This document shows, piece by piece, positions 1 through 35,521 of a DNA stretch of 35,521 nt (position 1 is the stretch's first letter; the number at the start of each line of letters is the position of its first letter). The stretch is from the NCBI GenBank assembly GCA_900542115.1, contig UQMC01000001.1:1-35521 (forward strand), given 5' to 3'. Below the pieces are notes generated by a model that made no database searches, had not been told where the DNA came from, and was given only the letters and a program-made list of their open reading frames with translations. Origin of the DNA: an uncultured Oscillibacter sp. (GTDB lineage: Bacteria > Bacillota > Clostridia > Oscillospirales > Oscillospiraceae). The translations under genes and the position numbers were made by a program.

Positions 1-37
1 AGCGTTTGCTCCGCCGCTTCAGCGTGTTGAAAATCCG

Positions 38-1456
38 TCAGGTATTGTCCCGGCTGATAGGCTCCCGCACCAGCAGCCGTCGGAGAGCTTTGCCGTTGAA
101 GGGAATGAGCGGATAGAGGTAGCCCTTCCCCACCAGCGGCTTTGTGGTGCACAGCAGAACGAAAATTCCCACCACGCCCAGCACGAAACCCCAGACGTCA
201 AAGGCCGCCGTGACCAGCAGCAGCGCCACCCGCAGCAGCTTGAAGGCGTAGCCCAGCTCGTAGCTGGGCTGGGCAAAGCCCGCCACGGAGACAAAGGCCA
301 TATACACCAAAACCTCCGGCCCCAGCCATCCGGCCTGTACAGCGAAATCGCCCAGCACCAGCGCGCCCAGCATGGAAAAGGAGTTGGAGAGGCTGTCCGG
401 CGTATTCAAGGACGCCAGCTTCAATACGTCAATCAAAAACTCAACCACTAAAAGCTGGCTCAAAAGGCTCAGGGACACCGGCTCCGGTGAGGACAGGAAA
501 TCCAGCCATCCCGGCAGACGGTCAGGCACGCTGACCATCAAATACCACGCCGGAGTGATGAACAGCGAGAGGAGGAATACCGTCACCCGCAGAATACGGA
601 GATACGTGCCGATGAGGGGCGGGAAGTAAAAATCGTTGGCCTCCTGGGTAAAATCGAAAAACGAGGTGGGCAGAATCATCACGGAGGGTGAATTGTCCAC
701 TATTAAAACGATGCTGCCCTCCATGATGCTGGCCGCCGCCGCGTCAGGCCGTTCCGTGTAGCGGACCTTTGGGAATGGATTGTACCACTGCTTTGGGCGG
801 ATGGCCTCCGCCAGACTTTCCTGCGCCATGGAAAGAGACCGGATGTCCAGCCCCAGCAGCTTGCCCCGGAGCTTGCGGAGCAGCGATTGGTCCACCTTGT
901 CATCCAGATAGCAGAGCACGGCGTCATTGTGGCTCCGGGAGCCGACCTTGTGGCCCTCCATGGTCAGGTGCGGGTCCCGGATGCGTCGGCGCAGCAGCGC
1001 CATATTGGGAACCACCGCCTCCACAAAGCCATCGTGACTGCCCCGGAGCACCTTTCCATCCGGCGGCTCGTCCACGCCCCGGCTGGGATAGCCCTTGGCG
1101 TCCATCAGCGCGGCGCCGGACAGTCCCTCCATGATCAGCAGGGATTTTCCCAGAAATACGGAGGTCACGGCGTCAGATACGTCAAACGTGACGTTGGATT
1201 CGGAAAACGTGATGAACCGGTCCAAAAACTCCTGCATTTGGGTGAGCCCTGCTACGTGCTCCGGCTTCAGGGTTAGCCAGAAGGCGCCCATGCGCTCAAT
1301 GATGCTGTCGCTGCCGAAACCGTCCACCACCCACAGACGCGCCCTTCGCCCGCCGATGACATAATCCCGGCTCACCATATCGCAGCTCCGGCCTACGCCC
1401 AACAGCAAATCCAGCTCCGCGGCGTTTGCCGCGTAATTTGAAGTCAGTTTTTCCAT
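38..1456 (-). CDS. spoVAF: Spore germination protein of the GerA/SpoVAF family
   Basis: About 472 residues. The N-terminal soluble half carries GerA-family signatures: GYPSRGVDEPPDGKVLRGSH near 122-141 and ERPDAAAASIMEGSIVLIVD near 235-254. The C-terminal third (from about 285) has several hydrophobic membrane segments. The opening, with LGVGRSCDMVSRDYVIGGRR near 19-38, looks more like SpoVAF than a nutrient-receptor A subunit. Family knowledge: SpoVAF sits in the inner spore membrane and supports germination and release of spore-core solutes. An in-frame GTG lies 6 bases upstream at 1462; the ATG at 1456 is preferred because a G-rich ribosome-binding stretch lies just before it. A sigma-G-like promoter precedes it. 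No other spoVA gene is visible, since the window ends 37 bases downstream. Confidence 0.88.
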   Translation of the reverse strand: MEKLTSNYAANAAELDLLLGVGRSCDMVSRDYVIGGRRARLWVVDGFGSDSIIERMGAFWLTLKPEHVAGLTQMQEFLDRFITFSESNVTFDVSDAVTSVFLGKSLLIMEGLSGAALMDAKGYPSRGVDEPPDGKVLRGSHDGFVEAVVPNMALLRRRIRDPHLTMEGHKVGSRSHNDAVLCYLDDKVDQSLLRKLRGKLLGLDIRSLSMAQESLAEAIRPKQWYNPFPKVRYTERPDAAAASIMEGSIVLIVDNSPSVMILPTSFFDFTQEANDFYFPPLIGTYLRILRVTVFLLSLFITPAWYLMVSVPDRLPGWLDFLSSPEPVSLSLLSQLLVVEFLIDVLKLASLNTPDSLSNSFSMLGALVLGDFAVQAGWLGPEVLVYMAFVSVAGFAQPSYELGYAFKLLRVALLLVTAAFDVWGFVLGVVGIFVLLCTTKPLVGKGYLYPLIPFNGKALRRLLVREPISRDNT

Positions 1457-1478
1457 AAGCACCCCCGCAATATAGGGG

Positions 1479-1507
1479 TAGTATGCGCCGGAACAGAAAA
1501 TTTATGG
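1479..1507 (-). promoter_or_regulatory. Sigma-G-type forespore promoter for spoVAF
   Basis: Read on the minus strand, a -10 element CATACTA (1479-1485) is preceded by CCATA (1503-1507) with a 17-base spacer. CATACTA matches the classic sigma-F/sigma-G -10, and the -35 fits the loose GHATR pattern at four of five positions. The -10 lies about 22 bases upstream of the start codon. Forespore expression is what a germination protein gene needs. Confidence 0.6.
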
Positions 1508-1516
1508 CAGTGAGCG

Positions 1517-1555
1517 GAAAAAAGCGTGGGAGTGCCGAAGGGCGGTCCCACGCTT
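1517..1555 (-). terminator. Intrinsic terminator after serA
   Basis: On the minus strand the arms AAGCGTGGGA and TCCCACGCTT pair in a 10-bp stem, followed directly by a run of six T. It separates serA from spoVAF, so the two are probably not co-transcribed. Confidence 0.8.
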
Positions 1556-1572
1556 AATTAAAATGAATTCAC

Positions 1573-2742
1573 TTACCACTCCAGAACGCGGACTCTTATC
1601 ACATTTGCCATGTGCTGAACGTCCTCAATGACGCGTTCCGCCACCTTCGTGCCGAGGTCCACCATGGTGTAGGCGTATTCGCCCCGGGACTTGTTGCTCA
1701 GGTTCTCCACGTTGACCCCGTCCCGGCCGAACAGGCTGGTGATGTTCGCCAGCATACCGGGAACATTCTTGTGCAGGATGCACAGCCGCTCCACGCCGCT
1801 GCGGTCCATCACCATATCCGGCAGATTGACGCTGCGGCGGATGTTGCCGTTTTCCAGATAGTCCGTCAGCTCGTCCACCGCCATGGCGGCGCAGTTCTGC
1901 TCGCTCTCCGGTGTGGAGGCGCCCAGATGGGGCATGGCGATGACATGGGGCGCGGTGAGCAGCCGGTTATTGGGGAAGTCCGTGACGTATACCGCCACCT
2001 TGCCGGTATCCAGTGCCGCCAGTATGGCCTCATCATCCACGATCTCGCCCCGGGCCAGATTGATGACCCGTACGCCCCGCTTCATGGCGGCAATGGCATC
2101 GGCGTCGATCATGTGGGCCGTTTTTCCCGTGTAGTGGATGTGCAGAGTAACGTAATCCGCCCGCTTATAAAGGTCATTGATATCCTTGACCACATGAACG
2201 TGGCGGTCCAGCCGCAGGGCGGTGTCCACGGACAGGAAGGGATCGTAGCCGTAAACATCCATGCCGAGGGAAATAGCGGTGTTGGCCACAATGGAGCCGA
2301 TGGCACCGAGGCCAATGATGCCCAGCGTCTTTTTGTAAAGCTCCGGTCCCACAAAGGCGGACTTGCCCTTTTCCACCACAGTAGCCACCTCCACGCCGGA
2401 GGCCGCCTGCTCCCGGACCCAGCGGATAGCGCCGGGAATATCACGAGAGCTCATCAGCATGGCGCAGACCACCAGCTCTTTTACGGCGTTGGCGTTGGCA
2501 CCGGGGGTGGAGAACACAGGGATGCCCGCCGCCGCGCAGCGGTCCAGCGGGATGTTGTTCACGCCCACGCCCGCCCGGGCGATAGCCAGCAGGCTGGGGT
2601 TGAACTCCATGTCCAACAGCTTGGCGGAGCGAACTAAAATCCCCTGAGGGTCCTGTACCTCATCGCCCACCTCATACAGTGCGGCGTCAAAACGGTTCAG
2701 GCCCACAGGGGAAATCTTGTTCATGGTTTGAATGCGATACAT
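1573..2742 (-). CDS. serA: D-3-phosphoglycerate dehydrogenase with C-terminal ACT domain
   Basis: 389 residues. The enzyme oxidises 3-phosphoglycerate to 3-phosphohydroxypyruvate, the first step of serine synthesis. Visible features: NAD-binding GLGAIG at 144-149, catalytic Arg in LARGEIVDDEA (R231), His in MPHLGAST (H272), and an ACT domain from about 318 to the end, which is often a serine sensor. The usual DVFExEP segment carrying the catalytic Glu is replaced by VTDFPNNR. I recall VTDFPN as common in short clostridial SerA proteins. The start was moved from an upstream ATG at 2832 to MYRIQT at 2742, which follows AAGGAG by 9 bases and matches the family N-terminus. The removed 30 residues overlap a hairpin-rich leader. 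Confidence 0.9.
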   Translation of the reverse strand: MYRIQTMNKISPVGLNRFDAALYEVGDEVQDPQGILVRSAKLLDMEFNPSLLAIARAGVGVNNIPLDRCAAAGIPVFSTPGANANAVKELVVCAMLMSSRDIPGAIRWVREQAASGVEVATVVEKGKSAFVGPELYKKTLGIIGLGAIGSIVANTAISLGMDVYGYDPFLSVDTALRLDRHVHVVKDINDLYKRADYVTLHIHYTGKTAHMIDADAIAAMKRGVRVINLARGEIVDDEAILAALDTGKVAVYVTDFPNNRLLTAPHVIAMPHLGASTPESEQNCAAMAVDELTDYLENGNIRRSVNLPDMVMDRSGVERLCILHKNVPGMLANITSLFGRDGVNVENLSNKSRGEYAYTMVDLGTKVAERVIEDVQHMANVIRVRVLEW

Positions 2743-2758
2743 ATTCATGATCTCCTTG

Positions 2759-2811
2759 GCGGCTCCAGTGAGCCGCATTACTCCCGCCGGAACGTGCGGC
2801 GCTTGCGCCGC
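2759..2811 (-). promoter_or_regulatory. Structured serA leader with two hairpins
   Basis: Two stem-loops lie between the serA promoter and start. At 2796-2811, GCGGCGC and GCGCCGC are joined by TT. At 2759-2776, GCGGCTC and GAGCCGC flank a 4-base loop. The second stem directly abuts the ribosome-binding AAGGAG (2752-2757). Control of translation is possible but not shown. I do not recognise a known riboswitch class. Confidence 0.4.
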
Positions 2812-2831
2812 TTCCGCCGAGGCACTTTCCA

Positions 2832-2859
2832 TTATAGCGGAACCGCCGGGGGAATCAAT
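2832..2859 (-). promoter_or_regulatory. Sigma-A promoter of serA
   Basis: Minus strand: TTGATT (2854-2859), 16-base spacer, TATAAT (2832-2837). This gives a leader of about 85 bases. Confidence 0.7.
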
Positions 2860-2983
2860 GTCCGAACAGTCAAAAAACGGCGGGCTTTGCCGATGTTCTT
2901 TGGCGAAAAGGGCGGTTTGACCGCGAACGGGGAAACAAATGGAAAAAAATTCGGAATTTCAGCGGAAAATATGAAATTTCCCA

Positions 2984-3012
2984 TTGAAATTAGAGAAAGC
3001 GTGCATTATAAT
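2984..3012 (+). promoter_or_regulatory. Sigma-A promoter of typA
   Basis: TTGAAA (2984-2989), 17-base spacer, perfect TATAAT (3007-3012), about 46 bases upstream of the typA start. Nothing else is recognisable in the 120 bases between this and the serA promoter. Confidence 0.78.
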
Positions 3013-3058
3013 AATAGGCTGTGCAAAAATCCTTTAGATAGGAAAGGACATTCAGATT

Positions 3059-4882
3059 ATGCAGAACGAACATTTGAGAAACGTAGCTATTATCGCCCAC
3101 GTTGACCATGGCAAGACAACGCTGGTGGACGAGATGCTCAAGCAGGGCGGCGTCTACCGGGAAAATCAGGAGGTTGTGGACCGCGTGATGGACTCCGGCG
3201 ATCTGGAGCGGGAGCGCGGCATTACCATTCTGGCCAAGAACACCGCCGTCCGATATAAGGACGTAAAGATCAACGTGGTGGACACCCCGGGTCACGCCGA
3301 CTTCGGCGGCGAGGTGGAGCGCATTTTGAAGATGGTCAACGGTGTCATCCTGCTGGTGGACGCCGCTGAGGGTCCCATGCCTCAGACCCGCTTCGTCCTC
3401 AGCCGCGCACTGGAGCTGGGTCACCGGGTCATTGTGGTGGTCAACAAGATCGACCGTCCCGACCAGCGCATCCACGAGGTCATCGACGAGGTGCTGGAAC
3501 TGCTGATGGACCTCAACGCCACTCCCGAGCAGCTGGACTCCCCCATGCTGTTCTGCTCCGGCCGGCAGGGCACGGCCTCCTATTCCCCCGATGTGCCGGG
3601 CACGGACCTCAAGCCGTTGTTCGAGACCATTCTGGAGTACATCCCCGCTCCCGAGGCGGATGTGGACCAGCCGTTCCAGATGCTGGTCAGCTCCATCGAC
3701 TATAATGAGTTCGTGGGCCGCATCGCCATCGGCCGCATCGAGCGCGGCACTCTGAAGCAGAATCAGGAGATCGCCGTTTGCAACTACCATGACCCGGACG
3801 CCGCCCCCAAGAAGGCCAAGGCCGTGTCCATTTACGAGTTTGAGGGCCTGGCTCGGAAGCAGGTGACGGAGTCCACCGCCGGCAACATCATCGCCATGAG
3901 CGGCATCCCCGACATTACCATCGGCGATACCATCTGCGCACCCTCCGCCGTGGAGCCGCTGCCCTTTGTGAAGATCAGCGCCCCCACGCTGGAGATGACG
4001 TTCTCCGTCAACGATTCCCCCTATGCCGGCCGGGAGGGTAAGTTTGTCACCTCCCGTCAGATTCGCGAGCGTCTGTACCGCGAAACGCTGAAGGACGTTT
4101 CCCTGAAGGTCACGGATACCGACCGCGATACCGCGTTCAACGTGGCGGGCCGGGGCGAGATGTCTTTGTCTATCCTTATCGAGACCATGCGCCGTGAAGG
4201 CTACGAGTTTCAGGTTTCCCCCCCGCGTGTGCTGTATCAGGAGATCGATGGCAAGAAGTGCGAGCCCATTGAGCGCCTTGTGGTGGACGTGCCCGGCGAC
4301 TGCGTAGGCGCGGTCATTGAAAAGCTGGGCCAGCGCAAGGGCGATCTGGTGGAAATGACCCCTGTGGGCGACCGCATGAAGGTGGAGTTCCTGATTCCCG
4401 CCCGGGGCCTGTTCGGCTACCGCAATGATTTCCTCACCGACACCAAGGGCGAGGGCATCATGGCCTCCGTGTTCGATTCCTACGCCCCCTATAAGGGCGA
4501 CATCCAGCGCCGGGGCATGGGCAGCCTGATCTCCACCGAGACCGGCGAGTCCATTACCTATGGCCTTTATAATGCGCAGGAGCGCGGCACGCTGTTCATC
4601 GGCGCCGGCGTCCCGGTGTACGAGGGCATGATCATCGGCGTTGCCAACCGAGGCGAGGACATTGTGGTGAACGCCTGCCGCAAAAAGCAGCTCACCAACA
4701 CCCGTGCCTCCGGTTCTGATGACGCTCTGCGGCTGGTGCCGCCCCGCCAGATGAGCCTCGAGCAGTGCTTGGAGTTCCTGGCGGACGATGAGCTGCTGGA
4801 GGTCACCCCCAAGAGCCTGCGGATGCGCAAGGCCATTTTGAACCACGAGCAGCGCATGAAGTCCCTGAAGGGCAAAAAGTAA
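3059..4882 (+). CDS. typA: Ribosome-binding translational GTPase TypA/BipA
   Basis: 607 residues, the full length of the family. The GTPase motifs are G1 AHVDHGKT (13-20), the RGITI switch (53-57), G3 DTPGH (75-79) and G4 NKID (129-132), followed by EF-G-like domains II, III and V and the TypA-specific C-terminal domain. The family acts on the 70S ribosome and supports ribosome assembly and growth under stress or cold. A ribosome-binding GGAAAGGA sits about 10 bases upstream of the ATG. It has its own promoter and terminator, so it is probably monocistronic. Confidence 0.96.
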   Translation: MQNEHLRNVAIIAHVDHGKTTLVDEMLKQGGVYRENQEVVDRVMDSGDLERERGITILAKNTAVRYKDVKINVVDTPGHADFGGEVERILKMVNGVILLVDAAEGPMPQTRFVLSRALELGHRVIVVVNKIDRPDQRIHEVIDEVLELLMDLNATPEQLDSPMLFCSGRQGTASYSPDVPGTDLKPLFETILEYIPAPEADVDQPFQMLVSSIDYNEFVGRIAIGRIERGTLKQNQEIAVCNYHDPDAAPKKAKAVSIYEFEGLARKQVTESTAGNIIAMSGIPDITIGDTICAPSAVEPLPFVKISAPTLEMTFSVNDSPYAGREGKFVTSRQIRERLYRETLKDVSLKVTDTDRDTAFNVAGRGEMSLSILIETMRREGYEFQVSPPRVLYQEIDGKKCEPIERLVVDVPGDCVGAVIEKLGQRKGDLVEMTPVGDRMKVEFLIPARGLFGYRNDFLTDTKGEGIMASVFDSYAPYKGDIQRRGMGSLISTETGESITYGLYNAQERGTLFIGAGVPVYEGMIIGVANRGEDIVVNACRKKQLTNTRASGSDDALRLVPPRQMSLEQCLEFLADDELLEVTPKSLRMRKAILNHEQRMKSLKGKK

Positions 4883-4889
4883 AAACCGT

Positions 4890-4925
4890 ACAGCCCGCCG
4901 AGCCATCCCCGGCGGGCTGTGTTTT
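4890..4925 (+). terminator. Intrinsic terminator after typA
   Basis: An 11-bp stem, ACAGCCCGCCG paired with CGGCGGGCTGT, is followed by GTTTT. It starts 7 bases after the typA stop. Confidence 0.82.
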
Positions 4926-4942
4926 AAGCAAAGGAGTATTGT

Positions 4943-5566
4943 ATGAAAAAATTACTGAGCACCTGTCTGGCCGCCCTGCTGCTTTTGAGCATGGCCGGGT
5001 GCGGCAAGACCGACACGGCTGTTGCTGACGCTGCTAAAACCGATACAACTGAGCCTAAGACAGAGGGTATCGGCACCCACCGCGCCGAAATTGAAATTCA
5101 GGACTATGGCACCGTCGCCGTGGAGCTGGACGGAGACGCCGCGCCCATCACCGTGCAGAACTTCATGGACCTTGCCAACGCCGGCTTTTATAACGGCCTG
5201 ACGTTCCACCGCATCATTGCCGGGTTCATGATGCAGGGCGGCGACCCCAACGGCAACGGCACCGGCGGCTCCGAGAATACCATCAAGGGCGAATTTTCCG
5301 CCAACGGTGTGGAAAATCCCCTGTCCCACATCCGGGGCGCCATTTCCATGGCCCGGGCGCAGGACATGGACAGCGCCAGCTCCCAGTTTTTCATCTGCCA
5401 TGCCGACAGCACATTTCTGGACGGTCAGTACGCCTGCTTCGGCTATGTGACGGACGGTATGGACGTGGTGGACGCGGTCTGCGAGGCCGCTCAGCCCACG
5501 GACGATAACGGCACCATCCCGGCGGATCAGCAGCCGGTCATCACCGAGGTTCGCATGATCGACTGA
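4943..5566 (+). CDS. Cyclophilin-type peptidyl-prolyl isomerase, lipoprotein
   Basis: 207 residues. It starts with a lipoprotein signal peptide whose lipobox LSMAGC gives the lipidated Cys20, then a short Thr/Asp/Lys-rich linker, then a cyclophilin domain from about 45 to the end. The domain contains FHRII (catalytic Arg), [14 protein letters not shown] and ASSQFFIC. Cyclophilins catalyse cis-trans isomerisation at proline; anchored outside the membrane, this one probably helps fold secreted proteins. The start ATG follows AAAGGAG. No clear promoter was found between it and the typA terminator, so it may depend on readthrough. Confidence 0.9.
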
Positions 5567-5577
5567 ATTGAAAATGT

Positions 5578-5622
5578 AAATGCCCCGGAGGGAAGTCAGA
5601 GCTTCTCTCCGGGGCATTTTTT
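5578..5622 (+). terminator. Intrinsic terminator after the cyclophilin gene
   Basis: AAATGCCCCGGAG pairs with CTCCGGGGCATTT, and the stem runs into a T tract (CATTTTTTC). It separates the housekeeping genes from the recombinase locus. Confidence 0.85.
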
Positions 5623-5633
5623 CGCCTCCCGGC

Positions 5634-5662
5634 TTTCCAGCGGCGGTGCCCTGTGCGACAAT
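5634..5662 (+). promoter_or_regulatory. Weak candidate promoter of the recombinase gene
   Basis: TTTCCA (5634-5639), 17-base spacer, GACAAT (5657-5662); each box matches consensus at four of six positions. It is the best candidate in the 70-base gap and would fit low recombinase expression. Confidence 0.35.
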
Positions 5663-5690
5663 GCTGTCAAAAGGATTGGGAGGAAACGGT

Positions 5691-6545
5691 ATGAGACAGC
5701 GCAGAGCGCCCGCACCTATTACGGCGCGGCAGATCGATACATTCAGGCGGGAGCTGACACAGCGGGAGTGCAGCCCCGGTACGGTGGAAAATTACGTCCG
5801 CAGCGTTCGAGCCTTCGCCCGCTGGAACCGGGAGGCCCCTGTGACCCGCGGCCGCGCCGCGGAGTGGAGGCGAAGCCTTGCGGAAACATATGCCCCCGCC
5901 ACTGTCAACGCCATGCTGGCTGGGCTGAGTAAATTTTTCACTCTGACGGGCCGGGAGGACTGCCGGGTGCGTCCGCTGCGGCTCCAGCACCGCAGCTTTC
6001 GCTCGGCGGAGCAGGAGCTGAGCCGCGCGGAGTACCGCAGCCTTGTCTGTACCGCCCGCGCAGAGGGCCGGGAACGGTTGGCGCTGCTGATGGAAACGGT
6101 CTGCGCCACCGGGATTCGGGTGGGCGAGGTCCGCTATATCACGGTGGAAGCGGCCCGACGGGGCCGCGCGGACATTGCGCTGAAGGGAAAACTCCGCACG
6201 ATTCTCCTTCCCGCCCGTCTCTGTCGGCGGCTCTTGAAATTCGCCGGGAAAAACAAAATCGCCTTTGGCGCGATCTTCCTCACCAAAAGCGGCCGCCCTT
6301 TGAGCCGCACGCAGATTTGGGCGGAGATGAAGCGCCTGTGCGCCAAGGCGGGCGTGGCGGCGGAGAAGGTGTTTCCCCACAATCTGCGCCACCTCTTTGC
6401 CCGCACGTTTTACGAATCGTGCCGGGATGTTGTAAAGCTGGCGGACATTCTGGGCCACAGCTCCGTGGAGACCACCCGGCTCTACCTCCTGACCACCGGT
6501 GCGGAGCACCTTCGCCAGTTGGAGCGGCTGCGGCTCCTCTGTTAG
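5691..6545 (+). CDS. Tyrosine recombinase (phage-integrase/Xer family), probable DNA invertase
   Basis: 284 residues. An N-terminal SAM-like DNA-binding domain (about 10-90) is followed by a complete catalytic domain: Arg143 in ATGIRVGEV, Lys165/167 in LKGK, H230-x-x-R233 in PHNLRH, His256 in LGHSS and nucleophile Tyr265 in TTRLYLL. It is therefore likely active. The start ATG follows GGGAGG; an upstream in-frame ATG at 5580 lies inside the previous terminator and was rejected. The stop codon (6543-6545) overlaps a 25-bp repeat that recurs inverted 200 bases downstream. This strongly suggests that the repeats are its recombination sites. Other possibilities are a XerC/D paralogue or an element integrase, but no element genes are seen nearby. 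Confidence 0.85.
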   Translation: MRQRRAPAPITARQIDTFRRELTQRECSPGTVENYVRSVRAFARWNREAPVTRGRAAEWRRSLAETYAPATVNAMLAGLSKFFTLTGREDCRVRPLRLQHRSFRSAEQELSRAEYRSLVCTARAEGRERLALLMETVCATGIRVGEVRYITVEAARRGRADIALKGKLRTILLPARLCRRLLKFAGKNKIAFGAIFLTKSGRPLSRTQIWAEMKRLCAKAGVAAEKVFPHNLRHLFARTFYESCRDVVKLADILGHSSVETTRLYLLTTGAEHLRQLERLRLLC

Positions 6546-6568
6546 ACAAAATAACCATTTTGTCAACA
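6544..6568 (+). repeat. Left inverted repeat, candidate recombination site
   Basis: 25 bases, perfectly complementary to 6769-6793. Internally it is a dyad: GACAAAAT (6545-6552), AACC, ATTTTGTC (6557-6564). Paired arms around an asymmetric centre are typical of tyrosine-recombinase sites. The last two bases of the recombinase stop codon lie inside the repeat, so inversion would leave the stop intact. Confidence 0.85.
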
Positions 6569-6768
6569 AATAGCGCTTTGCCTGTCGCCGCAGGAAAAGC
6601 AGGAGGGATTTTTTCCAGAAAAAGCGCACGGAAACAGACCGGCTCTGCGAAAAACAAGGGGCCGGTCCGCTCTCATGCGCTTCTTTTAGGGGAATTGCTT
6701 GCTTTTTTAAAGGCTTTCCGCTATGATTGGGTCAACGAACGGGACAGTGCGTGGGCCTTTGACCGCGC
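6569..6768. other. Putative invertible DNA segment carrying a promoter
   Basis: 200 bases between perfect inverted repeats, with no convincing gene. A + strand promoter candidate (6699-6727) faces the downstream regulator gene. A minus-strand candidate also exists: TTGACC (GGTCAA at 6730-6735), 18 bases, TTTAAA (6706-6711). An imperfect stem pairs GACCGGC near 6636 with GCCGGTC near 6661. In the orientation shown the forward promoter would drive the gene at 6826; after inversion it would point back into the recombinase gene. Confidence 0.65.
6699..6727 (+). promoter_or_regulatory. Promoter candidate inside the invertible segment
   Basis: TTGCTT (6699-6704), 17-base spacer, TATGAT (6722-6727, five of six to consensus). 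It would start transcription near 6734. The RNA would then cross the right inverted repeat, which can form an 8-bp hairpin, before the ribosome-binding AGGGAGG at 6812-6818. Confidence 0.5.
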
Positions 6769-6793
6769 TGTTGACAAAATGGTTATTTTGTCT
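6769..6793 (-). repeat. Right inverted repeat, candidate recombination site
   Basis: Exact reverse complement of 6544-6568 over 25 bases, with the same internal dyad (GACAAAAT, GGTT, ATTTTGTC). The bases flanking both repeats diverge immediately, so the repeat is precisely bounded. Confidence 0.85.
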
Positions 6794-6825
6794 GCCGCTG
6801 TCCCGGAAAGCAGGGAGGACCGGGG

Positions 6826-8091
6826 ATGGGCTACGAATTTAAACGGCCGGACGCAACGGCCATGGAGCGGGTGCTGGCGCGGCACCCCGCCGACCCGGAG
6901 GGTGCGGTGCTGCGCCTCGCGTGGCAGGCGGGCCTCAGCCGGGAGGAAATTGCGGGCCTGACATGGCCGCAGGTGGATTTGACGGACAGCGTCCTGTACC
7001 TGTCCGACCGCACCGTGCCGCTGGAGGGCGACACCCTGAACTGCCTCCGCCGGCGCCATGAGCGGTACGCCGCCGTGTCCGACCATGTGGTGATCTCGGA
7101 CCGCTACAAGCGCCCCATGCCGCCGGAATCCGTGTCCCGTCTGGCCCGGAACGCGTTGGATGCCGAGGGCCTGCGGGTGAGCCTGAAGGATCTGCGTCAG
7201 GATTTTGTCATCCGCCAGTTGGAAACCCATGACTGGCCCTACGCCGCCCGCGTCAGCGGCATGGCGGTCTCCACCCTTCGGGGCGCCTTCTCCCAATATT
7301 TCCGCCCCAAGGAGGAAAAGCGCCCGGAGCCGCCGGGCAATATGCAGGAGCGGGAATACCTCCTTTGGCGGATTTTGCAGCAGGAGGGCGGCTCCCTTGT
7401 GGGGATGGCCCTGTGGATGAGCTGGAAACTGAATATGCAGCCCGGCGAGATCTTGGAGCTTACATGGCCGCAGGTGGACTTCGACCGCGACGTCATCACC
7501 CTTCCGGACCGCGAGATCCCCATGGGCAGCCGCCTCAGCCGCCAGCTTCGGGACGCCTGGGACCACCGCCGTGACCCCGCCCAGCCCCGCATCATGCTGG
7601 CCCCGGCCACCGGCCGCCCCATGGACCTTGCTCGCCTCTCCACCATCACCCGCACGGCCCTCATCCACGGCGGGCTGGAGGACATCAGCCTCGGCGACCT
7701 TTGCCGCTGGAGCCGCCGGGATGACCGCCGCCGTGCGCTGCTGGCCGCCCTGAAGGAAACCGGCTCCCTGACCCGCGAGGAGGTCATGACCCGTCTCGGC
7801 ATCACGAAAAATGCCGCCCTCACGCTCCTGAACGCTCTCCGCGCCGAGGGCGCGGTGCTCCGCGTCGGCAGCCGCTACTACCCCGCCGATGCGGTCACGC
7901 CCCCGGACGCCCAGCCCGCCGCCGTGCTGGCTTTCCTCCGGGAAAACGGCCCTGCCGCCCGCAAGGCCATCGCCGCCCGCTTGGGCCTTCCCCCGGCGCA
8001 GACCGCCGCGCTGCTGCGTCGAATGGCGGCGGAGGGCCGTCTCGTCCTCACCGGCAAGCGCTACGCCCTCCCCACCGATTCCCCCGACTGA
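6826..8091 (+). CDS. Double decayed recombinase-like domains with two C-terminal winged helices; candidate regulator
   Basis: 421 residues. Two tandem segments resemble the core of tyrosine-recombinase catalytic domains, each with the near-identical motif LTWPQVD (45-51 and 212-218). The catalytic residues are mostly gone. In copy 1 the first Arg is Ser (AGLSREE), HxLRH has become SLKDLRQD, and GHSS has become GMAV. In copy 2 the first Arg is replaced (NMQPGEI) and the box II region reads SLGDLCRW. After these come two winged-helix-like units, about 303-353 and 364-416, each ending in a beta-hairpin (RVGSRYYP, VLTGKRYALP). I infer a DNA-binding protein that no longer cuts DNA: either a transcription factor or an accessory factor that directs the recombinase. 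The start follows AGGGAGG by 7 bases. Its only evident promoter lies in the putative invertible segment. I know no named family with this layout. Confidence 0.8.
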   Translation: MGYEFKRPDATAMERVLARHPADPEGAVLRLAWQAGLSREEIAGLTWPQVDLTDSVLYLSDRTVPLEGDTLNCLRRRHERYAAVSDHVVISDRYKRPMPPESVSRLARNALDAEGLRVSLKDLRQDFVIRQLETHDWPYAARVSGMAVSTLRGAFSQYFRPKEEKRPEPPGNMQEREYLLWRILQQEGGSLVGMALWMSWKLNMQPGEILELTWPQVDFDRDVITLPDREIPMGSRLSRQLRDAWDHRRDPAQPRIMLAPATGRPMDLARLSTITRTALIHGGLEDISLGDLCRWSRRDDRRRALLAALKETGSLTREEVMTRLGITKNAALTLLNALRAEGAVLRVGSRYYPADAVTPPDAQPAAVLAFLRENGPAARKAIAARLGLPPAQTAALLRRMAAEGRLVLTGKRYALPTDSPD

Positions 8092-8123
8092 CCCTCCCCA
8101 CAAACGCCACACTTACAAACAAC

Positions 8124-8160
8124 AAAAAACACGGAAATTGCGTTATTTCCGTGTTTTTTT
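8124..8160 (+). terminator. Strong intrinsic terminator after the regulator gene
   Basis: AAAAAACACGGAAAT pairs with ATTTCCGTGTTTTTT and runs into further T. The A-rich left arm would also let it work on the minus strand. It separates the switch locus from the S-layer gene, so the latter is not simply read through. Confidence 0.88.
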
Positions 8161-8189
8161 ACATCTGAATTACGAACCGCGCAAATCTA

Positions 8190-8218
8190 TTTACATTCCG
8201 CCCGCCCCCTGCTAAATT
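8190..8218 (+). promoter_or_regulatory. Promoter of the S-layer gene
   Basis: TTTACA (8190-8195), 17-base spacer, TAAATT (8213-8218). The implied start near 8225 gives an untranslated leader of about 280 bases. Confidence 0.55.
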
Positions 8219-8224
8219 GAGCTT

Positions 8225-8504
8225 GCGAAACAAAGCTGCGGGCAAACTGCCTCCAAGCTCCGTGCTTGGTGTAGGCTCGTAACGCCCGACGCAAGTCGGG
8301 CCGTTCCCATTCTCCATTCGCAAACCAGCGAAGCGTTTGCGGATGGAAAAGCGAGGAGAAGGCTCGTCCGATATCGGCCAAACCGCTTGCGGTTCGGCGA
8401 TATCTCAGAGCCATCGACGAGCAGGCTAGCCCCGACACGAAACCCGGAACCCGGGGGCGGGGACTCCAAGGCGCTGTTTCGACATTTTATAAGGAGGAAA
8501 CCCC
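8225..8504 (+). ncRNA. Long hairpin-rich 5' leader of the S-layer mRNA
   Basis: At least four consecutive hairpins are visible. CCAAGC/GCTTGG lies at 8253-8269. CCCGAC/GTCGGG, closed by a GCAA tetraloop, lies at 8285-8300. A 12-bp stem, CCATTCGCAAAC with GTTTGCGGATGG, lies at 8314-8346. A long arm lies at 8370-8404 (GATATCG/CGATATC outside, AACCG/CGGTT inside). The last is enclosed by GCTCGTC (8362-8368) and GACGAGC (8416-8422). The ribosome-binding AAGGAGG precedes the ATG. Long structured leaders are known to stabilise abundant S-layer mRNAs, so that role is likely. I do not recognise a riboswitch. Confidence 0.55.
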
Positions 8505-11500
8505 ATGAAGAAGTTCCTTTCTCTGGTACTGGCTCTGGTGATGACCATGTCTCTGGTCACTGTCAGCGCCGGTGCCAAGGACTTCGCCGATGACAGCAAG
8601 ATCACCTACAAAGAAGCTGTCGACGTGATGTCCGCCGCGAAGGTTATCGACGGTTATACCGACGGTTCCTTCAATCCCACCGCCACTCTGACCCGTGGCG
8701 CTGCCGCCAAGATCATCTGCAACCTGATCCTTGGCCCCACCACCGCATCCGCTCTGGTTGCTGACGCCGCTCCCTACAGCGACGTTCCCACCACCCACAC
8801 CTTCGCTGGCTACATTGCTTACTGCCAGAAGGAAGGCATCATCTCCGGTTATGCTGACGGCACCTTCAAGCCCGCCAACTCCCTGACCGGCTATGCCTTC
8901 ATGAAGATGCTGCTGGGCGCTCTGGGCTACAAGGCCGAGAACGAGGGCTACACCGGCGCTAACTGGTCCATCAACGTTGCCAAGCGCGCTCTGAACATCG
9001 GCCTGGACGATGATCTGGTCGGCGAGTTCAACGGCGTCAAGGCTGTCAACCGTGAAGAGGCTTGCCTGTATGCCTTCAACACCCTGAAGGCTACCATGGT
9101 CGAGTATGACAAGAACTCCACCGTCACCGTTGGCAACATCACCATCAAGGACACCTCCTCCGCTAAGGAGATGGCCAACACCGGCAAGACCGATGGCAAC
9201 ATCGACAAGGACGGCAAGATGCAGTTCGCTGAGAAGTACTTCACCGATCTGAAGGAGTTCGACAGCACTGATGATTTCTATCGTCCCGCTACCCAGTGGA
9301 AGATCAAGTCCGAGGAAGTCGGCAAGTACACCGACACCGCTGACCTGACCTACACCAAGAAGGTTGAGTCCGGCGACATCTACAAGGATCTGGATCTGGG
9401 CAACACCATTTCCGCTAAGAACGTTTCCGTGTATGTCAACGGCGAAGAGGCTGCCGCTGCCGAGGTTGCTATCAAGAAGGGCAGCGAGGATGCCATCGGC
9501 GATAAGACCGGCTCCAAGGGCAACGGCGTTCTGACCGAGGTCTTCTACGATAAGGACGATGATTCTGTGGTCATCACCCAGATCGTGACCTATGTGGGCG
9601 AGATCAACAAGACCGTCAAGGCTACCGCCAAGAAGGACGCTTATGTTGTTCTGACTCCGGAGACCAGTGCCAACGGTAACGTCTCTGCTCCTGTGAACCA
9701 GAACGGCGATCGGTACAAGAACCTTGAGTTCGAGACTGATGAAAAGTTTGACGATGATACCTATGTTCTGTACACCTACAGCTTCAAGGCTGACGAGGTG
9801 AAGTCCGTGGTTGCCGCTGAGAAGGTCGAGGGCTATGTCTCCAAGACCATCAACAAGACCAATGACCTGGATCAGAACAATGGCATGACCATTGCCGGCA
9901 CCGACTACAAGATGTCCAAGGCCAACGCTGGTGACGCTCTGGGCAACGTGTCCGTGAAGAACGATTACACCGTCTATCTGGATCAGTACGGCTACATCAT
10001 CTATGTCGAGGAGATCAAGGAGATCGGCAACTACGCTCTGCTGCTGGCTACTGCCAACAAGGGCTCCTTCATCGGCGACAAGGCTCAGCTCCTGCTGACC
10101 GACGGCACCACCAAGTTCGTCACCACTGACGAGAACTATCACACCGGCTCCAAGGCTATCGCCAACAACACCATTGTCACCTTCCGCGAGAACTCTGACG
10201 GCACTTACACCCTGAAGGCTGTTACCAAGAACGGTGGTACCCAGTCCAACGCGACCAACACAACTTCCTTCGCCATGAAGAATGACAAGGCCGGTATCGT
10301 GATCGAGACCGTTTCTGGCAAAAACACCACTGTCACCGCCAACAGCGCCTCCGTGTTCGTGGTGGCTGACAAGCTGACCGATCTTACCGTTCCTGCTTCT
10401 CTCGCCGACATCGACGATTGGACCTCCTACACCGGTATCAAGAACGCTCCCTCCGTCTCCGGCGGCAACGTGAAGGTGTACTACTACTGCAAGTCCAACA
10501 GCATGGTCACCGTCATGTTCGTGGTGCCCGCTTCCGGCGCTACTGTTGAGGACGATGCTAAGAACTCCGTGTTCTTTGCCAATGAGTCTGTCTCCGACCT
10601 GATCCACGATGAGGACGGCGACTACTTCGAGTACAACGCCATCGTGGATGGTAAGATCACCACCGTCAAGGTGAAAGATACCACCACCAACGCTGCTAAG
10701 CTGAACGGCCTGTACAAGAACTACAGCACCAACAACAAGGGCTATGTCACCAGCACTTCTGCTTATGTTGCCTATGGTGCAACTGCTGGTAAGGATGCCG
10801 GCGATGCCAAGGAGTACCTGACTGGCGAAGGCATTGCCAAGACCTCCAAGGAGTACACTGTGACTCTGGGCACCACCAAGGGCCCCAATGCTGTCATCAC
10901 CGTTGATGACAACGCCAAGATCTACTTCGTCGACAAGGACGGCAACATCTCCGAGTCCAGCTACAAGGCTATCTATCAGGATGCCAATGACAAGGTGTAC
11001 GCCATCGTTGAGGATTACCTGGTGAAGACCCTGGTTATCGAGGAAGTTGAGGATAAGGCTGCTCCCTCTACCCCCACTCTGAGTGATGATATCACTGTTA
11101 AGAGTGTCGATCTGTATGCTGGTACCTTCACTTATGTTGTGGAGTCTGGTAAGCTGATTACTCCTACCACGGATGATATCTATGCTGTTCTGGCCAACGC
11201 TGGCTGCACCAATATCACCTATGATAGCAAGACTACTTCTTGGAGCTACACCATGCCCAACGGCGTGACCGTGAAGGATCACACCGTGACCGGTACTCAG
11301 GTTGTTGATACTCCTAAGGGTATGACTTCCACCAAGGTTGAGGAGAAGACCACTGGTTCTGACACCATTCCTGCTCGTGTTGTGACCTGCACTCTCACCG
11401 ATAAGACTCTCAAGGCTACCGCCCTGAAGAATTTTACCGATGGTGTTGCTGAGGTTGCTTTCAGCATCAATGGTAATGAGATGGTTGTTGCCGATGGCTC

Positions 11501-11600
11501 CACCACTACCATTGCCGAAATCATTGCTGCTTATGACGGTTTCTTCATGCTGCGCGACAGCAAGGGTGCCCTCATTGAGTATGTAGTGTTCACGGCCTAA
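8505..11600 (+). CDS. SLH-domain S-layer/surface protein
   Basis: 1031 residues. A signal peptide (1-24, cut near SAGA) is followed by three SLH repeats: 27-70 (GYTDGSFNP), 91-141 (SGYADGTFKP) and a weaker one at about 153-200. The rest is an Asp/Lys/Thr-rich extracellular region of beta-type character with many short Gly/Asn turns and no LPXTG or membrane anchor. SLH domains bind pyruvylated secondary cell-wall polymer, so the protein probably forms or joins the S-layer. Codon use is strongly biased (GGC, AAG, ACC), as in abundant proteins. From about base 11,060 T-ending codons become much commoner, hinting at a mosaic C-terminus. It has its own promoter, a long leader and a strong terminator. 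Confidence 0.88.
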   Translation: MKKFLSLVLALVMTMSLVTVSAGAKDFADDSKITYKEAVDVMSAAKVIDGYTDGSFNPTATLTRGAAAKIICNLILGPTTASALVADAAPYSDVPTTHTFAGYIAYCQKEGIISGYADGTFKPANSLTGYAFMKMLLGALGYKAENEGYTGANWSINVAKRALNIGLDDDLVGEFNGVKAVNREEACLYAFNTLKATMVEYDKNSTVTVGNITIKDTSSAKEMANTGKTDGNIDKDGKMQFAEKYFTDLKEFDSTDDFYRPATQWKIKSEEVGKYTDTADLTYTKKVESGDIYKDLDLGNTISAKNVSVYVNGEEAAAAEVAIKKGSEDAIGDKTGSKGNGVLTEVFYDKDDDSVVITQIVTYVGEINKTVKATAKKDAYVVLTPETSANGNVSAPVNQNGDRYKNLEFETDEKFDDDTYVLYTYSFKADEVKSVVAAEKVEGYVSKTINKTNDLDQNNGMTIAGTDYKMSKANAGDALGNVSVKNDYTVYLDQYGYIIYVEEIKEIGNYALLLATANKGSFIGDKAQLLLTDGTTKFVTTDENYHTGSKAIANNTIVTFRENSDGTYTLKAVTKNGGTQSNATNTTSFAMKNDKAGIVIETVSGKNTTVTANSASVFVVADKLTDLTVPASLADIDDWTSYTGIKNAPSVSGGNVKVYYYCKSNSMVTVMFVVPASGATVEDDAKNSVFFANESVSDLIHDEDGDYFEYNAIVDGKITTVKVKDTTTNAAKLNGLYKNYSTNNKGYVTSTSAYVAYGATAGKDAGDAKEYLTGEGIAKTSKEYTVTLGTTKGPNAVITVDDNAKIYFVDKDGNISESSYKAIYQDANDKVYAIVEDYLVKTLVIEEVEDKAAPSTPTLSDDITVKSVDLYAGTFTYVVESGKLITPTTDDIYAVLANAGCTNITYDSKTTSWSYTMPNGVTVKDHTVTGTQVVDTPKGMTSTKVEEKTTGSDTIPARVVTCTLTDKTLKATALKNFTDGVAEVAFSINGNEMVVADGSTTTIAEIIAAYDGFFMLRDSKGALIEYVVFTA

Positions 11601-11624
11601 TCTCATCTGAGTTGAGATAACGAG

Positions 11625-11656
11625 AGACCCGCTCCGAAAGGAGCGGGTCTTTCATG
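11625..11656 (+). terminator. Intrinsic terminator of the S-layer gene
   Basis: An 11-bp stem, AGACCCGCTCC with GGAGCGGGTCT, is closed by a GAAA tetraloop and followed by TT. A smaller hairpin (TCTCA/TGAGA, 11601-11617) precedes it. Nothing recognisable lies between here and the receiver gene stop at 11817. Confidence 0.82.
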
Positions 11657-11816
11657 CTTGTTTCATATATCAATTTTCTGCAACGTTTGACCATGCTGCC
11701 CTAACCGCCGGTCTCATCAAAATAAGATGCTGCCTTTCCGGGCGTTCCCCGCAGCGCTGTGCTCCGCAAATCGCCGGATGGTGTGTGGCTGCCGGAAATA
11801 GCGGAAAACAGTCTGT

Positions 11817-12230
11817 TTACCCTGCCGCGATGACCGCAGATAAGGGAGGGTGCTGCGGGCAGTTATGCAAAAGGCCATGAGTCTTATCGAACAGGATGCG
11901 GGTATGAAACGGCTTGGGAACAAAGTACAGAGCCCCCAGCGCCAGCGCTTCTTTCACAAGGCGCTCGGACACGATGCTGGAGAGAAAAATCGTTTTCGGA
12001 ACGCGCCCCTGTCGGCGCAGTTTTTCCAACACGGTCAATCCGCTGATATCCGGCAGCGCAACATCCAGCAGGAGCAGATTGGGCATTCGCTTCTGCACAC
12101 TCAGCAGGACGTCCCGGCCGCTCCCGACAGTCATCATGGAGAAATGGCCATCCTCTTTTGCGATTCTCCACATCAGCCAACGGAACTCGCAGCTGCTGTC
12201 AGCCAATAATACGGTTTTGCAACGCTTCAT
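11817..12230 (-). CDS. Stand-alone response-regulator receiver protein, Spo0A-like receiver
   Basis: 137 residues, essentially one receiver domain: Asp11 in LLADSS (one acidic residue of the usual pair is Ser), phosphoacceptor Asp56 in LLLLDVALPD, Ser84/85 in FLSS and Lys106 in VPKPF. The stretch EALALGALYFVPKPF resembles the Spo0A receiver, but no effector domain follows. The last 25 residues are not conserved-looking. It could be a phosphorelay protein like Spo0F, or a truncated Spo0A relative. No Spo0A effector motif was found in the 170 bases downstream. The ATG follows GGGAGGGGG. The XRE gene starts upstream on the same strand, 66 bases away, so the two may form an operon. Confidence 0.7.
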   Translation of the reverse strand: MKRCKTVLLADSSCEFRWLMWRIAKEDGHFSMMTVGSGRDVLLSVQKRMPNLLLLDVALPDISGLTVLEKLRRQGRVPKTIFLSSIVSERLVKEALALGALYFVPKPFHTRILFDKTHGLLHNCPQHPPLSAVIAAG

Positions 12231-12296
12231 TGTGCAACTCCCCCTCCCAATTTTTTCAGAACGTGCAAGCTGTGAAATGAAGAACGATATTCCGCT

Positions 12297-12563
12297 TTAT
12301 GCAGCCTCCTTCTGCTCCTGAATGCGAAACTGCTTTCGCATCTGAGCGAGGAAGCCTTTCAATTCGTCTGTCTCCAGCATCAGCAGGAAGAACAGCAGAG
12401 CAATCGCCGAACAGCAGCTGCGGCCGCGCTCCAGATCACTGTATGCGCGGGATGTAATGTGCAGCTTCTCGGCCATTTCCTCCTGCGTGAGTTTCCGCAC
12501 GTTCCGCGAGGCCTTTATCTGTGCGGAAAATTGCTCTCGAAGCAACAATTTGTAGTCATTCAC
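12297..12563 (-). CDS. Small XRE-family helix-turn-helix protein
   Basis: 88 residues from a GTG start at 12563, which is placed 9 bases after GGAGG (12573-12577); the longer frame from 12596 lacks such a site. The helix-turn-helix core is LTQEEMAEKLHITSRAYSDL near 25-44. A hydrophobic stretch follows (AIALLFFLLML), more likely a dimerisation helix than a membrane span. It is probably a DNA-binding repressor. Two tandem copies of a dyad lie 50 bases upstream and may be its operator. It lies directly upstream of the receiver gene. Confidence 0.75.
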   Translation of the reverse strand: MNDYKLLLREQFSAQIKASRNVRKLTQEEMAEKLHITSRAYSDLERGRSCCSAIALLFFLLMLETDELKGFLAQMRKQFRIQEQKEAA

Positions 12564-12613
12564 TGGACAAAACCTCCGTATACTTATCTGATACAAAGAT
12601 TTTACGCTTTAAA

Positions 12614-12640
12614 GAAGCACACTTCCACGAAGCATACTTC
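12614..12640 (-). promoter_or_regulatory. Tandem dyads, candidate operator of the XRE gene
   Basis: GAAGCACACTTC (12614-12625) and GAAGCATACTTC (12629-12640) are two copies of GAAG-N4-CTTC, repeating every 15 bases. They lie between a possible minus-strand promoter (TATAAT near 12675) and the XRE start, where an autorepressor would bind. Confidence 0.4.
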
Positions 12641-12724
12641 ATATCTCTGCGATTTTCTTCGCATTGTTTCTATCCATTATAATGTAATCGTAACACTTAC
12701 AAACACCGCCGCCCATTTGCCCCC

Positions 12725-12772
12725 TGTTGCACGAAAACGTGCAACAGCCGCGAAAATTTTTCAAATTTTCCG
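12725..12772. repeat. Two adjacent palindromes in a gene-free stretch
   Basis: TGTTGCACG and CGTGCAACA around AAAA (12725-12746) form a perfect 9-bp stem. Next to it, GAAAATTT and AAATTTTC around TTC (about 12752-12770) form an 8-bp stem. Neither ends a recognised gene. They could be a terminator for an unseen transcript or protein-binding sites. Confidence 0.45.
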
Positions 12773-12823
12773 CAAAAAAATGGCGCCCGCCTCCCGGCGC
12801 GCGCTCCGCGTTTCCCCTGGGGC

Positions 12824-12852
12824 TTGACATTTCCGCCCCCGGCTTATATAAT
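12824..12852 (+). promoter_or_regulatory. Consensus sigma-A promoter of the first small RNA
   Basis: TTGACA (12824-12829), 17-base spacer, TATAAT (12847-12852). Both boxes and the spacing are perfect, so a strong start is expected near 12860, where no protein gene follows. Confidence 0.8.
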
Positions 12853-12859
12853 TGAGCAT

Positions 12860-12949
12860 AGAAAAGGGCGCTGTCGCCGACGGTTAGCCCTCAAGAGTTA
12901 AACAAAGTTTCCTATGTTAACCGCTCGGTGGCCGCCGGGCGGTCATTTT
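12860..12949 (+). ncRNA. Small RNA 1, orphan antitoxin-like copy
   Basis: About 90 bases from a consensus promoter to a terminator. The 5' end GAAAAGGGCGCTG...CGGTTAGCCC folds with GGGC against GCCC. The 3' end is a hairpin (ACCGCTCGG at 12920-12928, CCGGGCGGT at 12935-12943) followed by CATTTT. It matches small RNA 2 in promoter, 5' hairpin and terminator position, at an offset of 132 bases. The complementary strand holds only a short frame ending in TARRPPSG, possibly the tail of a lost toxin gene. Confidence 0.55.
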
Positions 12950-12955
12950 CATTGC

Positions 12956-12984
12956 TTGACATTTCTGGTCATAGCTTTTATAAT
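12956..12984 (+). promoter_or_regulatory. Consensus sigma-A promoter of the second small RNA
   Basis: TTGACA (12956-12961), 17-base spacer, TATAAT (12979-12984), a perfect promoter and a near copy of the one 132 bases upstream. Confidence 0.8.
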
Positions 12985-12990
12985 AAACAT

Positions 12991-13085
12991 GAAAAGGGCG
13001 CTGCGACAAGCGGTTAGCCCAGTGAGTAATTAGTTAGGAAATCCTAAGAAACCGTCACTTGGCAGAGTGGCGGTTTCTGCTTTTC
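12991..13085 (+). ncRNA. Small RNA 2, candidate type I antitoxin
   Basis: About 95 bases. The 5' hairpin GGGCGCTGCGACAAGCGGTTAGCCC-type element (12995-13019) is followed by an AT-rich middle and a 12-bp terminator stem (13048-13059 with 13066-13077, one G-U pair) ending in TGCTTTT. The terminator overlaps, on the opposite strand, the last codons of the peptide gene at 13055-13132. The two transcripts therefore converge and would be complementary at their 3' ends. That is the architecture of type I systems such as txpA/RatA and par. Confidence 0.55.
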
Positions 13086-13132
13086 ACAATGATCGTCACG
13101 GTAAACCGTCCGATATGTAATGTGATACGCAT
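13055..13132 (-). CDS. 25-residue peptide, candidate type I toxin
   Basis: The peptide starts MRITLHIGRF, has a hydrophobic beta-prone middle (TVTIIV) and ends KSRNRHSAK, a short hydrophobic core with a basic tail as in small type I toxins. It is preceded by GGGGG 8 bases before the ATG and by a perfect-spacing promoter. Its stop lies inside the terminator hairpin shared with the antisense small RNA. Its leader contains GCGCTGC...GCGGTTAGC, echoing the 5' hairpin of the small RNAs, plus a CACC/GGTG hairpin around the ribosome-binding site, which would hinder translation. Function is inferred from layout only. Confidence 0.55.
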   Translation of the reverse strand: MRITLHIGRFTVTIIVKSRNRHSAK

Positions 13133-13194
13133 AGACAGCACCCCCTTTCGGGTGGTGTAGCTAACCGCCTGCCGTTCGTGCAGCGCCTGACAAT

Positions 13195-13223
13195 ATTTTA
13201 CCAATTCTGCGGCCCGCTGTCAA
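13195..13223 (-). promoter_or_regulatory. Sigma-A promoter of the peptide gene
   Basis: Minus strand: TTGACA (13218-13223), 17-base spacer, TAAAAT (13195-13200). The transcript would start near 13188, with a leader of about 55 bases. Confidence 0.75.
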
Positions 13224-13226
13224 TAA

Positions 13227-13258
13227 AAGCGCCCTGTTTCAAGCGAAACAGGGCGATT
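13227..13258 (-). terminator. Intrinsic terminator of pta
   Basis: Minus strand: CGCCCTGTTTC, 4-base loop, GAAACAGGGCG (13230-13255), then CTTTTATT. The -35 box of the peptide gene begins only about 7 bases beyond the stem. Confidence 0.85.
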
Positions 13259-13274
13259 TTGTCGGTTTTGGAAA

Positions 13275-14252
13275 TCAGTCCACCAGACCGGCGGTGATGA
13301 TAGCCATGGAGTAGACCTCCTGGGCGTTGCAGCCGCGGGACAGGTCATTGATGGGAGCGTTCAGGCCCTGCAGAATGGGGCCGTAGGCGTCGAAGCTACC
13401 CATGCGCTGGCAGATCTTGTAGCCGATGTTGCCGGCATTGATGTCGGGGAAGATGAAGGTGTTGGCGTGGCCGCCCACAGGGCCGTCGATGTGCTTGGTC
13501 TTGGCCACAACGGGAGACACGGCGGCGTCGAACTGGAACTCACCGTCCACGGGGACGTCGGGCATAGCGGCCTTGGCCTTTTCGCAGGCGTTGCGCATCT
13601 TGTCCACGTCCTCGCCCTTGCCGGAGCCGTGGGTGGAGTAGCTCAGGAAGGCAACCTTGGGGTCAATGCCGAAGACCTTGGCGGTCTTGGCGGTCTCAAC
13701 GGCGATCTCCACCAGCTCATCCTCGTTGGGCTTGATGTTGATGGCGCAGTCGGCCATAGCCAGCACCTCGTTCTCGCCGGTAGCAGAGGGACGGACCATA
13801 ATGAAGCAGGAGGATACGATCTTGTTGCCCGGCTTGGTCTTGATGATCTGCAGAGCGGGACGGACCGTATCGGCGGTGGAGTAGGTAGCGCCGCCCAGCA
13901 GAGCGTCGGCATAGCCCATCTTCACCAGCATGGTGCCGAAGTAGTTGGCCTGAGAGAGCGCCTTGCGGCAGTCCTCCTCGGTCATCTTGCCCTTGCGGAG
14001 CTCTACCATCAGGGCCACCATCTTATCCATGTCGGCAAAGGTGGCGGGGTCGATGATGATGGCGCCGCGAATGTTGAAGCCGGCCTTCTCGGCGGCCGCC
14101 TGAATCTCGGCCTCATTGCCCACCAGAACGGGGGTCAGGAACGTACCGGACAGCAGACGGGCGGAAGCCTCCAGAATGCGGGGATCGGAGCCCTCGGTGA
14201 AGACGATCTTGCGGGGATGCGCCTTCAGCTTGTTGATCAGAAACTCAAACAT
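13275..14252 (-). CDS. pta: Phosphate acetyltransferase
   Basis: 325 residues, the length of the single-domain class I enzyme. It interconverts acetyl-CoA and acetyl phosphate and, with acetate kinase, yields ATP in fermentation. Family stretches seen: FTEGSDPRILEASARL near 18-33, ADALLGGATYSTADTVRPAL near 114-133, SYSTHGSGKGEDV near 204-216 and HANTFIFPDINAGNIGYKI near 263-281. The ATG follows GGAGG. Acetate kinase is not next to it; the neighbouring genes are unrelated. It has its own promoter and terminator. Confidence 0.95.
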   Translation of the reverse strand: MFEFLINKLKAHPRKIVFTEGSDPRILEASARLLSGTFLTPVLVGNEAEIQAAAEKAGFNIRGAIIIDPATFADMDKMVALMVELRKGKMTEEDCRKALSQANYFGTMLVKMGYADALLGGATYSTADTVRPALQIIKTKPGNKIVSSCFIMVRPSATGENEVLAMADCAINIKPNEDELVEIAVETAKTAKVFGIDPKVAFLSYSTHGSGKGEDVDKMRNACEKAKAAMPDVPVDGEFQFDAAVSPVVAKTKHIDGPVGGHANTFIFPDINAGNIGYKICQRMGSFDAYGPILQGLNAPINDLSRGCNAQEVYSMAIITAGLVD

Positions 14253-14305
14253 GATGATTCCTCCAATTTTTAATTCAGGGAATGAATTTTACAATTCCAC
14301 TCTTT

Positions 14306-14333
14306 ATTATACACGGTCCTTGTGTTTGGTCAA
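14306..14333 (-). promoter_or_regulatory. Sigma-A promoter of pta
   Basis: Minus strand: TTGACC (14328-14333), 16-base spacer, TATAAT (14306-14311). It is divergent from the promoter at 14451-14479; nothing else is recognised in the 118 bases between. Confidence 0.75.
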
Positions 14334-14450
14334 TAAAAAATGTGCCAAATTCCGGGGTAATTTTTGCGGAGTTTTGGGGCTTTCCTGTTAAAAATCGACA
14401 CAAAACCACCGTCAGAATCAATAAAAAACCTGCAAAATGGCAGATGTGCC

Positions 14451-14479
14451 TTGACGGATAGGGCGAAAGGCTGTAAAAT
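14451..14479 (+). promoter_or_regulatory. Sigma-A promoter of the M23 peptidase gene
   Basis: TTGACG (14451-14456), 17-base spacer, TAAAAT (14474-14479). The leader is about 50 bases and ends with AGGAG. Confidence 0.7.
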
Positions 14480-14536
14480 AATTCGGTAACAAATTGTAAC
14501 CATTTTGACCTTTTCAGCTTTTTATATAGGAGAACT

Positions 14537-16252
14537 ATGAATCACGATAGCGATAAAACCTACAAGCTGCCGGACTGGCCCGAGGAAACGGAAAAGCCGG
14601 CGGAGACGCCCCGGCCCCGCCGCCGCAAGCGCCATGTGCCGGAGGAGCCTTCGGACTTCTGGGGCAAGCTCCGCTTCCGCACCGGGAAAAAGCTCCGCTG
14701 GTTCGGCCGCCGCAGCCGCCGCGTCATCCGGGAGGCCAAGGCGCAGCGTTTTCCGGAATCCAACCGTCCGCCGCTGCAATTTCTGCTGATGCTGTGGGGC
14801 CTGCTGCCCTCCGCAGCCAGTGGCCTTGCGGAAAAGATTCGGGGCCGCCGCAAGGAAAAGCTTCGCCGTTCCGGCAGGCTGGCGGCTTGGATCGAGTCCC
14901 GCTTTGACGATAAGAAGAAGCGGCAGCACTCTCTGATTTTTCTGGGCGGAAGCTGCGTATTGGCGGGCATCATTCTGTTTTTCTCGTTTTTCACCATTGG
15001 CACAACAGTGACCTATGATGGAACAGTACTGGGGGCGGTGGCGTCCAAAAAGGAGGCGGAGAGCGCCCGGAAGGATCTGGAGGCCATCACCGCGCAGACG
15101 CTGGGCAAGACCTATGCCATTGATGCTTCTCTGCTGCAATACGATTCCGGCTGGATGCTCCGGCAGGACCTGGAGGATAAGGAGACCTACGAAACGGAGC
15201 TGTCCGATTGCATCGGCCTTGTGACAAAGGCGTACTGCCTCTATGTCAACGGGGACCGCATCGGCACCACGCCCTATGAGGGGGCGCTGGACGAGCTGCT
15301 GGTGCAGCTTCAGAAGGCGGCCTCGGATGAGGACACCATCTCCTGCAAATTCGCGGAGGATGTGGATATCCGGGAGGAATACGTCCCCACCAGCGAGGTC
15401 ATGAATCTGGGTTATATCGCGGAGCTGCTTTACAGCACCAAGACCGCCGAGGTCACCTACGAGGTGAAAAAGGGCGACACATGGTCCCAGATCGCCGCCC
15501 GGAACGATATGACCTCCGGCGAGCTGCTGGCGCTGAACCCCGGCTACAACATCAACAAGCTGCAGATCGGCGAGGTGCTGACGCTGTCCGCCTCTGTCCC
15601 CTACCTGACGATGACAGTGGAAAAGCAGGAGCGGTATCTGGAGGATGTCTCCTACGATATTGAGTATACCGACAGCGCCAATCTCTATCAGGGCGATTAT
15701 AAGGTCACCTCTAAGGGTGAATACGGCAAGGCGGACGTCATGGCCAAGGCCACGTATGTCAACGGCGAGGAGACGGAGCGCACCATCCTTTCCTCTGTAA
15801 CGCTGAAGGAGCCGGTGACGGAGTATCGCCTCCGGGGCACGAAGGCCCGGCCCACATGGCTCCCCACCGGTAGCTTCCGCTGGCCCACCAGCGGCCGCAT
15901 CACCTCGTATTTCGGCGGGCGAAAATCCCCCGGCGGTATCGGCTCCACCAACCATAAGGGCATTGACATCGCTGTCCCCAGAGGGACGCCCATCTATGCC
16001 GCCGATGGCGGCACCGTGACCTACGCCGGCTGGATGAGCGGCTACGGGTATCTTGTGGAGATCAACCACGGCAACGGCTACGTCACCCGGTACGGCCACA
16101 ATTCCAGCCTGACCGTCAGCGTGGGACAGCACGTTTATAAGGGCCAGCAGGTAGCCCGGGCCGGCTCTACCGGCAACTCTACCGGCAACCACTGCCATTT
16201 TGAGGTACGCTATAACGGCGTGGCGAAAAACCCGCTGAACTACCTTTCGTAA
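14537..16252 (+). CDS. Membrane-anchored LysM-G5-M23 peptidoglycan hydrolase
   Basis: 571 residues. A highly basic cytoplasmic N-terminus (1-130, Arg/Lys-rich) precedes one transmembrane helix (about 132-153). Outside the membrane are a spacer domain, LysM (about 306-351, VKKGDTWSQIAARNDM), G5 (about 352-434) and a C-terminal M23 domain. The zinc ligands are visible: H473 and D477 in NHKGID and H554 in HCHFE, with catalytic H521 in RYGH, so it should be active. M23 enzymes cut peptide cross-links in peptidoglycan, here for wall growth, separation or sporulation. The long basic cytoplasmic tail is unusual and could bind nucleic acid, membrane or a partner. Confidence 0.92.
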   Translation: MNHDSDKTYKLPDWPEETEKPAETPRPRRRKRHVPEEPSDFWGKLRFRTGKKLRWFGRRSRRVIREAKAQRFPESNRPPLQFLLMLWGLLPSAASGLAEKIRGRRKEKLRRSGRLAAWIESRFDDKKKRQHSLIFLGGSCVLAGIILFFSFFTIGTTVTYDGTVLGAVASKKEAESARKDLEAITAQTLGKTYAIDASLLQYDSGWMLRQDLEDKETYETELSDCIGLVTKAYCLYVNGDRIGTTPYEGALDELLVQLQKAASDEDTISCKFAEDVDIREEYVPTSEVMNLGYIAELLYSTKTAEVTYEVKKGDTWSQIAARNDMTSGELLALNPGYNINKLQIGEVLTLSASVPYLTMTVEKQERYLEDVSYDIEYTDSANLYQGDYKVTSKGEYGKADVMAKATYVNGEETERTILSSVTLKEPVTEYRLRGTKARPTWLPTGSFRWPTSGRITSYFGGRKSPGGIGSTNHKGIDIAVPRGTPIYAADGGTVTYAGWMSGYGYLVEINHGNGYVTRYGHNSSLTVSVGQHVYKGQQVARAGSTGNSTGNHCHFEVRYNGVAKNPLNYLS

Positions 16253-16259
16253 TATTCGG

Positions 16260-16290
16260 AAAAAGGAGGACGTCTGTCCTCCTTTTTCTT
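16260..16290 (+). terminator. Intrinsic terminator after the M23 gene
   Basis: GGAGGAC (16265-16271) and GTCCTCC (16276-16282), extended by flanking A and T runs, form a stem ending in TTTTTCTT. It directly abuts the next promoter. Confidence 0.85.
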
Positions 16291-16317
16291 GTATCCGCCG
16301 GGGCTTTGTGCTATAAT
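16289..16317 (+). promoter_or_regulatory. Sigma-A promoter of the flavoprotein-miaB operon
   Basis: TTGTAT (16289-16294), 17-base spacer, TATAAT (16312-16317). The -35 box is formed by the last bases of the preceding terminator. Confidence 0.7.
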
Positions 16318-16392
16318 TATTTTGTGAGAATATCGAAATTTCTCCGCGTGTCCCCCAACGCGCGGAGAGCTGAAAGGAAATAGAAACGCGAA

Positions 16393-17019
16393 ATGGAGAC
16401 TTTGAAGGTACTGATGCTCAACGGCAGTCCCCGCCCCAACGGCAATACTGCCGTGGCGCTGCGGGAAATAGAAACAGTTTTCCGGGAAAACGGCGTGGAA
16501 GTAGAAACGGTCATTATCGGGAACCGGGCGATTCGGGGCTGTGTGGCCTGCGGCGGCTGCGCCAAGACCGGAAAGTGCGTATTTGACGATGCTGTCAATG
16601 AGCTGGCCCCGAAATTTGAGGCGGCGGACGGTCTGGTGGTCGCGAGTCCGGTATATTACGCCTCGGCCAACGCGACGCTTATCGCGTGCCTTGACCGGCT
16701 GTTTTACAGCACGCCCTTTGATAAGACCATGAAGGTAGGGGCCAGCGTAGTGTGCGCCCGCCGGGGCGGCTGCTCTGCCACCTTTGATGAGCTGAACAAA
16801 TACTTCACCATTTCCGGGATGCCGGTGGCCTCCAGTCAGTATTGGAACAGTATCCACGGCCGTACCCCCGGTGAGGCGGAGGCCGACGGGGAGGGCCGCC
16901 AGACCATGCGGACGCTGGCAAGGAACATGACGTTCCTGATGCGGAGCATCGCCTTGGGGAAGGAGCGCTTTGGCCTGCCGGAGCAGGAGGCGAGAATCGC
17001 CACGCATTTTATCAGATAA
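16393..17019 (+). CDS. Iron-sulfur flavoprotein / NADPH-dependent FMN reductase family
   Basis: 208 residues of flavodoxin-like fold. The FMN phosphate loop is LNGSPRPNGNT (9-19). A compact cluster C50-x2-C53-x2-C56-x5-C62 (RGCVACGGCAKTGKC) matches the [4Fe-4S] motif of iron-sulfur flavoproteins. SPVYYASANATLIACLDRLF near 85-104 is typical of the family. It probably moves electrons in redox or oxygen-stress metabolism; the partner is not evident. miaB starts 16 bases downstream, so the two are likely co-transcribed. Confidence 0.88.
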   Translation: METLKVLMLNGSPRPNGNTAVALREIETVFRENGVEVETVIIGNRAIRGCVACGGCAKTGKCVFDDAVNELAPKFEAADGLVVASPVYYASANATLIACLDRLFYSTPFDKTMKVGASVVCARRGGCSATFDELNKYFTISGMPVASSQYWNSIHGRTPGEAEADGEGRQTMRTLARNMTFLMRSIALGKERFGLPEQEARIATHFIR

Positions 17020-17035
17020 TTGGAGGAAGAACCAC

Positions 17036-18448
17036 TTGAAGCGAGAAAATGTACTGGTATCCGAGGACGCACTGGCGCGTCAGCGGGACTTTGAGGCAAA
17101 AATCAAGGCGATGTTCGCGGCGCGGGAGGCCCATCCCGTTGCCTGTGTGGACACCTTCGGCTGTCAGCAGAATGTGGCGGACGGTCAGATGCTTATGGGA
17201 ATGCTGGCGGACTGCGGCTTTACGTTCACGGAGGACGCCAAGGAAGCAGACCTTGTGATTTTGAATACCTGCGCTGTCCGGGAGCACGCGGAGCAGCGGG
17301 TGTTCGGCAATTTGGGCATTCTGACCCATACAAAAAAGGAGAACCCGGAGCAGGTCATCTGCCTGTGCGGCTGCATGGCCCAGGAGGAGCGGGTGGCAAA
17401 TCGGGTGAAGGCATCCTACCGCCATGTGGACCTTGTGTTCGGCCCACACGCCCTGTGGAAATTCCCGGAGCTTTTGTGGCAGGTGTATGAGACCCGGAAG
17501 CGGGTCTTTGCCACGGACGATGAGGACGGTACCATTGCCGAGGGCATTCCCGTGGTGCGGGAAAAGGGCGTCAAGGCATGGGTCAGCATCATGTACGGCT
17601 GCAACAATTTCTGCTCCTACTGCATCGTACCCTATGTCCGGGGCCGGGAACGCAGCCGGGACCCACAGTATGTGCTGCGGGAGGTGCGGGAGCTGGTAGA
17701 GGCCGGGTATAAGGACATCACCCTGCTGGGCCAGAACGTCAACTCCTACGGCAACGATCTGGAGGGGGACTATCGCTTCCCGGATCTGCTGGAGGACATT
17801 GATAAAATTCCCGGCGAGTATCTCATCCGCTTCATGTCCAGCCATCCCAAGGACGCTACGAACCGCCTGTTCGACGTCATGGCGAAATGCAGCCATGTCG
17901 CAAAGCAGCTCCATCTGCCGGTGCAGTCCGGCAATGACCGGGTGCTCAAGGAAATGAACCGCCGCTATACCCGGGAAAAGTATCTGGAGGAGGTCCGCTA
18001 CGCCAGAAGCGTGATGCCGGGACTGGTAATTACCAGCGACATCATCATCGGTTTCCCCGGCGAAACGGAGGCGGAGGCCATGGACACCGTTTCCCTTGTG
18101 GAAGAGGTGGGCTACGATGCGCTGTTTACGTTTATCTACTCCCCCCGTCCCGGCACAAGGGCGGCGGAAATGCCCGACCCCGCCACCCGGGCCGAAAAGC
18201 AGAAGTGGTTCGATAAGCTGCTGGAGGTGCAGAACGCTCATTCCGCAAAAGTCCATGCCGGCTATGTCGGCAAAACGCTGCGGGTGCTGGTGGACGGTGA
18301 GAGCGATGACGAGCGCTTCCCTCTCACGGCCCGCACCGAGGGCAACCGGCTGGTGCGCCTGAAGGGCGACAAGGACCTCATCGGGCAGTTCATAAATGTA
18401 AAAATCACCGACAGCAATACGTGGGCGCTCTACGGAGAGGCGGTATAA
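17036..18448 (+). CDS. miaB: tRNA-2-methylthio-N6-dimethylallyladenosine synthase
   Basis: 470 residues. MiaB adds the methylthio group to isopentenyl-A37 of tRNAs. The N-terminal methylthiotransferase domain has its three cluster cysteines: C43 (DTFGCQQN), C79 (NTCAVRE) and C113 (CGCMAQ). The radical-SAM cluster is C189-x3-C193-x2-C196, and a TRAM domain ends the protein. TFGCQQN deviates from the more common TYGCQMN. The start is a TTG at 17036, chosen because GGAGG lies 9 bases upstream and it leaves a 16-base gap after the previous stop; the next ATG would cut off conserved sequence. MiaA, which makes the substrate, is encoded at 24769. Confidence 0.95.
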   Translation: MKRENVLVSEDALARQRDFEAKIKAMFAAREAHPVACVDTFGCQQNVADGQMLMGMLADCGFTFTEDAKEADLVILNTCAVREHAEQRVFGNLGILTHTKKENPEQVICLCGCMAQEERVANRVKASYRHVDLVFGPHALWKFPELLWQVYETRKRVFATDDEDGTIAEGIPVVREKGVKAWVSIMYGCNNFCSYCIVPYVRGRERSRDPQYVLREVRELVEAGYKDITLLGQNVNSYGNDLEGDYRFPDLLEDIDKIPGEYLIRFMSSHPKDATNRLFDVMAKCSHVAKQLHLPVQSGNDRVLKEMNRRYTREKYLEEVRYARSVMPGLVITSDIIIGFPGETEAEAMDTVSLVEEVGYDALFTFIYSPRPGTRAAEMPDPATRAEKQKWFDKLLEVQNAHSAKVHAGYVGKTLRVLVDGESDDERFPLTARTEGNRLVRLKGDKDLIGQFINVKITDSNTWALYGEAV

Positions 18449-18737
18449 AGCGGACTTTGCCTGCCGGACGCACCGCATAACGCCCCCACCCTGCGGCTGA
18501 AAGCCGTATTTCCCTGCCGCCGCGGTGCGGCAAAACATTAAACCAACGAGATAGAAAGAGACTGTCGATAAAGCAGTATATTCTCCATGACGGTAAGGAA
18601 GGGTGTGCGCGGGAAACCCAAGAAGGGTGTCCTGCGCCATTGAAATCCTTAGTTTTCAGAACTTTTATAGAGTTCTGAAAACTGGCTCAGCGGGGAGAAA
18701 AGACTTTTTCGACACGCTGATAGAAAGAGGTATTTTT
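18449..18737 (+). other. Gene-free mutS leader with hairpin, repeats and a short basic frame
   Basis: 289 bases. A perfect 13-bp hairpin, AGTTTTCAGAACT with AGTTCTGAAAACT (18651-18683), has a 7-base loop and no T tract. GATAGAAAGAG occurs at 18550-18560 and again at 18719-18729, where it supplies the mutS ribosome-binding site. GAAGGGTGT also occurs twice (near 18599 and 18622). A short frame at 18587-18643 encodes 18 residues, MTVRKGVRGKPKKGVLRH, without a well-placed ribosome-binding site. No convincing promoter or known riboswitch was recognised. It may be an interspersed repeat or a regulatory leader. Confidence 0.4.
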
Positions 18738-21347
18738 ATGGCGGAGCTTACCCCCATGATGAAGCAATATCTGGAAATCAAGAAGGACAACCCGGATTCC
18801 ATTTTGTTTTTCCGTCTGGGGGACTTCTATGAGATGTTCGCCGACGATGCCAAGCTGGCCTCTAAGGAGCTGGATCTGACCCTGACCTCCCGGGACCACG
18901 GCAAAAATGCCAAGCCTGCCGAGGAGCGGGTTCCAATGTGCGGCATCCCCTATCACGCCAGCGAGTCCTATATTGCCCGGCTCATCGCCAAGGGCTACAA
19001 GGTGGCCATCTGCGAACAGATGGAGGACCCCGCCACCGCCAAGGGGCTGGTGAAGCGGGATATTATCCGGGTGGTGACCCCCGGCACCGTCATTGACGCC
19101 GCATGTCTGGATGACAAGTCCGGCAACTACCTCTGCGGTATTTATCTGGACAGTCAGGGGGGCGGCATAGCATTCTGCGACCTGTCCACCGGTGAAACGC
19201 ACCTCACCGCCTTTTCCGGCCGGGACGCTGTGACCCACATCATCAATGAGCTGGGCCGGTTCAGCCCCGCCGAGGCCATTCTCAGCGACGGGGCTTTCAG
19301 TGAGAAGGCGCTGACAGACGTCCTCACTGACAAATTCCACTGCCGCTTTGAAAACGGCGGCGAACGCCGGTTCCGGCTGGCGGAGGCGGAGAAAAACATC
19401 CGTACTCAATTTGGCGAGGAAGCCCTTTCCAAGCTGCCTGCCGGAGAGCCTGCCGCCGCCATGGCGCTGGGCGGACTTTTGAGCTATCTCTACGAAACGC
19501 AGAAAACGGACCTGTCCCATATCCGGGAGCTGGACTATTACCGGCAGGGACGGTTTATGGAGCTGGATCTGGCGTCCCGGCGCAATTTGGAGCTGACGGA
19601 GACCCTACGGGGCAAGGAGAAAAAGGGCAGCCTTCTCTGGGTGCTGGACAAGACGAAAACGCCCATGGGCGCCCGAATGCTGCGGGGCTGGCTGGAGCGG
19701 CCCCTCCTGTCCGTGACGGATATTGACCGCCGCAGCGGCGCCGTGGCGGCGCTGGTAAACGATACCATCCGCCGGGAGGAACTCATCGCCGGAATGACCG
19801 GCCTTGGAGACATGGAGCGGCTTATCGGCCGCATTGTCTACGGCACCGCCGGCGGGCGGGACATGGTATCCCTCCGGGCTGCTATTGAAAAGCTGCCGAA
19901 TTTGAAGGAGCAGCTTTCTGCCTTTTCCGACCGCCGCCTGACCGAGCTGACGGAGGCCATGGACACGCTGGATGACATCGGCGGCGACATCGCCGCCACG
20001 GTCTGCGACGAGCCGCCGTTTTCCGTCCGGGAGGGCGGCATTATCCGGGACGGCTGCAATGAGGAGGTAGACCGCCTGCGGCATATCCTGAAAAGCGGCA
20101 AGGGTGTCATCGCTGAGATGGAGGCCAAGGAAAAGGAGAAAACCGGCATCCGCACGCTGAAGATCGGCTACAACAAGGTGTTCGGCTATTATATCGAGGT
20201 CTCCAACGCTTTTAAGGAGCTGGTGCCGGAGACCTATATCCGCAAGCAGACCCTGGTGAACGGCGAGCGGTTCATCACCCAGGAGCTAAAGGATCTGGAA
20301 CATGAGATCCTGACGGCCTCCGAGCGGGTGGTGGCGCTGGAATATGAGCTGTTCTCCGCCCTGCGCCAGCGCATTGCCGACAGCGCCGCCCGTATCCAGA
20401 AAACGGCGGTGGCAGTGGCGGAGTGCGACGCGCTGTGCTCCTTTGCCGCCGTGGCAGTCCACAACAATTTCTGCCGTCCGGAGGTGGACGAGTCCGGGGT
20501 CATTGAGATTCGCGAGGGCCGCCATCCGGTGGTGGAAAAGGTTTTAAAGGACAGCCTGTTTGTTCCCAACGATACGTTTATGGGCGAAAAGGAGGAGCGG
20601 GTGGCTATCATCACCGGTCCCAACATGGCCGGTAAATCCACGTATATGAGGCAGGTGGCCCTCATTGTGCTCATGGCCCAGATGGGGAGCTTTGTTCCCG
20701 CCAAGTACGCCCACATCGGCGTGGTGGACCGCATTTTCACCCGTATCGGCGCCAGCGATGATCTGTCCGCGGGACAGTCTACCTTCATGGTGGAGATGAC
20801 GGAGGTTTCCGATATTCTCCATCAGGCCACGAAAAATTCCCTGTTGATTCTGGACGAGATCGGCCGGGGCACCTCTACGTTTGACGGTATGGCCATCGCC
20901 CGGGCGGTATTGGAATACTGCGCCGACAAAAAGACGCTGGGAGCAAAGACACTGTTTGCCACCCATTATCATGAGCTGACGGAAATGGAAAATACCCTCC
21001 CCGGTACGGTGAACTACAACATCGCGGTGAAGCGCCGGGGCGAGGACATCATTTTCCTGCGGAAGATCGTCCCCGGCGGCGCCGACCGCAGCTACGGCAT
21101 CGAGGTGGCCAAGCTGGCGGGTCTGCCGGAGAAGGTGGTCCAGCGGGCCAAGGTCATTCTGAAGGAGCTGGAGGATGAAAACGGCGTACAGTACGTGGCC
21201 GCCCGAAAGGAAACCGATCAGGTCTCGCTGGATGCTATCGGCGAGGGTGAGGTGCTGGACGCCATCCGCCGCTGCCAGCCGGATACGCTGACGCCCATCG
21301 AGGCCATGGGGCTTTTGTATGAGCTGAAGCAAAAGCTAAGCAAGTAA
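18738..21347 (+). CDS. mutS: DNA mismatch repair protein MutS
   Basis: 869 residues, normal MutS1 length. The mismatch-reading Phe-x-Glu is F30-Y31-E32 in LGDFYEMF. The ATPase has Walker A GPNMAGKST (from 627), Walker B LLILDEIGRGTS and the ATHYHELTEME segment. A connector, lever and clamp lie between. The C-terminus has the short KLSK tail. It recognises mismatches and recruits MutL. The start at 18738 follows AAAGAGG by 7 bases; an in-frame upstream extension from 18603 lies in the leader and is not MutS-like. Confidence 0.96.
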   Translation: MAELTPMMKQYLEIKKDNPDSILFFRLGDFYEMFADDAKLASKELDLTLTSRDHGKNAKPAEERVPMCGIPYHASESYIARLIAKGYKVAICEQMEDPATAKGLVKRDIIRVVTPGTVIDAACLDDKSGNYLCGIYLDSQGGGIAFCDLSTGETHLTAFSGRDAVTHIINELGRFSPAEAILSDGAFSEKALTDVLTDKFHCRFENGGERRFRLAEAEKNIRTQFGEEALSKLPAGEPAAAMALGGLLSYLYETQKTDLSHIRELDYYRQGRFMELDLASRRNLELTETLRGKEKKGSLLWVLDKTKTPMGARMLRGWLERPLLSVTDIDRRSGAVAALVNDTIRREELIAGMTGLGDMERLIGRIVYGTAGGRDMVSLRAAIEKLPNLKEQLSAFSDRRLTELTEAMDTLDDIGGDIAATVCDEPPFSVREGGIIRDGCNEEVDRLRHILKSGKGVIAEMEAKEKEKTGIRTLKIGYNKVFGYYIEVSNAFKELVPETYIRKQTLVNGERFITQELKDLEHEILTASERVVALEYELFSALRQRIADSAARIQKTAVAVAECDALCSFAAVAVHNNFCRPEVDESGVIEIREGRHPVVEKVLKDSLFVPNDTFMGEKEERVAIITGPNMAGKSTYMRQVALIVLMAQMGSFVPAKYAHIGVVDRIFTRIGASDDLSAGQSTFMVEMTEVSDILHQATKNSLLILDEIGRGTSTFDGMAIARAVLEYCADKKTLGAKTLFATHYHELTEMENTLPGTVNYNIAVKRRGEDIIFLRKIVPGGADRSYGIEVAKLAGLPEKVVQRAKVILKELEDENGVQYVAARKETDQVSLDAIGEGEVLDAIRRCQPDTLTPIEAMGLLYELKQKLSK

Positions 21348-21421
21348 CAGCCGCTTTCACGCCGTATGGCGGGATATCGTCCCGCCCCCTTGAAAGGGAA
21401 AATCAAAAAAGGAGCCCTGCA

Positions 21422-22129
21422 ATGGCAAAGCGAAAATCCTCTCCCTATATGTCCCCCGGCGAGCAGATCGCCGGTACGGTGTTTTTTGTAATCTATCTGG
21501 TGGTGCTCCCCTTTGCCACGGCATCGCTGTTCCGCTTGGCGGAGCGGCTGCTGGCGGTGAGCATCTCCCCTTCCCTGCAAAACGCCATTTATTACTATAC
21601 GCTTTTCGCCGTGACGATTTTGATCTTCCACGGCTTTATCGGCCGCACCACCCGGAATTTTGCCGATAATCTGGGAAACGCCTGCAAGGCCGTTGTGGTG
21701 GGTCTGATCGCCCTGTACGGCCTCAATGAGCTGGTGTACCGCCTGACGCGGCTGCTGGTGAACAACCATACCAATCTCAATGACTCCACCATTTCCGCAC
21801 AGATTCACGATGCGCCCCGGGTCACGCTGCTGATCGTGATTTTTCTGGCGCCCTTTGTGGAGGAGGTGCTGTTCCGGGGGCTGGTATTCGGAAATCTGAA
21901 GCACAAGAGCCGCGCTGTCGCCTATGCCGTAAGCTGTCTGCTGTTCGCCCTGCTCCATGTCTGGCAGTTTGCCGTGAAGCGGCAGGACATTACGTATTTT
22001 CTGCTGATGGTACAATATCTGGTTCCGGGACTGGTGCTGGCGTGGGCCTATGACCATACCGGAACGCTGTGGAGCTCCGTTTTGCTCCACGCAGCAGCCA
22101 ACGCCCTGAGTGTCTGGGCGTCCATGTAA
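21422..22129 (+). CDS. CPBP-family intramembrane glutamic protease
   Basis: 235 residues with several membrane segments. Family motifs: E147-E148-x3-R152 in FVEEVLFRG, His179 in FALLH, and H223 and N227 in LLHAAANAL. The family includes Rce1-like CAAX proteases and bacteriocin self-immunity proteins; the substrate here is unknown. It sits between mutS and mutL, 74 bases after one and 10 before the other, so it is co-transcribed with repair genes it has no obvious link to. The gap after mutS holds a GGCGGGA/TCCCGCC hairpin (21368-21386) without a T run. Confidence 0.88.
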   Translation: MAKRKSSPYMSPGEQIAGTVFFVIYLVVLPFATASLFRLAERLLAVSISPSLQNAIYYYTLFAVTILIFHGFIGRTTRNFADNLGNACKAVVVGLIALYGLNELVYRLTRLLVNNHTNLNDSTISAQIHDAPRVTLLIVIFLAPFVEEVLFRGLVFGNLKHKSRAVAYAVSCLLFALLHVWQFAVKRQDITYFLLMVQYLVPGLVLAWAYDHTGTLWSSVLLHAAANALSVWASM

Positions 22130-22139
22130 GGAGAACACT

Positions 22140-24134
22140 ATGCCGCATATTCAACAATTATCATCCCATGTCGCTGACCTCATCGCCGCCGGCGAGGTGG
22201 TGGAACGGCCTGCCTCCGTTGTTAAAGAGCTGGTGGAAAACGCCATTGACGCCGGGGCCTCCGCCATTGTGGTGGAGATACAGCGGGGCGGCATGGGCCT
22301 CATTCGGGTTACGGACAACGGCTGCGGCATCGCCCCGGACGAGCTGCCCACCGCGTTTCTGCGCCATGCCACCAGCAAGCTCCGCACGGAGGAGGACTTG
22401 GGGAAAATCGGAACGCTGGGCTTCCGGGGCGAGGCTCTGGCGGCCATTTCCGCTGTCAGCCGGGTGGACGTACTGACCCGGCAGAGTGAGGACGCCATCG
22501 GCGCGGCCATCCACGGTGAGGGCGGCGCGATGGGCCCCGTCCGGGAGGAGGGCGCTCCCGCAGGCACCACGATTCGCGTGGCGGACCTTTTTTACAACAC
22601 GCCGGCCCGGCTGAAATTCATGAAAAAGGACAGCGCGGAGACTGCCGCCGTGGCGGGGCTCATGCAGCATTTAGCGCTGAGCCACCCGGATATTTCCTTC
22701 AAATTCATCAAGGACGGACAGGAAACGCTGCATACGCCCGGCGACGGGAAGCTGGAGTCCGCCGTTTACGCGGCGCTGGGCCGGGAGTTTGCCAAAACGC
22801 TGGTGCCGGTGGAGGGCCGGGGCGGCGACATTACGGTGCAGGGTTTTGTCACCGCGCCGGTAAACGGCCGGGGTTCCCGCTCCATGCAGGTGTTTTTTGT
22901 CAATGGCCGGTTCATCAAGTCCCAGCTTTTAACGGCGGCGCTGGAGGAGGGCTACCGCAACCAGCTTCTCAAGGGCCGCTTCCCCGGCTGTGTGCTGGAG
23001 GTGACGCTGCCGGTCACGGCGGTGGATGTCAACGTCCACCCCGCGAAAACGCAGGTGAAATTCGCCCGGGAGCACGAGGTGTTCGAGGCGGTGTACCACA
23101 CGGTCATGGACGCGCTGGAGGCCCGGGGCGGCGCAGTGACGCGACCGGCAAATCCGCCGCAGCAGGTGCAAAATCCAAGGCAGGACTTCTTTCAGTCCAT
23201 GGACGTCAAGACGTACCGGGAGCAGGGCGGAAAGCCCGCCCCCACGCCTCAGCCGCCCAAACCGGAGAGCCGGGCCGCCTTCGGCGTGCAACCGATCTCC
23301 GCGCCGGAGCCGGTAAGGCCCACATGGAACACGGAATGGCGCTCCGCCGCCAAGGTGTCGGACAGCGTGCAGCCGGTCTGGCCGCCCAGAGGAATGGCAA
23401 AGGCCCCCGGCTCCGCCTTGGGGAAGGCGCCGGCCTCCGTGACCGCCCCGGCAGCGGCGGCAGAGCGGGAACAGCTGCCTGCGCCGCGGCCCTTTGTACC
23501 GGCAATTCCCGCCGCGCCCGCACCGCAGGCGTCCATGGAGCTGCCGGGTCAGGAAACGGTGCTGCCCCACGAGGCACCGTGGCGCATTGTGGGCGAGGTG
23601 CTGCACACCTACATCGTCTGCGAGGATGAGAGCGGCAATGTCTGGCTCATTGATAAGCATGCCGCCCATGAGCGGGTGAACTTTGACCGGCTGATGGCGG
23701 CCAAGGAGCCGCCCATGCGGCAGACGCTTTTGCAGCCCATCGCTGTAGAGCCGGGACGGGAGGATGCCGCTCTGCTGCTGGAAAATTTGGAGCTGCTGGA
23801 GCAGCTCGGCTTTGGGTGCGAGGATTTTGGCGATGGCGCGATTCTCGTGCGGGAGATCCCGGCGGATATGGACGCGGCGGACACCGCCGCCACGCTGGAG
23901 GAGCTGGCCCAAAAGCTGCGCTCCGGCCAGAGCCCGGACGAGAAGCGGGAGGCGCTGCTGCACACCATGGCCTGCAAGGCCGCCATCAAGGGCGGCTGGA
24001 CCAGCGACCCTGCTGAGCTGCGGGTGCTGGTGGAGAAGGTGCAGAGCGGCGAGGTCCGTTACTGCCCCCACGGCCGACCGGTGGTGGTCAAGGTTTCCAA
24101 GTATGAGCTGGAGAAGCTGTTCAAGCGCGCATAA
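22140..24134 (+). CDS. mutL: DNA mismatch repair endonuclease MutL
   Basis: 664 residues. The GHKL ATPase motifs are ELVENAIDAGA, DNGCGI, TLGFRGEAL and FYNTPARLKF. A Pro/Ala-rich linker spans about 335-470. The C-terminal domain carries the endonuclease-type metal sites: DKHAAHERVNFD (505-516), ACKAAIKGG and CPHGRP (642-647). The last acidic position of the DQHA-x2-E-x4-E motif is Asp here. No MutH is expected in such organisms, so this MutL should nick DNA itself. The ATG follows AAGGAG, which overlaps the stop of the CPBP gene. Confidence 0.95.
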   Translation: MPHIQQLSSHVADLIAAGEVVERPASVVKELVENAIDAGASAIVVEIQRGGMGLIRVTDNGCGIAPDELPTAFLRHATSKLRTEEDLGKIGTLGFRGEALAAISAVSRVDVLTRQSEDAIGAAIHGEGGAMGPVREEGAPAGTTIRVADLFYNTPARLKFMKKDSAETAAVAGLMQHLALSHPDISFKFIKDGQETLHTPGDGKLESAVYAALGREFAKTLVPVEGRGGDITVQGFVTAPVNGRGSRSMQVFFVNGRFIKSQLLTAALEEGYRNQLLKGRFPGCVLEVTLPVTAVDVNVHPAKTQVKFAREHEVFEAVYHTVMDALEARGGAVTRPANPPQQVQNPRQDFFQSMDVKTYREQGGKPAPTPQPPKPESRAAFGVQPISAPEPVRPTWNTEWRSAAKVSDSVQPVWPPRGMAKAPGSALGKAPASVTAPAAAAEREQLPAPRPFVPAIPAAPAPQASMELPGQETVLPHEAPWRIVGEVLHTYIVCEDESGNVWLIDKHAAHERVNFDRLMAAKEPPMRQTLLQPIAVEPGREDAALLLENLELLEQLGFGCEDFGDGAILVREIPADMDAADTAATLEELAQKLRSGQSPDEKREALLHTMACKAAIKGGWTSDPAELRVLVEKVQSGEVRYCPHGRPVVVKVSKYELEKLFKRA

Positions 24135-24154
24135 TGGCTGAAAGGAAAACAAAA

Positions 24155-24748
24155 ATGAAGCTGCTGTTTGTAAATTGCTGTATCAGCCGCCGGGGCGCGG
24201 GCTCCCGTACCCATGCCTTGGCGGAGGCGTTTTTGGCCGCCTTCCGGGCGGCGCATCCCGACGCGGCGGAGGAGGAGATAACGCCGGAAACGCTGTTGGC
24301 CCTGAAGCCATTTGACGCGGCGCTGCTGCAAAAGCGGGACGCGCTGGCGGAGGCCGGGAATTTTGACGCCTCGGTGTATGCGCTGGCCCGGCAGTTCCGG
24401 GAGGCGGACGCCGTTGTGGTGGCGGCGCCGTTCTGGGACCTCAGCTATCCGGCGGCCCTGCGGACGTATATCGAGTATATTTCCGCCGTTGGGTTGACCT
24501 ATCGCTATACCGAGGCGGGCTGCTGCGGCGACTGCGCCGCGCAATGGCTGGTGTATCTCACCAGCGGCGGCGATGTGGAGCGGGAGGACAGCATCGGTGT
24601 GCTCCACTGGCGGCAGTTAGCCGCCATGTTCGGTATTCCGAAATTTGACTATGTGTTTGCCGGCGGGCTGGACGCGCACCCGGAGACCGCCGGAGAGACG
24701 CTGACCGCCGCCCGGAGCCTTGCGGAGACGCTGGCACGGACACTTTGA
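24155..24748 (+). CDS. NAD(P)H-dependent flavin oxidoreductase, flavodoxin fold
   Basis: 197 residues. The N-terminus FVNCCISRRGAGSRTHALAE forms the flavin-phosphate loop, and APFWDLSYPAALRTYIEYI is the typical quinone-reductase/azoreductase segment. It probably uses FMN or FAD to reduce quinones, azo compounds or similar electrophiles. A start at 24134 would overlap the mutL stop; the internal ATG at 24155 is preferred because AAAGGA lies 8 bases upstream and the sequence matches relatives from MKLLF. It lies in the mutL-miaA operon with no evident functional tie. Confidence 0.85.
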   Translation: MKLLFVNCCISRRGAGSRTHALAEAFLAAFRAAHPDAAEEEITPETLLALKPFDAALLQKRDALAEAGNFDASVYALARQFREADAVVVAAPFWDLSYPAALRTYIEYISAVGLTYRYTEAGCCGDCAAQWLVYLTSGGDVEREDSIGVLHWRQLAAMFGIPKFDYVFAGGLDAHPETAGETLTAARSLAETLARTL

Positions 24749-24768
24749 GCACGGAGAGGAGAACACCT

Positions 24769-25716
24769 GTGGAGCGACGGAAGGTGATTTGCGTTGTCGG
24801 CCCAACGGCCTGCGGAAAAACCACGCTGGGCGTTCTGCTGGCTAAAAAATACGGCGGCGAGGTGGTCTCCGCCGACTCCATGCAGATTTACCGGGGCATG
24901 ACTATCGGCACCGCCGCCCCCACGGAGGCGGAGATGCAGGGTGTACCGCACCACATGATCGCCGTGGCGGACCCGGCGGAGCAGTGGAGCGCCGCGGAAT
25001 ATGTGCAGCGGGCTACGCCGGTGGTGGACGATATTCTGGCCCGGGGCAGGCTGCCGGTGATCGTAGGCGGCACGGGGCTGTGGATGGACACTCTGCTTCG
25101 TGGACACGGCTTTGCCAAGGGCAGTGCCGGCGGCGCAGTCCGCCGGGAGCTGGAGACCCGTTTCGAACAGGAGGGTATCGAGCCGCTGCTCGCAGAGCTG
25201 CGGCAGGTGGACCCGGACAGCGCAGTGCGCCTCCACCCTGCCGACACGAAGCGGATTTTGCGGGCGCTGGAGGTCTACCGGGAGACCGGACAGACCATCA
25301 CGGCCCACAATGCGGCGACACAGGCGATGCCTGACCGCTACAGCGCCGTAAAAATAGGGCTGCGGTTCGCGGACCGGGAGGATATGAAGGCGCTCATTGA
25401 CCGCCGGGTGGATAAAATGGCGGCGGAAGGGCTGCTGACGGAGGTCCGCGCCCTGCTGGACCGGGGCCTGCCAAAAAACGCCACCGCCATGCAGGCTATC
25501 GGCTACAAGGAGTTTTTGGGCGTGCTGGACGGTACGCTGACAGAGCCGGAGGCGCTGGAGCTGGTAAAGCTCCGCTCCCGGCAATATGCAAAGCGGCAGC
25601 TTACCTGGCTGCGCCGCGATCAAGACATTCATTGGATCGAATGGGGAAAGCAGCGGGATTTTGCCCGCGCACTACAGATTTCAACAGAAATTTTGGCTGC
25701 CTCTGGTTTAGGATAA
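24769..25716 (+). CDS. miaA: tRNA dimethylallyltransferase
   Basis: 315 residues. MiaA adds a dimethylallyl group to A37 of tRNAs reading codons that start with U. Motifs: P-loop GPTACGKT (11-18), SADSMQIYRGM with the catalytic Asp, VGGTGLWMDTLL, DTKRILRALEVYRETG, AIGYKEFLGVL and RQYAKRQLTWLRRD. The GTG at 24769, 7 bases after AGGAG, is chosen over the TTG at 24745, which overlaps the previous gene. The product is the substrate of MiaB encoded 7 kb upstream. hfq follows, as in many bacteria. Confidence 0.95.
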   Translation: MERRKVICVVGPTACGKTTLGVLLAKKYGGEVVSADSMQIYRGMTIGTAAPTEAEMQGVPHHMIAVADPAEQWSAAEYVQRATPVVDDILARGRLPVIVGGTGLWMDTLLRGHGFAKGSAGGAVRRELETRFEQEGIEPLLAELRQVDPDSAVRLHPADTKRILRALEVYRETGQTITAHNAATQAMPDRYSAVKIGLRFADREDMKALIDRRVDKMAAEGLLTEVRALLDRGLPKNATAMQAIGYKEFLGVLDGTLTEPEALELVKLRSRQYAKRQLTWLRRDQDIHWIEWGKQRDFARALQISTEILAASGLG

Positions 25717-25765
25717 AACCGGGGGCGGACTGCCGCTCCCAAATATAAAGAAGGAGCGGATCAAG

Positions 25766-26005
25766 ATGCAAAAGAAAGTAAATTTACAGGACCTATTCCT
25801 CCTGCGGGCAAGAGGGGACCGGCTGAATGTCACCGTGTTTTTGATGAACGGTTTTCAGATGCGCGGCATTATCACGGGGTATGACCCCTTTGTGGTGGTG
25901 CTGGACACGGACGGTAAACAGCAGGTCATTTATAAGCACGCCATCTCCACCATTGTGCCCATCCGGCCGGTGGAGCTGCGGGAGGCGGAGGAGCCTGTAC
26001 CGTAA
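25766..26005 (+). CDS. hfq: RNA chaperone Hfq
   Basis: 79 residues. Sm1 motif region NVTVFLMNGFQMRGIITGYDPFVVVLD; Sm2 motif IYKHAIST, which contributes the uridine-binding proximal pocket. It is a hexameric RNA-binding protein that helps small RNAs pair with mRNAs. The acidic tail after VPIRP is very short. It has a GAAGGAG ribosome-binding site and lies directly after miaA. Confidence 0.95.
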   Translation: MQKKVNLQDLFLLRARGDRLNVTVFLMNGFQMRGIITGYDPFVVVLDTDGKQQVIYKHAISTIVPIRPVELREAEEPVP

Positions 26006-26020
26006 TACATAAGAGGTCAC

Positions 26021-27319
26021 ATGAAAAACAGCTCGCTTACAAGTAAATTGCTGGCAGCGGCGTTGACGCTGGGGGTCCTGGCCTATTTCGGCGTGCAGAT
26101 CTACCGCTATGTGGACGATCCCTTCTCCACCACGCTGGTCTACAGCTACCGGGTGGAGGATACGCTGGACATCAGCGGCTATATGGTCCGGCAGGAGCAG
26201 GTGCTCACCGGGGAATCCGGGGGACTGATGCGCCTGCAGAAAAACGAGGGGGAGCGGGTCAGCACCGGCGGCGTCATTGCCTCGGTCTATGCCGATCAAG
26301 CGTCGCTGGACCGGCAGAACGAGATGGAAACGCTGAATGACCGAATTGCCCAGTTGGAATACGCGCAGGAGACCATGCTGGGCGCGGAGGTCACGCTGAA
26401 GCTGGACAACCAGATATCCCGGACGCTGCTGGATTACCGCGCCGCGCTGGCGGCAGGGCGGCTGGATGCGGCGGAGGGTCGGGGGCAGGAGCTTCGCTCC
26501 CTTGTTTTGAAGCGGGATTACACCTATTCCGGCACCGAGGACCTCAGCGGACAGATCAGCGAGCTGAAGACGCAGTTACAGACTCTTCGAAAGCAGGCGG
26601 CAAGCTCCGTAAAAACCATTAAGTCACCGCGCTCCGGGCTGTTTTCCGCCGTGGTGGATGGGTATGAGAGCGTTCTGACGCCGGAGAGTCTTGACACGCT
26701 GACGCCCTCCGGACTGGACACTCTGACAGCGGGGGAAATCCCCGCCAATACCGGAAAACTGATTTTGGGTGATAGCTGGTACTATGCCGGGACGCTGTCC
26801 GCCAAGGACGCGGAAACGCTGAAGAACCGCAGCAGCCACATGACGGGCAGCGAGCGGCTGTACCTCCGGTTCACGAAAAATGTGGACCGTGATTTAGAGG
26901 TAGAGCTGGTATCCATCGGACAGGAGGAAAACGGACGCTGTGTGGCGGTGTTCCGCGGCAATACATATCTGCAGGAGTTGACGCTGCTGCGCCGCCAGAG
27001 CGCGGAGATCGTGCTGGACAGCACGGACGGTATCCGCGTCCCCCGTGCGGCGCTGCGGTCCGCAGTCCGCGAGGTGACGGAGACGGACCCTGAAACAGAA
27101 GAGGAAACTACAAAGCAGGTCAGCGTCACCGGCATATACTGCGTTTCCGGCGCCAAGGCCGTATTCAAGCCGGTGGAGGTGCTCTATACCGGCGAGGATT
27201 ACGCGGTGGTGCGAACCACGGCGGACGCCGAGGCAGAGAAGCTAAGGCTCCGTCCGGGGGACGAGGTCATTGTGGCGGCCCGGGACCTGTATGACGGAAA
27301 GGTCATCACTTCATCATAA
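26021..27319 (+). CDS. HlyD-like membrane-fusion protein of the division cluster
   Basis: 432 residues. One N-terminal membrane helix (about 7-27) is followed by a biotinyl-lipoyl-like half (SGYMVRQEQVL, EGERVSTGGVIASVY), a coiled-coil section (about 95-195) and a second lipoyl half (KTIKSPRSGLFSAVVDGYES). A beta-rich C-terminal region ends the protein. This is the fold of HlyD/MacA adaptors. In Clostridia such proteins commonly sit beside yggS, sepF and divIVA, as here, without a transporter gene. A role in envelope or septum biology is likely but unproven. Confidence 0.8.
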   Translation: MKNSSLTSKLLAAALTLGVLAYFGVQIYRYVDDPFSTTLVYSYRVEDTLDISGYMVRQEQVLTGESGGLMRLQKNEGERVSTGGVIASVYADQASLDRQNEMETLNDRIAQLEYAQETMLGAEVTLKLDNQISRTLLDYRAALAAGRLDAAEGRGQELRSLVLKRDYTYSGTEDLSGQISELKTQLQTLRKQAASSVKTIKSPRSGLFSAVVDGYESVLTPESLDTLTPSGLDTLTAGEIPANTGKLILGDSWYYAGTLSAKDAETLKNRSSHMTGSERLYLRFTKNVDRDLEVELVSIGQEENGRCVAVFRGNTYLQELTLLRRQSAEIVLDSTDGIRVPRAALRSAVREVTETDPETEEETTKQVSVTGIYCVSGAKAVFKPVEVLYTGEDYAVVRTTADAEAEKLRLRPGDEVIVAARDLYDGKVITSS

Positions 27320-27340
27320 AGAGAGAAAGAAGGAGCGTTT

Positions 27341-28036
27341 ATGTCGATTCAGGAAAATATCGCGGAGATTCGCCGGCGGATTGCCGTAGCCTGTGCGGAG
27401 TGCGGGCGGGACCCAAAGGAGATCACGCTGGTGGGCGCCAGCAAAATGAACGACGCTGCCGCCTGCCGGGAGGCTATTGCCGCAGGCATTGATGTGCTGG
27501 GTGAAAACCGGGTGCAGGAGATGACGGAAAAGCTGGCGCAGGGCGCATACGAGGGCGCCCCCCTCCACTTCATCGGCCATCTTCAGCGCAACAAGGTCAA
27601 GCAGGTGGTCGGCAAGGCGGCGCTGATTCAGTCCGTCGGTTCCCTGCCGCTGCTGGAGGCCGTTGAAAAAGAGGCGGAAAAGCAGGGCATTGTGCAGGAT
27701 ATTCTGCTGGAGGTCAACATCGGCGGCGAGGAGGCCAAGAGCGGCTTTGCACCCGCCGAGCTGACCGGCGCGGCGGAGGCGGCGCTGCAGATGGCGCATA
27801 TCCGGGTCCGGGGTCTGATGACCATTCCGCCCGCAGACAGCGACCGGGAGACAAATATGCGGTATTTTCAGGAGGTACGGGCACTTTTTGTTGACATCAA
27901 CGAAAAAATGTTCCATAATAAATTAAAATGTCTCTCCATGGGAATGAGCGGCGATTTTGAGGATGCCATCCGAAGCGGCGCTACCATGGTCCGCGTGGGT
28001 ACCGCTATTTTCGGCGCCCGGCATTATCCCACTTGA
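27341..28036 (+). CDS. yggS: YggS/PLPBP pyridoxal-phosphate homeostasis protein
   Basis: 231 residues, single alanine-racemase-N-like barrel. Lys35 in VGASKMN is the expected PLP-binding lysine. LGENRVQEMTEK, HFIGHLQRNKVK and LSMGMSGDFEDAI-x-GATMVRVGTAIFG are classic family stretches. It buffers PLP and affects amino-acid metabolism. It is near-universal upstream of sepF in Firmicutes; the spacing here is 17 bases. Confidence 0.94.
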   Translation: MSIQENIAEIRRRIAVACAECGRDPKEITLVGASKMNDAAACREAIAAGIDVLGENRVQEMTEKLAQGAYEGAPLHFIGHLQRNKVKQVVGKAALIQSVGSLPLLEAVEKEAEKQGIVQDILLEVNIGGEEAKSGFAPAELTGAAEAALQMAHIRVRGLMTIPPADSDRETNMRYFQEVRALFVDINEKMFHNKLKCLSMGMSGDFEDAIRSGATMVRVGTAIFGARHYPT

Positions 28037-28053
28037 TTTCAGGAGGTTCCGTC

Positions 28054-28485
28054 ATGGGCATTTTGGATGAGCTGAAGAAGCTGACCCATCCTTACGACGA
28101 TGAGGATGAGGAATATGAGGAGTTGGAGGAGCCCCGTGAGCGCTCCTTTGACGAGCGCCGCAACAAGGCGGAGGATCGCCGCAATAAGGTTGTGAATATC
28201 CACGCTACCACACAACTGAAGGTAGTGCTGGTGAAGCCGGACCGCTTTGAAAATGCGTCCGAGATCGCCGACCAGCTTAAGGACAAGCGGACGGTGGTGC
28301 TGAATTTGGAGTCCACCAACAAGGATGTGGCCCGGCGGCTCATTGATTTCCTCTCCGGTGTGGCCTATGCCGGCGAGGGCAAGATCAAAAAGGTGGCGGC
28401 CAACACCTATATCATCACCCCTTACCATGTGGAGCTGGAGGGTGATCTCATCGATGAGCTGGAAAGCAACGGCTTGTATTTTTAA
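28054..28485 (+). CDS. sepF: Cell division protein SepF
   Basis: 143 residues. The N-terminal MGILDELKKL amphipathic helix would bind the membrane. A very acidic, disordered linker (DDEDEEYEELEE) follows, then the DUF552 core from about 55 (LKVVLVKPDRFENASEIADQL, VVLNLESTNKDVARRLIDFLSG). SepF forms rings that tether FtsZ to the membrane. The start follows AGGAGGT by 6 bases. Confidence 0.94.
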   Translation: MGILDELKKLTHPYDDEDEEYEELEEPRERSFDERRNKAEDRRNKVVNIHATTQLKVVLVKPDRFENASEIADQLKDKRTVVLNLESTNKDVARRLIDFLSGVAYAGEGKIKKVAANTYIITPYHVELEGDLIDELESNGLYF

Positions 28486-28503
28486 GCGGGGAGGACATCG
28501 GAT

Positions 28504-29214
28504 ATGCTGACACCTCAGGAGGTTTCTACCCATTCATTTTCCAAGGCGTCCTTCGGCGGCTACAATATGGCCATGGTGGACGAATTTTTAGACGAGCTGA
28601 CGGACGATTATACCGCCCTTTATAAAGAGAACGCGGCTCTGAAGGCCAAGCTGAAGGTGCTGGTGGAGAAGGTGGAGGAATACCGCGCCACCGAGGATTC
28701 CATGCGGGCTACCCTGCTCACCGCGCAGCGGATGGCGGACTCCATTGTAAAGGAGGCCGAGCAGAAGCGGGATCAGATGATGACGCAGGCGGAGATCGAC
28801 GCGAAGCTGAAGATCAACTGCCTGAAAAACGAGGCTATCGCCGCAGAGGAGCGTCTGCGCCGGGGCAAGGAGGAACTGGAAAAATTCTCCGCTGCGGTCC
28901 GGGCTGTGTGCGATAAGGAGATTCAGCTCCTGGAGCAGCTTCCCCAACTGCCGGTGGAAACGGAGCCGGAAGCGGCGGATGCCGCAGATTCTGTGCAGGA
29001 GATCGAGGACAATGTGATGGCGGCGTTCAACGCCGGCGACCCTGTCGCCCCGGAGGCGGCGCCCGCAGAAGCGGAGGAGAAGGCACCCGCAGAGCCGGAA
29101 GCGGAGTCTGCGGCGCCTGCGGAAGCGGCAGACCCCTTTGCGGACCTGTCCGCCACCCGCCAGATCAATCTGGACGAACTGAAATTCGGCCGTAATTACA
29201 ATAACAATGACTGA
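28504..29214 (+). CDS. divIVA: DivIVA-domain protein
   Basis: 236 residues. The N-terminal DivIVA signature FSKASFGGYNMAMVDEFLDEL (about 12-32) is followed by coiled coil to about 145. A long Ala/Glu/Pro-rich acidic linker (about 150-215) and a short conserved-looking tail ending FGRNYNNND complete it. The family senses negative membrane curvature and organises poles and septa. It lies 18 bases after sepF, last gene of the division cluster. Confidence 0.92.
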   Translation: MLTPQEVSTHSFSKASFGGYNMAMVDEFLDELTDDYTALYKENAALKAKLKVLVEKVEEYRATEDSMRATLLTAQRMADSIVKEAEQKRDQMMTQAEIDAKLKINCLKNEAIAAEERLRRGKEELEKFSAAVRAVCDKEIQLLEQLPQLPVETEPEAADAADSVQEIEDNVMAAFNAGDPVAPEAAPAEAEEKAPAEPEAESAAPAEAADPFADLSATRQINLDELKFGRNYNNND

Positions 29215-29215
29215 G

Positions 29216-29250
29216 AAAAGCGGCTTTTCAATTTGAAAAGCCGTTTTTTG
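29216..29250 (+). terminator. Intrinsic terminator after divIVA
   Basis: CGGCTTTTCA (29221-29230) pairs with TGAAAAGCCG (29234-29243) and is followed by six T. It ends the transcription unit carrying hfq to divIVA. Confidence 0.85.
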
Positions 29251-29267
29251 TCATAAAGGAGGAGCTT

Positions 29268-30149
29268 ATGGACAAGCAGACGCCCATTATCGCCTTTCTC
29301 TACGATTTTGATAAGACCCTGTGCACCACGGACATGGAGGACTATGCCTTTATCCCGGCGCTGGGCTACACCCCAGCGGAGTTTTGGGCCAAGGCCAACA
29401 GCTTTGGCTGGAGCAACCGCATGGATGGCCTGCTGGCCTATATGTACACCATGATTCAAGAGTGTGCCGCCCAGAGCATCAAGCTGGACCGGGCCTTCCT
29501 CAACCGCTGTGGAGCGTCGATTCAACTGTTCCCCGGTGTGCGGGAGTGGTTTGGGCGAATCAACGCCTTTGCCAAGAGTTTGGGCGTGCAGGTGGAGCAC
29601 TATGTCATCTCCTCCGGCCTGCGGGAGATCATCGAGGGCAGCGGCATCGCCCATGAGTTCCGAGAGATTTATGCCTGTGAATTTTACTACAACGGAAACG
29701 GTGATGCCTGCTGGCCGAAGCTGGACGTCAACTTCACCAACAAAACGCAGTTCGTTTACCGCATCAACAAGGGCATTCTGGACGTTTCCCGGGATAAGGA
29801 GCTCAATGACTCCATGCCGGACGATTCCAAGCGGGTCCCGTTTACCAATATGATCTACATTGGGGACGGACTTTCCGATGTCCCTTGCATGAAAATGATG
29901 CGGGCTTATGGCGGACAGGCCATCGCCGTATATCAGTCTGGCAACCGGCAGGGAGTGGAAAAGCTGCTGGCGGACGGTCGGGTGGATTTCATGTTCCCGG
30001 CGGATTACCGGGCGGGCACGGAGCTGGACCGCACCGTGCAGGATATTTTGCAGCGCATGGCTATTACGGACCGGCTGCTGGAGACGAATACCCACCAGCT
30101 CTGCAGCATCGGCAAGGGCGAACTGCCAAATCAGGTGGAGCTGTTTTGA
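29268..30149 (+). CDS. HAD-family phosphatase, phosphoserine-phosphatase-like
   Basis: 293 residues. The HAD motifs are complete: D13-x-D15 in YDFDKTL, Ser115/116 in YVISSG, Lys in FTNKTQ (159) and D200/D204 in YIGDGLSDVPC. A helical cap lies between motifs I and II. It should dephosphorylate a small molecule; the substrate cannot be told, although phosphoserine-like hydrolases share this layout. The ATG follows AAAGGAGG. A GC-rich hairpin (30162-30187, AGCGGCAGCGG/CCGCTGCCGCT, GCAA loop) follows the stop, with T-rich sequence 15 bases further. Confidence 0.88.
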   Translation: MDKQTPIIAFLYDFDKTLCTTDMEDYAFIPALGYTPAEFWAKANSFGWSNRMDGLLAYMYTMIQECAAQSIKLDRAFLNRCGASIQLFPGVREWFGRINAFAKSLGVQVEHYVISSGLREIIEGSGIAHEFREIYACEFYYNGNGDACWPKLDVNFTNKTQFVYRINKGILDVSRDKELNDSMPDDSKRVPFTNMIYIGDGLSDVPCMKMMRAYGGQAIAVYQSGNRQGVEKLLADGRVDFMFPADYRAGTELDRTVQDILQRMAITDRLLETNTHQLCSIGKGELPNQVELF

Positions 30150-30254
30150 CGGAATAATGAGAGCGGCAGCGGGCAACCGCTGCCGCTTCGGCTTGTTAAA
30201 AATTTTTTGGTCAGCAGCGAGAGCGAAAACATGGGGGATTTTGCGGAAAAATTC

Positions 30255-30296
30255 TTTACTTTTTGTATCCTGTTTGCTAAACTATACACTGTGTAT
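30255..30296 (+). promoter_or_regulatory. Promoter and palindromic operator of the XRE-MBOAT operon
   Basis: TTTACT (30255-30260), 17-base spacer, TAAACT (30278-30283). A perfect 13-base palindrome, ATACACTGTGTAT (30284-30296), lies on the expected transcription start, as a repressor operator would. The encoded XRE protein is the obvious candidate ligand. A GCCGGGGC/GCCCCGGC hairpin follows at 30308-30326 in the leader. Confidence 0.5.
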
Positions 30297-30345
30297 TGAC
30301 TAATTCGGCCGGGGCATTGCCCCGGCTGTTTCACGGAGGGAATCC

Positions 30346-31029
30346 ATGGCAACAGAATTTTCCAGAACGCTGTCCCTGCTGCGAAAGGAACGGGGCATCT
30401 CCCAGCGGACCGCCGCCGGAGACCTTGGGGTGTCGCAGGCGCTTTTGAGCCACTATGAAAACGGCATTCGGGAGCCGGGACTGGCGTTTGTGGTGCGGGT
30501 GTGCGACTACTACCATGTCTCCGCAGACTATATGCTGGGCCGGACGCTGGCCCGGGATGGCAGTATGCTGACAGCGGAGGAGGTTCTGGACATGGCGGAG
30601 CCGGGGAATATTCTGCAGGGCAGTGTGCTGGCTACGTTGCGGAGCAAGCTCCTTACCGGCGCTGTGGGCGTACTGTTCGGGCTTTTGGGAAAGCTGGGAG
30701 ACAAGGCTGCCATCAACGCCGCAGCGGACAGCCTGAGCTGTCAGATCTACCTTCTGTACCGCCAGCTCCACCGGGCGGCGGGGGGCAGCGCGGATTATTT
30801 TGCACTGCCGGAGGAGGACTGCGCAGCGGGAATCGCGGCCTCCGGTGCCTCGCTGGCGCAGGCGGAATATGCCCGGGCTATCCGGGAACGGGCAAGAGAG
30901 AAGGCGGAGTTCCCCGACTTGTCCCATGAGGCGGTAAACGCCGCTTATCCCGGCCGGAGTCAGGGCTTTATTCAGGTCCTCAGCACGGCGGACGGACAGC
31001 TCAGCCATCTGAACCAGACAGAGCGATGA
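30346..31029 (+). CDS. XRE-family transcriptional regulator
   Basis: 227 residues. The N-terminal helix-turn-helix is clear (about 6-65: LSLLRKERGISQRTAAGDLGVSQALLSHYENGIREPGL). The remainder is helical and contains no motif I recognise; DKAAINAAADSLSCQIYLLYRQLHRAAG suggests a dimer or ligand domain. Its stop overlaps the start of the acyltransferase gene (ATGA), so it probably regulates and is co-transcribed with the surface-modification pair. A palindrome upstream may be its binding site. Confidence 0.85.
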   Translation: MATEFSRTLSLLRKERGISQRTAAGDLGVSQALLSHYENGIREPGLAFVVRVCDYYHVSADYMLGRTLARDGSMLTAEEVLDMAEPGNILQGSVLATLRSKLLTGAVGVLFGLLGKLGDKAAINAAADSLSCQIYLLYRQLHRAAGGSADYFALPEEDCAAGIAASGASLAQAEYARAIRERAREKAEFPDLSHEAVNAAYPGRSQGFIQVLSTADGQLSHLNQTER

Positions 31030-32447
31030 ACGTACAATCCCTGACATTTCTGGTTTTTCTCACCGGGACGGTGTGCCTTTGCCGCATGGCGGGCCGGTGG
31101 GGACGGCAATGGCAGATCACGCTGCTGCTGGCGGCCAGTCTGATTTTTTACCTGTGGGGCGGTACGTCCGACGCGCTGTGGGGCTGCGGCCTGCTGGCCT
31201 GCTCCGCCATGGTGACGCTGCTGGCGGCGAACGCTCTGCGGAAAAAACGCAGCCGGAGTGTATTGGCTGCGGCTGCCTGTTGGCACCTTGCGGTGCTGAT
31301 GCTTTTCAAATACACCGGCTTTTTAAGCGGCGGCGCGGTGCGTGTGCCGTTTGTGCCCATGGGCATCAGCTTTTTTACGTTTCAGCAGCTCTGGTATCTC
31401 CATGAGGTGTACACCGGCGCGTTTGCGGAAGTACCGCCGGCGGCGGACTACCTGACCTACAGCCTGTTTTTCCCAACAGTCTCCTCCGGGCCGATTTTAA
31501 AGCCCCAGAGCTTTTTTCCGCAAATCGAAGCGCCCATCTCCCCTACCGGCCATGATACGGCGGCGGGACTGTACGCCGTGAGCCGGGGCCTTGCCAAAAA
31601 GGTGCTGTTGGCGGATAATCTTGGGATTTTGGTGAACAACGGCTGGGAGAATTTATCGGGCCTCACCGCCATGACAGCGTGGTTCGTGATACTGGGGTAT
31701 TCGCTTCAGCTCTACTTTGATTTTTCCGGCTACTGTGACATTGCCGCCGGGTGTGCCCGATTGCTGGGACTGCGGCTGCCGGTGAACTTTGATTCGCCCT
31801 ACCGCAGCCTCTCGGTCACGGAGTTCTGGAAGCGCTGGCACATGACGCTGACCGCGTTTTTGCGGGAATGTGTCTATTTCCCGCTGGGCGGCAGCCGCCG
31901 GGGTCAAGGGCGGACGTATCTGAACATTCTGGTGGTGTATCTCATCAGCGGCATCTGGCATGGGGCCGGGTGGACATTTATCGTCTGGGGACTGCTCCAC
32001 GGCGCGGCGCAGGTCACAGAGCGCCTGTGGGGCGGCAGGCGGGACGCGCTGCCGAAATGGCTCCGCTGGGTCATGACATTTTTCTTCCTGAACCTTGCGT
32101 GGGTGTTTTTCCGGGCACCGGATATATCGGCGGCGGCAGCGCTGCTGAAAACCGCTGTAACCGGGGGCTTTGGCGGGATTCGTCCATGGCTTGTGAACGG
32201 CCTGTTCCGGCGGGAATTCAGCGCACTGGAGCTGCTGGCACCGGCTGTGCGGCCCTATACGACGTATCTGCGGGTGGCGCTGATCTTGGGCGCGGGACTG
32301 CTGACCGCCCTGTGGCCCCGGAACACCGTCCGGCAGATGGAGGTGTTCCGCCCGACAGTGAGAAGCTGCCTGACCACGGCGCTGCTGGCGGCATGGTCGA
32401 TTTTGTCCTTTACCGGTGTGGTGACGTTTATCTATTCCAATTTCTGA
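31026..32447 (+). CDS. MBOAT-family membrane O-acyltransferase (AlgI/DltB-like)
   Basis: 473 residues, about ten membrane segments. Family signatures: FDFSGYCDIAAGCARLLG (231-248), FWKRWHMTLTAFLRE (267-281) and the catalytic His312 in ISGIWHGAGW. These enzymes move acyl groups, often acetyl, across the membrane onto cell-surface polymers. It overlaps the XRE gene by four bases and is followed 17 bases later by an SGNH partner, the usual two-gene arrangement. The acceptor could be a secondary wall polymer or exopolysaccharide; the sequence does not say. Confidence 0.92.
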   Translation: MNVQSLTFLVFLTGTVCLCRMAGRWGRQWQITLLLAASLIFYLWGGTSDALWGCGLLACSAMVTLLAANALRKKRSRSVLAAAACWHLAVLMLFKYTGFLSGGAVRVPFVPMGISFFTFQQLWYLHEVYTGAFAEVPPAADYLTYSLFFPTVSSGPILKPQSFFPQIEAPISPTGHDTAAGLYAVSRGLAKKVLLADNLGILVNNGWENLSGLTAMTAWFVILGYSLQLYFDFSGYCDIAAGCARLLGLRLPVNFDSPYRSLSVTEFWKRWHMTLTAFLRECVYFPLGGSRRGQGRTYLNILVVYLISGIWHGAGWTFIVWGLLHGAAQVTERLWGGRRDALPKWLRWVMTFFFLNLAWVFFRAPDISAAAALLKTAVTGGFGGIRPWLVNGLFRREFSALELLAPAVRPYTTYLRVALILGAGLLTALWPRNTVRQMEVFRPTVRSCLTTALLAAWSILSFTGVVTFIYSNF

Positions 32448-32464
32448 GAAAGGAGGCAGCCTCT

Positions 32465-33547
32465 GTGAGCGACCGCGCATATAAAAGGTGGAGCTGCGGC
32501 CTCCTGCTGACGCTGCTGCTGGTGCTGGGAGCCTGTGCCGCCGTGGTATATTGGGTGGACCCCTGCTTCTATTACCGAATGCCGAAGGACCGCGCCCCGG
32601 TGTTTTTCAGCGAGCGGTACCAAACGGCGGGCATCGTCCGCAACAATGCGGCGGATGTTGTGCTGCTGGGCTCATCCATGACCGCAAACTACCGGGGCAG
32701 CAAGGTGGGAGCGGTATTTGGCGGAACGGGCCTGCGGCTGACGATTCCGGACGGTTACTACAGCGAGTTTGATGAGGTGATGACGCTGCTGATGCGGACG
32801 CACCCGCCGGAGCGGGTGCTTTTTGCCATGGACGCCAATATCCTCACCCGCTCCCCGGCAGGTGTCACCGGCGCCATGCCGGACTATCTCTACGATGACG
32901 ATTCTCTCAATGACGCCCGCTATCTTCTGAATAAAGACACGCTGTACTATAGCCTCTACGCGCTGATGAGCCAGCGCTGGAATGCGGGGGAAACGCTGGA
33001 TACCGGCTTTATGTGGGATGACACGGTCTGGTGGAACCACATGGAGGCGCTGGACGAGTACGAACGCCCGGAGGTAGCGGCGGTCTCCATGCCGGCGGGC
33101 GCGCTGCTGGCGGACACCGCCGAAAATCTGGCGGTGGTGACGAACTGGGCGACCCGGTACCCCGATGTGGAATTTGATTTGTTTTTCTCTCCCTACAGTA
33201 TTCTCTACTGGGATAAGATCGACCGCATGGGGGAAACGGACGCGGTATTCGCCGCGCTGGAGCTGGCCTGCAAAACGCTGCTGCCCTATGAGAACATAAC
33301 GCTCCACGGACTGCTGTTTGACCGGGACATCATTGAGCAGTTGGATTATTACTGCGACTATGTGCACCACTCCGCCGAGGCGGGAGAGCTGGTGCTGGCG
33401 AAGCTGTGCTCCGGCGCGGACCGGCTGACGGAGGAAAATTACCGGAAAACTCTCGCCAACTGGCGGGATTTTGTGGTAAACTATGACTACGAAAAATTCT
33501 GGGACGAGCATTACTGGTATCAGTTCCATACGCCTAACAATTCATGA
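32465..33547 (+). CDS. Membrane-anchored SGNH-hydrolase-fold partner of the MBOAT protein (AlgJ/DltD-like)
   Basis: 360 residues from a GTG start placed 8 bases after AAGGAGG. One N-terminal membrane helix (about 9-29) is followed by an extracellular SGNH-like domain. The serine motif is [10 protein letters not shown] (Ser70/71) and the late catalytic pair is in CDYVHHS (D298, H301 or H302). Such proteins complete acyl transfer to the polymer after the MBOAT enzyme brings the group across. The longer frame starting at 31868 merely runs antisense-free through the MBOAT gene and is not real. Confidence 0.85.
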
Positions 33548-33569
33548 AGCTCTGCGGAGGTTTACCTGT

Positions 33570-35375
33570 ATGACCAAACAAAGCAACATTCGCAATTTTT
33601 CCATTATCGCCCACATCGACCACGGCAAGTCTACGCTGGCGGACCGGCTGTTGGAGACCTGCGGCGCGGTATCCCAGCGGCAGATGGCAAATCAACTGCT
33701 GGACAATATGGACCTGGAGCGGGAGCGGGGCATCACCATCAAGGCCCGGGCCGTTAAGCTGAATTACAAGGCGCAGGATGGTGAGACCTATGAGCTGAAC
33801 CTCATCGACACGCCGGGACACGTGGACTTCAACTATGAGGTCTCCCGGTCTCTGGCGGCCTGTGAGGGCGCCGTGCTGGTGGTGGATGCCACGCAGGGCG
33901 TGGAGGCGCAGACCTTGGCCAACACTTATCTTGCTATGGAGCACGATTTGGAGATCGTGCCGGTGTTCAACAAAATCGACCTGCCCGCCGCCGACCCGGC
34001 CAAGGCCAAGCAGGAGGTGGAGGACATCATCGGCCTGCCCGCCATGGACGCGCCGGAGATTTCCGCCAAGCTGGGAATCAACATCGAGGCCGTGCTGGAG
34101 GATGTGGTGAAGAACATCCCCGCTCCCACGGGCGACCCGGCAGCGCCGCTGAAGGCGCTGGTATTTGACAGCCAGTATGACAGCTACCGGGGTGTTGTGG
34201 TGTACTTCCGCATTATGGAGGGAACGATTCGTACCGGCCAGACCATCAAAATGATGGCCACCGGGGCGACGTATCAGATTGTGGAGTGCGGACATCTGCT
34301 ACCGCTGGGGCTGGAGCCGTGCAAGGAGTTGTCCGCCGGTGAGGTGGGCTACTTCACAGCGTCTATCAAGACCGTCAGCGATACCCGGGTGGGCGATACC
34401 GTTACCGATGCGGCAGATCCCACGGCGGAGCCGCTGCCGGGCTACCGTCCTGTACAGTCCATGGTCTACTGCGGCATTTATACGGAGGACGGTTCCAAGT
34501 ATCCCGACCTCCGGGACGCGCTGGAAAAGCTGCAATTAAATGACGCTTCGCTGAGCTTCGAGCCGGAATCCTCCGCGGCGCTGGGCTTCGGTTTCCGCTG
34601 CGGCTTTTTGGGAATGCTCCACATGGAGGTCATTCAGGAGCGCCTGGAGCGGGAGTTTGATCTGGACCTCGTTACAACCCTCCCCTCTGTTATCTATCAT
34701 GTCTATAAGACCAACGGCGATCTGGTGAAGGTGGATAATCCCCATAATTACCCGGACCCGTCTGTCATCGAGCGGGCGGAGGAGCCGTATGTTAAGGTGA
34801 ACATCATCGCCCCTAACGAGTATGTAGGCAATATCATGCCCATGTGTCAGGACCGCCGGGGTGAGTTCAAGGATATGCAGTATTTGGACACGCATCTGGT
34901 AGAGCTGCATTACCAGATGCCTTTAAATGAGATTATCTATGACTTTTTTGATGCTTTGAAGGCCAACACCAAGGGCTATGCCTCTCTGGACTATGAGCTC
35001 TCCGGCTATCGGCCCAGCGATCTTGTGAAGGTGGATCTGCTGCTCAACGGCGATCAGGTGGACGCTTTGAGCTTCATCGCCCACCGGGATAAGGCATACC
35101 CCCGTGCCCGGCGGCTGTGCGAAAAGCTGAAGGAGAACATCCCCCGCCAGCTTTTTGAGATTCCCATTCAGGCGGCCATCGGCGGCCGGGTCATCGCCCG
35201 GGAGACTGTGAAGGCCATGCGGAAGGACGTTCTTGCCAAGTGCTACGGCGGCGACGTTACCCGCAAAAAGAAGCTGCTGGAAAAGCAGAAGGAAGGCAAA
35301 AAGAAGATGCGGGCACTGGGAACGGTGCAGATGCCGACAGAGGCGTTTTTGGCTGTGCTGAAGCTGGATGAATAA
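33570..35375 (+). CDS. lepA: Elongation factor 4 (back-translocase GTPase)
   Basis: 601 residues, full length. GTPase motifs: AHIDHGKS (14-21), RGITI, DTPGH (80-84) and FNKIDLP. EF-G-like domains follow, with [20 protein letters not shown] and a C-terminal LepA domain ([20 protein letters not shown]). It acts on stalled or mistranslocated ribosomes. The ATG at 33570 follows GGAGG by 9 bases; the in-frame upstream start lies in the previous gene. Its 3' end contains a 55-base stretch that recurs exactly at the end of the window. Confidence 0.96.
35293..35347 (+). repeat. 55-base direct repeat, copy 1 (inside lepA)
   Basis: Identical over 55 bases to 35467-35521, offset 174 bases. It encodes the LepA segment from GKKKMRAL to TEAF. 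A 14-base inverted partial copy of its left edge (35291-35304) lies at 35378-35391. Confidence 0.9.
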
Positions 35376-35377
35376 TC

Positions 35378-35466
35378 TCTTTTTGCCTTCCTGCGAGCCG
35401 CAAAGCGGCGAGCCGGCGCTGTGCGCCGTTATTTCAATCAGCTTTTGAAACGCGGAGCGTTTTCAA
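35378..35466 (+). other. Hairpin-rich sequence after lepA
   Basis: GCCGC/GCGGC, CGGCGC/GCGCCG and CTTTTGAAACGC/GCGTTTTCAAAAG form successive stems. An outer pairing of CTTTTTGCC (35379-35387) with GGCAAAAAG (35469-35477) could enclose them all. It may be a terminator or part of a repeat element. No gene is present. Confidence 0.45.
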
Positions 35467-35521
35467 AAGGCAAAAAGAAGATGCGGGCACTGGGAACGGT
35501 GCAGATGCCGACAGAGGCGTT
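35467..35521 (+). repeat. 55-base direct repeat, copy 2 (window end)
   Basis: Exact copy of 35293-35347. It is cut by the window end, so its true length is unknown. It has no ribosome-binding site or start that would make a gene. Confidence 0.9.

Follow-up and report, generated by a model that had tools for sequence, protein, structure and literature searches.

A phase-variable promoter probably controls TP, an apparently recombinase-derived protein that would in turn regulate the adjacent S-layer gene. The locus lies within a 35,521-nucleotide stretch of DNA, referred to here as the window. Comparison with related loci supports several elements of this reading: inverted repeats carrying crossover-type sites, the position of a promoter box, the occurrence of both segment orientations among relatives, and the pairing of TP with a gene encoding SLH domains. 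Relatives of the window were mostly Oscillospiraceae, and the genus with the closest full-length genome matches found was represented by assemblies titled Dysosmobacter and Oscillibacter. The gene order was cyclophilin-type gene, recombinase, left arm, 200-bp segment, right arm, TP, hairpin, promoter-like site, leader, and SLH gene, with the following features:

4943-5566: cyclophilin-type gene
5578-5619: terminator-like hairpin 3' of the cyclophilin-type gene
5691-6545, forward strand: tyrosine recombinase with intact catalytic residues (284-aa open reading frame)
6544-6568, forward strand: left inverted-repeat arm (dyad core 6545-6564)
6569-6768, no strand assigned: putative invertible segment
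6699-6727, forward strand: promoter box TTGCTT-17-TATGAT directed toward TP (ON), with hexamers at 6699-6704 and 6722-6727
6769-6793, reverse strand: right inverted-repeat arm (dyad core 6773-6792)
6826-8091, forward strand: TP, a single 421-aa open reading frame
8124-8159, forward strand in our own scan and reverse strand in the standard scan: T-run hairpin resembling a terminator, in the TP-to-S-layer intergenic stretch
8158-8176, forward strand: operator-like element, 13 bp 5' of the -35 hexamer of the S-layer promoter, scoring barely above the 99% shuffled level
8190-8218, forward strand: promoter-like site of the S-layer gene, TTTACA-17-TAAATT
8425-8430, forward strand: GCTAGC within a conserved S-layer leader element
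8505-11600, forward strand: predicted SLH-domain S-layer-like protein of 1031 aa, the presumed output

None of the three proteins matched an NCBIfam family above its cut-off, and Rfam searches of the window and ten loci gave no match at gathering scores.

The sequence-only reading had described an intact tyrosine recombinase gene followed by perfect 25-base inverted repeats around 200 bases, and both descriptions held. The open reading frame at 5691-6545 encoded Phage_integrase and SAM-like domains and a complete catalytic set (R143, K167, H230, R233, H256, and Y265), each residue of which was kept in 98 or 99 of 99 family members. The two arms were complementary at 25 of 25 nt with 200 nt between them, the longest among the inverted repeats listed for positions 4500-9500, and the left arm shared two bases with the recombinase stop codon. 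Each arm had a dyad of its own, GACAAAAT-AACC-ATTTTGTC. Dyads of this shape are typical of tyrosine-recombinase crossover sites. Allowing up to three mismatches, the 20-nt core occurred in the window only in the two arms (0 of 100 shuffles).

Relatives of the recombinase numbered 93 from one species-genome scan, from which 80 loci were retained. The full set of 105 comprised these 80 loci, four TP loci, 20 further loci, and the window; nine loci were dropped where the downstream sequence was too short, leaving 96 for testing. An inverted pair of 20-mers following the recombinase was identical in 29 of the 96 loci, had no more than two mismatches in 63, and no more than four in 80. The corresponding means over three shuffled sets were 0.0, 0.0, and 6.7. 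The sequence-only reading had made loss of the repeats beside the recombinase in relatives a ground for rejecting the switch; at two mismatches or fewer, the repeats were conserved there in 63 of 96. Of the 80 loci with an accepted repeat, 74 had a left arm starting no more than 60 nt from where the recombinase ends. Another repeat count found no repeat in 13 of 76 testable loci, and within the further set no repeat was found in three of 20 (L227, L228, and L232). The repeat at L236 is probably due to chance.

Some loci were the same DNA recovered twice, reducing 80 segments to 77 distinct ones. Across loci the half-sites were similar and the middle was variable. The central four bases agreed from arm to arm in 75 of the 77 distinct loci, an agreement partly selected for, as choosing the best-matching 20-mer favors central matches; 51 different tetramers were seen across loci. 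Arms that agree at the center while loci differ match the demand that strand exchange places on the overlap region. The gradient of arm mismatches was biased because the least-mismatched 20-mer was picked.

A sigma-70-type box recurred in homologous segments, with a 17-nt spacer and a -10 hexamer some 72 bp from the outer edge of the downstream arm. The box was found at this fixed position in 36 of the 77 distinct segments, against approximately 0.9 expected. In a strict positional test it faced the target gene in five segments (L007, L029, L036, L222, and the window) and the recombinase in 31, while 200 shuffles gave means of 0.44 ON and 0.45 OFF with a maximum of three. A looser positional test gave 11 ON and 52 OFF among 80 segments compared with 9.4 and 8.8 after shuffling, so ON boxes exceeded chance in the strict test only.

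The claim that the segment holds a forward promoter was borne out by place and spacing, and less so by score. Approximately 13% of 300 shuffled segments equaled the score of the window box, and the standard promoter scan did not include it in its list. Given this weak score, the credibility of the box comes from a place and spacing matching those of the box in homologous segments. The strict test also agreed with the claim that the promoter faces the gene at 6826, i.e., the ON orientation. The standard scan listed no terminator-like sites inside the segment as sequenced.

Five other loci with the same recombinase-repeat-TP-SLH layout (L155, L158, L186, L187, and L219) were all OFF, whereas the window was ON. 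Homologous segments lay in opposite orientations in seven of the 56 pairs listed, four of them over at least 90 nt. One such case came from a single MAG, in which the segments of L029 and L056 were oppositely oriented and 72% identical over 208 nt. Both states of such segments thus exist among relatives, and by its box position the window is the predicted ON state.

The protein encoded at 6826-8091 consisted of a recombinase-fold domain 1 (aa 1-161), a domain 2 (aa 173-300), and tandem winged helices (approximately aa 294-416). Both recombinase folds were of the catalytic type and degenerate. Compared with PDB 4a8e, domain 1 had S38 in place of an arginine and K121 in place of a histidine, with R124 retained; F155 stood at the tyrosine position in our own reading of the alignment. 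TP is apparently recombinase-derived and catalytically dead, the residue loss being read in domain 1. Profile comparison and hmmsearch found no significant sequence similarity between TP and the recombinase family.

Scoring of 7998 candidates gave 397 TP matches at E ≤ 0.001, and the cluster to which TP belongs comprises 848 sequences. Relatives of TP were present in 12 of 300 family-level genomes (E ≤ 1e-5), in three of 394 order-level genomes (E ≤ 1e-20), and in 47 of 86 genomes of one genus, with one to five matches each. No relative was confirmed among the viral contigs searched with TP. Sixty of the 92 genus-level matches were analyzed as TP loci.

Among 51 loci, counting the window, that had 1.5 kb or more of downstream sequence, 48 had an SLH gene directly 3' of TP. 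The window gene at 8505-11600 is predicted to encode an S-layer-like protein from its SLH domains (PF00395, E = 1e-18, two stretches), and with an ENC of 31.3 its codon bias exceeded that of the eight other window genes measured (next 32.9). The sequence-only reading had named the target a DNA-binding protein, which was right in kind and incomplete, leaving out the two recombinase folds, the tandem winged helices, and the S-layer-like neighbor. Its view of a switch acting on a regulator in place of a surface protein was likewise supported with a qualification: given the position of TP just 5' of an S-layer-like gene at nearly all of these loci, the end product under control is probably a surface protein after all.

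The recombinase and repeats were found at four of the 60 TP loci, and 56 had no match to the recombinase in the stretch analyzed. Together with L219, found via its recombinase, and the window, loci with both switch and TP totaled six. Five of these could be placed on a TP tree, L158 being absent because of an in-frame stop, and on this tree the switch required at least three changes. Repeated gain or loss of the switch is therefore probable, an inference weakened by the long branches of the window and L155.

Of 51 intergenic stretches separating TP from the S-layer gene, 22, among them that of the window, contained a terminator-like hairpin in a simple scan; those of switch loci L155, L158, L186, and L187 did not. 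The motif GCTAGC occurred in 50 of the 51 stretches, approximately 70-100 nt 5' of the start codon; from base composition, 11 copies would be expected in the window, which contains a single one. GCTAGC sat in the loop of a hairpin, and in 32 of 50 leaders this hairpin was stronger than those formed after shuffling of the flanks (p ≤ 0.05). The window leader failed this test (p = 0.99) because of an insert in the loop; as a whole it folded better than 200 of 200 shuffles (z = -4.25). RNAalifold on a MAFFT alignment of the leaders gave a weak consensus only (-0.28 kcal/mol).

An apparent co-occurrence of leader and TP (GCTAGC in 70 of 96 S-layer genes of TP-bearing genomes vs. five of 38 of TP-less genomes; Fisher 2e-10) was withdrawn. 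That count had used a leader pattern of limited length, and a look at further loci, together with longer patterns, found the element in TP-less S-layer loci beyond the reach of the first pattern. At S-layer loci without TP the element lay approximately 120-190 nt 5' of the start. The leader is thus not specific to TP, and the idea that TP binds RNA is speculative.

Just 5' of the S-layer promoter was an operator-like element whose two half-sites lie roughly a helical turn from each other, in the variants TTTTCA...TTAAAAG or TTTATCA...ATTACAA. It exceeded the 99% shuffled level in 22 of 25 held-out TP loci and in eight of 11 TP-less loci; the window element scored 9.07 against 8.97 at that level. 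Operator variants followed the TP tree with four changes compared with 14.2 after shuffling. This agreement was not accepted as proof of TP action, as TP and the operator are physically linked and common descent alone could yield it. The leader element and a related promoter-upstream element were both present at TP-less loci, so they need not be targets of TP and may be general features of S-layer genes.

Tyrosine-recombinase inversion is an established means of turning a promoter. In the proposed mechanism, the recombinase would bind the dyad sites of both arms and invert the 200-bp segment in the window organism, with strand exchange falling within the identical central bases. As sequenced, the promoter at 6699-6727 would drive TP (ON). 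After inversion it would point toward the 3' end of the recombinase and TP would fall silent (OFF). TP would be devoted to regulating the neighboring SLH S-layer gene, most likely through the operator-like element just 5' of that gene's own promoter. Activation is slightly preferred as the sign of this regulation, as the operator-like element lies directly 5' of the -35 hexamer. Cells within one population would then differ in S-layer protein.

Other arrangements of the same parts were considered. The invertible promoter might phase-vary TP and the S-layer gene jointly by read-through, with TP's own action minor. The four switch loci with no hairpin between these genes in the terminator scan would suit such read-through, but in the window a T-run hairpin (8124-8159) and a separate promoter-like site (8190-8218) intervene, and this arrangement is judged unlikely. 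A comparably improbable alternative is that phase-variable TP regulates other genes or a wide set of them, the S-layer neighbor not being its main target. It draws on the leader and promoter elements at TP-less S-layer loci, including those in genomes with TP elsewhere; however, TP has an SLH gene beside it at 48 of 51 testable loci, which would be difficult to account for if TP had no local function.

Two further alternatives concern the inversion itself. The switch would be a relic locked ON in the window organism if the single orientation seen for the window segment were fixed, but arms identical over 25 nt and intact catalytic residues make a relic quite improbable. Finally, TP as a dead recombinase could act on the inversion, e.g., by sitting on the crossover sites and so determining which way or how fast the segment flips. 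Its recombinase folds and its place adjoining a recombinase here fit such a role, but with 56 of 60 TP loci having no match to the window recombinase in the stretch analyzed, it is considered very improbable.

Control of an S-layer regulator by an invertible promoter is retained as the probable reading of the window. A broader proposal, tentative and somewhat doubtful at present, is of a family of regulators with two dead tyrosine-recombinase domains and SelB-like winged helices. Each would be dedicated to one S-layer gene, with several cassettes per genome, a live recombinase flipping the promoters of some regulators, and possibly a GCTAGC hairpin in the mRNA leader being read. S-layers are the outer face met by phages, the host, and neighboring cells. 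If a common group of gut Oscillospiraceae carries multiple S-layer cassettes, of which many have a regulator of their own and some a flip switch, surface identity would be set partly by the state of a small piece of DNA, a state that in these little-studied commensals could be readable from existing metagenome reads. If the cassette reading is true, a living recombinase switches a retired one, and the outcome is a choice of the cell's surface coat.

Invertible promoters beside tyrosine recombinases are well known, and in Lactobacillus acidophilus and Campylobacter fetus DNA inversion alters the S-layer by moving coding cassettes to one promoter. In contrast, the window would flip a small promoter segment before a regulator. 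In the open-access papers searched, neither the TP family nor its pairing with S-layer genes nor the leader element was described.

Among published invertons, PMC11892184 describes inverton group 139, associated with invertase group 35 in gut Clostridia (32 of 33 from Clostridia). Its member in Clostridium sp. D5 has arms of 26 and a spacer of 205, its member in Intestinimonas butyriciproducens has arms of 14 and a spacer of 227, and orientation shifts were measured in both. As described there, the group resembles the window in its adjoining tyrosine recombinase and comparable arm and spacer geometry; the main text has no mention of S-layer, SLH, or DNA-binding.

The C. difficile cwpV switch, as described in PMC2784873, uses the XerC/XerD-type recombinase RecV on a 195-bp segment with 21-bp repeats, the output being a cell-wall protein. 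The window shares with it a tyrosine recombinase and a short segment between inverted repeats. By the same account, recV is not near cwpV, whereas the window recombinase ends where the left arm begins, and cwpV transcription starts 5' of the repeats with OFF proposed to act via a terminator, whereas the window promoter box is inside the segment. A phase-variable regulator as such is not new: C. difficile CmrRST is reported to be a phase-variable regulatory system (PMC6837544, PMC8844915). Like the window, CmrRST has its switch on a regulatory system and not on a structural gene; it comprises response regulators and a sensor kinase, whereas TP is a recombinase-fold protein.

A close parallel for TP itself is MrpR/YopR, the master repressor of Bacillus prophage SPbeta (PMC10516654). 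MrpR, as described there, has a tyrosine recombinase fold with catalytic residues lost, as in TP domain 1. It has one core-binding and one catalytic domain, whereas TP combines two domains of the catalytic type with tandem winged helices and, unlike MrpR, stands beside S-layer genes. With MrpR as a documented case, TP would add a chromosomal family (47 of 86 genomes of one genus) to the short list of recombinase folds turned regulator. In structural comparison, the winged helices of TP resemble the C-terminal winged helices of the SelB elongation factor (PDB 2uwm and 1wsu), as a likeness of fold only.

The S-layer leader of the window, the stretch before the start codon of its SLH-domain gene, contained two features:

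8385-8460, conserved S-layer leader element with an invariant GCTAGC inside a hairpin loop; also found in the leaders of relative loci L129-L188
8311-8362, insert containing a palindromic repeat

The conserved element, taken from the window and ten loci, had no Rfam match at gathering scores. A leader pattern tied to the start codon returned 106 rows in 54 of the 86 genomes of one genus, and 76 of these rows lay directly at a listed SLH gene; the reversed pattern, used as a control, returned 0 rows. The palindromic repeat of the insert (GCAAAC...GTTTGCG) occupied positions 8320-8341, and the insert had short matches at many sites across the searched genomes.

Eight loci (L239, L252-L258) carried S-layer genes in pairs, seven convergent and one divergent; a match to TP, the 421-aa gene preceding the window's S-layer gene, was absent from all eight. 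The paired genes shared inverted homology beginning near their start codons, and in 8/8 loci GCTAGC occurred within 300 nt upstream of exactly one gene of the pair. On this arrangement, the loci look like cases of cassette inversion onto one promoter, an apparent resemblance to Lactobacillus acidophilus, in which slpA and slpB cassettes are inverted onto one promoter.

Among TP relatives, L158 and G008:C10:15792-17039 (genome and contig handle) each contained one in-frame stop (TAG and TGA, respectively), thus some TP cassettes may be decaying.

The first long ORF 3' of the recombinase was another tyrosine-recombinase relative in 12 of 80 loci (L002, L004, L007, L009, L011, L014, L018, L022, L024, L029, L034, L075), some containing two or three such stretches. 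Recombinase cascades are possible at these 12 loci, although repeats were not detected at every one of them. Repeat pairs 3' of the recombinase overlapped in L018, L025, L039, L054, and L062, which suggests three or more sites forming nested or alternative invertible segments.

Two very long antisense ORFs in the window are probably composition artefacts:

2990-4906, minus strand, 638 aa, mirroring a strongly codon-biased gene
8487-11606, minus strand, 1039 aa, likewise mirroring a strongly codon-biased gene
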